Source: an uncultured Bacteroidales bacterium (GTDB lineage Bacteria > Bacteroidota > Bacteroidia > Bacteroidales > Muribaculaceae). From it: a stretch of DNA of 64,000 nt. The notes under the pieces are model-generated. The model worked only from the letters and a program-made list of their open reading frames with translations. It made no database searches and was not told the DNA's origin. Positions within the stretch are counted from its first letter, which is position 1; each line of letters opens with the position of its first letter. Location: positions 1 to 64,000 of the forward strand of contig CADAFP010000012.1 of assembly GCA_902787185.1 (NCBI GenBank). The letters run 5' to 3'. Shown piece after piece: positions 1 to 64,000 of the stretch. Position numbers and translations under genes: made by a program.

Positions 1-253
1 GGAGACTTCCACCAACCCCATGGCTACCATCTTTGCATGGAGCGGCGCCCTGCGCAAGCGCGGTGAGAAGGACGGTATCAAGGAGCTCATGAACTTTGGC
101 GACCAGCTCGAGGCTGCTTGCTTCGACACCCTGAACGCCGGCATCGTTACCAAGGACCTCGTGAACCTGATGGAAGGTGTTGAGGCCAAGGCTGTTAACA
201 GCGCCGAGTTCATCAAGGCCATCCGCACCAACCTCGAGAAGCGCCTCGGTTAA
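1..253 (+). CDS. icd: NADP-dependent isocitrate dehydrogenase, C-terminal end (partial)
   Basis: The reading frame is open from base 2 and gives ETSTNPMATIFAWSGAL followed by a helical tail ending EKRLG. The TSTNP-x-A-[ST]-IFAW motif is characteristic of the C-terminal part of eukaryote-like homodimeric NADP isocitrate dehydrogenases, the form common in Bacteroidetes. The enzyme converts isocitrate to 2-oxoglutarate and CO2 in the cytoplasm with production of NADPH. Only about 83 residues lie in the window, so the active site and start cannot be checked. A strong terminator follows 32 bases after the stop, so icd ends its transcript here. Confidence 0.87.
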   Translation, partial: ETSTNPMATIFAWSGALRKRGEKDGIKELMNFGDQLEAACFDTLNAGIVTKDLVNLMEGVEAKAVNSAEFIKAIRTNLEKRLG

Positions 254-284
254 TCCCCGACAACGTTTCTAACGAGAAACCCAC

Positions 285-330
285 AACAGCGGGCCGCGAC
301 AATTAGTGTCGCAACCCGCTGTTCCTTTTT
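285..330 (+). terminator. Rho-independent terminator of icd
   Basis: Nine-base arms AACAGCGGG and CCCGCTGTT enclose a smaller GCGAC/GTCGC stem and are followed by CCTTTTT. The position just after the icd stop supports its role. Confidence 0.85.
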
Positions 331-407
331 ACGAGCTGGCAGCTCGTAAAACCTTGACAGCACTCCGGAGAAGGGGCTGTTTGAGTATAACGGGCTGATA
401 GCCCGTT
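331..407. repeat. Two REP-like hairpins next to the RAYT gene
   Basis: Two compact palindromes lie between icd and the downstream end of the RAYT gene. At 331-347, ACGAGCTG and CAGCTCGT are separated by one base. At 389-407, AACGGGCT and AGCCCGTT are separated by GAT. Similar short-loop palindromes occur at 36559-36573 (CGAGCCT/AGGCTCG) and 41381-41395 (CCGCCC/GGGCGG). Established knowledge: RAYT transposases are commonly flanked by REP hairpins that they act on. The link to this RAYT is inference. Confidence 0.55.
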
Positions 408-421
408 AAGGGGGCGAAGGT

Positions 422-1405
422 TTAGTGCTCATAGAAATCGTTGTTGCTGATGTGCCGTGCGAGGGCATTGAGGGCATCACATTGAGCTCGAGTAATCTTG
501 CGGTAATCGTCATGATGGGGCCATGGTGCAACCAGGAGCATGCGTCCCTGAGAACAGGCCTCAAATTGGCGGCCACTGGGTTTCTGAAAGGGGGAAAAGC
601 CATTTTCAATCAAAACGATGATAGGAAGGCCTGCCATAAAAGCACGCCCCATGACCTCTTTCTCACCTGGGCTGATGCAAGGAGAAACAAGTACCACTCC
701 TTGATAAGCCTTGGCAAGAAAACGGCGGCACTCTGCTTCGATCTCCTCCTTTGAGAGCCTTTGGGAACATTTGACGGCTATCTTTTCTGGGTAATTAAGA
801 AGGAACCTGTTGCCCATCATTGTCACTGGTGTGGTGCCGATGGTAATACCCGTTTGTTGTACAAACAGACCCGGACTTTGACGTTTCACCCATAAACGCC
901 GCGGGTTGTCAATCAGGTATTTAATCCAACGGTCCAATTGACCTGCCCCCTTGAGAATGCGGTCATTGTAGCCTTCTTCCCATAGGGTATCATCTTGAGA
1001 TTCCATTGACTTGACTAAATCGCGACAGCCTTTCTTAAAACCCAGTATGAGGCGTCCCAGTGGCTGCGCCATAGGAGATGTCACATGAATGATGCCATGC
1101 ACATGGTCGGGCATTAGTTGGAAACCGAGCAACTTGACCTGAGGGTGATATTGCGGAATCTCTTGCCATGCCCGTTTATCCGCTAATCCAATTTGCGTGG
1201 GATACACCCAAGGCATGACGTGATGCTCATCGGGACCCTTCAACGACCCCAAAATGGGGCGACGACCTTCAATGCACAATGTCACCATGTAGATGGCAAC
1301 ACCACAATAGTCATGCCCCTCCTTGCGACGTTTCATCGATGGCTTGGCAACAATCTCGGGATGTGCTGCAATCCACCGCTTCCTTCGTTCATTACTGTTG
1401 TCCAT
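422..1405 (-). CDS. REP-associated tyrosine transposase (RAYT, Y1_Tnp family) with an extra C-terminal domain
   Basis: 327 residues. The N-terminal part is a Y1/IS200-like HUH endonuclease: MPDHVHGIIH at 99-108 supplies the histidine-hydrophobic-histidine metal motif (H101, H103) and Y146 in LWEEGYNDRI is a plausible catalytic tyrosine. Such proteins nick single-stranded REP hairpins. Beyond about residue 215 there is a further roughly 100-residue region (VVLVSPCISPGEKEV...GLPIIVLIENG) resembling a Rossmann-like SLOG/DprA-type fold; this likeness is by eye. The start at 1405 is chosen because a TACCTTTG -7 element (1411-1418, minus strand) lies only 5 bases upstream, so the mRNA may be leaderless. 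REP-like hairpins follow the stop. Confidence 0.8.
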   Translation of the reverse strand: MDNSNERRKRWIAAHPEIVAKPSMKRRKEGHDYCGVAIYMVTLCIEGRRPILGSLKGPDEHHVMPWVYPTQIGLADKRAWQEIPQYHPQVKLLGFQLMPDHVHGIIHVTSPMAQPLGRLILGFKKGCRDLVKSMESQDDTLWEEGYNDRILKGAGQLDRWIKYLIDNPRRLWVKRQSPGLFVQQTGITIGTTPVTMMGNRFLLNYPEKIAVKCSQRLSKEEIEAECRRFLAKAYQGVVLVSPCISPGEKEVMGRAFMAGLPIIVLIENGFSPFQKPSGRQFEACSQGRMLLVAPWPHHDDYRKITRAQCDALNALARHISNNDFYEH

Positions 1406-1471
1406 AAGGACAAAGGTAGCGACTTTTTAGTTATCGCCCCATTCTTTCCGATGAAAAAAAGTGATTGAACT

Positions 1472-1503
1472 GTTGTTATTGTTTATGATTTCCTTTAAAT
1501 TTG
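1472..1503 (+). promoter_or_regulatory. Bacteroidetes-type promoter for the secreted protein at 1554
   Basis: GTTG (1472-1475), 20 bp spacer, TAAATTTG (1496-1503), matching the TTTG / TAnnTTTG form. It lies inside the longest open frame beginning at 1461, which argues that translation starts at 1554 instead. Confidence 0.7.
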
Positions 1504-1553
1504 CGGGTGAAAAAACCATTTTATTTATAACCTTTAAAAAACAGATTCAAGTT

Positions 1554-3179
1554 ATGAAGCGAACAATTACTCTTATCACACTAGTTGCGGCACTGCTCAT
1601 CCCGAGCATGGCCAGCGCCCAACGCATGCCAGCCAAGGCCAGCATGAGGTTATCACAGTTCAAGGCTCCCGCTGCAGCCCCTGTGCTGGCCGAGGAAGAG
1701 CCCATCATGGATGTGCCCGAGGGCACCCTGTATGACAACATGTATGCCACCTCGTTTGCCTATGGCTTGGGATGGGGCGACATCTACATCCAGAATGTGG
1801 ATGGCGGCATCGGCAAGGTGGTCGAAGGCACCGACGGCAGCCTGTACATCTACAATCCCATCTCGCAGGGCTACATCTGGTTCTCCATCCTGCCCTGGAT
1901 CAAGGCCGAGCCAGCCGGCGACGGCAAGTATGTCGTGACGTTGCCGCAGCTGTACATCCTCGACTACGGCGATCCCTATTATGCTTACTGCATGCACTAT
2001 GAAGAGGACGAGGGCATGCCCGTCGTTGAGGAAGAAGGCCAAATCGAGTTCACATGGGAGAACGGTGTGCTCACCCAGTTGGGCGACAAGTTCATCGGCC
2101 TGTGCGACGCCACGGCCGACTGGTTCTACATGGCCGACCAGCACATCGTCTATACCCCCCAGACCGATGAGCCCATCATCATGCACGACGACGAGTATTA
2201 TATCCAGAGCTACACGATGACCTATCTGTCAGATCCCACCGACCTGACAAAGACCAAGGATTGCATCGTTGACGTCGTTATCGACGGCGAGGACATCTAC
2301 ATGGGCAACCTCAATGGCAATAACTACGACTCCTTCATCAAGGGCACCCTCGCCGACGGCAAGGCTACATTCCCCAGCCGCCAGTATCTGGGCGTTGACG
2401 ATTACTACAATGGCCACATCTATGTGCTCACCGGCGACGCCTTTGTTGACACCGAGACCTATGGCTCACCCGTGTTCAACTACAACCTCAACGACGAGAT
2501 TGTCTTCACCATCGATGAGGAAGCCCGCAACATCGTTGCCGAGTGGCCCGCTGCCATGGTCACCAATGTGGGACCCAACACGCTGTCGATTATCAACGAC
2601 TATGTGGCTCCCGGCCTCGTAGCCTTTGACGAATTCCCCGCAACGCCCGCAACGCCCATCTTCACCGACGAAGACCTCATGGTCAACAACTCGGCAGGTT
2701 GGAGCGTGCTGCACTTCACCATTCCCACCGAGGACACCAACGGCTACAAGATCAACGAGAACAAGCTGTATTATAACATCTACCTCGACGACCAGGTGTT
2801 CACTTTCGACCCCGAGGACTACATCGGCCTCACGAGCGCCATGACCGATATCCCCTACAAGTTTGAGGATAACATCAACTTTGACATTTACATGAACAAC
2901 GGCCGCCACACGGTTTACCTCTACACCACCAACTACAAGAAGGTGGGCGTACAGAGCATCTACACCGCCGGCGATGAAGTGAACCGTTCACAGATCGTTT
3001 ATGTCAACAATCCCACCCCAACCGGCGTCAACGAACTTGCCACCGGCGCCCAGGTTGTCAACACCCGCTACTACGACCTCACCGGTCGCCAGCTGCCCAC
3101 AGCCCCCTCAACAGGCCTGTACCTGCAGCTCACCACCTATAGTGACGGTAGTATTAGTACTGTGAAGGTGAAGAAATAA
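1554..3179 (+). CDS. Secreted protein of unknown function with C-terminal sorting-like tail
   Basis: 541 residues from ATG 1554, which begins a classical signal peptide (MKRTITLITLVAALLIPSMASAQ). The frame extends upstream to 1461, but that part overlaps the promoter and is not hydrophobic in the right way. The mature protein is acidic and rich in Asp, Tyr and Gly with no domain I recognise; it reads as beta-rich. The end (YYDLTGRQLP...GLYLQL...STVKVKK) resembles the short C-terminal segments on many exported Bacteroidales proteins, related in look to type IX secretion sorting tails. It is a single-gene unit with its own promoter and terminator. Function unknown. Confidence 0.8.
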   Translation: MKRTITLITLVAALLIPSMASAQRMPAKASMRLSQFKAPAAAPVLAEEEPIMDVPEGTLYDNMYATSFAYGLGWGDIYIQNVDGGIGKVVEGTDGSLYIYNPISQGYIWFSILPWIKAEPAGDGKYVVTLPQLYILDYGDPYYAYCMHYEEDEGMPVVEEEGQIEFTWENGVLTQLGDKFIGLCDATADWFYMADQHIVYTPQTDEPIIMHDDEYYIQSYTMTYLSDPTDLTKTKDCIVDVVIDGEDIYMGNLNGNNYDSFIKGTLADGKATFPSRQYLGVDDYYNGHIYVLTGDAFVDTETYGSPVFNYNLNDEIVFTIDEEARNIVAEWPAAMVTNVGPNTLSIINDYVAPGLVAFDEFPATPATPIFTDEDLMVNNSAGWSVLHFTIPTEDTNGYKINENKLYYNIYLDDQVFTFDPEDYIGLTSAMTDIPYKFEDNINFDIYMNNGRHTVYLYTTNYKKVGVQSIYTAGDEVNRSQIVYVNNPTPTGVNELATGAQVVNTRYYDLTGRQLPTAPSTGLYLQLTTYSDGSISTVKVKK

Positions 3180-3224
3180 TTAGCGATTTGCGAATAGCAA
3201 TTAGCGATTAGTTTTTTTAGGAAA

Positions 3225-3257
3225 GGGCGGTCCCGGGTGATGGGGCCGCCTTTTTTT
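3225..3257 (+). terminator. Rho-independent terminator
   Basis: GGGCGGTCCC and GGGGCCGCC pair (one G-T wobble) around GGGTGAT, then seven T. Follows the secreted protein gene. Confidence 0.8.
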
Positions 3258-3283
3258 GTGGATTGATTTGTTGCGGGCTGTGG

Positions 3284-3335
3284 ATTGTTTTTTAGAGAAA
3301 ATGCTATAACTTTGCAATATCATAATTGATGGAGG
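3284..3335 (+). promoter_or_regulatory. Promoter and ribosome binding site of corA
   Basis: ATTG at 3284-3287, 19 bp spacer, TAACTTTG at 3307-3314. A GGAGG sequence at 3331-3335 sits 7 bases before the ATG at 3343; such a clear Shine-Dalgarno sequence is uncommon in this window. Confidence 0.75.
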
Positions 3336-3342
3336 CGAGTTT

Positions 3343-4272
3343 ATGATTAGTTACTGGAAATGCAAGGATGGATTCAGCGAGATACATCAGTGGAAATCGG
3401 GATGCTGGATCAAGGTGACCAACCCGACGGCCGATGACCTGGCGCTGCTGAAGGAGCGCTTTGCGGTGCCAGACTTCACCCACGATGCCATGGACATCGA
3501 GGAGCGTCCGCGTGTGGATCACGAGGACAACTGGCTACTGGTGTTTGTGCGCGTGCCGTGCAAGAGCATTGACGAGGACGGTGATACCGTATTCTCGACC
3601 GCTCCGATAGCCATCCTGATACGCGACGATGTGTTTATCACGGTCGCCTACTATGACAACGAGGTGCTTGACGATTTCATCCGCTGGAGCAACCAGCGCC
3701 GCCTCAACTCCTGCAAGGGCTACGACCTGCTGCTGTCGCTGATGCTATCGACGTCGGTATGGTATCTGAAGTACCTGAAGCAGATGAACGGGATGATGAA
3801 TGCCGCCGAGCAGCGCTTGGAACAGAAAATGGATAACGATGAACTGATGCGCACGATGGGTATGGGAAAATTCCTGATTTACTTCATCACGTCGCTCAAG
3901 GGCAACGCCACGGTGCTGGCCAGGCTCAAGATGCGCCTGCGCTCGCAGCCCCATGACGAGGATCTGCTCGAGGATGTCGAGATTGAGACGCAGCAGGCAC
4001 TGGACACCGCCAGCATCTATAATGACATCCTGGACCGCCAGCAAGAAGCCTACTCGTCGGTCATCGGCAATAACCTGAACCGCATCATGAAGACGCTTAC
4101 CGTGGTGACCATCCTGCTGATGATTCCAACGGTCATCGCCGGTTACTATGGCATGAATGTGCCCAATGGCATGGAGGCGTGGCCCTGGGGATACCCGCTG
4201 GCCGTCGCCATCTCGATTGTGCTGATGATCCTGTGCTATATCTTCATCCGCCACAGCAAATTCTTCAAATAA
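3343..4272 (+). CDS. corA: CorA-family magnesium/divalent cation transporter
   Basis: 309 residues. A soluble acidic N-terminal domain and long helical stalk (about 120-240) precede two C-terminal membrane helices. The signature YGMN is at 269-272 at the end of the first helix (MIPTVIAGYYGMN), the selectivity motif of CorA pentamers. The second helix (YPLAVAISIVLMILCYIFI) is followed by a short basic tail. This is the usual length for Bacteroidetes CorA. It probably imports Mg2+ across the inner membrane. Monocistronic, with its own promoter. Confidence 0.9.
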   Translation: MISYWKCKDGFSEIHQWKSGCWIKVTNPTADDLALLKERFAVPDFTHDAMDIEERPRVDHEDNWLLVFVRVPCKSIDEDGDTVFSTAPIAILIRDDVFITVAYYDNEVLDDFIRWSNQRRLNSCKGYDLLLSLMLSTSVWYLKYLKQMNGMMNAAEQRLEQKMDNDELMRTMGMGKFLIYFITSLKGNATVLARLKMRLRSQPHDEDLLEDVEIETQQALDTASIYNDILDRQQEAYSSVIGNNLNRIMKTLTVVTILLMIPTVIAGYYGMNVPNGMEAWPWGYPLAVAISIVLMILCYIFIRHSKFFK

Positions 4273-4361
4273 GGAGGATGGTCCGTCATCTTGCAGGGGC
4301 TTCATCATGCTCGCGATACTGAAGAAATCTAATCCTCTGCCATGACAAAAGCCCATAAAAA

Positions 4362-4497
4362 ACGACAAAAACCCAGGAAAAAATCCTGGGTTATCGTTCT
4401 GTAAAACAAACCATTACTAAGCACTTAAAGTCATTCGCCGCTTCACAGCTTGCGATAAACCAGTTTTATTCCATAGTTCTAAAGATTTGCTTGAGTG
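4362..4497 (-). ncRNA. Candidate small RNA, about 135 nt
   Basis: On the minus strand TTTG (4527-4530), 19 bp spacer, TACCTTTG (4500-4507) is an excellent Bacteroidetes promoter. About 105 bases downstream is a perfect terminator hairpin (AACCCAGGA/TCCTGGGTT, 4370-4392) followed on that strand by a T-rich tract. The transcript has no meaningful open frame (ATG-GAA-TAA and a five-codon frame only). Near its 5' end GCACT-C-AAG can pair with CTT-TA-AGTGC, giving a closed domain with an internal hairpin. It could be a regulatory RNA; I do not assign it to 6S RNA or another named family. Confidence 0.55.
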
Positions 4498-5202
4498 CAC
4501 AAAGGTAGAAACAATTCTTGAATTTACAAAACAAAACAGAAAAATTTTCAAAAAAAAATTATTTGTCTTTGTAAATGAAGTTTCCATTCCCGCACTCGCG
4601 GCCTGAGCATATCGGGACTACATACAGGCCACCATCAGCCAAAATGATGAAATGTCACAAATTTTGGCAAAATAGCGACAATAGCGCTACCGAAATTAGT
4701 AGTTTTATGTGCTATTTTCTATTTTTATCGCCAATTTTCTTGCAAATTGCAAAAATACTCTATTAATTTGCGGCTAGTTAAGGAATAGCCTAAACTTTTG
4801 GCGGCCGTTGAGCCGGATACTCAGCCTCCGCCATCGAGACCTAATTATTGAACATTGTATCATCTAAACATTGACATCATGGTACACTTATCTACCCGGA
4901 TTATGCGCAATGCGTCGGCAGCGTCACAGCTACTGGCGAATGTTTGTATTCCCCCAGGCGAACTATTGTCCTGGCAGTTGTTATTATCCATCAGACAACA
5001 AACATAAGTGCTATTTGATGAAAATGGCGCACTGCTCTATCCAACCAACCCAATGTTAATCAGGTAATAGATCTCCCATTTTCAAATATTCATAAGCCGT
5101 AGCAGTGTGCCATTTTTTCTGTAAATAACACGAAACGATAGATTTTTAAGAATGAGGGCCATCAGTGCTAGATAATTTTTTCATAAGTGTAGTCAGGTGA
5201 TA

Positions 5203-5239
5203 AGAAGGTGCGTTGCACCTGTTAGCCAGCGCACCTTCT
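5203..5239. repeat. Hairpin, first of a related pair
   Basis: AGAAGGTGCG and CGCACCTTCT pair. The motif is preceded by TTTTTTCATAAGTG, as is the related hairpin at 5487-5530. Confidence 0.55.
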
Positions 5240-5338
5240 ATCTACCGGCTTCTTCAAGACAACACCGATGAGCGACTCATTTCACGACAACGACACAACG
5301 ATGAGCATTATTATAACGTTTACATAATTCTCTGGGTA

Positions 5339-5383
5339 GGGAGGTGTTCCCGATGCCTGCTTCTCGAGGCACCTCCCTTTTTT
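5339..5383 (+). terminator. Terminator-like hairpin with no obvious upstream gene
   Basis: GGGAGGTG pairs with CACCTCCC, followed by TTTTTT. Since no gene ends just before it, it may be a relic or may end an unrecognised short transcript. Confidence 0.6.
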
Positions 5384-5486
5384 CCCGCCTACGGTGGCAC
5401 GCCACCTGTCGAGATTTCAACCCAAGCCGTTAAACATTAAAGCAAAAGAATAGTGAGAGTAATAGTTTTTTCATGATTGCGGTTGA

Positions 5487-5530
5487 AGAAGGTGCGCCAC
5501 TCCATGCCCTATAGCGGGCGCGCGCCTTCT
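5487..5530. repeat. Hairpin, second of a related pair
   Basis: AGAAGGTGCGC pairs with GCGCGCCTTCT (one wobble), then TTCTTTC. It is preceded by TTTTTTCATGATTG, similar to the first copy. Confidence 0.5.
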
Positions 5531-5661
5531 TTCTTTCACACCGCCGACCCTCATCAGCCCAAACCAACGAGAGGAAATCATCAAAACCGTGTGATTCCTG
5601 CAATAAACTCGTATTGTTTCAGTTATTATAATAGTATCAATTCCCTAAAAATTATCTTATT

Positions 5662-6198
5662 ATGAATTATCGACTACTTCTTATGATTGCACTGGTGCTG
5701 GGCGCATTCCAAGTGCAGGCTATTGACCACGACACCGACAACCGTTTCTATGACAAATCTACGGAGCACTTCACTGCCACTGTGGGTAAGTTAGCCACAA
5801 GAATCGGTTACATCCACTTTGCCGACGCGTCAATTCCTCCCAGTCCCGACCCAGTGATGATGTCGTTTGGCATCGTCGCTAATCTCACTGATGCTGTCCC
5901 CAACGATGGCACCTACACCTACGAGATTGAGGGCGCCGACGCGTCGATGTTCGGTGCCATGATCACCTCGATGAGTTCTCAGGAGAACGGCTGCACCGTA
6001 CGCATTATTTATCATCCCACCCAAGTCGGCACCCACACTGCAAGGCTCAACGTCTATTGCGCGACTGCGGGCGCACCCTTGACATACATCAACCTGAGTG
6101 GCGAAGCGATAGCGCGACCCGGCGACCTCGATGGCGACGGCAAACTTGGCGTTAACGATGTGTCATCTCTCATCGACATGATCCTCACGGTAGAATAA
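5662..6198 (+). CDS. Secreted protein with beta-sandwich region and one dockerin-like loop
   Basis: 178 residues with a signal peptide (MNYRLLLMIALVLGAFQVQA). Residues 40-145 form a beta-rich region (MSFGIV...YTYEI...VRIIYHP) resembling ASH/choice-of-anchor D modules, which are repeated in the next gene. The C-terminus GDLDGDGKLGVNDVSSLID (about 154-172) is a dockerin type I-like calcium loop with Asp/Asn at the metal-binding positions. Only one half of a dockerin pair is present. It is probably exported, perhaps cell-associated. No enzyme motif seen. Confidence 0.8.
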   Translation: MNYRLLLMIALVLGAFQVQAIDHDTDNRFYDKSTEHFTATVGKLATRIGYIHFADASIPPSPDPVMMSFGIVANLTDAVPNDGTYTYEIEGADASMFGAMITSMSSQENGCTVRIIYHPTQVGTHTARLNVYCATAGAPLTYINLSGEAIARPGDLDGDGKLGVNDVSSLIDMILTVE

Positions 6199-6225
6199 CC
6201 GCAGTACATCTCCACAAGAGACCCA

Positions 6226-6276
6226 ACAGAGGGTGACAAGCCAAACCTCAACCGGTTGCTTGTCACCCTGTTTTTT
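6226..6276 (+). terminator. Rho-independent terminator
   Basis: GGGTGACAAG (6231-6240) pairs perfectly with CTTGTCACCC (6259-6268), then GTTTTTT. Confidence 0.88.
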
Positions 6277-6284
6277 GGGGGGCA

Positions 6285-6330
6285 AGTGTAAAAAAATTAG
6301 ACAGTTTAGTGTAAAAAAATTAGACAGTTT
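6285..6330. repeat. Perfect 23-bp tandem direct repeat
   Basis: Bases 6285-6307 and 6308-6330 are identical and abut. Each unit contains GTGTAAAAAAATTAGACAG. They lie upstream of the promoter of the 6441 gene. Possibly an operator or a slippage duplication. Confidence 0.8.
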
Positions 6331-6349
6331 TTAAAAAAGCCCCTTCCGC

Positions 6350-6382
6350 TTGATGCGAAAAATCAGTTGCGCCATAACTTTG
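6350..6382 (+). promoter_or_regulatory. Promoter of the triple-repeat secreted protein
   Basis: TTG at 6350-6352 and TAACTTTG at 6375-6382, spacer 22 bp (slightly long). Confidence 0.55.
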
Positions 6383-6440
6383 CGATAGGAACAAATGCAT
6401 TCTACTGCATTCATTATTAATCACCTAAATTCAACAAGCT

Positions 6441-7901
6441 ATGAAACATAAGCTACTTCTTGCAATTGTTCTTGTCATGGCCGTAGTCCAATGCTGGGCA
6501 TCGCCATTCGATTCATCAAGGACCGGGAATTTGGACACCAATTCCAACTCAACACGGCGCGACTTTATTGTTTCCGACAGTTTGAAGCCTTTCATCATAG
6601 AGCCATACATCACGGTCAATCCCAAATCGCTGGATTTCGGCACCGTGGCACTGGGCAGGAAAGTGTCCAAGACCTTCAAGGTGAGAGGATTCGGCCTGAA
6701 AGGGAACTTGACGTTACAAGTCTTGTCCACACGCTCCAGCAGCAGTGACGGCTTCTCGATCAACGTCACCACCATCACACCCGCCCAAGCCATGCAAGGC
6801 GTGACGGTGAGGGTGACCTACGAACCCACATACGTGGGCACACAAAACTCGACGAGTGTCTATATCAACGGAGGCGGCATCGAGACTCAGACCGTCGCCT
6901 TGAGGGGCACATGCACCTCATCACATGAGCCTATCGGCTCGTCCATCACCGTCAATCCCTCGTCATTGGATTTCGGCACCGTCAATCTGGGTGAATCGGT
7001 GACCAAGACATTTACGGTGAGGGGCCTCAGGCTGTCGGGAAGTTTGAACCTGGAAGTGCTGACGTCGCGTTCTGGCAGCAGTGACGAATTCGCCATCAGC
7101 AGGACCACGATCTCGCGAACTCAGGCCCTGTTCGGTGTTGAGGTGAAAGTGACCTATACCCCTCAGGCTGTGGGTACAAACAACTACACTATTGTCCGCG
7201 TCAGCGGCGGCGGGGCCGAGAGTCAGGACGTCACCCTGTCAGGCAGCTGCGTTATCAGTCCCATTCTTGACTCCATACCTCCCACTATCATTGTCAAGCC
7301 CCAATCGCTGGATTTCGGCACGGTACAGTTGGGACAAAGTGTGACCAAGTCAATAGTGGTGAGGGGCCTCAGGCTCAACGGGCCATTAACGTTGAATGTG
7401 CTGACCTCGCGCGCCAACAGCACCAGTGACGGCTTCACTATCAACAAGACCACTATCACACCCGAGCAAGCCCTGCTCGGAGCGACGGTGAGTGTGACCT
7501 ATCGTCCCCTGTATGTGGGCACACAAAACACCACCGCCATTTACATCAGCGGCGGCGGGGCCGAGAGCGTAGTGGTTCCCTTGACAGGCACGTGCATCGA
7601 GCGCATCCCATTCCCACCATTGTTTGCCGGGGATGACTCAGACGCCAATCTGTCAACGCCTGAGGTCGGGGACATTTCCACAACCGGCGTCAACCAATGG
7701 TCGCAGAACGTCAACATCGTTGCCCAGGGCCACGACATCATCATCGACAGCCCCATCGACCAGAGCGCGACAATCTGTGACATCAACGGACACGCACGCA
7801 GCGTCAGCCTCAAGGCAGGCCGCAACGTCATCCCCACCCGCGCCACCGGCGTCCACATCGTCAGGGTCGGGAACGCCACCGCCAAACTATTCATCAAGTA
7901 G
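6441..7901 (+). CDS. Secreted protein with three choice-of-anchor D (ASH-like) repeats and a sorting-like tail
   Basis: 486 residues. A signal peptide (MKHKLLLAIVLVMAVVQCWA) is followed by three copies of a roughly 100-residue beta-sandwich at about 57-158, 168-270 and 282-385. Each begins I-x-V-x-P-x-SLDFGTV-x-LG and ends GTC or GSC; the copies are near-identical in places, indicating recent duplication. This matches the choice-of-anchor D/ASH module style. The C-terminus (DIIIDSPIDQSATICDING...GVHIVRVGNATAKLFIK) looks like a type IX-like sorting tail. Likely surface-exposed and structural or adhesive; no catalytic motif. Confidence 0.83.
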   Translation: MKHKLLLAIVLVMAVVQCWASPFDSSRTGNLDTNSNSTRRDFIVSDSLKPFIIEPYITVNPKSLDFGTVALGRKVSKTFKVRGFGLKGNLTLQVLSTRSSSSDGFSINVTTITPAQAMQGVTVRVTYEPTYVGTQNSTSVYINGGGIETQTVALRGTCTSSHEPIGSSITVNPSSLDFGTVNLGESVTKTFTVRGLRLSGSLNLEVLTSRSGSSDEFAISRTTISRTQALFGVEVKVTYTPQAVGTNNYTIVRVSGGGAESQDVTLSGSCVISPILDSIPPTIIVKPQSLDFGTVQLGQSVTKSIVVRGLRLNGPLTLNVLTSRANSTSDGFTINKTTITPEQALLGATVSVTYRPLYVGTQNTTAIYISGGGAESVVVPLTGTCIERIPFPPLFAGDDSDANLSTPEVGDISTTGVNQWSQNVNIVAQGHDIIIDSPIDQSATICDINGHARSVSLKAGRNVIPTRATGVHIVRVGNATAKLFIK

Positions 7902-7966
7902 CAACCTATCACAAAGCAGCATATCATCCACTTGCTAAGAAGTTAAGTATCTATTATTAATTGAGC

Positions 7967-8000
7967 GACCCCCAGGAGTTTTGTCTAACTCTTGGGGGTC
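7967..8000. terminator. Bidirectional terminator hairpin between convergent genes
   Basis: GACCCCCAGGAGTT and AACTCTTGGGGGTC pair (one wobble) around TTGTCT, between the ends of the 6441 plus-strand and 8039 minus-strand genes. T-tracts are weak. Confidence 0.65.
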
Positions 8001-8038
8001 ACTACAAGATGCTAATTTCTCATTCCCGTTAGAGAGAC

Positions 8039-9892
8039 TTACCAGGTCCCCTTGAGAATGTAATCGATAAGGGTCGTGACATCGTTGATGGTCACAGTGC
8101 CGTCTCGGTCAACATCGGCTGCATCAAGGTTGACGCCGTCGCCACCGCCCGACAAGATGTAATCGATAAGCGTCGTGACATCGTTGATGGTTATCTCACC
8201 GTCGCCATCGGCATCACCCAACTCTGCCTGGGGGATAGCGGCAATGACCACCTCATAATATACTTCATAACTCGGCATACAATCCCACTGGACGGCATAG
8301 GCCATAAATACGAAGTGTTGCTCCTCTTCGGTCAGATAAATGACATAGGGATTATCGACCGGCTCTCCATTAGCAAACAAGAACACTTCCCCTTCACCAA
8401 CAGCTTGGACTACATAGTGTCCATCTTCCTCCCAGAAGACGATTTCAGGAGTCATTGAACGGCCGGGGACAAACACGACCTCAAAAGCATATTCGCTGAC
8501 CTCCTTGCCATCCTCCTGAGCGGTAGCCGTTATGGCATACTCCATGCCCCCGGGAGTATCTTCAGTCGGGAAGAAATATTGAACACAGTCTACACCCTCG
8601 GCAACCAACTCACCGTAAACGTAAACGCAAATCCAACCATTGCCTGTAACGGTAACAAGGACACCGTCATCGGTTACTACGTATTCGATGACAGGAGCTT
8701 CGGTAAACTCGATAACCGGCTCAAGAGGAGGAACTTCGATGAACTGAGTTTGTGAGACGCCTGGATAAGCGTTGTCCTGTTCGGCCGTTGCCCAAACGCT
8801 GACAAAGTAGTATTCGTCAGTGCGCGGAATCTCAGCAGTCACACAGCCATCACCACAATATGTTTCGGTAGTCGCCTCACCAGTCTCATTGTCGTAGTAC
8901 TTGATGTACAGGGTAACGAAACCGTCACCTAACGCGGTGATAACCATCGAATTCTCGGTCAGGTCACAGGTGATTTCGGGAGCGGGGATTTCATGCATGG
9001 CTATCGCGGGAACCTCAATAATCAAAGAGGCAGGTTCGCTAAGCAGCTTTCCCGGCGCCTGAGCGTATGCAACGAAGGCATATTCTTCTTCATACTCGCT
9101 GTAGGGGATGTAATAAACAGCGCAGCCATCCCCTTCGGCAACCAACTCATCATCGCAGAACAAGCTGACATGGCCTTCACCAGTAGCCGTTATGCAAACC
9201 CTTTGATTGTCGTGGTCATCGGTGCTGGTTATCACTGGTCTGGGTGTTTGGGAGTGAAGGATGGCGATGTCATCGACGAACAGTCGATCCATATCGGCAA
9301 CATTGTAATGACGGATGACGACGCGACCTATCTGGCCCCCATATTGGCTCAGGTCGAAGGTATAGTTGGTCCAACCACCAGGTGCTGTAATATCAGCCGA
9401 AAGCCTTACATAGTTGCCCAGGTTATTAGGGTCACCCAAACAAACAAATACAGCAAATACTTCCAGATAGGCACTCCAAGAACTCCTTGCCCATAGCGAC
9501 AACGTACCCGACAGCGACACCTGAGGTGAAATCAACCAGTTGTCGGGGAAAAGAGCGCCATCTTCTGTGCTGTAGCTCTCGGACACCGCCATATTGGTGC
9601 CGCTATGGGCATGGGCTGCATCATTGATCATTTCCCACGTGTGGCCGTCGCCATCATTATCAATAGTTAACCAATCAGGGAATTCGCTCTCCTCAAAGTC
9701 CCATAAGACGTCTCCATATATCACTTCACCGCTGGCCGCGGAGAGTGACTCCCACTGCCCGATTTTGAATGGTGCGTACTTAAACTGGGCAGCGTCGCGG
9801 TCCGGTCTCTCGTGAGAAGCAGGTTGCGCTTGCATCATGGGGATGTTGACAGCCATCAGCGTCAACAGCACAATCAGTAGTCTATTCATCAT
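8039..9892 (-). CDS. Secreted choice-of-anchor J protein with a C-terminal dockerin-like pair
   Basis: 617 residues from ATG 9892 (or 9889), where the signal peptide MMNRLLIVLLTLMAVNIPMMQAQ begins; the frame runs 14 codons further upstream without one. Residues about 45-215 form a MAM-like cleaved-adhesin/choice-of-anchor J domain (LWDFEESEFPDW, DNWLISPQVSLSG, WTNYTFDLSQYGG, FVDDIAI). Three or four Ig-like repeats follow, each around an acidic beta pattern. The end has two dockerin-like loops (GDADGDGEITINDVTTLID and DVDRDGTVTINDVTTLIDY). Probably exported. Its likely promoter is 280 bases upstream, giving a long 5' UTR. Confidence 0.82.
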   Translation of the reverse strand: MMNRLLIVLLTLMAVNIPMMQAQPASHERPDRDAAQFKYAPFKIGQWESLSAASGEVIYGDVLWDFEESEFPDWLTIDNDGDGHTWEMINDAAHAHSGTNMAVSESYSTEDGALFPDNWLISPQVSLSGTLSLWARSSWSAYLEVFAVFVCLGDPNNLGNYVRLSADITAPGGWTNYTFDLSQYGGQIGRVVIRHYNVADMDRLFVDDIAILHSQTPRPVITSTDDHDNQRVCITATGEGHVSLFCDDELVAEGDGCAVYYIPYSEYEEEYAFVAYAQAPGKLLSEPASLIIEVPAIAMHEIPAPEITCDLTENSMVITALGDGFVTLYIKYYDNETGEATTETYCGDGCVTAEIPRTDEYYFVSVWATAEQDNAYPGVSQTQFIEVPPLEPVIEFTEAPVIEYVVTDDGVLVTVTGNGWICVYVYGELVAEGVDCVQYFFPTEDTPGGMEYAITATAQEDGKEVSEYAFEVVFVPGRSMTPEIVFWEEDGHYVVQAVGEGEVFLFANGEPVDNPYVIYLTEEEQHFVFMAYAVQWDCMPSYEVYYEVVIAAIPQAELGDADGDGEITINDVTTLIDYILSGGGDGVNLDAADVDRDGTVTINDVTTLIDYILKGTW

Positions 9893-10177
9893 AATAAACA
9901 GTTTTTTAGGCGGATATGCTCCAGTCCCGAGCACACCTTATTGTTTGCATGAAAGCGTGGACTGTAATTGCTGCACCCTGCGCTGAAGGTTTTTTTTGAG
10001 AAAAACATGTAATAGACCATCACACACGCAACCCGCCTTCATCCATGGGCGAGGCTGCCGCCTTTTCATCCTCCTATTCAGTTTAGATTCTCTTCCAGAA
10101 TCAACAGACAGTGTAAAACAACAACGCTTTTAAAAACAAATTGTCTTGACCAAGACTCAGCACGTCCCAATCATCGG

Positions 10178-10207
10178 CAAATTTAGTAAAAATCCCCCAT
10201 TTACGCA
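10178..10207 (-). promoter_or_regulatory. Probable promoter of the choice-of-anchor J gene
   Basis: On the minus strand TTG (10205-10207), 19 bp, TAAATTTG (10178-10185). It implies a 5' UTR near 280 nt. Confidence 0.55.
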
Positions 10208-10226
10208 AGAAAAAAAAGGCTCAAAG

Positions 10227-10343
10227 TTTTTAGTTTCTAGTCCTTAGTCCATTTTAGTTTCTAGTCCCTAGTCCTTAGTCCTTAGTTGGCATCCGCCAAC
10301 TATTCACTGTTCACTGTTAACTGTTAACTATTCACTGTTCACT
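10227..10343. repeat. Heptamer repeat locus with central hairpin
   Basis: Units of 7 bp (TTTCTAG, TCCTTAG, TCCCTAG) run up to a palindrome GTTGGCATCCGCCAAC (10284-10299), then a second unit type (TATTCAC, TGTTCAC, TGTTAAC) follows. Related loci occur near 13.9, 21.2, 53.7, 57.6, 60.2 and 61.5 kb. Confidence 0.85.
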
Positions 10344-10405
10344 TCTATAATCGCCATTTACAGGGCATTAAACCGAGCTGAGGTGAAAAAATTGTTGTAA
10401 ATGTG

Positions 10406-10436
10406 TTGTGTAGTTCAAAAATTGGTTGTAACTTTG
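10406..10436 (+). promoter_or_regulatory. Promoter of rpmB
   Basis: TTG (10406-10408), 20 bp, TAACTTTG (10429-10436). Confidence 0.75.
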
Positions 10437-10440
10437 CAGC

Positions 10441-10742
10441 CGATTTCGCGGCACATGTCTTGCTGGCGTTGATGCTCATGCGTTAGTCAAGTCAAGAGTG
10501 TGACACTTGATCGTTGAAACTTCGATGTCAAAACGAGCGAGATAACCCTACCCGTATGAACCCGTCATGGTCGGTGAGCTTCTCACACCGACAGGGAGAT
10601 ATGGCCTATAGACGTAAGGTTATCCACACCCGATTTATTGTGCTGCGCCTGTGTTTTTCTGTGTACAGGCAGGCATGTAGCGCGCGAGACGGCTTTAAGA
10701 GAATGTAAAACAAGAACAATAACTAAACAAAAACGAGGAACT
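10441..10742 (+). promoter_or_regulatory. Long structured leader of rpmB, candidate ribosomal-protein autoregulatory RNA
   Basis: About 300 nt separate the promoter from the rpmB ATG, unusual for this genome. GATAACCCTAC (10541-10551) pairs with GTAAGGTTATC (10614-10624) with one mismatch, closing a domain that contains a second hairpin (GTGAG/CTCAC near 10575). Upstream, TGACA and TGTCA (10501-10530) can form another arm. Long leaders bound by the encoded protein are known for many ribosomal-protein operons; assignment here is inference. Confidence 0.5.
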
Positions 10743-11000
10743 ATGTCTAAAGTTTGTCAAATCACCGGAAAGAAGGCGATCACGGGCAACAACGTATCGC
10801 ACTCCAAGCGCAGGACGAAACGCAAATTCAACGTTAACGTCTTCAACCGCAAGTTCTATTGGCCCGAGCAGGGTCAGTGGATTCGCCTGACCGTTTCGGC
10901 ATCAGGCCTGCGCAACATTAACAAGATGGGTCTGGACGCTGCTCTGAAGAAGGCAGCCGAGGAGGGCCATCTGACTGAAATCCAAGTTATCAACCAGTAA
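10743..11000 (+). CDS. rpmB: 50S ribosomal protein L28 (bL28)
   Basis: 85 residues beginning [20 protein letters not shown], with the conserved [22 protein letters not shown] region typical of Bacteroidetes L28. It binds 23S rRNA in the large subunit. The frame is open further upstream, but ATG 10743 matches the family start. In Bacteroidetes rpmB is normally followed by rpmG and a DUF4295 gene; here the next two are fused remnants. Confidence 0.95.
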
Positions 11001-11017
11001 GAAAAAGGAACCGAATT

Positions 11018-11185
11018 ATGGCAAAGAAAGCAAAAGGCGACCGCGTGCAAGTGATTCTCGAGTGCACCGAGCAGAAGGGTACTGGCGTTCCCGGCATCAG
11101 CCGTTACATCACGGCTCCGAGAAGACTGGCGCTTACGTGTTTGAGGAGCGCATGGTCCCCAACGACAAGGTACAGGACTGGCTGA
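11018..11185 (+). pseudogene. rpmG: rpmG (50S ribosomal protein L33) truncated and fused out of frame
   Basis: The first 32 codons are intact L33 (MAKKAKGDRVQVILECTEQ...GISRYIT). Family members continue with a TKNRKN-type stretch to about 62 residues; here the frame changes to unrelated APRRLALTCLRSAW and stops after 55 codons. The DNA downstream of the break instead encodes the end of DUF4295 in another frame. A deletion of roughly one gene-length therefore joined two genes. L33 function is presumably lost unless a second rpmG exists. An assembly or polymerase artefact is possible. Confidence 0.8.
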
Positions 11186-11190
11186 AGTAA
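11116..11190 (+). pseudogene. Remnant C-terminus of the DUF4295 ribosome-locus protein
   Basis: In the +2 frame relative to rpmG the bases read SEKTGAYVFEERMVPNDKV then QDWLK and stop. This matches the end of the roughly 50-residue DUF4295 protein that follows rpmG in Bacteroidetes (S-x-KTGAY-x-F-x-E-x-MVPN). Its own start and first half are missing. The join lies around 11110-11116. Confidence 0.75.
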
Positions 11191-11217
11191 TATTGAGCCA
11201 ATCAACAATACAATTCT

Positions 11218-11262
11218 CCTGCCCGCACGCTGACGACAACGTGCGGGCAGGCTTTCTTTTTC
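11218..11262 (+). terminator. Rho-independent terminator of the rpmB operon
   Basis: CCTGCCCGCACG and CGTGCGGGCAGG form a perfect 12-bp stem, followed by CTTTCTTTTTC. Confidence 0.9.
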
Positions 11263-11332
11263 AAACGCACCGACAGAGCACACCGCGCAGAATGACGAAT
11301 GCGTGTTTTTTCGTGCGCAAGGGTAACAAATT

Positions 11333-12109
11333 CTACGGCACACGAACAGCACGAACGGACAGGCCTAAGCGGCGGTCGTCAGTTACCCAGACCAAGTGCG
11401 TACCGAAGTACAGGCTGTAGGCGCGGTTGGAATACTCTGTGTAGAGCTTGCTTGACCAATAGCGGCACGAACCCGCGTCATTGAACGACTCACCCCAGCG
11501 GTAGCCAACGGCGGGCAAGAAGATGCTGTTGCCATTAGGGCCGGTCACCAAGCGGCCAGACACACCATTCTTAGTCGTCCAAGTCAAGGTGCATTTGTAC
11601 ATCAGTTCTTGCAGTTGTTCAAAGGTCGGCATGCGCCACGACGGACCCCAGTTGACGTAGGCCGGATCGTCCTCAGGATCCAACTCCGTCTTGCCATCGG
11701 TGAAGCCATCTGCGCCGTAAGTGCTATTCGCGCAGTACTTCGTCATAGAGGTTTTACTACCGTTGCACCACTTATAGGTGCTCCAGTCATAGTTGTCCTT
11801 GGGTGTGGTCTCGCCCCAAGCGAAGTAATCACCGTACTCCTCGGGGGTGTTGGCCCCTACGTTGCAGGTCGCCCACATCGTACCGCTGGGCAGGCCCAGG
11901 TCAACCCACTCGTGGTCATCAGCAGGGGGAGGCGTGGGAGTATGGCCGCCCAATATCACGTTGATGACTTCATTCACGTCAGTGATGTTGACCACACCGT
12001 CACCATTAACGTCGCCATAAAGGCCCTGCGCCCCAGCGGGCATCCAACAGACGACCTGTAACAATAAGGCCGACAACACGTTCTTTAATAAAATGTTCTT
12101 CTTTGTCAT
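11333..12109 (-). CDS. Secreted protein: dockerin-like loop plus FISUMP-type domain
   Basis: 258 residues. Signal peptide (residues 1-28, ending PAGAQG), then a dockerin-like calcium loop GDVNGDGVVNITDVNEVIN (about 32-50), a Pro/Thr linker and a C-terminal domain opening VDLGLPSGTMWATCNVGA. That opening is the hallmark of the Fibrobacter succinogenes major paralogous domain, common in Bacteroidetes surface proteins. Later motifs (WGPSWRMPTFEQLQELM, LPAVGYRWG, YWSS, SVRAVR) fit the same family. Likely exported; function unknown. The dockerin-like loop is N-terminal here, unlike in the neighbours. Confidence 0.87.
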   Translation of the reverse strand: MTKKNILLKNVLSALLLQVVCWMPAGAQGLYGDVNGDGVVNITDVNEVINVILGGHTPTPPPADDHEWVDLGLPSGTMWATCNVGANTPEEYGDYFAWGETTPKDNYDWSTYKWCNGSKTSMTKYCANSTYGADGFTDGKTELDPEDDPAYVNWGPSWRMPTFEQLQELMYKCTLTWTTKNGVSGRLVTGPNGNSIFLPAVGYRWGESFNDAGSCRYWSSKLYTEYSNRAYSLYFGTHLVWVTDDRRLGLSVRAVRVP

Positions 12110-12373
12110 AACTCGGTATAATGAATTGGTTAAGTTGATAATATCGGATTGTTAACTCATTGTCATTGAGGTTAATTCATACTTCAAACTCATCACCCTA
12201 TCGGCAAGCCAATGGGGAAGGTGCGACGTTTTGTTTTTTTGTTTCTCAGTCACAAAATTAATTATTTTTTGCGGTTTTCTCTTGAAAATCGCAAAAAATG
12301 AGGTCGACGAAAAATCAATCGGCATTTTTTGTTTTTCATTGAGTGAAATACTGGTTATCTGAGATAAAAATGG

Positions 12374-12381
12374 TAACTTTG
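12374..12381 (+). promoter_or_regulatory. -7 element of the thioesterase-dprA operon
   Basis: TAACTTTG with only a weak CTGG 19 bp upstream (12351-12354). It sits inside the longest open frame, so translation starts downstream at 12397 with a very short leader. Confidence 0.6.
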
Positions 12382-12396
12382 CCCAAATTACGAGAA

Positions 12397-12816
12397 ATGA
12401 CACAAGATCGATACATCTTCACGCTCGAAATCGCGGTGCGCGACTATGAGCTCGACAGCGAGGGCATCGTCAACAATGCCGTGTATCTGCACTATCTGGA
12501 GCACACGCGCCACGCCTTTGTCAAGCAGGAGGGCATCCCCTTTGGCAGCCTCACCAGCGACGGCCTCATTCCCGTGGTGCGCCGCATGGAAATCGATTAC
12601 CGCACGCCGCTGCGCAGCGGCGACGTGATGCTGAGCCGCCTGTGGATTGAACGCCAGGGGGCACGCTTCGTCTTCTATCAGGACATCTTCAGGAAGGAGG
12701 ACGGCGCCCCTGTGGTCAGCGCCGTGGTGACCATCGTGTGCATGGAGAAGGACGGACGCATCAACCGTGGCGATGACCTGGCCGAGCGCATCGCCAAATA
12801 CCTTGACCGACCATGA
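12397..12816 (+). CDS. Acyl-CoA thioesterase, hotdog fold (YbgC/FadM type)
   Basis: 139 residues from ATG 12397 (MTQDRYIFTLEIAVRDYELD). The 4HBT pattern is clear: VRDYELDSEGIVNNAVYLHYLEHTRH, where the Asp of D-x-x-G-I-V-N-N-A is the usual catalytic position. It then has the beta pattern of a single hotdog domain. It likely hydrolyses acyl-CoA or acyl-ACP thioesters. An ATG at 12343 precedes the promoter element and is not used. The stop overlaps the dprA start by 4 bp (ATGA), so the two are translationally coupled. Confidence 0.85.
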   Translation: MTQDRYIFTLEIAVRDYELDSEGIVNNAVYLHYLEHTRHAFVKQEGIPFGSLTSDGLIPVVRRMEIDYRTPLRSGDVMLSRLWIERQGARFVFYQDIFRKEDGAPVVSAVVTIVCMEKDGRINRGDDLAERIAKYLDRP

Positions 12817-13928
12817 CAACCGGCAGACTGACACCCCTGGGCTACCGCATCGCCTTTGCCAACCTGCAGGGCATGGGCATCGAACTGGCGCGCAAGCTGC
12901 TCGACGTCGTGGGCGACGAGGAGCACTTCTTTGCCACGAGCGAGAAGGACCTGCGTGCCCTCACCCACGGGCGCAGCAAGATTTACCGCGACGACCATCG
13001 CCAGGAGGTGCTGCAGCGTGCGGTGGCCGAAGAGGCCTTTGTGCGTGAGCACGGCATCGCTACCACCTACTTTACCGACCAGAACTACCCTCACCGCCTG
13101 CTCGAAGCACCCGATGCCCCGGCCATGATCTACACGCTGGGCCACTGCGACCTGGAGAGCAAGCACATCATCAGCATCGTGGGCACGCGACACGCGACGC
13201 AGTACGGCACCCGCTTTTGTGACACACTCATCGGTGAGCTGGCACAACGCCTGCCCAACCTGGTGGTGGTGAGCGGACTGGCCTACGGCATCGACATCGC
13301 CGCCCATCGCGCCGCCCTCAAGCATGGCGTCAAGACCGTCGCCGTCCTGCCCCGCGGCCTCAACCACATCTACCCTGCCAGCCACCGCAACGACGCCATC
13401 GCCATCGCTAAGCACGGCGGCATGCTGCTCACCGACTACACCAGCCAGGACAGCGTGCAGAAGAGCAACTTCCTGGCACGCAACCGCATCGTGGCGGCAC
13501 TGAGCGACTGCACGGTGGTTGTGGAGTCGGCAGGCTCGGGAGGAGCGCTGGTCACCGCCTCGCTCGCCATGAGCTACAACCGCGACGTGATGGCTGTCCC
13601 CGGCCGTTGCGGCGACGAGTTCTCGACAGGCTGCAACAAGCTCATCGCCACCAACCAGGCCGCCCTCATCACCTGTGCCGACGACCTGCTCATGGCCATG
13701 CGCTGGGAAAGTGCCAGCCCGCAACCCCTGCAGCTGGAACTGTTCCCCGAACTTACCAACGAGGAGCAGGCCGTCGTTGACGTCATCCGCAACCACGGCG
13801 AAATCCACCTCAACACGCTCGCCGAGGCCCTGCAACAGCCCGTGTATAAACTCATGAGCGTCCTTGTCGAACTCGACGGCAAACACGTCATCGCCACCCT
13901 ACCCGGCTGCCGATACACAGTTTGTTAG
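12813..13928 (+). CDS. dprA: DNA-processing protein DprA
   Basis: 371 residues. An N-terminal SAM/HhH-like part (LQGMGIELARKLL) leads to the Rossmann core with SIVGTRHATQYG, VVSGLAYGIDIAAHRAAL, PRGLNHIYPASHR, NFLARNRIVAALSD and VVESAGSGGALVTA. A C-terminal winged-helix DML1-like domain (TNEEQAVVDVIRNHGEIHL...) completes it. DprA loads RecA on incoming single-stranded DNA during transformation; many non-competent Bacteroidetes also keep it. Start overlaps the thioesterase stop. Confidence 0.93.
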   Translation: MTTGRLTPLGYRIAFANLQGMGIELARKLLDVVGDEEHFFATSEKDLRALTHGRSKIYRDDHRQEVLQRAVAEEAFVREHGIATTYFTDQNYPHRLLEAPDAPAMIYTLGHCDLESKHIISIVGTRHATQYGTRFCDTLIGELAQRLPNLVVVSGLAYGIDIAAHRAALKHGVKTVAVLPRGLNHIYPASHRNDAIAIAKHGGMLLTDYTSQDSVQKSNFLARNRIVAALSDCTVVVESAGSGGALVTASLAMSYNRDVMAVPGRCGDEFSTGCNKLIATNQAALITCADDLLMAMRWESASPQPLQLELFPELTNEEQAVVDVIRNHGEIHLNTLAEALQQPVYKLMSVLVELDGKHVIATLPGCRYTVC

Positions 13929-14078
13929 GAGTTAACAGTGAACAGTTAATAGTTAATAGTTAATAGATAATAGATGGGCGGATGCTACCTAGGCTTTAGG
14001 CTTTAGGGCGCGGATGCCAACTAAGGACTAAGGACTAGGGACTAGAAACTAAAATGGACTAGGGACTAGAAACTAAAA
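13926..14078. repeat. Heptamer repeat locus downstream of dprA
   Basis: GTTAACA, GTGAACA, GTTAATA (three copies) and GATAATA units, then GGCTTTA units, then GGCGCGGATGCCAAC, then CTAAGGA/CTAGGGA/CTAGAAA units. It is the reverse complement of the arrangement at 10227-10343. It begins at the dprA stop codon. Confidence 0.85.
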
Positions 14079-14101
14079 TTTTCTTTTTTTCGACTCGGAA
14101 T

Positions 14102-14132
14102 TTTGATAATTCAAAAGAACATAGTAACTTTG
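14102..14132 (+). promoter_or_regulatory. Promoter of the uridine phosphorylase gene
   Basis: TTTG (14102-14105), 19 bp, TAACTTTG (14125-14132): an exact Bacteroidetes consensus. Confidence 0.85.
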
Positions 14133-14178
14133 CTTTTTAATTCGCAACAGAGAACCGAAACATTAAATACACAACGAT

Positions 14179-15060
14179 ATGAACAGTAACAGAATCCCCG
14201 ACTCAGAGTTCATCATCAATGATGATGGCTCGGCGTTTCACATCCACGTGAAACCAGAACAGTTGACCGATAACATTATCGTGTGCGGCGACCCCGGCCG
14301 CGTGACCATGATTGCATCCCACTTCGACACTCGGGACTGGGAGACCTCCAGCCGCGAGTTCCACGCCATCGGCGGCACCTATCACGGCAAGCCCATCATG
14401 GCGCTGTCCCATGGCATCGGCCCCGACAACATCGACATCGTGATGACCGAGCTTGACGGCCTTGCCAACATCGACTTTGAGACCCGCACCCCCAAGCCCG
14501 AGCACCGCACGCTCAACATCGTGCGCATCGGCACTTCGGGCGGCCTTCAGCCCTACGTCCCCGTGGGCACCCCCGTCATCGCCTCCAAGGCCATCGGCTT
14601 TGACGGCGTCATCAACTACTACGCCGACCGCAACAAGGTGGCCGACCTCGACTTTGAGCAGCAGTTCTGCGACTTCGTGAAGTGGAACAAGTTGCTGGCC
14701 CGCCCCTACGTCGTGGACGCCGACCCGTGGCTGGTCGAGAAAATCGGCCGTGACGACATGGTTCGCGGCTATACCATCTCGGCAGTGGGCTTCTACGGTC
14801 CCCAGGGACGCCGCGTGCGCCTCGACCTCGCCGAGCCCGAGCTGAACAAACGCATCGAGCAGTTTGAGTACAACGGCGGCAAAATCACCAACTACGAGAT
14901 GGAGAGCAGCGCCCTGCAGGGCATGGCCCTGATGCTGGGACACCGCGCGATGACCGTCTGCTCCATCATCGCCAACCGCGTCGCCACCGACGTCAACCCC
15001 AACTACAAGACCGCCGTCGAGGACCTGGTGCGCACCGTCCTGGACCGCCTCACCGACTAA
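14179..15060 (+). CDS. udp: Uridine phosphorylase-type nucleoside phosphorylase
   Basis: 293 residues of the PNP_UDP_1 family. GDPGR (37-41) binds phosphate; ALSHGIGPDNIDI (75-87) and IVRIGTSGGLQP (114-125) are the usual active-site stretches; NYEMESSAL (238-246) holds the EMES ribose-binding motif. It cleaves uridine (or a related nucleoside) with phosphate to base and ribose-1-phosphate in pyrimidine salvage. Length exceeds E. coli Udp (253) through an N-terminal extension and an insert near 150-175, as in other Bacteroidetes members. Exact base specificity cannot be read from sequence. Confidence 0.87.
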   Translation: MNSNRIPDSEFIINDDGSAFHIHVKPEQLTDNIIVCGDPGRVTMIASHFDTRDWETSSREFHAIGGTYHGKPIMALSHGIGPDNIDIVMTELDGLANIDFETRTPKPEHRTLNIVRIGTSGGLQPYVPVGTPVIASKAIGFDGVINYYADRNKVADLDFEQQFCDFVKWNKLLARPYVVDADPWLVEKIGRDDMVRGYTISAVGFYGPQGRRVRLDLAEPELNKRIEQFEYNGGKITNYEMESSALQGMALMLGHRAMTVCSIIANRVATDVNPNYKTAVEDLVRTVLDRLTD

Positions 15061-15090
15061 TCCCGCATCAACAGATACGCCAACAAAACA

Positions 15091-15127
15091 TATCAGGCCT
15101 GCCGCTACCATGGCGACAGGCCTGATA
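15091..15127. terminator. Bidirectional terminator
   Basis: TATCAGGCCTG and CAGGCCTGATA form an 11-bp perfect stem between the convergent udp and DUF3332 genes. Confidence 0.8.
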
Positions 15128-15152
15128 AAGTTATCATACCCTATTCACGGGG

Positions 15153-15710
15153 TTAACGCAGGGCAAATGCCGTGCCGCCCACGCCGATGAGGTCTTGATA
15201 GGCGAGCACGCCCTGCTGTGACAGCTCGATGGTGGTGTAGCGGCCGTCACGCATGAGCACGTTGACGTGGCTATCGTCCACAAAGGTAAAGAGTTTCACC
15301 TCCTGACCGTTGTTCTCCAGCGACCACGAGTTGTCCTGTGCGTTGAAGTTGAAACGGGTCTCCTGATTGGTCTTCATGTTGGTGATGACATAGCCGTTCT
15401 CGTTGCTGGCGACCAGGTATTGGGCATCCTTGCCATCGATGACCTTGACGTCGTTCTGGGCCAGGGCGGGGTTGTTGCCCGACCAGAATTCAATGGAGTT
15501 CAGGATGAGCAAGTCGGCTGCAAAGCTCAGCTCATAGACGGGCAGAATCCACATCGCAACAAAAACGATCTCATTCACAAATTTGTCTCCCACCTGCTCG
15601 TTCCACGATTTCACCTTGTTGAACAATGCGAAACTGCCGATACAGGATTGCATCATCATGGATGCTGACAAAGCCACAACGGTGGCTACGATTAAATGTT
15701 TCTTTCTCAT
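15153..15710 (-). CDS. DUF3332 family lipoprotein
   Basis: 185 residues. The N-terminus MRKKHLIVATVVALSASMM leads to a lipobox ending QSC (Cys22). GSFALFNKVKSWNEQVGDKFVNEIV and LLILNSIEFWSGNNP are the conserved DUF3332 features. One membrane-like segment lies at about 48-70. Function unknown. It follows mltF by 55 bases on the same strand and is probably part of the cdsA-mltF operon. Confidence 0.85.
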   Translation of the reverse strand: MRKKHLIVATVVALSASMMMQSCIGSFALFNKVKSWNEQVGDKFVNEIVFVAMWILPVYELSFAADLLILNSIEFWSGNNPALAQNDVKVIDGKDAQYLVASNENGYVITNMKTNQETRFNFNAQDNSWSLENNGQEVKLFTFVDDSHVNVLMRDGRYTTIELSQQGVLAYQDLIGVGGTAFALR

Positions 15711-15765
15711 AATGTCATATATACTATAAAAATTAATTCACAGTTGTCTTGACGCGCCACGCGGG

Positions 15766-17148
15766 TCAACGCTTGAAATTCTTCTTGTAATACTCATAGC
15801 GGTTCAGAACCTTGACCACATAGTCCACCGGCTCTGTGCCGCGGCAATAGCCGTAGTTGCACACCGAGTCGTTGTAGTACTCGGGATCCATCTCCCACAA
15901 CATCGCCTGAGCGACGTTATCTTCCCACACGCGGGGATTCAGTTCGAACTTTCTCGCGAGCGCCATCGCATCAGTCACATGGCCCGAACCGGCGTTATAG
16001 GCCGCCAGGATGAACTTGATGCGGTCACCGGCAGCCGTGCGTCCCCGCATGACGCCTTCGAGTTCCTTAAGGATCTTGGAGGCCACACGAATGCTCACCG
16101 CAGGGTCACTGAGGGAGTTCTCGGCAGCGCCATGGGCTCGCGCCGTCTTGGGCATCACCTGCATCAGTCCCCTGGCTCCCATCCACGAAGTCGCATTGGG
16201 GTCGAAGCCCGACTCCGAGTAGGCGATGGCCGCCAGCAGGCGCCAGTCCCAGCCCATATCCTTGGCATACTGCTTGAACACGTGGTCATAGGGCGAGATA
16301 CCTCCAGGGGGCGTCACCGCCACAGTGTCCACCTTGACCGAGTCGGGTTTGGGACCGCGGTTCATCTCGAAGTAATGCTTGAGCACCTGCTTGGAGTATT
16401 CGCGGGCGTTGCTGCTCGCCGCCCAGGTGTTGATGCTGTCGGCCAGCCACTGGTTTTGTCGTGACACCGCCCACGAGGAGCGTTGCTCAAAGCCCACCCT
16501 GAGGCCGATGTTGATGCTGTCATAGTAGGTAAGGTTCATCTGCGCGATGTCGCTATCCACAATAGTGTAGGAAATCTTGCGCTTCGACACCTTGGAAATC
16601 AGTTCGGTAGGCAACGCCGCTTCCCCTTCAACGGCATGGATATTGATGCCGCCGCCCACCTCGTTGTCCAGGTTGCGCAGCCGCGATTCATATTTGGAAC
16701 CTTTCTCGACATACACGTCACGCCCGATGAGTTGCGTCACGTCATAGATCATGTCCTTGCCACTGTGCTGCACCAGCACCTGATGGGTCTCATTGACCGC
16801 CCCGCAGTGCAACACACGCGTCTTGTACTCGGCAGTAACAGGAATCTCACACGCGAGCACATCGACGCGTTTCTTCTTGAGCATATCGAGCAGGTCGGGC
16901 ATGCTGCGGGCCACCTTGAAGCGCAAGGCAATGCCGCGTGAGCGGGCGAAGTCACAGATGCGGTCATAGTCATAGCCCATCGTGTCACCCTTGAGGATGA
17001 AAAAACCCGTGGGGCTGTAGAGGGTGCCCACGTTGAGGGTGTCGGGAATCTTGTGAGTCTCGACCACCTCATTGCCGCCCGAGACGCACGACTCCACGAC
17101 AAGGAGCAGCAGTGTCAATGCCAGTGTCAGGAGAGCAGAACGCCTCAT
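15766..17148 (-). CDS. mltF: MltF-like membrane-bound lytic murein transglycosylase
   Basis: 460 residues from ATG 17148. A lipoprotein-like N-terminus (MRRSALLTLALTLLLLVVESC) is followed by a periplasmic solute-binding (SBP_bac_3) domain (about 40-255) and a C-terminal SLT lysozyme-like domain (about 285-430). The catalytic ES pair is in AIAYSESGFDPNATSWMGA, followed by GLMQVMP and AAYNAGSGHV, all standard. MltF cleaves peptidoglycan glycan strands and may be tuned by muropeptide binding. Start 17148 lies 4 bases after the cdsA stop; the frame continues 8 codons upstream into cdsA. Confidence 0.9.
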   Translation of the reverse strand: MRRSALLTLALTLLLLVVESCVSGGNEVVETHKIPDTLNVGTLYSPTGFFILKGDTMGYDYDRICDFARSRGIALRFKVARSMPDLLDMLKKKRVDVLACEIPVTAEYKTRVLHCGAVNETHQVLVQHSGKDMIYDVTQLIGRDVYVEKGSKYESRLRNLDNEVGGGINIHAVEGEAALPTELISKVSKRKISYTIVDSDIAQMNLTYYDSINIGLRVGFEQRSSWAVSRQNQWLADSINTWAASSNAREYSKQVLKHYFEMNRGPKPDSVKVDTVAVTPPGGISPYDHVFKQYAKDMGWDWRLLAAIAYSESGFDPNATSWMGARGLMQVMPKTARAHGAAENSLSDPAVSIRVASKILKELEGVMRGRTAAGDRIKFILAAYNAGSGHVTDAMALARKFELNPRVWEDNVAQAMLWEMDPEYYNDSVCNYGYCRGTEPVDYVVKVLNRYEYYKKNFKR

Positions 17149-17152
17149 GCCG

Positions 17153-18001
17153 TTAACGGATACCGGGCACAATCAACAACAGGTAAATGAGCACGGCAGG
17201 AGCCACCAGCAGCAGGCTGTCGATGCGGTCCAGAACGCCGCCATGACCGGGGATGATGCTGCCCGAGTCCTTGACGCCCACCGAACGCTTGATGAGGGAT
17301 TCCACCAGGTCGCCAAAGGTGGAAAAAACGGCCACGACAACGCTCAGTCCAATCCAGGTCGCCAGGTCGGGCACCTGGAAGAACTCGTCAAACCAGTAGA
17401 AGGAAGCATAGGCGCCCGCAATGCACGCCACCACGCCGCCGATGACACCCTCCCACGACTTCTTGGGCGAGATGCGCTCAAACAGGCGGTGCTTTCCAAA
17501 CAGCATACCGAAGCAATAGGCCCCAGTGTCATACAACCAGATGAAGATGAACATGCCGAGGAGCAACCGCGGCGCGGTGATGCTCATGATACCGTTGAGC
17601 ATCGACACAGGCAGCGCCACATAACCCATCGCCAGGAACGAGCGCTCCAGGCTGCGCAGGGCATTCTGCTTGGGGCGGTAGAGCTGCACGATACAACGCA
17701 GCAACAGGTAGGAGGCAATGGGCAACAGCCACAAGGCGCGGGACTGCGACGTCGCGCCCTCATAGTGCAGGTAAAATGCCACAAACACCCCCACACCGCC
17801 GAGCATATCAATCACATTGACGAGCCAGGACTGTGTGTCCTCATTCCTCGCCATGCCTATCAGTTCGCTGATTCCCACGACAATAAACAACGGGAAGACC
17901 AGCAAGTACATGACCGGAGAGTTATCCAGCAGCAGGATAGCAGCGACAATCAGCGCGATATAGATGACGCCCGATAATACACGTTGTATCAAGTTAATCA
18001 T
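17153..18001 (-). CDS. cdsA: Phosphatidate cytidylyltransferase
   Basis: 282 residues, multi-pass membrane protein (about 7-8 helices). The CdsA signature appears near the C-terminus: LIKRSVGVKDSGSIIPGHGG, with the conserved K-D and PGHGG. It makes CDP-diacylglycerol from phosphatidate and CTP for phospholipid synthesis at the inner membrane. It is first in an operon with mltF and the DUF3332 gene. Confidence 0.93.
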   Translation of the reverse strand: MINLIQRVLSGVIYIALIVAAILLLDNSPVMYLLVFPLFIVVGISELIGMARNEDTQSWLVNVIDMLGGVGVFVAFYLHYEGATSQSRALWLLPIASYLLLRCIVQLYRPKQNALRSLERSFLAMGYVALPVSMLNGIMSITAPRLLLGMFIFIWLYDTGAYCFGMLFGKHRLFERISPKKSWEGVIGGVVACIAGAYASFYWFDEFFQVPDLATWIGLSVVVAVFSTFGDLVESLIKRSVGVKDSGSIIPGHGGVLDRIDSLLLVAPAVLIYLLLIVPGIR

Positions 18002-18024
18002 TTCGGTATCATTTATTGTTGGTG

Positions 18025-18055
18025 CAAAAATACAATTTTATCACGACATGAGCAA
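18025..18055 (-). promoter_or_regulatory. Promoter of the cdsA operon
   Basis: Minus strand: TTG (18053-18055), 20 bp, TATTTTTG (18025-18032). Confidence 0.7.
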
Positions 18056-18117
18056 CAGTAAACCGAAAAAGAGGTTTGAATCAACCAAATAGAGTGGGAA
18101 CAGCCAGGCCATTAGCC

Positions 18118-18230
18118 AAGCAAGCCCCCAAGTCTGCCGGGGCATTGACCAGACAAAGCCCCCAGAGCGGCCGGGGCATTGACGAGACAAAGCCCCCTGC
18201 CGTGGTGGCAAGAAGGCTTTGTTTTGTTTT
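18118..18230. repeat. 34-bp tandem repeat and terminator-like hairpin
   Basis: GCCGGGGCATTGAC-[CG]-AGACAAAGCCCCC occurs at 18136-18163 and again at 18170-18197, offset 34 bp, with a partial unit before them. Each unit can fold through GGGGC/GCCCC. The end (CAAAGCC...GGCTTTGTTTTGTTTT, 18188-18230) resembles a terminator. No gene is recognised here. Confidence 0.6.
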
Positions 18231-18257
18231 CTTCAACCGATTGGGATGCGAGTTCTG

Positions 18258-18410
18258 TCAATTCAAAATCATCGATTCCAATCCTTTTGGCAAATCTGCG
18301 TTATAGCTATAGGCCCGGGCGAACTGCTTGATAAGGCTAATGGTTGACTTCTTCGGACCAGTGACTGGTGCCATAACGTCTTTAATTTTTTCAGTGTTAG
18401 TAGTAGTCAT
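18258..18410 (-). CDS. Small conserved-looking protein of 50 residues
   Basis: An uninterrupted frame begins ATG 18410 and reads MTTTNTEKIKDVMAPVTGPK, then KSTISLIKQFARAYSYNADL and a short hydrophobic end. It looks like a real protein: balanced composition, amphipathic helix, poly-Thr start typical of Bacteroidales small proteins. I recall similar small hypothetical proteins in Bacteroidales but cannot name a family. Upstream is AT-rich; the -7 element is not clear. Confidence 0.65.
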   Translation of the reverse strand: MTTTNTEKIKDVMAPVTGPKKSTISLIKQFARAYSYNADLPKGLESMILN

Positions 18411-18545
18411 TTTGTGCATAGGCAAACCAGTTTTAAAATCATTTCAACATTATAACGCACGATTATAGCCTAATATTATATTCGGGAGATAAATTAAGGT
18501 TTTTTTTGAAAAACGGGCTTTGCTGTAATACAATGAAAAGACAGT

Positions 18546-18572
18546 GATGGCGCGAAACAGTTCCGCGCCATC
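18546..18572 (-). terminator. Terminator-like hairpin after the winged-helix gene
   Basis: GATGGCGCG and CGCGCCATC flank a 9-base loop downstream of the 18641 minus-strand gene. Confidence 0.65.
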
Positions 18573-18640
18573 GCTGCTATTAATCAGAGAGGAAATGGTT
18601 TCCTTTAAAAAAATCTCGTAAAAATGGTTGTTGGAGTTGA

Positions 18641-18844
18641 TTAGTTCAAAGCTACCTCTACGTCATCCTTACCCTCGATGAAGTTGAGCTTGCCTTCCTT
18701 GGCGAGCCAACCCAGAGCACAATGCATTTCGTTCACTTTCAGCTTAGTAGCCTTACGCAAATCCTTGAGATTGAGAGCCTTCTGTGCATCGTTAAGGGCG
18801 TTCCACACGAGACCAGCCCAAGTTCCAATGTTTTCAGTGTTCAT
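18641..18844 (-). CDS. Winged helix-turn-helix protein (DUF2582 type)
   Basis: 67 residues from ATG 18844 (MNTENIGTWAGLVWNALND). The whole chain is a small winged helix: ALNLKDLRKATKLKVNEMHCALGWLAKEGKLNFIEGKDDVEVALN. This matches the DUF2582 family of tiny winged-helix proteins common in Bacteroidetes. It is likely nucleic-acid binding, target unknown. A consensus promoter lies about 58 bases upstream and a hairpin follows the stop, so it is monocistronic. The nine codons upstream of 18844 are not expected to be used. Confidence 0.85.
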   Translation of the reverse strand: MNTENIGTWAGLVWNALNDAQKALNLKDLRKATKLKVNEMHCALGWLAKEGKLNFIEGKDDVEVALN

Positions 18845-18901
18845 AAAAAAAACCTTTAATAAAACAATCAATAATTAATTTTTTCTCTAAAAAATTCGCG
18901 G

Positions 18902-18932
18902 CAAAGGTAGTGATTTTTTAAAAACTGCCCAA
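18902..18932 (-). promoter_or_regulatory. Promoter of the winged-helix gene
   Basis: Minus strand: TTG (18930-18932), 20 bp, TACCTTTG (18902-18909). Confidence 0.8.
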
Positions 18933-19042
18933 AAAATCATGCAAAAAGTCACAAAAATGCCCCAAAAAGGTCATGCAATCCGTTGCATATTGAGCATTTT
19001 GATATCAGGCGTTCGCGTTCAGATGCACCTGCCATCGGGGCA

Positions 19043-19921
19043 CTACAGGGTGCCGCCCAAGAGGCGGTACAGGTCGAGGGCCTGGGCAAAGTCGGTGCGC
19101 TGCCCGTCGGTGAGCATCTTGACGTGGTTGATGCCACGTCGGCTCATCAGTTTGAGCGCTATCCAGTTGCTGTGGGCCAGGGCATAGACCAAATCGCGAT
19201 AGGCGGGCTGCAAGACGTCGTCGCTCATCTCCCAGAAGAGTTGGTCATCCCTGCTGCCGCTGGAATGATTGGTGGGATAGAACGGGTAGTCAAAGCCGTC
19301 GATGGTGAACACCAGCTGGTCAAAGTCCAGCGGGTCGTCGGCATAATACTGCACCCTGAGGCGCAGGGGGCCCGGCAGGCTGTCCTCACTGATGGAGAAC
19401 GTGAAATAGACCTCGTTGCTCAAGGTGTCGCGGGAGACGTACTTGGAAAAGCAGTCGCCTGTCTCATCGACGGTGAAACCGGGCATCAGCTGGTCGATGG
19501 TGGCGGTGATGGGCAGGTCGCGCCAGGTCATGCGCCTGTAGCCGTATTCCTTGATGCTGTAGTCTGTCGCAAGCAGGGCGTCGAGCGCAGCCTGCTCCTC
19601 GGGCGTCTTGGAAGTCTTCAGGCGACGTCCCTCGACGGCCAAGCTGTCCATCACAGCGGCGGGGGGCAAGTCAACGGTGCCCCACAGCTCGTCGCTGGTG
19701 TCCCAGGGGTCGGCCTTTTCCTCGGCCTTGCGCGACATCTGCTCCTGGAGCTTTTTTATCGCCTTGAGGCGTTCGCGTTCGGGGTGCAGGCGTCGTATGC
19801 CCCGCTGCATGCTGGGGTCCTTGTCGTCATCGTCACGCGTCGTGCTCGCCATCCCGACGGGAGCGGCAAGCAGGGCGATGAGCAGCAGCAATATGATTCT
19901 CGTTAATCTCATCTGTTTCAT
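19043..19921 (-). CDS. Exported protein of unknown function
   Basis: 292 residues from ATG 19921 (MKQMRLTRIILLLLIALLAAPVGMAS), a good signal peptide. After an acidic DDDDKD patch and a charged helical stretch (about 40-75), the rest is beta-rich with WDTSDELWGTVDLP, MTWRDLPITATI and VVFTIDGFDYPF-like segments. I recognise no family. It lies 52 bases downstream of cinA on the same strand and is probably cotranscribed. Residues 11 codons upstream of 19921 are open but do not form a signal peptide. Confidence 0.7.
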   Translation of the reverse strand: MKQMRLTRIILLLLIALLAAPVGMASTTRDDDDKDPSMQRGIRRLHPERERLKAIKKLQEQMSRKAEEKADPWDTSDELWGTVDLPPAAVMDSLAVEGRRLKTSKTPEEQAALDALLATDYSIKEYGYRRMTWRDLPITATIDQLMPGFTVDETGDCFSKYVSRDTLSNEVYFTFSISEDSLPGPLRLRVQYYADDPLDFDQLVFTIDGFDYPFYPTNHSSGSRDDQLFWEMSDDVLQPAYRDLVYALAHSNWIALKLMSRRGINHVKMLTDGQRTDFAQALDLYRLLGGTL

Positions 19922-19973
19922 AGTAGCCATAGAAACTATAGTGGCTATAGCCAATTTTCAGGGCTATCGCCGT

Positions 19974-21209
19974 TTACAGCAGGGAGAGCAACAACAGCTG
20001 TGCCTCGAGGGTGGCGCGGGTGATGACACGGTCGCGGTCGCCGGGCAATTGCTTGACCTGGGAGACGAGCATGTCGCCGCACTTGGCAGCCATCCACACG
20101 GTGCCGACGGGCTTGGTGGGCGTGCCGCCGCCGGGGCCGGCAATGCCGCTCGTGGCGATGGCGCAGTCGGTACCCAGGGCACGGCAGGCGCCCTCTGCCA
20201 TCTGCCTCACGACGGGTTCGCTCACCACGCCGTGGTCGATGATGTCTTGCCCGTTGACGCCCAACAGGGAGATTTTCACCTCGTTGGCATAGCTCACCAC
20301 AGCGCCCTTGAAATAGTCGCTGCTGCCGGCGATGCTCGTGATCTGGTGGGCAATGTTGCCGCCGGTGCAACTCTCGGCGGTGGCAAGGGTGAGGCCGCGT
20401 TCACGCAGGCGTTCGCCCAGGATTTCGGGCAGCCGCTTGTCGCCGTCGGCAATGATGTGGCCGCCTAACAGCTCGTGCAGCTGCCGCGACAGGCGCTCCA
20501 TGTCGTCATTGATCTGGCGGGTGTCGGTCGAGGAGCCTGTCAGGCGCAGGCGGATGATGCCGCCCTCGGGCAGATAGGCCAAGTGGATGCCGTGAGGCAG
20601 CTGGCGCTCAAACTCGTCGAGTTGCATCGCCAACGCCGACTCGATGATGCCTGTGACGACAAAGGTGCGGAACTCGATGTCCTCACCGTCGTTGAAGCGG
20701 GCCAGCAGCTGCGGAATGACTGCACGTTCCATCATGCCCTGCAGCTCGAAGGGCACGCCGGGCATGCTCACCAGCACCTTGCCGTCGCGCTCAAACCACA
20801 TCAATGGCGCCGTTCCCACCTCGTTCTGGATGACGCGGCACGACGAGGGCACCATCGCCTGCAGGCGGGTGTACTCGTTGAGCTTGAGGTGGCGGCGTTC
20901 CATCACCTCGCGCACGTTGCGCTCCACATCCTTGTCGAGCACCATCTCACCGCCGAAGTAGCGGCACAGGGTGGGCTTGGTGATGTCGTCCTTGGTGGGG
21001 CCCAGGCCGCCCGTCATCAGCACGACGTCGGTTTGGGCAAAAGCGCGGTCGATGGCCAGCTCAATCTGACGGGCATCGTCGGGCACGACCTGGACGGTGT
21101 TCACGTCCCAGCCGCGCGGCGTCATGTGCCGCGCTATCCAGCCCGAATTAGTGTCTGTGACCTGCCCGATGAGCAACTCATCGCCGATGGCAATAATGCT
21201 GTATTTCAT
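19974..21209 (-). CDS. cinA: CinA family protein (NMN amidohydrolase-like)
   Basis: 411 residues. The N-terminal MoCF-like domain begins MKYSIIAIGDELLIGQVTDTN and has LMTGGLGPTKDDITK; the C-terminal CinA domain has TAESCTGGNIAHQITSIAGSS and IATSGIAGPGGGTPTKPVGTVW. The C-terminal domain is related to PncC, which deamidates nicotinamide mononucleotide in pyridine nucleotide recycling. The length is that of full two-domain CinA. The gene starts at the edge of a heptamer repeat locus. Confidence 0.92.
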   Translation of the reverse strand: MKYSIIAIGDELLIGQVTDTNSGWIARHMTPRGWDVNTVQVVPDDARQIELAIDRAFAQTDVVLMTGGLGPTKDDITKPTLCRYFGGEMVLDKDVERNVREVMERRHLKLNEYTRLQAMVPSSCRVIQNEVGTAPLMWFERDGKVLVSMPGVPFELQGMMERAVIPQLLARFNDGEDIEFRTFVVTGIIESALAMQLDEFERQLPHGIHLAYLPEGGIIRLRLTGSSTDTRQINDDMERLSRQLHELLGGHIIADGDKRLPEILGERLRERGLTLATAESCTGGNIAHQITSIAGSSDYFKGAVVSYANEVKISLLGVNGQDIIDHGVVSEPVVRQMAEGACRALGTDCAIATSGIAGPGGGTPTKPVGTVWMAAKCGDMLVSQVKQLPGDRDRVITRATLEAQLLLLSLL

Positions 21210-21412
21210 TTTAGTCCTTAGTTTTGTTTTAGTTTTTAGTCCTTAGTCCATTTTAGTTTCTAGTCCTTAGTCCCTAGTCCTTAGTTGGCATCCGCGCTCT
21301 AATGCCTAGTCCATTTTAGTTTCTAGTCCCTAGTCCTTAGTCCTTAGTTGGCATCCGCGCCCTAACACCTAAAGCCTAATGCCTAAAGCCTAGTTTCTAG
21401 TTAACTGTTCAC
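21210..21412. repeat. Longest heptamer repeat locus
   Basis: About 200 bp between cinA and the lipoprotein gene consists of CTAGTCC, TTAGTCC, TTTCTAG and CTAAAGC/CTAACAC units. A block of about 60 bp containing AGTTGGCATCCGCGC occurs twice (around 21247-21299 and 21307-21361). Confidence 0.85.
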
Positions 21413-22012
21413 TTATTTTATTTCCTTTGCGGGCCAGCCGTAGTCCTGATAGAACTTGACGGGCAGTTTGTTGGCTTTCACATAGTCGGCGATTGAAGCG
21501 GCACGGGCTTTCTCGCGGTAATTCTCATCGCTGTTGGCGGCATGGAAGGCGTCATAGTATTCGCCAAAGATGCGCTTGGCGCTCTCCAGATTGCCGTGTC
21601 CGTCCTCGACCTGCTCAAACGAAACGACCTGGTATTCGCCGTTGTCATTCTTCTTGATCAACATCTTGCCGGGATGGTTACCGCCCGAGACACACTTCAG
21701 GGTATCACCTGCCACCTTGTAGTTGAACACCCAGTAGTCGCCCCACATGAACACGCTGTCGGCCTTCATCCCGTCAGAACACGTCATCGCAATCACGGGA
21801 ATGCACATCTCGCCCGGGGCATATTGTGCCCCAATCGAATCAACCAGATAGTTGTTTATCGCATTGATGATTACGTCACCCTGCTGGGCGGCCTCGGCAG
21901 CCACAGTATCCTCAGCAGCCTTGTCGGCATTAGCATTCCCATTGCAGGAAGTCAAGCAACCAACGCCGCAAAACAGGATGGCGGCCATCATCCATAATCT
22001 CATCTGTTTCAT
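21413..22012 (-). CDS. Lipoprotein of unknown function
   Basis: 199 residues. Signal sequence MKQMRLWMMAAILFCGVGCL with lipobox LTSC (Cys23), then an Asn/Ala linker and a domain with DVIINAINNYLVDSIGAQYAPGEM, VFMWGDYWVFNYKV and LKCVSGGNHPGKM. No family recognised. The end (VKFYQDYGWPAKEIK) is conserved-looking. It shares the first six residues with the exported protein at 19921. Its -7 element TACCTTTG (22043-22050) lies in the arm of a repeat element. Confidence 0.72.
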   Translation of the reverse strand: MKQMRLWMMAAILFCGVGCLTSCNGNANADKAAEDTVAAEAAQQGDVIINAINNYLVDSIGAQYAPGEMCIPVIAMTCSDGMKADSVFMWGDYWVFNYKVAGDTLKCVSGGNHPGKMLIKKNDNGEYQVVSFEQVEDGHGNLESAKRIFGEYYDAFHAANSDENYREKARAASIADYVKANKLPVKFYQDYGWPAKEIK

Positions 22013-22046
22013 ATCTCTCTCATTTAAAAATCAATCATGCTGCAAA

Positions 22047-22112
22047 GGTAGTGCAAGCCGAGCGGAGAATAAAAAGAATTCATTCTTTTTTTATCCCGAG
22101 GCGCAGCCTACC
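22047..22112. repeat. Inverted repeat element A
   Basis: GGTAGTGCAAGCCGA opens and GAGGCGCAGCCTACC closes the element; inside, AATAAAAAGAAT and ATTCTTTTTTTAT pair. The left arm on the minus strand contains the TACCTTTG promoter element of the lipoprotein gene. Confidence 0.7.
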
Positions 22113-22135
22113 TTGCCCGACCAACGGGAGGGAAC

Positions 22136-22260
22136 GGTAGTGCAAGCCGAACACAAAAGCAAATTTTGTGCAAGCCGAAAGCCATGAAAGCTTGTTTTCA
22201 ATGGCTGAGGCGCAGCCAAAATTATACAAATTTATTTGTTTTGTTGAGGCGCAGCCTACC
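22136..22260. repeat. Nested inverted repeat element B
   Basis: It has the same outer arms as element A. Inside are a second GCAAGCCGA and a second GAGGCGCAGCC, so two elements appear nested. AAGCCAT and ATGGCT form the inner hairpin. Confidence 0.7.
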
Positions 22261-22440
22261 TTCGCCGCAGCCCGCCTTTTTGCCGTTGGGCAAACGTGCA
22301 TCTCATACGCTAAAATGCAACTTGACCGTTCGCCAAGTTATCGTGCTAACCTGCTGACTGTGAACATCACCCTTTCACATCGCCTTTTCATGAAAGGTGC
22401 GGGGGAAATGTTAAAAGTGATTAACGGCTCTTTGGCCACA

Positions 22441-22500
22441 CTCCACGGGCAAAGTTACCACAACCACATCCCCCGGTCAACAACAAAATGCAAAATCCAG
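22441..22500. repeat. Left copy of the 60-bp element outside the I-C locus
   Basis: Aligned without gaps to 36340-36399, 52 of 60 bases agree by hand count. Shared runs include CCCCGGTCAAC (with C/G after) and ACAAAATGCAAAATCCA. The two copies are in the same orientation and bracket the whole CRISPR-cas locus. Confidence 0.75.
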
Positions 22501-22597
22501 CGATTATCTTCAACAAACAACCCTAACAATAAAAAAAATAACAGATCAATCTGATTTTTCTGATGGCATCCGCACCCGTCCTCATTTCCATCCAAAT

Positions 22598-22637
22598 GAG
22601 GCCTTTAGACCAGCGACCGATAACGGTCGCAGGCCTC
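22598..22637. terminator. Two-part hairpin at the trailer end of the array
   Basis: GAGGCCT (22598-22604) pairs with AGGCCTC (22631-22637), enclosing GCGACCG-ATAA-CGGTCGC (22613-22630). It ends 2 bases from the last repeat. On the minus strand, the transcribed strand of the array, it could stop the crRNA precursor, but no T-run follows. Confidence 0.5.
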
Positions 22638-22639
22638 GT

Positions 22640-25600
22640 GTTTCAATCCACGCACCCGCGAGGGGTGCGACATCTGTTAACCGAGCAAACGATATGGCAT
22701 TCAAGTTTCAATCCACGCACCCGCGAGGGGTGCGACTGCTTTTCAGTGCCCGTGTTCTCTTCCATGCACAAGTTTCAATCCACGCACCCGCGAGGGGTGC
22801 GACCAAGGGCGTGATCCACGCGATGTGGAACCTCAGGTTTCAATCCACGCACCCGCGAGGGGTGCGACCTCCATGGGCTGCAAGGTCAGGCTGTGTTATG
22901 GCTCAGTTTCAATCCACGCACCCGCGAGGGGTGCGACCGAGACCCTCTGCCCTCATTGCAAGAGGAAGCAGTTTCAATCCACGCACCCGCGAGGGGTGCG
23001 ACGAGGAACTTGCAGCAAAGTACAACCTTGATATCGTTTCAATCCACGCACCCGCGAGGGGTGCGACTGGATTATCGTTATGCTGCTATTGATACACCTA
23101 CAGTTTCAATCCACGCACCCGCGAGGGGTGCGACTGTTCACGTTTTTCAAGGCAATCCATTAGTTCGTTTCAATCCACGCACCCGCGAGGGGTGCGACTG
23201 ACGTGAGGCGCATTCGAGACGCGGAGAGCAAGAGGTTTCAATCCACGCACCCGCGAGGGGTGCGACTTGATAACTTTTTTCAACAACACAATGAATGAGG
23301 CGTTTCAATCCACGCACCCGCGAGGGGTGCGACATCGTGTGGTACGGTGCTTACCGATTCGAGGGCACGTTTCAATCCACGCACCCGCGAGGGGTGCGAC
23401 TTAATCGCATCTTTGCGGTTACTGATACTGATTTTGTTTCAATCCACGCACCCGCGAGGGGTGCGACTGGCTTGCCTCGCTACTATAAACGTAAACTTGA
23501 TGTTTCAATCCACGCACCCGCGAGGGGTGCGACTGAGGAGGTGAAAGAGAAGCCTCCCAACGGGATTAGTTTCAATCCACGCACCCGCGAGGGGTGCGAC
23601 AAGATGACATTTACAGGACAATCGAACGTGGCCTTGTTTCAATCCACGCACCCGCGAGGGGTGCGACCTCAGTGATAATAAATGGAAAGATGCGACACTA
23701 GAGTTTCAATCCACGCACCCGCGAGGGGTGCGACTTATAACGAGTTCTATAGAGACCAAAACCTTGAGTTTCAATCCACGCACCCGCGAGGGGTGCGACA
23801 TGATTTATAATTCTAGAGACAATGACAAATCTGTTTCAATCCACGCACCCGCGAGGGGTGCGACGCATTATTGGTTCGTACCTAACCGCCTCATTTGGTT
23901 TCAATCCACGCACCCGCGAGGGGTGCGACGAGTTACCCCTTTCCGTAATGCATCAACACAATGTTTCAATCCACGCACCCGCGAGGGGTGCGACTGAGCA
24001 ATGCGGTGTCCGTCGATGCCTGTACCGGGTTTCAATCCACGCACCCGCGAGGGGTGCGACCCTCCTAACTGATTGAGTGCAGACAGTAGCGGGCTGTTTC
24101 AATCCACGCACCCGCGAGGGGTGCGACCTTTTTGTCCTTAGTGGTATAGTTTATCATTTCACGTTTCAATCCACGCACCCGCGAGGGGTGCGACTCATGA
24201 ACGAAAGATTAGCAATGATTAGGCAGATGTTTCAATCCACGCACCCGCGAGGGGTGCGACGGCCTATCACCGATTTCATCATCAACCAAGCCTAGTTTCA
24301 ATCCACGCACCCGCGAGGGGTGCGACGAACAAAAGCGGAAAGGAGGTGACCATGGAAGCGTTTCAATCCACGCACCCGCGAGGGGTGCGACTGAGATCTC
24401 CATGGCTGAAGGAAATGCCTATAAGGTGTTTCAATCCACGCACCCGCGAGGGGTGCGACGCGGCACCGTCGCCATCTTTGCCGACAACTACCAGTTTCAA
24501 TCCACGCACCCGCGAGGGGTGCGACGCAACAAGTTTGACAATCCCGAGACGATGGAAGGTTTCAATCCACGCACCCGCGAGGGGTGCGACATGGGCTTGC
24601 TTTTTTGGCGACAGCTGCAAGCAAGGTTTCAATCCACGCACCCGCGAGGGGTGCGACTAGCGTGCTCGACAACTTCAACGGCACAAAGGAAGAGGTTTCA
24701 ATCCACGCACCCGCGAGGGGTGCGACGCGGCGAGGCATCCCCACAGTCCAGCGAACAGGTTGTTTCAATCCACGCACCCGCGAGGGGTGCGACTTGGCAT
24801 GGGTCGGGGAAGTGACGGCACCACCTGTTTCAATCCACGCACCCGCGAGGGGTGCGACCATCGGGTTGGGCTCAATCCTCAACCACGAGCAGTTTCAATC
24901 CACGCACCCGCGAGGGGTGCGACAAGACCACATGCCGTGGTGGTAAGTATTATTCCGGTTTCAATCCACGCACCCGCGAGGGGTGCGACATTACCCACTT
25001 GCCTGTTGCGGGGTCAATGGAGGGTTTCAATCCACGCACCCGCGAGGGGTGCGACTGGCTGATGGACGTCGCGGCCTTGAGTGTGGTGATGTTTCAATCC
25101 ACGCACCCGCGAGGGGTGCGACCCGTGTAGCCGATAGCGCAGCTTGGTTAGTTTAGTTTCAATCCACGCACCCGCGAGGGGTGCGACCTTCTTGCGCTCC
25201 TTGACAGGGAGGTCAAGGAAGTTTCAATCCACGCACCCGCGAGGGGTGCGACGATTAAGTCAAACCCTTAAAGAATATTGAAAACATGTTTCAATCCACG
25301 CACCCGCGAGGGGTGCGACATCATCATGGACAAGAAATTATCCGTCAACATCGTTTCAATCCACGCACCCGCGAGGGGTGCGACTTGACCCAGAAACAAT
25401 CGGCCAGTTCACTGGCTTGTTTCAATCCACGCACCCGCGAGGGGTGCGACTTGCACCATGACACCCAAATGGCCCAAATCGAGGTTTCAATCCACGCACC
25501 CGCGAGGGGTGCGACTCCAGGATGCTCGACTTGTTGCTGGTGAAGTAGATGTTTCAATCCACGCACCCGCGAGGGGTGCGACACCCGTTTCCATGTTCTC

Positions 25601-28428
25601 GATGATAAGTTCAGTGTTTCAATCCACGCACCCGCGAGGGGTGCGACAAGCTAATCGTTTCATCTGCTCCGTTGGCGAGTTGTTTCAATCCACGCACCCG
25701 CGAGGGGTGCGACCGACAACCTTATACATAACACCATCACCATTCTGTTTCAATCCACGCACCCGCGAGGGGTGCGACCGGACGGCGGTTAATGTTAGCA
25801 CGTTCAGCGGCAGTTTCAATCCACGCACCCGCGAGGGGTGCGACCGATGATGTCAACTATCTCTGCGCTCATAGGTTGTTTCAATCCACGCACCCGCGAG
25901 GGGTGCGACGGGGCTGCAAAATCCACAAATATGTTTGTTTCTCGTTTCAATCCACGCACCCGCGAGGGGTGCGACACAGTATCGCCTTGAAGGGCCCGAC
26001 CAACAACGGGTTTCAATCCACGCACCCGCGAGGGGTGCGACAGTACAGGACAATGATGATGACCAAGCTTTTGAGTTTCAATCCACGCACCCGCGAGGGG
26101 TGCGACACTCAACAAGGCACTACCGCACTGGACGGTCAACGTTTCAATCCACGCACCCGCGAGGGGTGCGACCCAAATTTTTTCGCAACTTTTTTTCAAA
26201 AAAATGTTTCAATCCACGCACCCGCGAGGGGTGCGACACGCTCGCGTTGTATTTGTGGCGCTCCTTCATCGAGGTTTCAATCCACGCACCCGCGAGGGGT
26301 GCGACCATTGACACTAAAGTAGTGGTTAGTTGTACAGGTTTCAATCCACGCACCCGCGAGGGGTGCGACACGTCGCCGTCCTCGGTCTCTACCACGCCCT
26401 CATAGTTTCAATCCACGCACCCGCGAGGGGTGCGACACAATGGCGGCGGTGGAGGCGGTGGAGGTTGATCCGTTTCAATCCACGCACCCGCGAGGGGTGC
26501 GACACGTCGAGTTTGTCCGCGTTCATCTGATCCCAGACGTTTCAATCCACGCACCCGCGAGGGGTGCGACCCTCCACACCATTGACATCAATCGTGGCCA
26601 CCTCCATGTTTCAATCCACGCACCCGCGAGGGGTGCGACCGTCCTGGACTGGATGAGGTGCAGCGTTTGAGATGTTTCAATCCACGCACCCGCGAGGGGT
26701 GCGACGCTTTGGTGCAAAGGTACCACGGCAGCCAATGAGGCGTTTCAATCCACGCACCCGCGAGGGGTGCGACAGAGGAGTTTGAACAGCTGAAGCAAGA
26801 ATTGTTGTTTCAATCCACGCACCCGCGAGGGGTGCGACATCAACAACCAGTCCAGCCACAGTGAGATTAAGGTTTCAATCCACGCACCCGCGAGGGGTGC
26901 GACTTCGCCAAGTCGCGCAGTCCGCTATCCTTCAAGGTTTCAATCCACGCACCCGCGAGGGGTGCGACCAATGGCGACAACAACGCTCCACCACGGGCAC
27001 TGTGTTTCAATCCACGCACCCGCGAGGGGTGCGACATGCCGTTGATCCAATAGTAGTTACTGTATCAGGTTTCAATCCACGCACCCGCGAGGGGTGCGAC
27101 CATGTTACCACATTTCTCAAGATAAACCATAGACGGTTTCAATCCACGCACCCGCGAGGGGTGCGACCCAGACCAGGAACAATTATCTGTCATGGCTCGG
27201 GTTTCAATCCACGCACCCGCGAGGGGTGCGACCAAAAACTCATGCGTAAGATGAAACGTGAGGGCAGTTTCAATCCACGCACCCGCGAGGGGTGCGACTT
27301 ATTAAAAAGCTAGGTTTACCTGATACATATTGAGTTTCAATCCACGCACCCGCGAGGGGTGCGACGCAAGGAGTTTAGGAATTAAAAGGATAACATTTAA
27401 GTTTCAATCCACGCACCCGCGAGGGGTGCGACCCTGTGGAGGGCGGCGAGCTTGAGGACGTGTATGTGTTTCAATCCACGCACCCGCGAGGGGTGCGACA
27501 TATGGTTTATAAAACTGACGACAATGGAAACGAGTTTCAATCCACGCACCCGCGAGGGGTGCGACCGTGACCTGTTGCTGCAATTTTCGTACTTAGGTGT
27601 TTCAATCCACGCACCCGCGAGGGGTGCGACAATGCCCAGTTACGTAACATTGACGCTGATACGGTTTCAATCCACGCACCCGCGAGGGGTGCGACATTTC
27701 AACCCGTTGACCCTCACAATCACCCTGATTATGTTTCAATCCACGCACCCGCGAGGGGTGCGACGACTTGCCCATATCTGCGAACATACCTGCGACTGTT
27801 TCAATCCACGCACCCGCGAGGGGTGCGACAAAATTTCACAAACAAAAACAAAAAATGAGTAAAGTTTCAATCCACGCACCCGCGAGGGGTGCGACAACTC
27901 CCGCAGAGTTGTCTATCACGGCATTTCTTGAGTTTCAATCCACGCACCCGCGAGGGGTGCGACGCATTGCTTTTTCGTAAATGGCATCAATCTCGTTGTT
28001 TCAATCCACGCACCCGCGAGGGGTGCGACACGTTGATGGACGCATTCACTTGGTGTCTCTATGGTTTCAATCCACGCACCCGCGAGGGGTGCGACAAAGG
28101 AACGCTCTATGGCAAAACTGGAGGCTTTAAGTTTCAATCCACGCACCCGCGAGGGGTGCGACTTCTTTCTTATTCTTGATTTGTGAGGCCTCAAGAGTTT
28201 CAATCCACGCACCCGCGAGGGGTGCGACTTTTACTTCGTGTCTGCCGTGGCAGCAGCGCGGTGTTTCAATCCACGCACCCGCGAGGGGTGCGACACGTCC
28301 AGAGCGCAGCACGTCAAGCACTCTACAAGTTTCAATCCACGCACCCGCGAGGGGTGCGACACACAGCAGCGCATTACCGGCAATGTGGTCCTCGGGGTTT
28401 CAATCCACGCACCCGCGAGGGGTGCGAC
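22640..28428 (-). CRISPR. Type I-C CRISPR array: 88 repeats, 87 spacers
   Basis: I count 88 copies of a 32-bp repeat. On the plus strand it begins GTTTCAATCCACGC and ends GAGGGGTGCGAC; as transcribed (minus) it begins GTCGCACC and ends GTGGATTGAAAC, the standard I-C form with an internal CGCACCC/GGGTGCG hairpin. First repeat starts 22640, last 28397. Spacers are 32-37 bp, mostly 33-35. Every copy I read looks identical, including the trailer-end one. Cas5c is expected to cut each repeat, leaving an 11-nt 5' handle. The leader and cas2 are at the right end, so new spacers enter near 28.4 kb and the oldest are near 22.7 kb. Confidence 0.98.
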
Positions 28429-28596
28429 TGTATATTAAGAAGATTGCTGATTTTCAAACAGTTCTAAGCAATCTTTTGCGAAATTAGTCAAAAAAAGCCA
28501 AACACAAACAAAAATTCACAAAAAAAACGATCTATGTCCCTATAACTCAATAGCTGCGAAACTTACTATTTTTTGGCTATCACTATAGGTTCGCAG
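28429..28596 (-). promoter_or_regulatory. Leader of the I-C array
   Basis: AT-rich 168 bp between cas2 and the first repeat. A minus-strand promoter-like pair TTTG (28505-28508) and TAATTTC (28480-28486) would start transcripts about 45 bases before the array. Next to the cas2 stop, CTGCGAA (28554-28560) and TTCGCAG (28590-28596) form an inverted repeat; a GCGAACC-type inverted repeat after cas2 is common in I-C leaders as I recall. AGATTGCT/AGCAATCT (28441-28474) forms another arm near the first repeat. Confidence 0.7.
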
Positions 28597-28887
28597 TTAT
28601 ATAATCAATTCACCTTGTATATTAACGCCTTTTTTAACTCCTAATGTCTCTACCTTGGTTTCATAATTTTTCCCTAGACGATAGAATCTGATACTATCTA
28701 TATCTTCTGAAATGATGCCTTTTAAGTTCATTTTTAGTTGAGTGAACTGGGTGAGATCCACGACACATTCAAACACTGAGTTTTGAACCCTTTGGCCATA
28801 ATTCATACATTCCTTCGCTACATGTCTCAACCGACGTTGCCCCTCTGGGCTCGTAGTATCCACATCGTATGTTACTAAAATAAGCAT
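28597..28887 (-). CDS. cas2: CRISPR-associated endonuclease Cas2
   Basis: 96 residues, ferredoxin-like fold. MLILVTYDVDTTSPEGQRRL carries the conserved Asp8, and RVQNSVFECVVDLTQF is the usual second strand-helix. Cas2 dimers bridge Cas1 dimers in the spacer-integration complex. It ends the cas operon, 4 bases after cas1. Confidence 0.96.
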   Translation of the reverse strand: MLILVTYDVDTTSPEGQRRLRHVAKECMNYGQRVQNSVFECVVDLTQFTQLKMNLKGIISEDIDSIRFYRLGKNYETKVETLGVKKGVNIQGELII

Positions 28888-28891
28888 CGTA

Positions 28892-29926
28892 TTACTGTAC
28901 TAAAAAAACAGGGTAATTATCTAAATCTCCACGCAGAAAACGAGCCATTAGCATCGCTTGAATATACGGTAACAATCCAATTGGAACGCTTTCTTTGATA
29001 AATGGATGCATCATCGTGTCTTTTTTTCTTTTTTGCCATGACGCAAGCACCGTTTTCTTGCAGCCATCATTCATGATAATGTTTTCTGCTCCATTTTCAA
29101 CAAAATCTTCAGCTTCTACTTGTTTGCGGTTAATGAGAGACAAGACAAATCTATCGGCCATGTATGCTCTCAATTCTTCCATCATGTCAAGTGCCAATCC
29201 TGCACGGCCAGGTCTATCTGTATGAAGGAAGCCAACATAGGGATCCAGCCCCACAGTTTCGAGTGCAGATTGCATTTCATGAGCTAATAATGTGTAGACA
29301 AATGAAAGCAAACAATTCGTACGGTCTCTCGGCGGTCTCCGGTTTCTACCAATAAATGTGAAAGCAGGTTTTTGCGCGACAATCATGTCATCAAATATTG
29401 AGAAATAATTTACGGCGGCATCACCCTCAACGCCACGCAACTCATTCGCAGATTCGGTATTCATTGCCTGGCGCATATTCACTTTCAGGATATTTGAGAT
29501 GCTTTCAACCCGTGAGAGTTCTTCAGTAGATGAAACATGGTCTCTCTTAAATCGTTCAACTATTTTGCGCGAGTTGTGTATTTTCCCTCTAATCATAATT
29601 TTGCTGATTAGTAGTGCTTTATCCTTATCATCCGCCAACCGATATTGCTTACGCCGCAATAAAACATTGCCATTGGTTCCACCAGTCACCCGTGCCAAAA
29701 AACGTCCGCTCGAAGTTAAGAAGCAAAGGCCTATATTGTGCTCAGCGCACATAGCCATCAAGTACTTGGATGCCCCCAAGTTATTAAAGCACACAATACT
29801 CTCAAGGTTAAGAGCAGGAAGCCTCATCACTTCACGATTCTCAATTTTTGCGACAACGTTATCGCCATCCTTTGACAAAAAGACATCAGGATTTGTCACG
29901 TACAGGGTATTCAGTAATTTCCTCAT
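28892..29926 (-). CDS. cas1: CRISPR-associated endonuclease Cas1 (type I-C)
   Basis: 344 residues from ATG 29926, chosen because it overlaps the cas4 stop as ATGA and begins MRKLLNTLYVTNPDVFLSKD, the normal Cas1c start; the frame is open 22 codons further upstream into cas4. Predicted metal ligands E167 (RGVEGDA), H235 (GFLHTDRPGR) and E250/E251 (LDMMEEL) are intact. It integrates spacers with Cas2 and Cas4. Confidence 0.96.
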   Translation of the reverse strand: MRKLLNTLYVTNPDVFLSKDGDNVVAKIENREVMRLPALNLESIVCFNNLGASKYLMAMCAEHNIGLCFLTSSGRFLARVTGGTNGNVLLRRKQYRLADDKDKALLISKIMIRGKIHNSRKIVERFKRDHVSSTEELSRVESISNILKVNMRQAMNTESANELRGVEGDAAVNYFSIFDDMIVAQKPAFTFIGRNRRPPRDRTNCLLSFVYTLLAHEMQSALETVGLDPYVGFLHTDRPGRAGLALDMMEELRAYMADRFVLSLINRKQVEAEDFVENGAENIIMNDGCKKTVLASWQKRKKDTMMHPFIKESVPIGLLPYIQAMLMARFLRGDLDNYPVFLVQ

Positions 29927-30594
29927 TCTACATCCATTTGTTTTAAATAGTGATTTACGCTCATTGCTCTTTTCATTGAGTTCACGAAACACTTATCTTT
30001 CAATGAGCATGAACGACAATAGCTGTGATACTCTGCTTGTGGAGTAATTCCTGCATCAAACAGTTCATGCATTACAGCCGAGTAGTACCTTACTTGTTCA
30101 CGCAATTTATTCGAGAAGGTTACTGGGATGCGCCTTCTAATAGATTCATAGAAAAAGGCTCCTTCTTGAATACTAATTGTGTACATTTCTTCAAGACACA
30201 AAGCCTGAGCACACAGTTGAACCTCATCAACTTCGTCATGCTTGGGCTTGCCGTGTTTGTACTCAATTGGATAAACAGTCCATCTACCAGGATACTTAGG
30301 AACCTCAATAGTGTTTTCTTCATTCTCGGCAGCAGTGAGTTCAAGTAAATCAGCAATCCCGCTGAAACCAAGCTCATGAGAAACGAGCGCAACAGAACGC
30401 AGGTGTACCACGTTCTTGTTGCGCTCTATAGCACGAGAATTATCTACCTTGCGATGAAGCCAACGTCCCTCGACAGTCAAGTGGTTTTCTTCCCATTGCT
30501 GTTCAATGTGAATCAGTCCCCACTGCCGTGGACAAAAAGCGAAATGTTGAATTCCTGACAACATCAGCAGGTCGTCATCCTCATAATATGCCAT
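29923..30594 (-). CDS. cas4: CRISPR-associated exonuclease Cas4
   Basis: 223 residues. C21 (FAFCPRQW) with C193, C196 and C202 (CRSCSLKDKC) form the iron-sulphur cluster site; D82 (GIADLLEL), E111 and K113 (PIEYKHGKP) and Q126 form the RecB-like nuclease site. Cas4 trims prespacers and helps select PAM-bearing ends. It sits between cas7 and cas1 as in standard I-C loci and overlaps cas1 by 4 bp. Confidence 0.96.
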   Translation of the reverse strand: MAYYEDDDLLMLSGIQHFAFCPRQWGLIHIEQQWEENHLTVEGRWLHRKVDNSRAIERNKNVVHLRSVALVSHELGFSGIADLLELTAAENEENTIEVPKYPGRWTVYPIEYKHGKPKHDEVDEVQLCAQALCLEEMYTISIQEGAFFYESIRRRIPVTFSNKLREQVRYYSAVMHELFDAGITPQAEYHSYCRSCSLKDKCFVNSMKRAMSVNHYLKQMDVE

Positions 30595-30605
30595 GCCCTC
30601 GCTTG

Positions 30606-31454
30606 TTAGATAAGTTCCTCAACCTTTACGCCAGTAGGCAGATGCTCTTTGTCGATGGTCACGGCGTAGTCTACAAATGAGCGGGCTGGCTTAGACTTGT
30701 CCTTTAACTCTATCTTGACAAGGTCAAAGAGTTTGTTGGCAGGGGCGTTGCCCAATACCGAGTCATGCTTGAAGGCAATCAAGCGCTGGGCACTCATCAT
30801 GCCACGTGCTGCTGAACGGTCAACATCAAACATGTTCTTCAATGCGTCAAAGAAAAGGTCAAGGTCTTCCTCACTGAAACCCGTCTGCTGCGCTAAGTTG
30901 GCAGAAATAAAGCCGTGGCAAACATAGAGACCATAAGGAACAGTTGCCTTACGGCCCATGGTGCGTTCTTTCTCAAGATCGGCCTCCTTCGTAACGGCCA
31001 TACGTGTAATCGAGTGTTCAAGAGTTGCAACAGGGTCAATAGAACGTGCAAAGGTCATCTGGATTGGGCCTCTCACTTGATCTTGTTTACCACTAGTGGC
31101 AATCACTGCGCCAAATGTGCGAATATCATAAAAATTACGACACATGACTTTTTTTGCAACTGCCCTTCGTTCATCTTGCGGAGCTTGTGTTATTTCGGAT
31201 AAATCATAAGTCTGATTAACAATACTATCAAGCACGGCTTTCTCCTTGATGAAGATGTCATAGCCAGGAGCAAGTTGCTTGGCAACCTGCACATAGTTGC
31301 GAACTTTGCGCTTGAGGCAAACGTCGGTCACAAGACCCATACCAGTTTCGGCATCCACTCGGGGCAGGTTTCCTGCATCGGGGTCACCATTGGGATTACC
31401 ATCCTGCACATCAAAAATGTACACAAAATCGATTCTGTTCTTTAATTCTAACAT
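30606..31454 (-). CDS. cas7c: Cascade backbone protein Cas7c (Csd2)
   Basis: 282 residues. N-terminal NRIDFVYIFDVQDGNPNGDP is the typical Csd2 opening, and the glycine-rich and RAMP-type segments (GPIQMTFARSIDP, ARGMMSAQRLIAF) follow. Several copies coat the crRNA spacer. Located 11 bases before cas4 and 12 bases after cas8c. Confidence 0.96.
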   Translation of the reverse strand: MLELKNRIDFVYIFDVQDGNPNGDPDAGNLPRVDAETGMGLVTDVCLKRKVRNYVQVAKQLAPGYDIFIKEKAVLDSIVNQTYDLSEITQAPQDERRAVAKKVMCRNFYDIRTFGAVIATSGKQDQVRGPIQMTFARSIDPVATLEHSITRMAVTKEADLEKERTMGRKATVPYGLYVCHGFISANLAQQTGFSEEDLDLFFDALKNMFDVDRSAARGMMSAQRLIAFKHDSVLGNAPANKLFDLVKIELKDKSKPARSFVDYAVTIDKEHLPTGVKVEELI

Positions 31455-31466
31455 AGTTGTAAAGTA

Positions 31467-33167
31467 TTATTGGTTATTGTTGTTTTCTTCTTTCTCATTC
31501 TTGGTGAAAAACGCCTGACGCTGGTGATAGAAACCGACGAAAAAGCGGCCCTGATCTTGAAGGTCGAGATGGGCAGGGAAACCATCAGCGTCAATCTTGT
31601 CGATAATCTCCTGCTTGAGTTGATCAAAAAAGACATTTCTTCCCTCATTCAGTTTCTCGGAATGATGAGACGAGAGATTAAGAATTGTGGCAAACACGGC
31701 AGAGGGCGTCGCACTTGCTGAATTCATGTACCGTTCACGAATGGTGTGCTGATTGTTTGCGTCCTCTTGAATCTTGTCAAGCACAGCAAACAAGCGGCCA
31801 CACAGATAACCTGGATTGGTGTTGTTCTTGTCTAACATAACTTTTATATTTTGTTCATTAATATTGTTGAGTCTATTTAAATATGCCTTGATAATCGCAG
31901 CACGGGTCGTATAGATGCTTTGTTCCGCCCTAATGCGTCTGATGCATTCGGCAAACAAAGTATAAGGATAAGGAATACCTTGAAAAATGCTCTTGACTAA
32001 TGCATCGGGCAAATTGGGAGTCGCATCAGAAGCCTTGCCACCTAAAGTGACAGCGCCCAAGATAGAGCGTAATGCCATGTATGGTTTGTTTGCTCCCGTA
32101 ATCTCCATATCTTCAAAATGGCGATTGATGCGCTCGGCAAATTCCTTCAATGGGATTTCTGCCCAATAAACAACGGCGATTCGCGCGGCATTAGGTGCCA
32201 ACCCCAGGATATAGAACTTGTCATCAAGTGAGGTATTCAACTCTCCTGAGTAAATGGCTTTGAACACTTTTCTCACCTGCTCAATTTTGGCATTAGGGTC
32301 ATCGTCTTCAGCATCAGAGAAACCAAAAATATCAAAGATGCTCTCCTCAGTTTTTCTTCCAGCCTCATCATCGTTGGATGCCCAGAAAACAAAGGTACGA
32401 CTGCCAATTTGAAACTTATTTCGCGAGTTTCTGTCTAGCATATGATTCAGGGCCGTTGAGTAGGCAAATTCCGCTTCTTCACTCACAGGGGCGTTTATGC
32501 CTTGTGAATGACCATAAGAGTCATAGCCCTTCCCGTCCTTAAACGAGACAAGTGAAGTAAACTTATTTCCCTGAAGAGGAATTTTTGAATGCAATCTAGC
32601 GGTAGCACCTTTGACGCCAGTCACCAGACACACATGAGCTTCGCCATTTCCAATTTGATGACTTGAGTAACGGATAACATCGTCATCAGCTGCAGCAATA
32701 GTTGTATTCCCTTGCAACAAGAAAGAGATATTCTTTTTAGAACCCACCATTTCTTGCCACAGAGCGTCACGTTCAACAACTTTCTGTATATTAGGATATC
32801 TATTATAAAAAGCACGGATAGCTTCAACGGTCAGATTGCCAGGAAGATGTCCTTTCAATTCTTCCACCCGCTGCACAAACGCATCTTTACAGTGTCTTGC
32901 TTTATCCATATTGGTCGCTGAATACCCTATCACATAATCACAGTTGTCCCAAAGGAAATTCGCTACAAACTTTCTTCCTGAACGTGGTACAGTTTGACTG
33001 ACCAGATAACGTGTTGCTATTTGATTGTCTATCATTCGGCTCTCGAGACGTAAAAAAGTACCATCTTTATCAATAACAATCAAATATCCAATTTCTTTGA
33101 GTTCGGTACCCATTAATGGCAAATCCGAACTCCTGTGATAATAATCATATAGTGCTTTGAGTATCAT
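31467..33167 (-). CDS. cas8c: Cascade large subunit Cas8c (Csd1)
   Basis: 566 residues, normal for Csd1. It begins MILKALYDYYHRSSDLP, with GYLIVIDKDGTFL and VSQTVPRSGRKFVANFLWDN, conserved in the family. Cas8c recognises the PAM and recruits Cas3; in I-C an internal start can also yield a Cas11c small subunit from the C-terminal part. A candidate Met for that was not resolved here. It overlaps cas5c by 4 bp. Confidence 0.95.
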   Translation of the reverse strand: MILKALYDYYHRSSDLPLMGTELKEIGYLIVIDKDGTFLRLESRMIDNQIATRYLVSQTVPRSGRKFVANFLWDNCDYVIGYSATNMDKARHCKDAFVQRVEELKGHLPGNLTVEAIRAFYNRYPNIQKVVERDALWQEMVGSKKNISFLLQGNTTIAAADDDVIRYSSHQIGNGEAHVCLVTGVKGATARLHSKIPLQGNKFTSLVSFKDGKGYDSYGHSQGINAPVSEEAEFAYSTALNHMLDRNSRNKFQIGSRTFVFWASNDDEAGRKTEESIFDIFGFSDAEDDDPNAKIEQVRKVFKAIYSGELNTSLDDKFYILGLAPNAARIAVVYWAEIPLKEFAERINRHFEDMEITGANKPYMALRSILGAVTLGGKASDATPNLPDALVKSIFQGIPYPYTLFAECIRRIRAEQSIYTTRAAIIKAYLNRLNNINEQNIKVMLDKNNTNPGYLCGRLFAVLDKIQEDANNQHTIRERYMNSASATPSAVFATILNLSSHHSEKLNEGRNVFFDQLKQEIIDKIDADGFPAHLDLQDQGRFFVGFYHQRQAFFTKNEKEENNNNQ

Positions 33168-33859
33168 TTCAACACCTCCTCACTGTCTCTTGGTGGAACA
33201 TTAATCACTCCATTTTCCATGATGGCATGATAGAACATGGCATCGGGCTTATTCACATTCCCATCAAAGTCTATATCGTAAAGCATCAAGCCCAAATCAC
33301 GACTGTCGTTGTAGGGTGCGCTCAATTCCTCTTGTTCGGGATTTATAAGGCGGAATGACGCCGAGCACTCCCGGGTGCCGAGATAAGGCTGGTTAAAGCA
33401 TTGCCCTTTACTTGCCCTACGCTCAAACATCGCATTGTACTTGCCAGGGTTCTCATCCTTGCGCAAGAAATCTTTTTCCTCCTTGTCAATCAATGGATTC
33501 TTGCTCTCGGCACGCTTGCTGACAGGGATAAATTCAAGTTTAGCCCAAATGCGGTAGCGCACATCCTGCAACATCAAGGTGTTCTTTTGCTGTCTCTTCT
33601 CCTCAATGAAAACAGGCTTGGATGCGACAGCACCCACCTCGTTGCGACGGATTGATGTCCACTTGATGGGATTGAGCACTTCAATTTTGGTCACCTGCCA
33701 TCTGATGGCTGGTTTCCAAAAGATAGCCTCAAAGATGGCTCGTGCAGCCGATGGCGTGATGACATCATAGCTCACACGCTCCACCTTGAGTTCTGGTCGG
33801 GTAAAGCAGGCGATTGGCCCCCATACCTCCAAGCAAAATTCTTTATCAAAATGTTCCAT
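33164..33859 (-). CDS. cas5c: Cas5c (Cas5d), crRNA-processing endoribonuclease
   Basis: 231 residues. CLEVWGPIACFTRPELKVERVSYDVITPSAARAIFEAIFWKP is the I-C Cas5 N-terminal signature. In type I-C, Cas5 replaces Cas6 as the enzyme that cuts pre-crRNA, and no cas6 is present here, consistent with that. The ATGA overlap with cas8c shows translational coupling. Confidence 0.95.
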   Translation of the reverse strand: MEHFDKEFCLEVWGPIACFTRPELKVERVSYDVITPSAARAIFEAIFWKPAIRWQVTKIEVLNPIKWTSIRRNEVGAVASKPVFIEEKRQQKNTLMLQDVRYRIWAKLEFIPVSKRAESKNPLIDKEEKDFLRKDENPGKYNAMFERRASKGQCFNQPYLGTRECSASFRLINPEQEELSAPYNDSRDLGLMLYDIDFDGNVNKPDAMFYHAIMENGVINVPPRDSEEVLK

Positions 33860-33866
33860 ATCGATA

Positions 33867-36044
33867 TTATATGATTAATGTTTCTTCTAACCATTGGTTG
33901 TCGGTGATTAAGCCGACCTTATCATCATAGAGTGACTCTTTAGAGAGTACCCAAATGCCATTTATTTCTTCCAATGCCCCTGCATCGTTCAGTGTCTGGA
34001 AATCTTTCTTCCTCACACTGACGGCATATTGTGACAATTTCTTCAAAAGAGGATAGGAAGGTTCACTGCGCTTGAGTTCTTCAACAAGTGCTCTACCGCC
34101 ATCACGCTGAATGAAAATGCTTGTGGTATCATCATCAATCAAGTGGAATTGGGCGGCAGCTTCCTGGAATTGCATTTCAGTTGGTTTATAAAGCAATTGT
34201 CCAATTTGATTCTTGTCAAAACTCTCAGTCCTTGAAAACAGTTGGGCAAAATAGTCACGCATCGTCTCAGGCGCGAACCAATCAAATGCACCCACCATAT
34301 TGAGTCGAGCATTATTGGCTTGAGAGATATAGCCTGGTGGCAATCGATGCTCACAGCGCAGACTGAAAACATGAGTTGTGCAAATGCCTCGTCTGCCCTC
34401 GCGGTTGCAACGACCAGCCGCTTGCAAGACGGAATCAAGCCCAGCCTCTTGACGATAAACGACAGGAAAATCAATATCCACACCCGCCTCAATCAGTTGT
34501 GTAGCCACCACACGGATAATCGGTTGATTATCGTCCTTAAGTGCTGCCTTAATTGTCTCGATGGTCTCACGCACATGAGCGGGATACATCATGCGAGACA
34601 AGTGCAGGGTCAAGCCTTCCTGGGTCAAGCGTTCAAACAGTTCTTTGGCATCCCTGCGGGTGTTCACAATACACAACACCCGATCATGCTGAGCGATTTG
34701 CCGTGCAACTTCATCATAGGTTTGAGGAGCGTTGTTGATATCAAGTTCCACCCGTCGCAACTTGTCATGCAAGCGGGCATCGGCCGGTATGATTTCATGG
34801 ACATGTGGCAACGCTTTAAATTGGTTTAATCTGTTTGTGCCCCTTATAGTGCCATCAAGAATGGGTTGGCTTGCTGTTGTGAACAGGAATGATGTGCCAA
34901 AGACATTCTTCAACGACTTGAACGTGTTGATGATGGGTTGCAAGAATTCCAGTGGCAACGTCTGCACCTCATCAAGAATCACCACACTTTTGGCGATATT
35001 GTGCAATTTGCGGCATTGTGACGGCTTGTTGCTGAACAAGGATTCAAAGAAGCGCACGTTAGTCGTCACCACTATGGGGTAATCCCAGTTTTCGGTTGCA
35101 AGTTGAAGTTGCTTGGTGATTTCTTTATTTCCCTCGTCATCATATTCAACATTGGAGTGGTGCTCCAACACATTTTCTTCACCAAAAATCGCTTTCAGCG
35201 TCGCGGCGGTTTGGACGATGATACTGGTATAAGGGATTGCGATAATGATGCGTTGCAGGTCATTTTTCACCGCATGACGCAATGCCCACAACAGCGAGGA
35301 CAGCGTTTTGCCGCCACCCGTGGGAACCGTGAGGCTGTAGTAATCAATATCACCGTTGCTTTGCTCCTTACAGCACTGCTGGACATATCGCCTGATGCGG
35401 TTGACCTCGGTGTCAGGGGCGCTCTCATTCAGCTTATCAAGATGCGCTTCAAGCTTTGAGCACAACTCCTTCATACTCGTTTTTGTGCCGCGCAGACGAT
35501 TCTGCTCAGGCATCATGAACGCCTCAGTATCTAAATAATCGGCATCCACAAGGCAGCTAAAGAGCATCCTCACCAAGTGATGCATATCCTCTTTGGAAAG
35601 CGGTGTTGAGGGGGCTTTCAGTTGTCCGGTTATTGAGGGAATGGTCACCTCGGCAGGAATGTCTTGTTTCAACAACTCTATCCATTCGCCATCGTTATAG
35701 AGACCACGATGATGCCCCATAATGATATTTGACAGTATTGGTGTTGCTGGCCTAAAAAGCCGATGAGCAACAAGACCTCCCACATAGGCATGACTGAAAT
35801 CGCCCTCAACCTTCACATCTGGACAATAACCACTCTCTTTCTTGATATGCTGCTGGAATGACTGTCGCTCTTTTCCGATATCATGCAATAGACCAAGCAC
35901 CCTGCCCCACTCGCCCATTCCAAAGGCATCGGCAAATCTTGATGCCAACTCAGCGACACCTCGCTGATGATCCTCATTGGATTGAATCGACCAATTCCCG
36001 GTTGACCCTTTGATGTGTGATATGATAACTTCTATACTTTTCAT
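33867..36044 (-). CDS. cas3: Cas3 nuclease-helicase (type I-C)
   Basis: 725 residues. N-terminal HD nuclease: H54-D55 in LGLLHDIGKERQSF, with HAYVGGLVAH and IMGHHRG further on. SF2 helicase: Walker A PTGGGKT (241-247), DEVQ (358-361, motif II), and the late QAAGRCNREGRRG motif VI near 545. It is recruited to R-loops and degrades target DNA. First gene of the operon, with a consensus promoter 40 bases upstream. Confidence 0.96.
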   Translation of the reverse strand: MKSIEVIISHIKGSTGNWSIQSNEDHQRGVAELASRFADAFGMGEWGRVLGLLHDIGKERQSFQQHIKKESGYCPDVKVEGDFSHAYVGGLVAHRLFRPATPILSNIIMGHHRGLYNDGEWIELLKQDIPAEVTIPSITGQLKAPSTPLSKEDMHHLVRMLFSCLVDADYLDTEAFMMPEQNRLRGTKTSMKELCSKLEAHLDKLNESAPDTEVNRIRRYVQQCCKEQSNGDIDYYSLTVPTGGGKTLSSLLWALRHAVKNDLQRIIIAIPYTSIIVQTAATLKAIFGEENVLEHHSNVEYDDEGNKEITKQLQLATENWDYPIVVTTNVRFFESLFSNKPSQCRKLHNIAKSVVILDEVQTLPLEFLQPIINTFKSLKNVFGTSFLFTTASQPILDGTIRGTNRLNQFKALPHVHEIIPADARLHDKLRRVELDINNAPQTYDEVARQIAQHDRVLCIVNTRRDAKELFERLTQEGLTLHLSRMMYPAHVRETIETIKAALKDDNQPIIRVVATQLIEAGVDIDFPVVYRQEAGLDSVLQAAGRCNREGRRGICTTHVFSLRCEHRLPPGYISQANNARLNMVGAFDWFAPETMRDYFAQLFSRTESFDKNQIGQLLYKPTEMQFQEAAAQFHLIDDDTTSIFIQRDGGRALVEELKRSEPSYPLLKKLSQYAVSVRKKDFQTLNDAGALEEINGIWVLSKESLYDDKVGLITDNQWLEETLII

Positions 36045-36085
36045 TGTATTTGTAATTATTAGGCATCATTCACTATTTGATAACG

Positions 36086-36116
36086 CAAAGTTAGTTGTTT
36101 GCGCCATTAATCCCAA
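36086..36116 (-). promoter_or_regulatory. Promoter of the cas operon
   Basis: Minus strand: TTG (36114-36116), 20 bp, TAACTTTG (36086-36093), about 40 bases before the cas3 ATG. Confidence 0.82.
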
Positions 36117-36339
36117 ATAAAGTTATTGACACCTTATTTCTTGCAAAATAAACACATAGGAGTGTCAAATCTTGGCACTGCTGATTTATTTTTTGTTAAT
36201 TGTGCTTTTTATGCCTGTCTTTCCCCTGTAATAACTTGACAGATTTGAGAGCGATTAACTAAGTTGGTTTACACTCATTTTATCGTTCGCCTAAACTGGG
36301 TTGACAGTTTGGCGGTTTTATCACTGATTGGGTTTACAG

Positions 36340-36399
36340 CTCTACGGGCAAAGTGACCATGACCACAGACCCCGGTCAACGACAAAATGCAAAATCCAA
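36340..36399. repeat. Right copy of the 60-bp element outside the I-C locus
   Basis: Direct-orientation partner of 22441-22500 (52/60 by hand count). Its last bases run straight into the first V-A-like repeat unit. Confidence 0.75.
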
Positions 36400-36559
36400 T
36401 AGTAGAAATTCTTAGGGTCTTCTAGACAACTGGTGCGTGATTGAATCTCACAATACTTTCTACAATTATAGAAATTTGAGTAGTCACTTAGACATGATGC
36501 AACCGATAACGGTTGCATTGAGATCTACAATAGTAGAAATTATTTGGGTCTTATAGAAC
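36394..36559 (-). CRISPR. Candidate decayed type V-A (Cas12a-like) mini-array, 3 units
   Basis: On the minus strand three 34-37 bp units are 29-30 bp apart. Unit at 36523-36559 begins GTTCTATAAGACCC and ends AATTTCTACTATTGTAGAT, the Cas12a repeat 3' end with stem TCTAC/GTAGA. Unit 36458-36493 begins GTCTAAG and ends TTTCTATAATTGTAGAA (stem kept by a G-U pair). Unit 36394-36427 begins GTCTAGAAGACCC but ends CTACTATTGGAT (stem broken). Unit and spacer lengths fit V-A arrays. No cas12a lies in the window. One 'spacer' (36494-36522) contains a perfect hairpin, so it may not be a normal spacer. Confidence 0.7.
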
Positions 36560-36742
36560 GAGCCTGAGGCTCGCAATAGATTGACAACTGCCTCGTGTGA
36601 ATGGGGGTTCCTCGCTTCTCTTTGTCGCCTGATTGACAGGGGGATACTCAAATGGCCGCCCTTTGGGCGTCTGCCACCACTCGCTATATTCCGAGACTCA
36701 ACAAAATTTGGTGCGGTTGCCCTGCAAAAAGGGCGGGGAATC

Positions 36743-36773
36743 TTGGATATGTCGATTTTTTTGTGTAGTTTTG
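36743..36773 (+). promoter_or_regulatory. Promoter of the four-helix membrane protein
   Basis: TTG (36743-36745), 20 bp, TAGTTTTG (36766-36773). Confidence 0.65.
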
Positions 36774-36847
36774 TGGTGTCCTTGTGTGGTCTAATGGATA
36801 GACAGATTAATAGCAAGGTTGTTTTAACGGTTAAAAATCAGAGCATT

Positions 36848-37408
36848 ATGAAACCCGAAGACCATTTCGACGAGAATCATGTCCCTACCGAGGAGGATTT
36901 CGCCCCCGGGCAGGTCGATGAGAAAGAAGAGTCGCGCAAGTTCATCAAGAAGAGCTGCCGTGCCCATAGCGTCTTTTACATCATTATGGGCATCATATTT
37001 CTTATGAACGGCATTATCAATATCGACAGTGTGAGCGACAGCAAACTGTACCAGTGCCCGCTCATTGCCTTGATGCTGGTGTCGGCCATCGCCATGGGCT
37101 TTTATGCCCTCATCTATGAGAGAATCCGCCGAGCCTCGACAGCGAGGGAGATGAAGAAGTTCACCGATCTGACGAGCGCCAATACCCTGTTTTCGAAACT
37201 CATCCTCATCACCATGACGCTATGCATTATCGTCGCCGCTGTTTTAGGGCTGATTGACAAGACCTCTTGGTATGTCATCGTGCTGGCTGTTATTGTCATC
37301 GGCGCACTTATTGGCGGGCTGTGGTGGCTCATCAAGGACTCAGACAAGAAAGATGCCTGCGATATCGAAATCGAGAAATTACTGGCCCTGGAAGAGGGAG
37401 AAAACTAA
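36848..37408 (+). CDS. Four-helix inner membrane protein of unknown function
   Basis: 186 residues from ATG 36848 (MKPEDHFDENHVPTEEDF). The upstream open frame to 36581 passes through the promoter and repeats and is rejected. An acidic N-terminus is followed by four membrane helices at about 42-60, 72-95, 118-138 and 143-163, with short loops and a basic/acidic cytoplasmic tail (IKDSDKKDACDIEIEK). No family recognised. Confidence 0.72.
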   Translation: MKPEDHFDENHVPTEEDFAPGQVDEKEESRKFIKKSCRAHSVFYIIMGIIFLMNGIINIDSVSDSKLYQCPLIALMLVSAIAMGFYALIYERIRRASTAREMKKFTDLTSANTLFSKLILITMTLCIIVAAVLGLIDKTSWYVIVLAVIVIGALIGGLWWLIKDSDKKDACDIEIEKLLALEEGEN

Positions 37409-37549
37409 CCGTTGGACTCGGGCTCTCACCGGCCTGTGACATGCTGTGTAGAAGAAGTGAAGGCTCACTGTTTTAGGGAATGTGGTAGTTTCGGTGCCCA
37501 TTACTGTTTATTTGGGCATTAAAATGGGGAGAATCTGAGCTGGAAACCG

Positions 37550-37557
37550 TAAATTTG
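37550..37557 (+). promoter_or_regulatory. -7 element before the adhesin-like gene
   Basis: TAAATTTG; no clear -33 partner. A hairpin TGCCCA/TGGGCA lies at about 37495-37518. Confidence 0.45.
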
Positions 37558-37657
37558 TGAATCTAAATAATTAGCCTCCGCTGATGGGTCAAACGGGTTC
37601 TGCCCACCATGCGGCTCGAAACATAAACTGAAATGAACCCACTAAAATTCTTGTTAT

Positions 37658-39556
37658 ATGATAAAAAAATTCTCTATGATTGTTGCGGCGTCGTTACTGG
37701 CAATCGGCATGGCATCGGCCCAGCAGATTGACTTGAGTATGCCCAAAGCCGACGTTGGCAAGATGCTGCCGCGTGTTGAACAGATGAGCATCGAGTCCAG
37801 CAGCGTTTACCGCGCTCCGCACAAGGCCATCGGTGACGTGATTGCCCACTGGCCGCTGAACACCTTCCAGGAGTTCTCGATGCTGATGAGTATGGGCCTG
37901 ATTGACGCCAACGATGACGGAATTGGCTGGGGCGCCACTTCAACGGGCACCAATCTGAACGTCTTCTGCTCCAGCAATGCTGATGAGGCCAATGACGACT
38001 GGTTGATCACGCCCGCCATCTATCTCGAGGCCGGCAAGAATTATCAAGTGAGCGTGCAGCTGCGTGGCCGCAACGCTGAACGCAAAATGGAGATCATGGC
38101 AGGCCAGGAGGCGACAGTCGAGGGCATGACCATCCGCGTGACCGGTGTGGAGACTGTCACGACCGACACCTATCACATGCACAAGGGCTCCTTTATTGCC
38201 GAGGCCGACGGCGAGTACATGATCGGCTTCCACGATGTGAGCGATGCTGCCGATAGGGCCTACCTTTATCTGGCCGACATCATCGTCAGCGAGGCTGCAC
38301 CGGCTGATGCTCCCGCCGCACCAACCGACTTCACAGTTGTCCCGGGCGAGAATGCCGCCCTCACGGCCGACATCCACTTCACGCTGCCCACGCTGACGGT
38401 GGCAGGTGATGCGCTGACGGGCATCGACTATGCCGAGCTGCTGTGCAATGGCGAGACCGTGTGCACCTGGAATGATGTGGCCCCCGGCGACGAAATCGCC
38501 TATGTAGATATGCCCACCAGTGGCGGCTCAAAGACCTATGTCGTTGTCGCCTATAATGACGCCGGCCAAGGTGCTCCCGCCGAGCAGACCGTGTGGGTGG
38601 GATATGACATTCCCAAGGCCCCGACCAATGTAGTGCTCTCGGCCGCCAACCCCGACGACATGCTGCTCACCTGGGATGCTCCCACGGCAGGCTACAATGG
38701 ATTGCTCTTTGACCCCGAGAACATCTGGTACCATGTTTACTCTGTCCACACGACGATGGCTGGTTCCACGCTGGGTGACGTCATCTTCACCACCGAGAAG
38801 GGCGTGACCTCGCAGCAGCTGGGCCAGGGCATCGACGAAGGCGAGGAGCGCGGCATGAACTGCTTTGCTGTGGCTGCCGTCAACGAGTCGGGCGAGGGAC
38901 CGTTCCAGGGCTCGAACTATCTGCTGATTGGTGCACCCTATCCGCTGCCGTTTGAGGAGAACTTCGCCAATGGCGTGGCCAGCACGTTCTGGACGGGCTC
39001 CGGCTCGGGACTCGGCTATGACTATGGCCTGGCCGGTAGTGGCATCCGCAATGCTAATACCGAGTCTGGTGGCGCTCTGTTCATGGAAACGTTCTTCAAC
39101 GATACCATCCAGGGCCACAGCTTCAAGGTGAGCATGGAGGGTGCCAGGGCTCCCAAACTGTCGTTCAAGCGTTCGACCGAGAACGGACACCTGATTATGC
39201 AGGTTATCGTGTACAATGCCGACCGCACGCACGTTGAGACCGTCTATGAGGAGGATATTCCTCAAGCCGACGAATGGCAAGAGGTGGAAGTGTCTCTCGA
39301 CGCTTTCGTTGGCGAGCCCCGATACATCTGCGTCGCCTTCTCGGCTATTGACCCCGAAATGTCCAACTACTACAAGTATCTGAATGTTACCGACATCCGC
39401 ATCTATGACGCAGCACCCACTGCCGTTACCGAGGTGCTCAGCGAGCGTGATGTTGACAACACCGTTTACTCGATCGATGGACGCGTGATGGGAACCAGCA
39501 TCGAGAACCTGCCCAAGGGTATCTACATCCAGGGCGGCAAGAAGATTCTGAAATAA
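37658..39556 (+). CDS. Secreted adhesin-like protein with fibronectin III-like and choice-of-anchor domains
   Basis: 632 residues. Signal peptide MIKKFSMIVAASLLAIGMASA. About 60-215: a choice-of-anchor/cleaved-adhesin-like beta domain (DDWLITPAIYLEAGKNYQVSV). About 220-440: two fibronectin type III-like repeats (PAAPTDFTVVPG, PKAPTNVVLSAANPDDMLLTW). About 445-600: a second choice-of-anchor J-like domain (LPFEENFANG). The C-terminus VYSIDGRVMGTSIENLPKG then IYIQGGKKILK is a sorting-like tail. Such proteins are typically exported and cell-surface linked. Monocistronic, with its own terminator. Confidence 0.83.
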   Translation: MIKKFSMIVAASLLAIGMASAQQIDLSMPKADVGKMLPRVEQMSIESSSVYRAPHKAIGDVIAHWPLNTFQEFSMLMSMGLIDANDDGIGWGATSTGTNLNVFCSSNADEANDDWLITPAIYLEAGKNYQVSVQLRGRNAERKMEIMAGQEATVEGMTIRVTGVETVTTDTYHMHKGSFIAEADGEYMIGFHDVSDAADRAYLYLADIIVSEAAPADAPAAPTDFTVVPGENAALTADIHFTLPTLTVAGDALTGIDYAELLCNGETVCTWNDVAPGDEIAYVDMPTSGGSKTYVVVAYNDAGQGAPAEQTVWVGYDIPKAPTNVVLSAANPDDMLLTWDAPTAGYNGLLFDPENIWYHVYSVHTTMAGSTLGDVIFTTEKGVTSQQLGQGIDEGEERGMNCFAVAAVNESGEGPFQGSNYLLIGAPYPLPFEENFANGVASTFWTGSGSGLGYDYGLAGSGIRNANTESGGALFMETFFNDTIQGHSFKVSMEGARAPKLSFKRSTENGHLIMQVIVYNADRTHVETVYEEDIPQADEWQEVEVSLDAFVGEPRYICVAFSAIDPEMSNYYKYLNVTDIRIYDAAPTAVTEVLSERDVDNTVYSIDGRVMGTSIENLPKGIYIQGGKKILK

Positions 39557-39581
39557 ACACTGCATAAATACGCAAACACTC

Positions 39582-39617
39582 TAAAGGCTCCAGGCTTGAT
39601 TGGCTTGGAGCCTTTTT
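39582..39617 (+). terminator. Rho-independent terminator
   Basis: AAGGCTCCA and TGGAGCCTT flank GGCTTGATTGGCT, then TTTCTT. Confidence 0.85.
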
Positions 39618-39741
39618 CTTGAAGGAAACGGCCCCAAAGCCGCCAGCATTATGCTTTGGGATGGATGAAGACAGGAAAGAAACCGTTGATGAAATTCAAA
39701 TTGAATTATTAGAGTCCAGGGAAGCATCGCTGATGTTAGCG

Positions 39742-39947
39742 GTTCGAAGAACTGATTTCAATGAGAAAGACCATGCAAGAACCTCGAAGAGGTTCGCAGC
39801 TTGGTCCATGGGCAGAACTATGCAAGTGCCTCGGAGAGGAACTTTGTGATTGACAGGCATTTGAGTGATGCGGAAGTTCGTCTTCGACGCACTTTCTACT
39901 TGAGATGGCTGCCACCAAGCTGCGCTCATCTTCGATGAGCTGGCATG
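39742..39947. repeat. BIME-like inverted pair of REP hairpins
   Basis: Bases 39772-39805 and the reverse complement of 39914-39947 agree at 27 of 34 positions (hand count). Both form a hairpin with a GAA loop on that strand, GAACCTC/GAGGTTC versus GCTCATC/GATGAGC, and share the flank CGCAGCTTGGT. Three stem positions differ by fully compensatory pair changes. Smaller hairpins with GAA or TTC loops lie between (39742-39752, 39879-39889). No protein gene is seen across 39557-40057. Confidence 0.7.
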
Positions 39948-40057
39948 GTGTTTTCCATAATTATGCCTATATTGAATATCTTTCCCAGGACACTCTAATA
40001 AAATTGAATTATTGTATTATCTTTGCAAGAGAAAACATTGATTATTGAGAAACAGAT

Positions 40058-41308
40058 ATGGCTCAGACGTTGTTGTGGATGATTGTGGCGTTTGTGACGC
40101 TGGATTTTGTGGTCAGCAGTGTGCTGTCGTGGTTGAACACGCGGTGGATGACACATCCGGTACCGCCAGAGTTGGAGGGACTGTATGACGAGGAGAAGTA
40201 CCGCCGCCAGCAGGACTATATGCGCACCAACAAGCGGGTGTCGCTCGTCGCGCGCTGCGTGTCGTTCTCGCTGACGCTCGTCATCCTGGGCTTCGGGCTG
40301 TTGGGATGGCTCGATGGCCAGTGCAAGGCGTGGACCGATGTGCCCATGCTGCAGGTCATCCTGTTCCTGGTCATCTACAACCTGTTCAACACCGTCATCG
40401 GGCTGCCGTTCAGCTACTACTCGACGTTTGTCATCGAGGAGCGTTTCGGGTTCAACCGCACAACGCACAAGACGTTCTGGCTCGACGCGCTCAAGTCGTT
40501 CGCTGTCTCGACCGTCCTCAGCGTGGTGCTGATGGCTGTGGTCTATTGGCTATACCAGACCTACGGGCAGCAATTCTGGATCTGGGCGACGCTGGCCATC
40601 GCCGTGTTTATCGTGTTCTTCTCGATGTTCTACAGCAACCTCATTGTGCCGCTGTTCAACAAGCAGACTCCCCTGCCCGAGGGCGAATTGCGCGATGCCA
40701 TCACAGCGGCGGTGCAGCGTTTCGGCTCCAAATTCAAGGACATCTACATCATCGACGGCAGCAAGCACTCGACCAAGGCCAACGCCTACTTCACGGGCTT
40801 CGGGCCCAAGAAGCGCATCGTGCTGTATGACACGCTGCAGGACCAGATGACCAACGAGGAGATTGTCGCCGTGCTCGCCCATGAGTTCGGGCACTATAAG
40901 CACCGCGACACGTTCAAGAACATGTTCATCTCCATCGCAATGGTGGCGGTGAATCTGTTTATCTTCTCACTGCTGGTAAGCAATCCCGACCTGCCTGCCG
41001 CCCTGGGAGGCACCGCGCCGTCGTTCATCCTTGCACTGGTGGCCTTCTCGCTGCTGTTCTCGCCCATCGACCTGCTGCTCAACCCTCTGGGCAATGCCAT
41101 CTCGCGTCGCGCCGAATACCGCGCCGACGCCTATGCCGCCGAACATGGGCACGGCGAGACGCTCATCAGCGGCCTGAAGAAACTGGCGAGCCACGGCCTG
41201 AGCAACCTCACGCCCCACCCGCTGGTGGTGTGGTTCAGCTACAGCCACCCCACCCTGGCCCAACGCATCCGCGCCATCCGCTCGTCAAACAACACTAACA
41301 ACAACTAA
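40058..41308 (+). CDS. M48 family membrane metallopeptidase (Ste24/CAAX protease-like)
   Basis: 416 residues, multi-pass. Two helices at the N-terminus, further helices around 65-200, the zinc motif HEFGH at 275-279 (VLAHEFGHYKHRD), two more helices, and a downstream SRRAEYRADAYAAEHG motif supplying the third ligand Glu. This is the Ste24p/CAAX prenyl protease 1-like branch of M48 and is longer than HtpX (about 290). In bacteria these proteins act in membrane protein quality control; no prenyl substrate is implied. Confidence 0.9.
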   Translation: MAQTLLWMIVAFVTLDFVVSSVLSWLNTRWMTHPVPPELEGLYDEEKYRRQQDYMRTNKRVSLVARCVSFSLTLVILGFGLLGWLDGQCKAWTDVPMLQVILFLVIYNLFNTVIGLPFSYYSTFVIEERFGFNRTTHKTFWLDALKSFAVSTVLSVVLMAVVYWLYQTYGQQFWIWATLAIAVFIVFFSMFYSNLIVPLFNKQTPLPEGELRDAITAAVQRFGSKFKDIYIIDGSKHSTKANAYFTGFGPKKRIVLYDTLQDQMTNEEIVAVLAHEFGHYKHRDTFKNMFISIAMVAVNLFIFSLLVSNPDLPAALGGTAPSFILALVAFSLLFSPIDLLLNPLGNAISRRAEYRADAYAAEHGHGETLISGLKKLASHGLSNLTPHPLVVWFSYSHPTLAQRIRAIRSSNNTNNN

Positions 41309-41351
41309 ACAACTGGGACAACAATCATAGAAGGAAGAAATAAATGACGGT

Positions 41352-41440
41352 GTGTCATAAATCAACTATATTCAACATAACCGCCCGTTGGGCGGGAAAT
41401 TAAACAAATTATATATAAAATTTAGTATAAATTATGACAC
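41352..41440. repeat. MITE-like short element with terminal inverted repeats
   Basis: GTGTCATAA (41352-41360) and TTATGACAC (41432-41440) enclose an AT-rich 71 bp with a central CCGCCC-GTT-GGGCGG hairpin. No transposase and no obvious target duplication were seen. Confidence 0.4.
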
Positions 41441-41511
41441 GCCTGCCTCCAATCCATCATATCGTGGACCCATGTCCCAGCAAATGCAGTTGTTAATGAG
41501 GCAGCGCCCCT

Positions 41512-42835
41512 TTAGAAGCTTGAAGAATTGATAGGGCACACCTTGACAGCGTCAACACTACCATCGCCATAGGTTGTCAGCATGATGTTGACACCATTCC
41601 ATGGCTTATCGCTGCTCATTCCCGCCATGTTGATGTATTTCACGTTGACAATACTTTTCTCACCCGAGTCAGTGACATGATCAAGTCCTGCGGCATGTGG
41701 CAGATGCTTGTCAAACCATTCAATATTGGCAATTAACGAGCTCTTTATTCCTTCCACTCTATCAGCGATGCTTTCCGTATTGCTGCGGTTCCATCGGATA
41801 TTGTCTTGATAGAGTGCTTCGCCGCAATGCAGCAGGTTTTCATCAATATATTCCATCCACGGTTGCACCTGTACAGGGTAAAACTGACTCCAGGCGTCTT
41901 TAACAGCGTCACAAAAGTCACCATCCTTTATCAGTTCACCTATCCAATGTGGAGTGAATCCGTAAGAAGTTTTCATGCGGAAGGTATAATCGGTTTTCTC
42001 TCGTTGATTGCAATTCAAGTCCCACAATGGGCCTGCCATCCAACGGGCACCATCCTCCCAATCCTTGTGCAGGTAAAAGCTGCCATGAAATCCGTCGCTG
42101 TTGTCCAGAACTTCTTGAATGATGAAATAACGCGCCATTGCGTCCACATCAATCAGCCGCTCCCACGCTCCACTGGTTTTGTCGTCGTCATAGATGGCCG
42201 TATTGATTGCCTTAAACTCATCGGTCAACCAATTCTTTTGTGCGCTGGAAAGCGAATCGGGAGAGTGGTATGTGATTCTGATACCCCATTGGTCATTCTC
42301 CGTCAAATAAATCTGATTGGCATCGTAATAATTGTCCACCTCGACAAGCCAACCGTAAGGGATTGTACTCCCATCCTTATTCCAGTTGGGTTGCTCATAG
42401 ATGTTGAGACGGTTCTTGCCGATGCGGATGGTCTCGGTGAGCAGATACAAGCCGACGTAGTCGCCATTGAGTACCACTTCAACAGGCTTGGTCGATGGGG
42501 TCCATTCCATACCCATGATGTTGCCGAGTTGCATTCCTGCCACTGTCGATTCATGAAAATGAAGCAATGCCCAATGCCTGTTCTTCTTCATGCCAAGCAA
42601 CGAGGTTTTATTCGCCAACTTGATTTTATAGGGCTTCTTGGCATCCCTCCATGAGGAGTTTCCTGTCAACCGTGTAGTAGGTTGCTGGAACGTAAACTGT
42701 CTTGGAAGTGACGGCCTGGTGATTTTGTGTCTCGATGTACATCACAGGCAGTGTGCCCGATTGCCCTGCCACTGTCAAAACCGCCAGCCACAAATAGAGG
42801 GTCGCTGATGTTCTAAAAAGTAGATTTCCTTTCAT
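41512..42835 (-). pseudogene. CotH-family protein gene broken by frameshift and deletion
   Basis: The first frame (from ATG 42835) encodes a signal peptide (MKGNLLFRTSATLYLWLAVLTVAGQS) and the CotH opening LPVMYIETQNHQAVTSKTVYVPATYYT. It then leaves frame and stops by 42626. The other frame picks up at LTGNSSWRDAKKPYKIKLAN, the conserved RGNSSW-KKPY-x-IKL region, and continues through a normal CotH domain (GMKKNRHWALL, GLYLLTE, ARYFIIQEV, GPLWDLN) to a sorting-like C-terminus. Roughly 25 residues between the parts are missing. A TTG start near 42669 could give an unexported product. CotH proteins are protein kinases in spore formers; here the role is unknown. Confidence 0.75.
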
Positions 42836-42861
42836 GATTTGTCAGAATAAAAATTGCGATG

Positions 42862-42892
42862 CAAAAGTAGAAGTGCCCCCAGTGAACCTCAA
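42862..42892 (-). promoter_or_regulatory. Promoter of the CotH gene
   Basis: Minus strand: TTG (42890-42892), 20 bp, TACTTTTG (42862-42869). It remains intact although the gene is broken. Confidence 0.75.
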
Positions 42893-42909
42893 GCACACTG
42901 AATCATAAC

Positions 42910-42939
42910 TGTTCACAATGTGTTCACAAATGTTCACAA
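42910..42939. promoter_or_regulatory. Three phased TGTTCACAA repeats between divergent genes
   Basis: TGTTCACAA starts at 42910, 42921 and 42931, so copies are spaced 11 and 10 bp, about one helical turn. They lie between the CotH promoter and the regulator gene. Possibly an operator. Confidence 0.5.
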
Positions 42940-42998
42940 GACGCATATAATACCGTTGCTGCGACAGCAATATTGCTGAAATGCACTAACTTTGCGGC

Positions 42999-44591
42999 AT
43001 GGAACGATGCGTACAATTCTTGATCGCGTGTTGCTGTTTGCTGACAATTGTTTCATGCGGCAGCAACCACTACCCACAACCGCTTGCACTATTGACTGCC
43101 GACAGTCTAATCACCAACCACCCCGATAGTGCATTGCGGCTGCTTGCCGAAGTAGCTGCCGATGCCGAGACATGGCCCAGGGAAGACCGTATGCGGTACT
43201 ATTTGCTCAGGAACAGGGCCGAGGAGAAATGTCATATCCTACACGACAATGACTCGGCCATGCAAGAAGCGGTCCGTTACTTTGACAAGCACGGCTCATC
43301 TCAAGAGAGGGCGCTTGCCTGGTTTGAATTGGGGCGCGTCTATGACGAGATGCAGCTCACGGGGGATGCCCTCAACGCCTATAACCATTCACAGGCCACC
43401 GATACGCTATCGACTGATAGTGCCGTCCTTTCTATCAGGGCACGCGCTGTCAATCAGATCGGGCAAGTGAATATGTATCAGGATTTGTACCGCCAGAGCC
43501 AGCCACACTTCATGAAGGCCATTCATCTTGGAGAGTTAGCTGGCGATACAGTGGTTCAAATATACGCCCTCCGCAATCTGGCTCGCAGCCATGTGGCGCT
43601 CGAGCAATATGAGCAAGGTGTCGCCATGTTCAAGAAAGCGGCACAGATTGCTCTTGACTGCGATGATGCAGAATCGTTCCAGACCATTCAAGTGGAGCTT
43701 TCGGACACATACCTTAACCTGGATGATTTGCCCCGGATGAAAGCATCGCTCGATGCCTGTCACGGCCTACGGACAACCGATAGTTGCATCCTCACCAATC
43801 AGTATGCCAACTACTATCTGGCAACTGGCAATCTTGATTCGGCAGCGATATTGTTCCGCCAGGGACTTGACGCCGACAACCCCTACGTGCAGCGGGATGC
43901 CATGCTCAACTCGGCCGACATTCTGGCCGAACGACAACAATATCGTGAAGCATTTGAACTGTTGGGTAGGAGCATTGCCAAAGATGACTCGCTGACGGCT
44001 GTGGAAAAGGGACAGAATGCCAATCTGATTGCCACGCTCAACAAGAAGTTGGACAATGAACGCCGTCAGGATGCCAAGTTGCGCAGGCAAGACCTGACTA
44101 TTATCGCCCTGTCAATTTTCCTGCTTGGCATGATGCTGTTTGCTTATTTTACTATCAAGCATAAAAACCTGCTCAACCGACTCCAGCGCGAGAAAGCAGA
44201 CAAACTGATGCAAGAACTGCGTGAGGCACAGCAGCAACCGCGCTCAAGCAGAGTGCAAGGGGCGCGTGCATTTTCCGAAACTACGCTTTATGCCAACTTC
44301 CACGACCCCAGATTTGTGCCCAAGTTAGCAGACTACAATGCTCTTGAAGACGCGCTCAATACCACTTATGACGGTTGCATCGAGAAGGTGAGGCAACTCA
44401 ATGGCAAACTCAAGGACAAAGAGATTACGCTTTGTATGCTTGAGAAAGCCAAAGTTCCCAACAAACTGATCTGTGCCTTCCTGGGCATGGAGCCCAACGC
44501 CTTGAGCATGATGCGCTCAAGGCTCTATTACAAACTCTTTAAAAGAAAAGGGACAGCCGACCTGTTCCATGAATTCATCAGTACCCTTTAA
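42999..44591 (+). CDS. TPR membrane protein with C-terminal helix-turn-helix
   Basis: 530 residues. A lipoprotein-like N-terminus (CCCLLTIVSC, Cys20) is followed by about six TPR-like helical repeats (20-340), a coiled coil, one membrane helix (LTIIALSIFLLGMMLFAYFTI, about 368-388), a second coiled coil, and a C-terminal HTH (LKDKEITLCMLEKAKVPNKLI...MRSRLYYKLF) like that of sigma-70 region 4/LuxR-type regulators. This layout is a Bacteroidales family of one-piece sensor-regulators. TAACTTTG (42987-42994) lies 4 bases before ATG, so the message may be leaderless. Confidence 0.8.
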   Translation: MERCVQFLIACCCLLTIVSCGSNHYPQPLALLTADSLITNHPDSALRLLAEVAADAETWPREDRMRYYLLRNRAEEKCHILHDNDSAMQEAVRYFDKHGSSQERALAWFELGRVYDEMQLTGDALNAYNHSQATDTLSTDSAVLSIRARAVNQIGQVNMYQDLYRQSQPHFMKAIHLGELAGDTVVQIYALRNLARSHVALEQYEQGVAMFKKAAQIALDCDDAESFQTIQVELSDTYLNLDDLPRMKASLDACHGLRTTDSCILTNQYANYYLATGNLDSAAILFRQGLDADNPYVQRDAMLNSADILAERQQYREAFELLGRSIAKDDSLTAVEKGQNANLIATLNKKLDNERRQDAKLRRQDLTIIALSIFLLGMMLFAYFTIKHKNLLNRLQREKADKLMQELREAQQQPRSSRVQGARAFSETTLYANFHDPRFVPKLADYNALEDALNTTYDGCIEKVRQLNGKLKDKEITLCMLEKAKVPNKLICAFLGMEPNALSMMRSRLYYKLFKRKGTADLFHEFISTL

Positions 44592-44605
44592 TTAACAGTT
44601 GAACA

Positions 44606-45199
44606 ATGAAGAAGATCACAGGCTTTATCATTCTTATCCTCATCGGCACGGTACTTGTGGCGGCGGGCACACAGCGCCCTAAGAAAAAATACCGCCATGT
44701 GCGAACCAATAAAAAGGCATGGGCCAGGCTAGATGCTACCAGCGACACGCTCTCAATAGAAGAATACGCACCTGAAGTGTGGTTCTCATGGGACTCAATT
44801 CTTATCTGTACCGATGTCACCTACAATGATGTGGAAGTGGGCATAGCAGACCAGCTGCACGATTACGCCGTAATAAAACACTACTCATTTGAGCAGCTCA
44901 CTCCCGAGCTGGATGAGCACATCGACATCTCGGAATGGGATGACGGAATCTACATGATCAGAATCTACATGAAATATGACCCTGAGGTCTGCCTGTATGG
45001 CTACTTTGCCAAGGGCGAACAATACGAGGCCGAGGCTGAAACGCTAAATGATGAAATCTCGGCAGTTACGATTGTGGTAGAGGATCGCACGGGCTTGCAC
45101 GACAACGCTATCTATGACCTGCAAGGGCATCACGTTGCACCACAACACCTGATTGAAGGCCAAATCTATATACAAAACGGCAGGAAATTCCGCAGGTAG
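44606..45199 (+). CDS. Small exported protein of unknown function
   Basis: 197 residues. One N-terminal hydrophobic segment (MKKITGFIILILIGTVLVAAG) is followed by a basic patch and an acidic domain (EEYAPEVWFSWDSILICTD, HIDISEWDDGIYMIRIYM). The end (AIYDLQGHHVAPQHLIEGQ then IYIQNGRKFRR) is a sorting-like tail as in the neighbours. It starts 14 bases after the TPR regulator and is likely cotranscribed, perhaps an output or partner. Confidence 0.72.
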   Translation: MKKITGFIILILIGTVLVAAGTQRPKKKYRHVRTNKKAWARLDATSDTLSIEEYAPEVWFSWDSILICTDVTYNDVEVGIADQLHDYAVIKHYSFEQLTPELDEHIDISEWDDGIYMIRIYMKYDPEVCLYGYFAKGEQYEAEAETLNDEISAVTIVVEDRTGLHDNAIYDLQGHHVAPQHLIEGQIYIQNGRKFRR

Positions 45200-45231
45200 G
45201 CATTTACCACCCGAGGAGCACGTGAGGTATT

Positions 45232-46248
45232 CTAAATGATGACGCGCTGGAAAGGGGGAGCGGTGATATCGCAGAAGTCTTTGTCGAGGAACTTGTAGTG
45301 GCCGGCGATGGCGATCATTGCGGCATTGTCGGTCGTGAACACGCGCTTGGGGATGAAGGCTTTGAGACGATGGCGGCGGGCATAGTCCTCGACGGCGGCC
45401 CGCATGCCGCTATTGGCCGACACACCACCGCCGATAGCGATGGTCTTGATGCCCGTGGCCTTGATGGCCTTGCCGAACTTATCCATCAGGATTTCGATGA
45501 TGGTGCGCTGCAGCGAGGCCGCGAGATCGGCCTTGTTCTGCTCGATGAAATCGGGGTTCTCTTTGAGTGCGTCGCGCAGGGTATAAAGGAACGAGGTCTT
45601 GAGACCGCTGAAGCTGTAGTTATAACTGTCAACGTGCGGCTTGGCGAATTTGAATGCCTTGGCGTCGCCCTCGGCTGCCAAGCGGTCAATAATAGGGCCG
45701 CCAGGGTAAGGCAGGCCCATTACCTTGGCGCACTTGTCGAAGGCCTCGCCAGCAGCATCGTCGATGGTCTGGCCCAGCACCTCCATATTGCGCGGCGAGT
45801 TGACCTTGATAATCTGGCTATTGCCGCCGCTGATGAGCAGACACAGGTAAGGGAATTCAGGTACCTCGGCATCGGGCGTCTCTTTGACGAAATGAGAGAG
45901 CACATGGCCGTGCAGGTGGTTCACATCCACCAGCGGAATGTCAAGTGCCAAGGACAGCCCCTTGGCGAACGAGGTGCCCACATGAAGGGAGCCGGGCAAG
46001 CCAGGACCACGCGTGAAGGCGATGGCATCGATGTCCTTGCGTTCGATACCCGCCTGACGGATGGCCTCGCTCACGACGGGCACAATATTCTGCTGATGGG
46101 CGCGCGATGCCAGTTCAGGCACCACGCCACCATATGCCTCATGCACGCGCTGGCTGGCGATGACATTGCTCAACAGCACCGTGTCGCGCAAGACCGCAGC
46201 CGATGTGTCGTCACACGACGACTCTATTCCTAAAATCGTTACACTCAT
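45232..46248 (-). CDS. tsaD: tRNA N6-threonylcarbamoyladenosine transferase TsaD
   Basis: 338 residues. The metal motif HLHGH is at 111-115 (VDVNHLHGHVLSHF); GIESSCDDTSAAV opens the protein and ISGGNSQI and AIGGGVSANSGMR are the nucleotide-binding loops. It transfers threonylcarbamoyl to A37 of ANN-decoding tRNAs and is usually essential. TACCTTTG (46265-46272, minus) lies 16 bases upstream. It is convergent with the 44606 gene; no terminator hairpin stands out. Confidence 0.96.
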   Translation of the reverse strand: MSVTILGIESSCDDTSAAVLRDTVLLSNVIASQRVHEAYGGVVPELASRAHQQNIVPVVSEAIRQAGIERKDIDAIAFTRGPGLPGSLHVGTSFAKGLSLALDIPLVDVNHLHGHVLSHFVKETPDAEVPEFPYLCLLISGGNSQIIKVNSPRNMEVLGQTIDDAAGEAFDKCAKVMGLPYPGGPIIDRLAAEGDAKAFKFAKPHVDSYNYSFSGLKTSFLYTLRDALKENPDFIEQNKADLAASLQRTIIEILMDKFGKAIKATGIKTIAIGGGVSANSGMRAAVEDYARRHRLKAFIPKRVFTTDNAAMIAIAGHYKFLDKDFCDITAPPFQRVII

Positions 46249-46327
46249 AATTCCAAATCCGCTGCAAAGGTAATACTTTTTTAGCTATTAGCATCAGCTG
46301 GCCAGCCATCGGCATTATCCTATTGTT

Positions 46328-49455
<3,128 letters not shown>

Positions 49456-49464
<9 letters not shown>

Positions 49465-50217
49465 GCGCAGGTATTCTTCGGCACGTGCGAGGTCCTCGGG
49501 GGTGTCGATGCCGATGGTGGCGGTCGTGGTTATGCCCGCCTTGATGATATAGCCGTTCTCGAGCCAGCGCAACTGCTCGAGCGACTCGGCCAGTTCCAGC
49601 GGCGACTGTGGCAAGCGCGTGATTTCGGCCAATACGGCGGCACGGTAGGCATACATACCCACATGGGTATAGTATTGCGTCGCCTTGGGCCATTCGTCGC
49701 GTTCACGGCCACGGATGTAGGGGATGACCGAGCGCGAGAAGTAACGGGCGCGCATCTGGTTATCAAGCACTACCTTGGGGCTGTTGGGATTCTCCAGTTC
49801 GCTATAGGGACGACTGGGGTCGAAGGGGCGCACCAGCGTGGCGATGTCGGTTCCCTCGTCGTCAAAGCAGGCCATGATGGCTTGCAGCTGGTCAGGCTGG
49901 ATGAACGGTTCATCGCCCTGGATGTTGATGATGACGTCCTCGCCCCCACCATTCTTCAGGTAGGCCTCTTGACAGCGGTCGGTGCCGCTGCGGTGTTCGG
50001 TGCTCGTCATCACCGCCTTGCCGCCGAAGGCCTCCACCGCCGCCATGATGCGGTCATCGTCGGTAGCGACCACCACACGGTCGAGCGCCTTGCTCACCTG
50101 GCGGTAAACCCGTTCAATCATCGTCATGCCACCGAGCATCGCCAGCGGCTTCCCCGGAAACCTCGTCGAGGCAAACCTCGCCGGTATAATCCCAATAAAT
50201 GTCAATTTCTGTTCCAT
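49456..50217 (-). CDS. kdsB: 3-deoxy-manno-octulosonate cytidylyltransferase
   Basis: 253 residues. GIIPARFASTRFPGKPLAML is the nucleotidyltransferase opening, with VVATDDDRI, TSTEHRSGTDRC and NIQGDEPFI later, all KdsB motifs. It activates Kdo as CMP-Kdo for lipid A core synthesis in the cytoplasm. It starts 9 bases after the YhcG-type gene. Confidence 0.95.
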
Positions 50218-50226
50218 ATATGTATT

Positions 50227-51363
50227 TTAATCCTTTTCCTTCTCGTTCAATCTCTCCTCTATCTCCTTAATAGTGGGTATGGTACCTTCCACCTTTTCAG
50301 GATAGAATTTCTCCAGTTCATATTCCGAAATGCCTATGGGCTGGCTGCTCGATTCCAGCGCATACTTTGCAAGAGTGTTGTCTTTACTGCGGCATACCAA
50401 CAAACCAATCGTTGGATTGTCTTTTCCTTCCTCCCTCAGCAAGTGGTTGGTTGCTGTTACATATGTCCCTAATTGCCCAATATCCTTTGAGTCAAATTTA
50501 TCAATCTTCACCTCGATTACTACATAACACCTCAGTTTAATATTATAGAACAACAAATCTATGAATTTTTCTGTTTCACCGATCTGTAAACGATACTCTT
50601 TGCCAACATAAGCAAATCCAGTTCCGAGTTCTATAAGGAAATTAGTGATATTTGTAAGGAGTGCATCTTTCAATTGAGCTTCATTATGCCGTTTAGTGAC
50701 CCCCGTAAAGGCAAAATTATAAGGATCTTTTGTCAGTTCTTGCGCCAGATCACTTGATTCATCGGGAATTGTATGCTTGAAATTAGTAATCGCTTTACCT
50801 TTGCGTTCATACAGTCCCGTATCAATCCAATTGAGCAGCATTGCTCTGCTCCAACCGTTTTCTACAGTTTGGCTTATAAAAAACAATGCCTTATTCACAT
50901 CTCCTTTCACCTTGTCTAAAATGAGCTTGTGGTGTCCCCAAGGCACTTGAAAAATATTATCGGCAATCAACGATGCATCAGGCACTTGCAATTCGCCCCC
51001 AACTTGGGGAAGAATTTCCGTCTTAGCTACCCTATCCAATTCGCCCTCAAGTTGGGGGCGAATTATATTTACTTGAGAATAAAGCAGATAAAAGCGTCTG
51101 CAGTATCTTAAATTCGTTACTGAAAGACCTTCCACATGAGGCATTTCGCTCTTTAAGTCCTTACTTAATTGCTCGATGACACTCTCGCCCCATCGCTCCT
51201 CTACTCTCATTTCCACAATGTCTCGTCCTAACATCCAGTTGAATTCCAATTGTTCTGAATTCACCTTGATGGCAGCCTTGATTTGACTCTGACGATAACG
51301 TGCTACAAGGTTATTCACCCACTGGGTGTAATCTTGATCCAATATGGTGATAGATTTGCTCAT
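50227..51363 (-). CDS. YhcG-type DUF1016 protein with PDDEXK nuclease fold (copy 1)
   Basis: 378 residues. N-terminal DUF1016 region (about 8-160: YRQSQIKAAIKVNSEQLEFNW, WGESVIEQLSKDLKSEMP) and a C-terminal nuclease domain with FIDLLFYNIKLRCYVVIEVK, giving the D...ExK pattern of PDDEXK enzymes, then a QLGTYV helix. The family is often seen near mobile or restriction genes; biochemical role unclear. About one third identical by eye to the copy at 52117-53160. Confidence 0.85.
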   Translation of the reverse strand: MSKSITILDQDYTQWVNNLVARYRQSQIKAAIKVNSEQLEFNWMLGRDIVEMRVEERWGESVIEQLSKDLKSEMPHVEGLSVTNLRYCRRFYLLYSQVNIIRPQLEGELDRVAKTEILPQVGGELQVPDASLIADNIFQVPWGHHKLILDKVKGDVNKALFFISQTVENGWSRAMLLNWIDTGLYERKGKAITNFKHTIPDESSDLAQELTKDPYNFAFTGVTKRHNEAQLKDALLTNITNFLIELGTGFAYVGKEYRLQIGETEKFIDLLFYNIKLRCYVVIEVKIDKFDSKDIGQLGTYVTATNHLLREEGKDNPTIGLLVCRSKDNTLAKYALESSSQPIGISEYELEKFYPEKVEGTIPTIKEIEERLNEKEKD

Positions 51364-51460
51364 ATCAATAGCTAAAGTTGCAAGTCCTCAGTGGTTGGTA
51401 TAAATAACATATTGTTTGTTCAAGCGAATGCCAACTCAGAACGAATGGCTCAAAACAAGG

Positions 51461-52099
51461 TTAGTAGCCCCAGGACTCGCCGATGAGGATGACGGTGTGG
51501 CGGTGAGCCGGGAAACTGTTGCGGGTGAAGTGGACGTAGTTGCAGATGCACTGAGGGCTATTGCAGTTGTGGCACACACCGTCGAGGCGGCAAGGGGTGT
51601 CGCAGCCCAAGCGGGCGGTATTGATGGGGGCAGCAACGTTGCGGGCTCGAGCCAAAGCGGCCTCAATCGTTGGGGCCACCTTGTTCATCCCGATGACATG
51701 TATCACGTTGTGCGGTCCCCAAGTGATGGCGGCGACACGGTTGCCACGGCCGTCGATGTTAACGATAACGCCATCGTGGGTGATGGCATTGGCGCTGGTG
51801 AGAAAGAAGTCCACGTCCATCGCGTCGAGGTAGCACTGGCGTTTTTCCTCGTTGGTGACGGCTTTGTCACGGTCGATGACCTTGTAATGGCCGCTGCCGA
51901 TGAGTTCAGCCGTCAGCCCCATCTCGCGGATGGTCTGCGAACCGCCCCAGGTGACGCTGCTGCCCTCGGGCATGAGCGACTTGACAAGGGTGATAGCCTC
52001 GGCTGCGGTAGCACAGTAATGTGCATTGAAGTTGCGGCGCTGCAGGTGCTTGATGATGCGACCTGCCAGCAGTTCGTTATGGATTTCGATTGGTGTCAT
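51461..52099 (-). CDS. LUD domain protein
   Basis: 212 residues. VTWGGSQTIREMGLTAEL, DVDFFLTSANAITHDGVIVNID, and GPHNVIHVIGMNKV are the LutC/DUF162 (LUD) signature pieces. A C-terminal cysteine group (CDTPCRLDGVCHNCNSPQC) probably binds a metal or cluster. LUD proteins join lactate oxidation complexes, but no lutA/lutB is nearby. It lies between two YhcG-type genes. Confidence 0.87.
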   Translation of the reverse strand: MTPIEIHNELLAGRIIKHLQRRNFNAHYCATAAEAITLVKSLMPEGSSVTWGGSQTIREMGLTAELIGSGHYKVIDRDKAVTNEEKRQCYLDAMDVDFFLTSANAITHDGVIVNIDGRGNRVAAITWGPHNVIHVIGMNKVAPTIEAALARARNVAAPINTARLGCDTPCRLDGVCHNCNSPQCICNYVHFTRNSFPAHRHTVILIGESWGY

Positions 52100-52116
52100 G
52101 ATGATTATAGTTTTGA

Positions 52117-53160
52117 TTATTGTCTATTAAGGAGGTTGTCGACTTTGGATGCAATATCCTGACTGGCGGGCAGCATAGCCTTATAGTTATCAGGCAACTC
52201 GCTGGAAATGCTGTAGGTAGCCACACCAATAGGTGACGCACTATTGCGGAGCGCATATTCTACAATTGTGCGGTTCTTTGATTTGCAGATGATGATTCCG
52301 ATTGACGGATTCTCATGGGGCAACTTCACCGTCTCATCAAGAACATTTAGGTAGAACTCCATCTTGCCTTTATACTCGGGTTTGAAATCGCCCACTTTCA
52401 GTTCTATTGCAACCATCGCCTGCATTCGTCTGCTATAGAGCAAAAGATCGATGAAATACTCTTGTCCGCCCACTACGAGGCGATATTGATTGCCAACAAA
52501 CGAGAAGTCATGCCCAAATTCCATCAAAAATGCACGGATATTGCGCACTATCGCTGTTTCCAAATCATGCTCGGAATGTTCGCCAGCTATATCCAAAAAA
52601 GACAGTGAGTAATCATCGCGCAATGCCAACACGGCCTGTTGCTTGATGGTCTCTGGTAATGTGTTGTCATAATTGCTCTGACCGAGCAAGTAATTCTCAA
52701 ATGCTTTGGCTTCAATCTGATGAAGTAACACATTTTTGGTCCATCCGAAACGCTTGGTGGCAAGGATGTAGAAACGACGCTCTTGAGTGTCTTTGCATTT
52801 CGTGAGTATCAAGATATGTTTAGTCCAGCTAATTTCACCAACCAATGGTTGGAGAATTGCATTGGATTGATATTCAGAGTAAAAACGTGCCATGTCACGC
52901 AAATTAGAGACTCCGAAACCTTGAATCCCAGGGAACTCCTTCTGGATGTCTTTTGAGAGGTTTTCCACTACGGAATTTCCCCATCCGAGTTCTTTTTGCC
53001 GTTCGGTGATTTGTCTGCCAATATCCCAATATAGGGAAATCATTTCTTTGTTGACTGCCCGCATGGCTTCATACTGCGCACTGCGGATGCGCCGCATGAT
53101 ATCGTCACGAAAACTCAGATATTGGCCATGATTGTTCGATATTTGATGTTCTGATTCCAT
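52117..53160 (-). CDS. YhcG-type DUF1016 protein with PDDEXK nuclease fold (copy 2)
   Basis: 347 residues. DUF1016 N-terminal part (MISLYWDIGRQITERQ, WGNSVVENLSKDIQKEFPG, FGVSNLRDMARFY) and C-terminal nuclease part FIDLLLYSRRMQAMVAIELKVG with the D...ExK residues intact. It is a clear paralogue of copy 1 but not a recent duplicate. It heads the minus-strand run toward kdsB. Confidence 0.86.
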   Translation of the reverse strand: MESEHQISNNHGQYLSFRDDIMRRIRSAQYEAMRAVNKEMISLYWDIGRQITERQKELGWGNSVVENLSKDIQKEFPGIQGFGVSNLRDMARFYSEYQSNAILQPLVGEISWTKHILILTKCKDTQERRFYILATKRFGWTKNVLLHQIEAKAFENYLLGQSNYDNTLPETIKQQAVLALRDDYSLSFLDIAGEHSEHDLETAIVRNIRAFLMEFGHDFSFVGNQYRLVVGGQEYFIDLLLYSRRMQAMVAIELKVGDFKPEYKGKMEFYLNVLDETVKLPHENPSIGIIICKSKNRTIVEYALRNSASPIGVATYSISSELPDNYKAMLPASQDIASKVDNLLNRQ

Positions 53161-53182
53161 CCTTAGTCAAGAAATAATTGTT

Positions 53183-53650
53183 TCAAAACAGGTTGATGAG
53201 TTTCAAGGAGCCCCAGATGATGGCGGCGTAGCGGAGCAGTTTACCGATGGTCATGGTCAAGAGGACTATCCACACGTTGGAACGCACATAGCCCAAGGCC
53301 ACGCTGATAGCAGTGCCCAACATGGGTACAAAAGCGAAGAAGCCCATCCACGCGCCGCGATTGTGCATGAAGTGAAGGGCACGGTTGAGTTTCTCCTCGC
53401 TCACGTGGGCATATTTCTCAATCCACTCAATTTTTCCCAAATGTCCCAGCCAGTAGCACGTCATGCCGCCACTCACATTACCCGCCAACGCCACAAACAT
53501 GCTGATGAGGGGGTCCATGTGCAACGGTCCCACGCAGGCGATGACCAACGCCTCGCTGCTGAAAGGCACTATGCTACCCGCAAGAAAAGACCCCAGGAAC
53601 AATCCCAGGTAGCCCCATTGGGTAAAGAATTGAATGAGCGTGTCGAGCAT
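53183..53650 (-). CDS. YqaA-like inner membrane protein (VTT/DedA-related)
   Basis: 155 residues from ATG 53650 (MLDTLIQFFTQWGYLGLFLG). The VTT core (GSFLAGSIVPFSSEALVIACVG, LAGNVSGGMTCYWLG, GFFAFVPMLGTAISVALGY) and four or five membrane helices fit the YqaA family. The frame continues upstream to 53758, but that part is simply a translation of heptamer repeats (LFTIHCQLFTIHC) and is rejected. Confidence 0.86.
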   Translation of the reverse strand: MLDTLIQFFTQWGYLGLFLGSFLAGSIVPFSSEALVIACVGPLHMDPLISMFVALAGNVSGGMTCYWLGHLGKIEWIEKYAHVSEEKLNRALHFMHNRGAWMGFFAFVPMLGTAISVALGYVRSNVWIVLLTMTIGKLLRYAAIIWGSLKLINLF

Positions 53651-53657
53651 TAAATTT

Positions 53658-53746
53658 ACAGTGAACAGTTGACAGTGAATAGTGAACAGTTGACAGTGAA
53701 TAGTGAACAGTTTACTGTTAATAGTTAATAGTGAACAGTGAATAAT
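53658..53746. repeat. Heptamer repeat locus upstream of the YqaA gene
   Basis: GTGAACA, GTTGACA, GTGAATA and GTTAATA units in tandem. It lies between the YqaA start and the esterase stop. Confidence 0.85.
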
Positions 53747-53792
53747 AGCAATGGGCATCAGTGAGCATTACTTTCCACTAACAGCAGAAATC

Positions 53793-54929
53793 TTATTTAA
53801 AAATCTGTTGCGCGAAGATGACCAAGTAGTCGCGCCAGTTGGCCCACTCGTGGCCGGCACCGCTCTCGTGGTAGGTGTAGCGCAAGTGGTTCTTGTCAAG
53901 GAGTTGCCTGAATTCCTCATTGTCCTTGTAGAGGAAGTCTTTCTTTCCGATACCCATCCAGTACAGGCGGGGACGCTGCTTGAACTGGTTGATGAGTTTC
54001 TCCTCCAGGTTGTCGTAGATTTTGCTCTTGCCCTGGTCCATGCGGCCGATAGCAGGTGAGAACAGGCCAACGTAATTGAAGTCGTCGGGCTGGTTAGCGC
54101 TGATGTAGAGTGAGTGATAGCCACCCATCGACAGGCCTGCAATGGCACGATAGCGCTTGGCGGCACGTGTGCGGTAGTTAGCGTCAACCCACTTCATGAT
54201 ATCGTTAAAGCTGCTCTCAAAGGTACCCTCCATCCACTGCTTGTGGGCAAACGTAGGCTGATAGTTGTTATCAGCACCCATACCTGCAGCTGCCGGGGTG
54301 TCGGTATGTCCGTTGGGCATGACGACAATCATCGGCTCGGCCTTGCCTTTGGCAATGAGGTTGTCAAGTATTTGGGCTGCGCGTCCTTGCTCCAGCCACA
54401 CGGTCTCGTCACCCCCAGTGCCATGCAGCAGATAGAGCACGGGATACTTTTGGCGGCTCAGCTCATAGCCTGGTGGCAGATAGATCATCATGCGACGCTT
54501 CTCGCCCAGCGTAGGCGAGTCATACCACACGGCACGCACCTCGCCATGGGGCACGTCATGCACCGCCATGGGGCAGTCGCCCTTGGGGTCGAGCAAGAAG
54601 GTGTTCATCACGCTCTTGACGTCGCGCAGTACCTGGGCATTGTCATTATCGAGCACTTTCACGCCGTCAATCGTGTAGAAGTACATATACAGGTCTGGCT
54701 CCAGGTCACGCAGGGTGATGCTCCACGTGCCACCAGCCTGACGCCTCATCAGCGTGTCCAAGCGTGAGTCGATAATCAGCTTAACCGTGTCGGCGTCAGG
54801 TGCCTTGACTTTAAAGGTTACTGACCCGTCCCTTGAAATCTCAGGGCTCTGAACCGGCGGTGCAAAATAGCCCTGCGCGCTCATGGTGAGCGCTACCAAC
54901 GCAAGAATAAAGAGGAAATACCGTTTCAT
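53793..54929 (-). CDS. Secreted esterase, CE1/feruloyl-esterase type
   Basis: 378 residues. Signal peptide MKRYFLFILALVALTMSAQG, an N-terminal CBM48/E-set-like domain (25-115: SRDGSVTFKVKAPDADTVKL) and an alpha/beta hydrolase domain. Nucleophile S267 is in AGLSMGGYHS; LLHGTGGDE supplies the oxyanion region and GAGHEW near 358 the catalytic His. This layout is that of XynZ/Fae-like esterases acting on feruloylated or acetylated polysaccharide. Confidence 0.88.
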   Translation of the reverse strand: MKRYFLFILALVALTMSAQGYFAPPVQSPEISRDGSVTFKVKAPDADTVKLIIDSRLDTLMRRQAGGTWSITLRDLEPDLYMYFYTIDGVKVLDNDNAQVLRDVKSVMNTFLLDPKGDCPMAVHDVPHGEVRAVWYDSPTLGEKRRMMIYLPPGYELSRQKYPVLYLLHGTGGDETVWLEQGRAAQILDNLIAKGKAEPMIVVMPNGHTDTPAAAGMGADNNYQPTFAHKQWMEGTFESSFNDIMKWVDANYRTRAAKRYRAIAGLSMGGYHSLYISANQPDDFNYVGLFSPAIGRMDQGKSKIYDNLEEKLINQFKQRPRLYWMGIGKKDFLYKDNEEFRQLLDKNHLRYTYHESGAGHEWANWRDYLVIFAQQIFK

Positions 54930-54958
54930 AATACACTATTGGTTAAAAAAGTTTTGCG

Positions 54959-54989
54959 CAAATTTACATCAATTGCCCCATAATTCAAA
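54959..54989 (-). promoter_or_regulatory. Promoter of the esterase gene
   Basis: Minus strand: TTTG (54986-54989), 19 bp, TAAATTTG (54959-54966), an exact consensus. Confidence 0.85.
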
Positions 54990-55024
54990 ATGATTATAGG
55001 GCAATTCACATTCTATAACATGGA

Positions 55025-55744
55025 TTACAAGCGCGCTTTCACGCGCTCCCAAGCGTGCGAGCCGAACAAGAAGCATTCACGCATCGTCTCCAGCATCGCC
55101 GTGAAGCGGCTCATGGGAACCGTGAAGCTCAATTCGTTCTTGCCTACCCATGGCCGCACCGACGGGTCGAACAGCCCAAGGTAGCAACGGTGCCCACCAA
55201 GGGCGTTCTCGACCACGGTCATCGACACCACCGTGCTGCATCCCGAACCAAAGCGGGCAACGACGGCATCGGGCTCGTTGGTGTCATAGAAAGCCCAGCC
55301 ACACAGTCCCGACAGCATATCGGGTGTTGCATAGAACATCACGCCCTCAAAGCCCTCGAGCGACTCAGCCTGGTCGGCCCTGACGAAATTCAGGTAAGGC
55401 TTGGTGGCGCGAGGCATCTCCAAGCCCTTCACATAGTCGGCGACCATCTCGGGCGTGCGTTTGTACTTCTCGGTGAGCGAGACAAAATTCGGCACCCGCT
55501 CGGGCATGTCGCTGAAGCCCGTATAGAGTTTGCCGCCCCCGCAACCGATAACCTCGGCGCTCAGGCTCACAGGCGTTCCCTCACGCGCCACCTGCAGCCC
55601 CTTGAAGAAACAGCCGCCAATCATTTCAGTCTGCGCCATAGGCACATCACTATAACCGAACAACAACGGCAACTGCGCCCCATCGCCAAAGGCCTCCCGA
55701 TAACTCTGAATAAACTCCTTCAATTCCATATCATTCTCCAACAT
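55025..55744 (-). CDS. DUF169 family protein
   Basis: 239 residues; ATG 55729 is an alternative start 5 codons in. LLFGYSDVPM, CGGGKLYTGFSDMP, ATKPYLNFVRADQ, FYATPDMLSGLCGWAFYDT and FGSGCSTVVS are typical of DUF169 proteins. Several conserved Cys and Gly suggest a cofactor or metal site, but function is unknown. TATTTTTG at 55762-55769 (minus) is a possible -7 element. Confidence 0.8.
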   Translation of the reverse strand: MLENDMELKEFIQSYREAFGDGAQLPLLFGYSDVPMAQTEMIGGCFFKGLQVAREGTPVSLSAEVIGCGGGKLYTGFSDMPERVPNFVSLTEKYKRTPEMVADYVKGLEMPRATKPYLNFVRADQAESLEGFEGVMFYATPDMLSGLCGWAFYDTNEPDAVVARFGSGCSTVVSMTVVENALGGHRCYLGLFDPSVRPWVGKNELSFTVPMSRFTAMLETMRECFLFGSHAWERVKARL

Positions 55745-55792
55745 TTAATTCAAAAACATCACAAAAATAACCATAAATATGATAACTATGCT

Positions 55793-55800
55793 TACCTTTG
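55793..55800 (+). promoter_or_regulatory. -7 element before the DUF6440 gene
   Basis: TACCTTTG, with no clear -33 partner. Confidence 0.5.
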
Positions 55801-55834
55801 CAGAAATAAGTAGAATAAATTAATCATTTTAGGT

Positions 55835-56017
55835 ATGAATATGAAGAGATTTGTTTGGCGGAAATCTGAAGGTTTTCTTAAAGAAACCAGAATTATTGTT
55901 GACACTGAAACCGGTGTGAATTACCTTTTTGTTACTGAGGGTTATGGCGGCGGTTTGACACCTCTGATTGACGAAAACGGGAAACCCATTATCACCAAGG
56001 TTATCATTGACGATTAA
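55835..56017 (+). CDS. DUF6440-type small protein
   Basis: 60 residues (MNMKRFVWRKSEGFLKETRI then IVDTETGVNYLFVTEGYGGG); an ATG two codons in is possible. VDTETGVNYLF-x(5)-YGGGLTPLIDENGKP fits DUF6440, small proteins of unknown function. Own promoter element and terminator. Confidence 0.8.
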   Translation: MNMKRFVWRKSEGFLKETRIIVDTETGVNYLFVTEGYGGGLTPLIDENGKPIITKVIIDD

Positions 56018-56038
56018 GGACAGTAAGTCACTAAAACA

Positions 56039-56083
56039 AGATAGTACGGGCCAATGGATTGTTGGCTCGTACTATCTGTTTTA
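56039..56083. terminator. Bidirectional terminator
   Basis: AGATAGTACGGGCCAA pairs with TTGGCTCGTACTATCT (one wobble) around TGGATTG, then GTTTTAT. Lies between DUF6440 (+) and dcuB (-). Confidence 0.85.
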
Positions 56084-56103
56084 TGAGAAATCTCGGTTCT
56101 GTT

Positions 56104-57567
56104 TTAAATCCAGCCCATCGAGTGGTAGAGGAAAGCGATGATATAGCCGGCAACACATGCGACGACGGTGTGAACCATACCCGGCATCATGAACGAGTGG
56201 TTCAACAGGTACTTGCCGATGACGGTGGTACCCGTGCGGTCGAAGTTCACCGTAGCGATATCCGAGGGATAGTTGGGGATGAAGAAGTATCCATAAACCG
56301 AGGGAAGCACGCCCAGCAGAATCCAACCGTCAATGCCCAGCTTATAGGCCAGCGGCAGCATGGCAACAACCACAGCGCCCTGTGAATTGACAAGCACTGA
56401 CACAAGGAAGAACGCAAACGCAATCGACCACGGGTATTGCTCAACCATGCCAGCCAGCATCTCCTGAATCTCACCCAGATAGTTGGCGAAGTAGGTGTCA
56501 GCAAGCCATGCGATACCATAGATAGCAACCACGGCAACCATACCGCTCTGCCAAACGGGACCAGCGATGGCCTTCTTGGGCGACGCCTTGCAGAAGATGA
56601 TCATCAGCGCTGCGGCGGTAATCATCACAATCTGGATGACGAGGTTCATCTTCAACGGGGTGGGATGAACCTTGGTGATACCCTCAATATTGATACCCAA
56701 CTTGGCCAACTGGTCGGCGGTGATAGTCACACGCGAGCCGATGAGTTCGACAGTGGCATCACCGTCAATGGCCTTGATGGTGTCATAGGTGGGCAGGAGT
56801 TCCTGGAAAATAGCGAAGAACACGATAACCAGCAGGGCTCCGAAGAAGATATACACGGCACGCTTGCTCTCGGGAGCAATCTTCTTGTCGAGAGTCGTGG
56901 CATTGCTGCCGTAGATGTACTCGCGCTGGGCGGGGTCGGCGATCTTCTTTTGGAACTCGGGATCCTTGTCCAGATCCTTGCCGCGCTTGTAGGATGCGAT
57001 TGAGGCCATCAAGATACCCAGCAAGCAGGCGGGAATGGTCACCATGAGCACCTTGGGGATGGTGATGTCATAGCCGTTAGCGCCGCTGATGGTGATGAAT
57101 GCCACAACGGCGGCCGCAATGGGCGAGCAGGTGATACCAATCTGCGACGCGATGCTGGCGATACCGCAGGGACGCTCGGGACGGATGCCCTTCTTGATCG
57201 CGATGTCGCAGATGATGGGCATCAACGTGTAAACCACATGGCCAGTGCCGACGAGCACCGTCAGGAAGAAAGTGCACAGGGGGGCCAGGAAGGTGATGCG
57301 GGCGGGATGCTTGCGCAACATCCTCTCGGCTAACTGTATGAGCCAGTCCATACCGCCCGAGGCCTGCATAATGCCGGCACAGGTGACGGCTGCAATGATG
57401 ATGTAAATCACATCGGTAGGCGGGGTGCCCGGTTTCATACCGAAGCCAAAAACGAGAATTGCCAGGCCGATGCCAGATATTGCACCCAAAGCCAGGCTAC
57501 CATATCGTGAGCCGAGCCACAATGCGCCCAGCACGATACAGAGTTGTAAAATCATTAAAAGTGACAT
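56104..57567 (-). CDS. dcuB: Anaerobic C4-dicarboxylate transporter DcuA/DcuB family
   Basis: 487 residues, about 11-12 membrane helices. GMKPGTPPTDVIYIIIAAVTCAG, FLTVLVGTGHVVYTLMPIICDI, IASQIGITCSPIAAAVV and PNYPSDIATVNFDRTGTT are characteristic Dcu segments. It exchanges or imports fumarate, malate and aspartate and exports succinate during fumarate respiration, central in Bacteroidales. A cytoplasmic insert (about 225-300) is somewhat larger than in E. coli DcuB. The next gene upstream is a porin that could serve it. Confidence 0.92.
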   Translation of the reverse strand: MSLLMILQLCIVLGALWLGSRYGSLALGAISGIGLAILVFGFGMKPGTPPTDVIYIIIAAVTCAGIMQASGGMDWLIQLAERMLRKHPARITFLAPLCTFFLTVLVGTGHVVYTLMPIICDIAIKKGIRPERPCGIASIASQIGITCSPIAAAVVAFITISGANGYDITIPKVLMVTIPACLLGILMASIASYKRGKDLDKDPEFQKKIADPAQREYIYGSNATTLDKKIAPESKRAVYIFFGALLVIVFFAIFQELLPTYDTIKAIDGDATVELIGSRVTITADQLAKLGINIEGITKVHPTPLKMNLVIQIVMITAAALMIIFCKASPKKAIAGPVWQSGMVAVVAIYGIAWLADTYFANYLGEIQEMLAGMVEQYPWSIAFAFFLVSVLVNSQGAVVVAMLPLAYKLGIDGWILLGVLPSVYGYFFIPNYPSDIATVNFDRTGTTVIGKYLLNHSFMMPGMVHTVVACVAGYIIAFLYHSMGWI

Positions 57568-57574
57568 ATTGTTT

Positions 57575-57654
57575 CAGTTAATAGTGAACAGTGAACAGTG
57601 AATAGTGAACAGTGAATAGTTAACAGTGAATAGTTAATAGTTAACAGTTATTAG
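57575..57654. repeat. Heptamer repeat locus between dcuB and the porin gene
   Basis: GTTAATA, GTGAACA, GTGAATA, GTTAACA units; ends over the porin stop codon (57651). Confidence 0.85.
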
Positions 57655-58775
57655 TAGCGGATGCTCAACTGGACAAAGACGGTGCTGTAGTCGGGATCGG
57701 CAAGTGCACGGTCGTGGGTGAAGCAATACTCGGTCTGCACCTCGAGGTACTTGCAGAAGCGGTAATTCAGACCCACCTCGTAGTTGGTCTTGGCGGCCAC
57801 ACTCGATGCGGTGGGGCGGTAGAGGTCATAGCGGGCCTTGGCCATCAGTTTGTCCTTGACAACGGGGACGATGGCGAGGGCATAGATACCGTCGGACTTG
57901 TCGTTAGCGACCTCATTGCCATTCTTGTCGGTGTAGGTCTTGATGGCTACATCACTGGCGTTAGCACTATTCTGATAGGTGGTGGCAAAGCCGCGGCCTG
58001 TCGAGTGGATATACTCGGTGCGCAACTGCAGGTCACCCTTCTTGTACTCGGCACTGAAGGCATAGCGGTGCTGGCGCAGGCTCACCGTCTGTCCCCCACC
58101 CTTGCGGGCATAGGACCCTTCCCAGCCAAAGGCGCCAAGCCTCATGCCGCTGATGGGCATCACCCATGCGCCGCCAATGATGTCCTTCCTCTCGTCCACG
58201 TCCTTGACATTGATGCCCTGGCCGTTGAACACGCCCACCTGGTAATGGATCAGGTTGCGGCCGCTGCCGTTCTTGAGGAAGTCGCCCTGGAACTGCAAAC
58301 CGATGTCACGGCCATTGCTGGCGTGCATACCCGTGCGGTCGCTGAAACCCGCCAGTTTGCTCACAGGCTGTGAATAGCCCATGAAGCCCTGGTCGATGGG
58401 GTTCATCGGGTTCTCGTAGGTGAACGGGCGCTTGAACTGGCCCAACTTCACGCGGAAGAATTCAAACTTCTGCCACTCAATGAAGTAGTCCACCAGCCTG
58501 GGGCTGCTGCCCAGCGTCGTGCTGTTACCATTGATTTGGCCCTGAATCTTGTAATAAAAGTCGTTGAGGATGCGGCCCTCGATTGACGCCCTGACGAGCC
58601 TGATGTCAAAAGAGTTACTGTTATTACCGTCCTGGAACGTCGCTTGGTAGGACGCCATGGCAAAACCGCTGAACTTGGGCTTAGTGAAAATCGCGTTATT
58701 GCCGTCGCCCTCGGCAGCCATCGCCGAAAGCAGAAACATCGCTCCCAATAGGGTCAGTAGTAATCGTTTCATCAT
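57651..58775 (-). CDS. OprP-type outer membrane porin
   Basis: 374 residues. Signal peptide MMKRLLLTLLGAMFLLSAMAA; then alternating beta strands with aromatic girdles (FSGFAMASYQATF, FDIRLVRASIEGRILNDFYY, YFIEWQKFEFFRVKLGQFKRPF) and a final strand ending VFVQLSIRY, the normal terminal aromatic of outer-membrane beta barrels. It belongs to the phosphate-selective porin O/P superfamily, members of which carry anions. Paired with dcuB on the same strand. Confidence 0.88.
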   Translation of the reverse strand: MMKRLLLTLLGAMFLLSAMAAEGDGNNAIFTKPKFSGFAMASYQATFQDGNNSNSFDIRLVRASIEGRILNDFYYKIQGQINGNSTTLGSSPRLVDYFIEWQKFEFFRVKLGQFKRPFTYENPMNPIDQGFMGYSQPVSKLAGFSDRTGMHASNGRDIGLQFQGDFLKNGSGRNLIHYQVGVFNGQGINVKDVDERKDIIGGAWVMPISGMRLGAFGWEGSYARKGGGQTVSLRQHRYAFSAEYKKGDLQLRTEYIHSTGRGFATTYQNSANASDVAIKTYTDKNGNEVANDKSDGIYALAIVPVVKDKLMAKARYDLYRPTASSVAAKTNYEVGLNYRFCKYLEVQTEYCFTHDRALADPDYSTVFVQLSIRY

Positions 58776-58961
58776 TGTATAATTTTTAGAGGTTGATTAT
58801 TATTCACAAAAGTAATGCTTTTCTTTCAATTAGCTTTTACAAAACGTATTTTTTTGTGAAAAATCTCTGAATTTTTCACATTTTGTCTTACTGAGGCCAT
58901 TGCCGAAATGGGGATTTTTGAAAAAAAGCGACGACAATCGGAGTTTTTCCAGGAAAATAGC

Positions 58962-58969
58962 TATATTTG
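58962..58969 (+). promoter_or_regulatory. -7 element of the acyltransferase gene
   Basis: TATATTTG; the -33 region (TTTTTCC near 58935) is weak. Confidence 0.55.
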
Positions 58970-59036
58970 CAGGTTGAGAAATAAAGAAACTAAACCGCGA
59001 GACGTTCAGTAGCGCCTCCACCAACACCAAATCACT

Positions 59037-60218
59037 ATGATAGAGAACGAGAACATACCCATTCCAGTGGAGTATCAGGACATCTGCCCGATTCCTGACA
59101 AGGATTTCCAGACCGCCATGACCATCCTGGTGCAGGAACCCGGTTTCCAGAACATCGTGAGCATGGCATTGCCCAACTACAAGTACTCTGAGTTCAAGCA
59201 TGTGTTGCTGGGCATCAATTCCAAGCATGAGTTCCAAATTAAGGTGATGAAGCCCTTCATCGAGGGTCTGATGGCCAAGACAGCCACCACACTCACCACC
59301 AGCGGCGCCGAGAACCTGGACAAAGAGATGCCCTACACCTTTGTCACCAACCACCGCGACATCGTGCTCGACTCGGCACAGTTGAGCTACCTGCTGCTCA
59401 AGGGCGGACGTGACGCGTGCGAAATCGCCATCGGCAACAACCTGCTCATCTATGACTGGATTACCAAGTTGGTGCGCATGAACAAGAGTTTCATCGTGAA
59501 GCGCAACCTGGGCCGCATCCAGACGCTGACCGCCGCCGTACAGCTGTCGGGTTACATGCACTTTGCCGTGCTGCAGAAACACGCCTCGCTGTGGATTGCC
59601 CAACGCGAGGGCCGCTGCAAGGACAGCAACGACCGCACCCAGGAGAGCCTGATCAAGATGCTCGCCTATGGCAACCGCGACAAGTCCTTCATCGAGAGCC
59701 TCAAGGAACTGAACATCGCTCCCATCTCCATCAGTTATGAGTATGACCCCAACGATTACCTCAAGGCCAAAGAGTTCCTGTGCAAGAGCAAGAACCCCAA
59801 CTGGCGCAAGGCTCCCGAGGACGACCTCATCAGCATGAAAACGGGCATTATCGGGCACAAGGGCGAGGTACACTATGCCTTCACGCCGTGCATCAACGAG
59901 GAACTGGACAACATCCCCGAGGGTCTGGACAAGTTCCTGGAGGTGGACCGCGTGTGCGCCATCATCGACCACGCCATCCATCAGAACTACAAAATCTTCA
60001 AGACCAACTACATCGCCCACGACATCCTGTATGACGACAAGCACTTTGCCGACAAATACACCCAGGAGGAACGCGAGGCATTTGAGCAGTACCTCTCGAG
60101 TCAGATTGACAAGACCGAGGGCATCAAGCTGAGCGAGGCCGACCGCTTCTACATGTACAACAAGATGCTGCAGATGTACAGCAACCCGCTGAGCAACTAC
60201 TTGGAGGCCACTAAGTAG
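59037..60218 (+). CDS. PlsC-like glycerol-phosphate acyltransferase
   Basis: 393 residues. The acyltransferase block TFVTNHRDIVLDSAQLS (101-117) contains the His-Asp motif, with five residues between H106 and D112 instead of the usual four; I recall NHRDIVLD in other Bacteroidetes proteins of this family. IAQREGRCKDSNDRTQ supplies the later EGR block. It probably transfers acyl chains to a glycerol phosphate or related lipid acceptor. No membrane helix is obvious, so peripheral. Confidence 0.82.
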   Translation: MIENENIPIPVEYQDICPIPDKDFQTAMTILVQEPGFQNIVSMALPNYKYSEFKHVLLGINSKHEFQIKVMKPFIEGLMAKTATTLTTSGAENLDKEMPYTFVTNHRDIVLDSAQLSYLLLKGGRDACEIAIGNNLLIYDWITKLVRMNKSFIVKRNLGRIQTLTAAVQLSGYMHFAVLQKHASLWIAQREGRCKDSNDRTQESLIKMLAYGNRDKSFIESLKELNIAPISISYEYDPNDYLKAKEFLCKSKNPNWRKAPEDDLISMKTGIIGHKGEVHYAFTPCINEELDNIPEGLDKFLEVDRVCAIIDHAIHQNYKIFKTNYIAHDILYDDKHFADKYTQEEREAFEQYLSSQIDKTEGIKLSEADRFYMYNKMLQMYSNPLSNYLEATK

Positions 60219-60320
60219 GCTTCAGGCATTAGGTTTTAGGATTTAGGTGGCATCCGCGAACTGAATGTTAACCCCTAACACCTAAAACCTAATACCTAAC
60301 ACCTAAAACCTAACACCTAA
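60215..60320. repeat. Heptamer repeat locus between acyltransferase and metallophosphoesterase
   Basis: GGCATTA, GGTTTTA, GGATTTA units, a GGTGGCATCCGCG core, then CCTAACA, CCTAAAA, CCTAATA units up to the next ATG. Confidence 0.85.
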
Positions 60321-60322
60321 AT

Positions 60323-61498
60323 ATGAAAATTCACTGGTTAGGATTAATCGTCGTGGCGGTGCTCTGCATCGCCATGGACGTTTATATCTGCCGACGGTTG
60401 CGACGCAGCGGCTATCGGCTGACGGCAAGGTTCAACGCTGTGCTGGCGGTGCTTACTGCAGCTCTTGCCACCGCTGTCGCTGTCATGCCCCTCAGTGAGG
60501 CTTCAACGCCCAACAGCACCTTTGTCACAGGCCAATACCTGCTCTACACCTTCTTTGCCATCATCGCGCCCAAGGCCCTGGGAATGCTCATCTATGGCAT
60601 CGGGCGGCTCATCAGGCAACGGTGGATGACCGTGTGCGCCTTCTTGGTGGCGGCGCTGGTGTTTGGCATCATGTGGTGGGGAGCCATCATCACACCCGGC
60701 AAAATCGAGGTCAAGGAGGTGGAACTGGCATTTGACAACCTGCCAGACGCCTTCGACGGCTACCGCATCGTGCAGTGGAGCGATGCCCACCTGGGTACCT
60801 ATAACGGGCGCACTGCCATCGTCGAGCGGCAGATCAACACCATCAACGACCTCCACCCCGACATGATTTGTTTCACGGGTGACCTTGTGAGCCGCAAGAC
60901 CGACGAGGCCCTGCCCTATCGTGACCTGCTGACAAAACTGCGTGCCCCCGACGGCGTTTTCTCGGTGCTGGGCAACCATGACTATGACAACTATGTGCGG
61001 TGGGATGACGAACAGGTCAAACTGGCCGACCGCAAAGCCTTGTGCGACATGCAGCAAGTCGTCGGCTGGCGTTTGCTCAACGACGATTATGCAATCATCA
61101 AGCGTGGCGGCGACCAGATTGTCGTCATCGGCACCGAGAACTATGGTGACCACCCGTTTGAGAAGCGAGGCAACCTGGCTCGGGCCTATAGCGGCCTGCG
61201 CGACAACAACTTCAAGATTGAGTTGCAACACAACCCGTATGCCTGGCGCGCCAACACCCTACCCAACAGCAACATCGACCTGATGCTGGCGGGCCACACC
61301 CATGCCTGGCAGATTCTCTTGAAGCTGGGCGACTGGCAATGGTCGCCCGCATGCTTGCGCTACCCCGAGTGGGGCGGAGCCTACCGTGAGGGCAATCAAC
61401 AGCTGTATGTCAACATCGGTACCGGAATGGTGGGACCACCCATGCGCATCGGCGCGACTCCCGAAATCACCGTCATCACTCTTCGGAAGAAGAATTAG
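60323..61498 (+). CDS. Membrane-anchored metallophosphoesterase
   Basis: 391 residues. Three or four N-terminal membrane helices (about 5-120), then a calcineurin-like domain: QWSDAHLG, CFTGDLVS, LGNHDYDNY, LQHNPYAW and LAGHTHAWQ supply the dimetal ligands. The layout is that of YkuE/YpbG-type phosphodiesterases that may act on lipids or cell-wall intermediates. Substrate unknown. Confidence 0.88.
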   Translation: MKIHWLGLIVVAVLCIAMDVYICRRLRRSGYRLTARFNAVLAVLTAALATAVAVMPLSEASTPNSTFVTGQYLLYTFFAIIAPKALGMLIYGIGRLIRQRWMTVCAFLVAALVFGIMWWGAIITPGKIEVKEVELAFDNLPDAFDGYRIVQWSDAHLGTYNGRTAIVERQINTINDLHPDMICFTGDLVSRKTDEALPYRDLLTKLRAPDGVFSVLGNHDYDNYVRWDDEQVKLADRKALCDMQQVVGWRLLNDDYAIIKRGGDQIVVIGTENYGDHPFEKRGNLARAYSGLRDNNFKIELQHNPYAWRANTLPNSNIDLMLAGHTHAWQILLKLGDWQWSPACLRYPEWGGAYREGNQQLYVNIGTGMVGPPMRIGATPEITVITLRKKN

Positions 61499-61612
61499 AA
61501 ATTAGGAATTAGGCTTTAGGCATTAGGCTTTAGGTATTAGGCTTTAGGTATTAGGCTTTAGGGCGCGGATGCCAACTAGGGACTAGAAATTAGGGACTAA
61601 AAACTAAAAAAA
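61495..61612. repeat. Heptamer repeat locus upstream of tex
   Basis: GGCTTTA, GGTATTA, GGCATTA units, then GGGCGCGGATGCCAAC, then CTAGGGA, CTAGAAA, CTAAAAA units. Same layout as 13926-14078. Confidence 0.85.
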
Positions 61613-61635
61613 CTGACAATTAAAAACAAAATAAT

Positions 61636-63774
61636 ATGGCCGATAAACTCTCGACGCTCATTTCTCAAGAGCTCAACATCCCCATCAACCAGGTGGCAGG
61701 CACCGTTAATCTGCTTGACGACGGTGCGACCATCCCGTTCATCAGCCGTTACCGCAAGGAGGTGACCGGCAACCTCGATGACTTCTCCATCCAGTCCATC
61801 GACCAGCGTCTGCGCTACTACCGCGAGCTGGAGAAACGCCGTGCCACCATCCTCAAGACCATCGAGGCGCAGGACAAACTAACGCCCGAATTGGCCGACC
61901 GCATCAACAACTGCTGGGATGCCAACACGCTCGAGGACATCTACCTGCCCTACAAGCCCAAACGCAAAACGCGCGCCGAGGCCGCCCGCCAGTTGGGCCT
62001 GGAACCGCTGGCCAAGATCATCATGTCGCAGCGCGGCGGCAATATCGAGGAGCGTGCCCGTCAGTTTGTTGACGGCGACAAGGTACCCGACACCGATGCC
62101 GCCATCGCAGGTGCCCAGGACATCATCGCCGAGTGGGTGAGCGAGAACGAGGCGGTACGCAATGCCGTGCGCCGTGGCTTCAAGTATGACGCACGACTGG
62201 TGTCCCATTTTGTCAAGGGTAAAGAGATTGAAGGACGCAACTACGAGAACTACTACGAGTATTCGATGCCGCTCAAGCGCGTATCCAGCCATCAGCTGCT
62301 GGCCATACGCCGTGGCGAGAAAGAAGGGTTCCTCAAGGTGGGTATCGAGATTAACGATGACCGCACACTCGACAACATCGCCCGTATCGTCGTCAAGGGT
62401 AACGGCGAATCGTCACAGCTGGTCGAGGAGGCTGCCGAGGACAGCTTCAAGCGTCTGGTGAAGCCCTCGATTGAAACCGAATTTGCCACCGCGGCCAAGG
62501 AGAAAGCCGACGATGAGGCCATCGAGACGTTTGCCCAGAACGTGCGTCAGTTGCTGTTCGCACCGCCGTTGGGCCGCAAACGTGTGCTTGCCGTTGACCC
62601 GGGATTCCGCACGGGCTGCAAGGTGGTGTGCCTCGACGAGCAGGGCAACCTGCTGCACAACGACGTCATCTACCCCACCGCCCCCCACAACGACATCGAG
62701 GGCGCCACCAAAAAGATACACTCGCTCACCGAAGCCTATAAGATTGACGCCATTGCCTTGGGCAACGGCACGGCAAGCCGCGAGACCGAGCGTTTTCTGA
62801 AACGCATCCGCTACCGTCGCCCCATCGACGTGTTTGTCGTGAGCGAGAACGGCGCGTCCATCTATAGCGCCAGCAAGATTGCCCGTGACGAGTTTCCTGA
62901 CAAGGACGTGACCGTGCGCGGTGCCGTTTCCATCGGGCGACGTCTGCTCGACCCGCTTGCCGAGTTGGTGAAAATCGACCCCAAGAGCATCGGTGTGGGC
63001 CAGTACCAGCACGACGTCGATCAGACGCGCCTCAAGGAGGCACTGGATTTCACGGTGCAGAGCTGCGTTAACAGCGTGGGCGTAAACGTCAACACGGCCT
63101 CCAAGGAACTGCTAACCTATATCGCTGGCCTGGGTCCCACCCTGGCCCAGAACATCGTCGATTACCGCGCCGCCAACGGCCATTTCACCTCACGCCAGCA
63201 GTTGTTGAAGGTGCCCAAACTCGGACCCAAGACGTTTGAGCAGGCGGCAGGTTTCCTGCGCGTTCCCGAGAGCGACAACCCGCTGGACAACAGCGCAGTC
63301 CACCCCGAGCGCTACGCCTTGGTGGAGCAGATGGCTCACGACTGCGGATGCAGCATCGCCGACCTTATCAAGGACAAGGCGCAACGCGACAAAATCGACC
63401 TGAAGCGTTACCTTTCCAAGGATGTGGGTGAGCCCACCCTGCGCGACATTATGAGCGAGTTGGAGAAACCGGGCCGCGACCCGCGCTCGACAGTGCAGGT
63501 ATGGGAGTTTGACGACAACGTCAACGACATCAAGGATCTGCGCGAGGGCATGGAGCTGAACGGAATCGTGACCAACGTGACGCAATTCGGCGCTTTCGTT
63601 GACCTGGGCATCCACAAGGATGGACTGGTGCACGTTTCCCAGATGCCCCAGCGCGGCATCCCCGCCGCCCGCCAAGTCCACGTCCACCAGCACGTGCGTG
63701 TCGCCGTCACCGGCATCGACATGGAACGCGGCCGCATCGCCTTGTCGATGCGCGGCATTGACCAACCGAAATAA
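61636..63774 (+). CDS. tex: Tex family RNA-binding transcription accessory protein
   Basis: 712 residues. The Tex N-terminal helical region (IPFISRYRKEVTGNLD), a YqgF/RNase H-like domain (VLAVDPGFRTGCKVVCLD, ALGNGTASRETE), helix-hairpin-helix units (ASKELLTYIAGLGPTLAQNI) and a C-terminal S1 domain (GIVTNVTQFGAFVDLGIHKDGLVHVSQM). Shorter than E. coli Tex (773) but complete. It binds nucleic acid and influences transcription; some YqgF-type catalytic residues may be inactive. Confidence 0.95.
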   Translation: MADKLSTLISQELNIPINQVAGTVNLLDDGATIPFISRYRKEVTGNLDDFSIQSIDQRLRYYRELEKRRATILKTIEAQDKLTPELADRINNCWDANTLEDIYLPYKPKRKTRAEAARQLGLEPLAKIIMSQRGGNIEERARQFVDGDKVPDTDAAIAGAQDIIAEWVSENEAVRNAVRRGFKYDARLVSHFVKGKEIEGRNYENYYEYSMPLKRVSSHQLLAIRRGEKEGFLKVGIEINDDRTLDNIARIVVKGNGESSQLVEEAAEDSFKRLVKPSIETEFATAAKEKADDEAIETFAQNVRQLLFAPPLGRKRVLAVDPGFRTGCKVVCLDEQGNLLHNDVIYPTAPHNDIEGATKKIHSLTEAYKIDAIALGNGTASRETERFLKRIRYRRPIDVFVVSENGASIYSASKIARDEFPDKDVTVRGAVSIGRRLLDPLAELVKIDPKSIGVGQYQHDVDQTRLKEALDFTVQSCVNSVGVNVNTASKELLTYIAGLGPTLAQNIVDYRAANGHFTSRQQLLKVPKLGPKTFEQAAGFLRVPESDNPLDNSAVHPERYALVEQMAHDCGCSIADLIKDKAQRDKIDLKRYLSKDVGEPTLRDIMSELEKPGRDPRSTVQVWEFDDNVNDIKDLREGMELNGIVTNVTQFGAFVDLGIHKDGLVHVSQMPQRGIPAARQVHVHQHVRVAVTGIDMERGRIALSMRGIDQPK

Positions 63775-63855
63775 TTTAAACTACAAATTTCACGAATCGA
63801 CACGAATAACAACACCCGTTGTCGAATCAGAATATTTCGCACTTTTTTCTTCTAA

Positions 63856-64000
63856 TTTGCATCTCATTTGAAGAAAAGAAGTAAATTTGCAAGTGGTAAT
63901 CTTAGGGTTACCACTTGTGACGTATTGAAAAAGAAGCGTTTTGCTTTTCGCTTATTGTAGAAACGTAGGATCTTTCAACATTGATGCGAGGTTAGCAAGC
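63856..64000 (+). promoter_or_regulatory. Promoter and structured start of a transcript leaving the window
   Basis: TAAATTTG (63882-63889) with TTTG at 63856-63859. Just after it AAGTGGTAA and TTACCACTT form a 9-bp hairpin (63891-63916), then AAGCG/CGCTT another. No ATG frame of note follows before the window ends. Confidence 0.5.

Follow-up and report, generated by a model that had tools for sequence, protein, structure and literature searches.

Probable relic of a type V-A CRISPR array beside a complete type I-C locus in an uncultured Muribaculaceae bacterium

Results

Organization of the locus

The window analysed here is a stretch of 64,000 nucleotides from the assembly of an uncultured Muribaculaceae bacterium. 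It carries a type I-C CRISPR-Cas locus and, on the minus strand between cas3 and a flank gene at 36848, three repeat units of the type V-A kind. The features of the region are listed below by window position.

22053..36757, no strand assigned: insertion of 14.5-14.7 kb relative to congener sites, with the I-C locus and the V-A relic
22441..22499, plus strand: left copy (DR-L) of a 59-bp direct repeat, past the distal end of the I-C array
22640..28428, minus strand: type I-C CRISPR array, 88 perfect repeats by repeat count
28597..36044, minus strand: type I-C operon cas3-cas5c-cas8c-cas7-cas4-cas1c-cas2, from NCBIfam models
36340..36398, plus strand: right copy (DR-R) of the 59-bp direct repeat, which meets unit 3 and has 2 letters in common with it
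36394..36427, minus strand: unit 3, V-A repeat shortened at its 3' end, at the edge of DR-R (27.6 bits)
36428..36457, minus strand: spacer 2, 30 nt, with a stretch resembling part of the I-C repeat by sequence comparison
36458..36493, minus strand: unit 2, degenerate V-A repeat whose fold retains the stem by means of a U-G pair (26.5 bits)
36494..36522, minus strand: "spacer 1", 29 nt, folding as hairpin ATGCAACCG-TTAT-CGGTTGCAT with perfect 9-bp arms
36523..36558, minus strand: unit 1, intact V-A (Cas12a-type) repeat with the exact core AATTTCTACTATTGTAGAT (46.2 bits)

The genes cas3, cas5c, cas8c, cas7, cas4, cas1c and cas2 all scored over the NCBIfam cut-offs. With these seven cas genes and the 88 perfect repeats the I-C locus is complete, as an earlier note on this DNA had described it. 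Spacer 58 of the I-C array (plus-strand numbering) has a 17-nt exact match to window positions 50030-50046, a possible partial self-match.

Repeat units

The earlier note had claimed three Cas12a-type units on the minus strand with a spacing of 29-30 bp. These were recovered between 36394 and 36558, with unit 1 as the best copy. With up to 3 mismatches allowed, the 19-mer core matched three times in the window and in none of 100 dinucleotide-preserving shuffles. A covariance model with a 5-bp stem, R1, was built from seven V-A repeats of five other genomes (three congeners, one from another genus of the family and one Spirochaetia MAG), none of them from the window. R1 scored units 1, 3 and 2 at 46.2, 27.6 and 26.5 bits in the window, the next match reaching 8.6 bits. 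Across the 3.22-Mb assembly the units were the top three matches with E-values of 6.3e-8, 0.003 and 0.006 (1.3e-9 for unit 1 in the window), and the fourth-best match scored 16.3 bits (E 2.4). The comparison with V-A repeats of other genomes thus came out in favor of V-A identity. The assignment of the three units to Cas12a-type (V-A) repeats is supported by this independent model, and also by the genuine cas12a loci of four congeners, each with its V-A array. Rfam gave no match in the window, and no R1-type repeat was found in viral contigs.

As in a V-A array, the units have a repeat with a AATTTCTACTNTTGTAGAT-type core and a 3' stem, recognized by the model built without the window, and regular spacing with unique spacers. 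They are not near-identical. Over an ungapped 30-nt reference, unit 2 was 63% and unit 1 90% identical to unit 3. The fold of unit 2 bore out the G-U pair that had been proposed to keep its stem. Unit 3 kept its 5' half and core and lost its 3' end where the 59-bp direct repeat starts. Both units score below the internal repeats of intact arrays, which gave at least 40.7 bits under R1. Decay had been thought to increase away from the best copy; this did not hold, as units 2 and 3 are worn about equally and wear is not graded along the array. The final units of four congener V-A arrays scored 14.1-20.8 bits under R1. Intact V-A arrays of the genus can end in a degenerate unit as well, so that the wear of unit 3 does not by itself prove truncation by the I-C block.

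Spacers and hairpins

The two spacers, of 29 and 30 nt, are unlike each other and fall within the 26-34 nt of 69 reference V-A spacers, a set made up of those caught by repeat patterns and lacking at least one spacer of genome G266 and the neighbors of degenerate repeats. Spacer 1 folds at -13.7 kcal/mol (z -6.8). Perfect arms of at least 7 bp were found in none of the 69 V-A spacers and in one of 87 I-C spacers. In folding energy spacer 1 stands out less, as -13 kcal/mol was reached by one of the 69 and two of the 87. The hairpin is in itself no proof of function. According to PMC8478413, a structured spacer in a Cas12a array impaired the guide that followed it when tested in human cells, and the natural separator part of the repeat was proposed to insulate against this.

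Unit 1 has hairpins on either side, and a dispersed short hairpin adjoins it. The hairpin core ACCGATAACGGT occurs at 22613-22630, beside the last I-C repeat, and at 36499-36516, beside unit 1. The arms of the two copies carry matched changes, and a direct-repeat copy lies 113 nt from the first and 100 nt from the second; the sequence between hairpin and direct repeat is unrelated at the two sites. The sole third copy of the 12-nt hairpin core in the assembly is in an apparently coding stretch.

In spacer 2, positions 36432-36445 aligned to part of the I-C repeat with one gap and 14 matching columns out of 15. This was equalled by 2 of 2000 region shuffles and by none of 602 further stretches of the window, counted with the I-C array set aside. 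No exact match was found in viral contigs for the one 20-mer searched per spacer. I-C spacers compared with V-A loci and foreign V-A spacers compared with the window gave short matches, with best E-values of 0.002 and 0.004, respectively.

Region upstream of cas3

The relic units lie 350-514 nt upstream of cas3 and are co-directional with it. A V-A unit in this position was absent from 11 of 13 other I-C loci, those readable over at least 836 bases; the other two, in G412 and G367, had too few bases upstream of cas3 (279 and 418). Since no such unit occurs in the 11 readable loci, the V-A units are not part of the I-C system, and a conserved part of an I-C promoter was rejected on the same count. 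Homology upstream of cas3 to the I-C locus of G044 stops at about 36309, where the contig of G412 ends. A window-like cas3 was found in 14 of 101 genus genomes and cas12a in 4; the two sets are disjoint, and the overlap expected by chance is less than one genome.

The direct repeat and the edges of the I-C block

DR-L and DR-R, with ends set by strict alignment, are 88% identical over 59 bp, lie 13.9 kb apart and bracket the I-C array and operon. The assembly contains these two copies and one 18-nt match, and there was no match at E of 0.001 or less in 100 other genus genomes. The ORFs of at least 150 aa between the copies were cas genes and array-derived frames only, and no integrase was noticed.

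A same-orientation direct repeat of such size was found at none of four other I-C loci readable at both ends. One of the four had a 19-bp same-orientation match, two had inverted matches only and one had none, and the direct repeat was rejected as a general edge of I-C modules. The inverted matches at I-C loci were of 18 bp, and of up to 47 bp in G010. G034 stood outside this comparison with too few repeats in its stretch. As the direct repeat is not a standard I-C edge, the order of events would rest on one case.

The left flank was also considered as a second copy of the relic and rejected, as 1404 of 2000 shuffles were as good locally and 1966 of 2000 globally. A wider comparison that included the hairpin was equalled by 4 of 500 shuffles. 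Apart from the direct repeat and the hairpin, the left flank and the relic are unlike.

Within the genus, I-C and V-A arrays have short sequences in common at their downstream ends (window 22500-22640; L063 10669-11077; L064 11000-11200). Among these array-end pieces, GCGGATGCC is also dispersed between genes and AATCAGATTRATCTG occurs twice in 221 kb. At least one matching piece is dispersed between genes, with 17 matches in 221 kb. The trailer of the window I-C array against that of the G037 V-A array, and G044 I-C against G036 V-A, were each equalled by 0 of 200 shuffles; window I-C against G036 V-A was equalled by 8 of 200, and other cross-type pairs by 45-93 of 200. A common "array trailer" of I-C and V-A arrays was considered and not adopted.

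Insertion site in relatives

The flank gene at 36848-37405 had a match in 15 of 100 other genus genomes. Thirteen of these 15 congeners have an orthologue of the gene at 21413-22012 within 1.8 kb, then cinA, with no V-A-like repeat; in G450 another gene lies between the flank genes. At seven sites with homology to both edges the two homologies are 42-95 bp apart, compared to about 14.7 kb in the window, where 22053-36757 separates them. In G009 the left homology extends to 22264, and the insertion possibly starts at 22265, giving about 14.5 kb. Judged from these site comparisons, the I-C array, the I-C operon and the V-A relic lie together in one insertion.

No V-A locus was found at the relic site in the relatives. 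G036 and G037 have the site without V-A repeats, their V-A locus being on another contig. G421 and G266 had no match to the flank gene and thus fell outside the site comparison. Flank similarity to V-A loci in relatives, whose lack the earlier note had named as counting against its reading, was not found for G036, G037 or G266, a result against a shared ancestral locus. The only window match of the G266 V-A stretch was Cas1 to Cas1. In the V-A stretch of G421 the only orthologues are those of genes that lie 18-21 kb away from the relic, and they are on the opposite side. A shared ancestral V-A site with G421 was rejected, as orthologues of the genes at 15.2-18.0 kb lie near its cas12a but with cas12a on the other side. 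Since flank similarity is lacking and the site in G036 and G037 is free of V-A repeats, V-A would have either reached the relic site separately or been lost in the relatives.

Search for cas12a

The cas12a model gave no match at E of 1 or less in the assembly, which is 80.86% complete. The absence of cas12a from the window was upheld with five Cas12a query proteins, the best E-value being 0.39; two of the queries were profile-tested, two were found by profile and the Spirochaetia one was used without a profile test.

Four of 101 genus genomes (G036, G037, G421 and G266) have cas12a over the curated cut-off. In all four it lies 30 bp to about 2 kb from a V-A array; the arrays have 16, 11, 20 and 16 repeats. 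Of 397 genomes sampled from the family, 5 contained the exact core, among them the relic's own genome. The V-A loci of G036, G037 and G421 (L063, L064-L065 and L066-L067) look minimal, with cas12a beside the array and no obvious cas1 among ORFs of at least 200 aa in the fetched stretches (no profile test). In G266 (L106 4333-5172) a Cas1 relative lies between cas12a and the array. G274, which belongs to a different genus of the family, carries a V-A-like array of two units close to the end of a contig (L068 5009-5096); one of these units lacks its 5' half and scores 31.6 bits under R1.

The relic resembles the V-A arrays of the four congeners in its core, 5-bp stem, 36-37-nt repeat, spacer length (theirs 26-34 nt) and degenerate last unit. 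It differs in that theirs have 11-20 near-identical repeats with cas12a within about 2 kb, whereas its own three units are unlike one another, are without cas12a and have no immediate flanks in common with them.

Discussion

The relic is most likely the decayed trailer end of a V-A array that is without its effector. The earlier note had left two options, an orphan array served by a Cas12a elsewhere in the genome and a fossil of a system replaced by I-C. The fossil is favored because there is no assembled cas12a, two of the three repeats are worn, and a self-folding spacer follows the sole intact repeat. A V-A array would formerly have stood in this intergenic site, and cas12a and everything on the leader side of unit 1 would since have gone, cas12a having been lost rather than never present. 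At its far end the array breaks off with unit 3, where the 59-bp direct repeat has its edge. In the simplest history the event that placed or rearranged the I-C block, and with it created the right edge, would also have trimmed the V-A array. Replacement by I-C, as the earlier note put it, thus gains physical support from the joint insertion and from the direct-repeat edge at unit 3, while the replacement itself is an interpretation of that arrangement.

The same three points (no Cas12a in sight, two of three repeats damaged and a self-folding guide after the intact one) make the remnant probably unused. In the absence of Cas12a no crRNA would be made, and with Cas12a the guide of unit 1 would be expected to fold on itself. 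Against a fossil stands the completeness of the genome of 80.9%, as cas12a could sit in the absent part of about 19%. The lack of a V-A locus at this site in relatives also counts against it.

A further reading, for which we see a modest chance, is that the I-C block is a unit bracketed by the direct repeat which entered, or recombined into, the V-A array, one CRISPR type being displaced in situ. The I-C-like stretch in spacer 2 is a lead for such an exchange and no proof of function. If the exchange did take place, both edges of the scar would be readable, and the shared hairpin and the I-C-like stretch would be its traces.

It is unlikely that the array is an orphan that still works, with a Cas12a encoded elsewhere processing and using unit 1 and perhaps unit 2. 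Unit 1 is canonical, and the unassembled part of the genome leaves room for such a gene. The assembled part has none, however, and the gene is present in only 4 of 101 genus genomes, in each of them no more than about 2 kb from its array. Spacer 1 is self-folding, and upstream of unit 1 the minus strand of 36561-37000 contained no Bacteroidales promoter consensus at up to 2 substitutions.

A crRNA-like regulator of the CreR/CreA type, which guides a Cas effector to the cas promoter, is highly improbable. Such regulators have been reported for type I and type V-A systems (PMC12737573), and the few, degenerate units upstream of and co-directional with cas3 would suit one, as would the I-C-like stretch of spacer 2. 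The PAM of Cas12a is TTTV, and a scan of the window with either spacer gave TTTV-adjacent seeds of at most 5 nt. This is chance level, as shuffled spacers did as well, with seeds that averaged 4.95 and 5.25 nt and reached 7 and 9. Near the cas3 promoter the seeds were of at most 2 nt. The unit is absent beside the cas operon in 11 of 13 I-C loci of relatives, and its repeats are of V-A type in a genome where no Cas12a was found. Compared with CreR/CreA as described in PMC12737573, the relic likewise has crRNA-like units near a cas operon; it differs in having no seed match at the cas3 promoter and a repeat type unfit for the resident Cas proteins.

The chance that the units are a Racr (a repeat-mimic RNA anti-CRISPR) or a mini-array carried in by a mobile element is smaller still. 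A Racr mimics a single repeat, and examples for V-A are known (PMC10651486); the hairpins on both sides of unit 1 would be in keeping with one. The relic resembles Racrs in having repeat-like units apart from a matching Cas; it differs in having three units at V-A period rather than one, in its chromosomal setting and in the lack of phage or plasmid matches. Its flanks are conserved chromosomal genes and the CRISPR locus. A search of 50,697 phage and 72,556 plasmid records with positions 36310-36760 gave no match at E of 0.01, and carriage by a phage, plasmid or other mobile element was not detected, although the whole 14.5-14.7-kb insertion may once have been mobile. A chance origin or a plain dispersed repeat, for which the dispersed hairpin adjoining unit 1 might speak, is made most improbable by the 0 of 100 shuffles, by the genome-wide R1 E-value of unit 1 (6e-8) and by the three-unit block occurring once in the assembly, where the earlier note had proposed many unrelated copies as the contrary outcome.

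Isolated CRISPR arrays have been described as remnants of lost cas loci in PMC5294841. The decayed array considered here is like the likely orphan of that paper in standing without companion cas genes and in a repeat unlike that of the active system. It differs in lying inside an insertion with a complete system of another type and in being cut where a direct repeat has its edge. The locus was not reported anywhere in the literature searched, to which most subscription journals did not belong.

The kind of remnant is thus already known, and its legible edge against the I-C block is what is worth keeping. The relic and the I-C locus together are no new system; they offer a small example of succession that can be tested. 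Turnover among CRISPR types is as a rule deduced from the distribution of systems over genomes. At this locus a single piece of DNA carries the older type, the newer type and a candidate for the edge of the cut.
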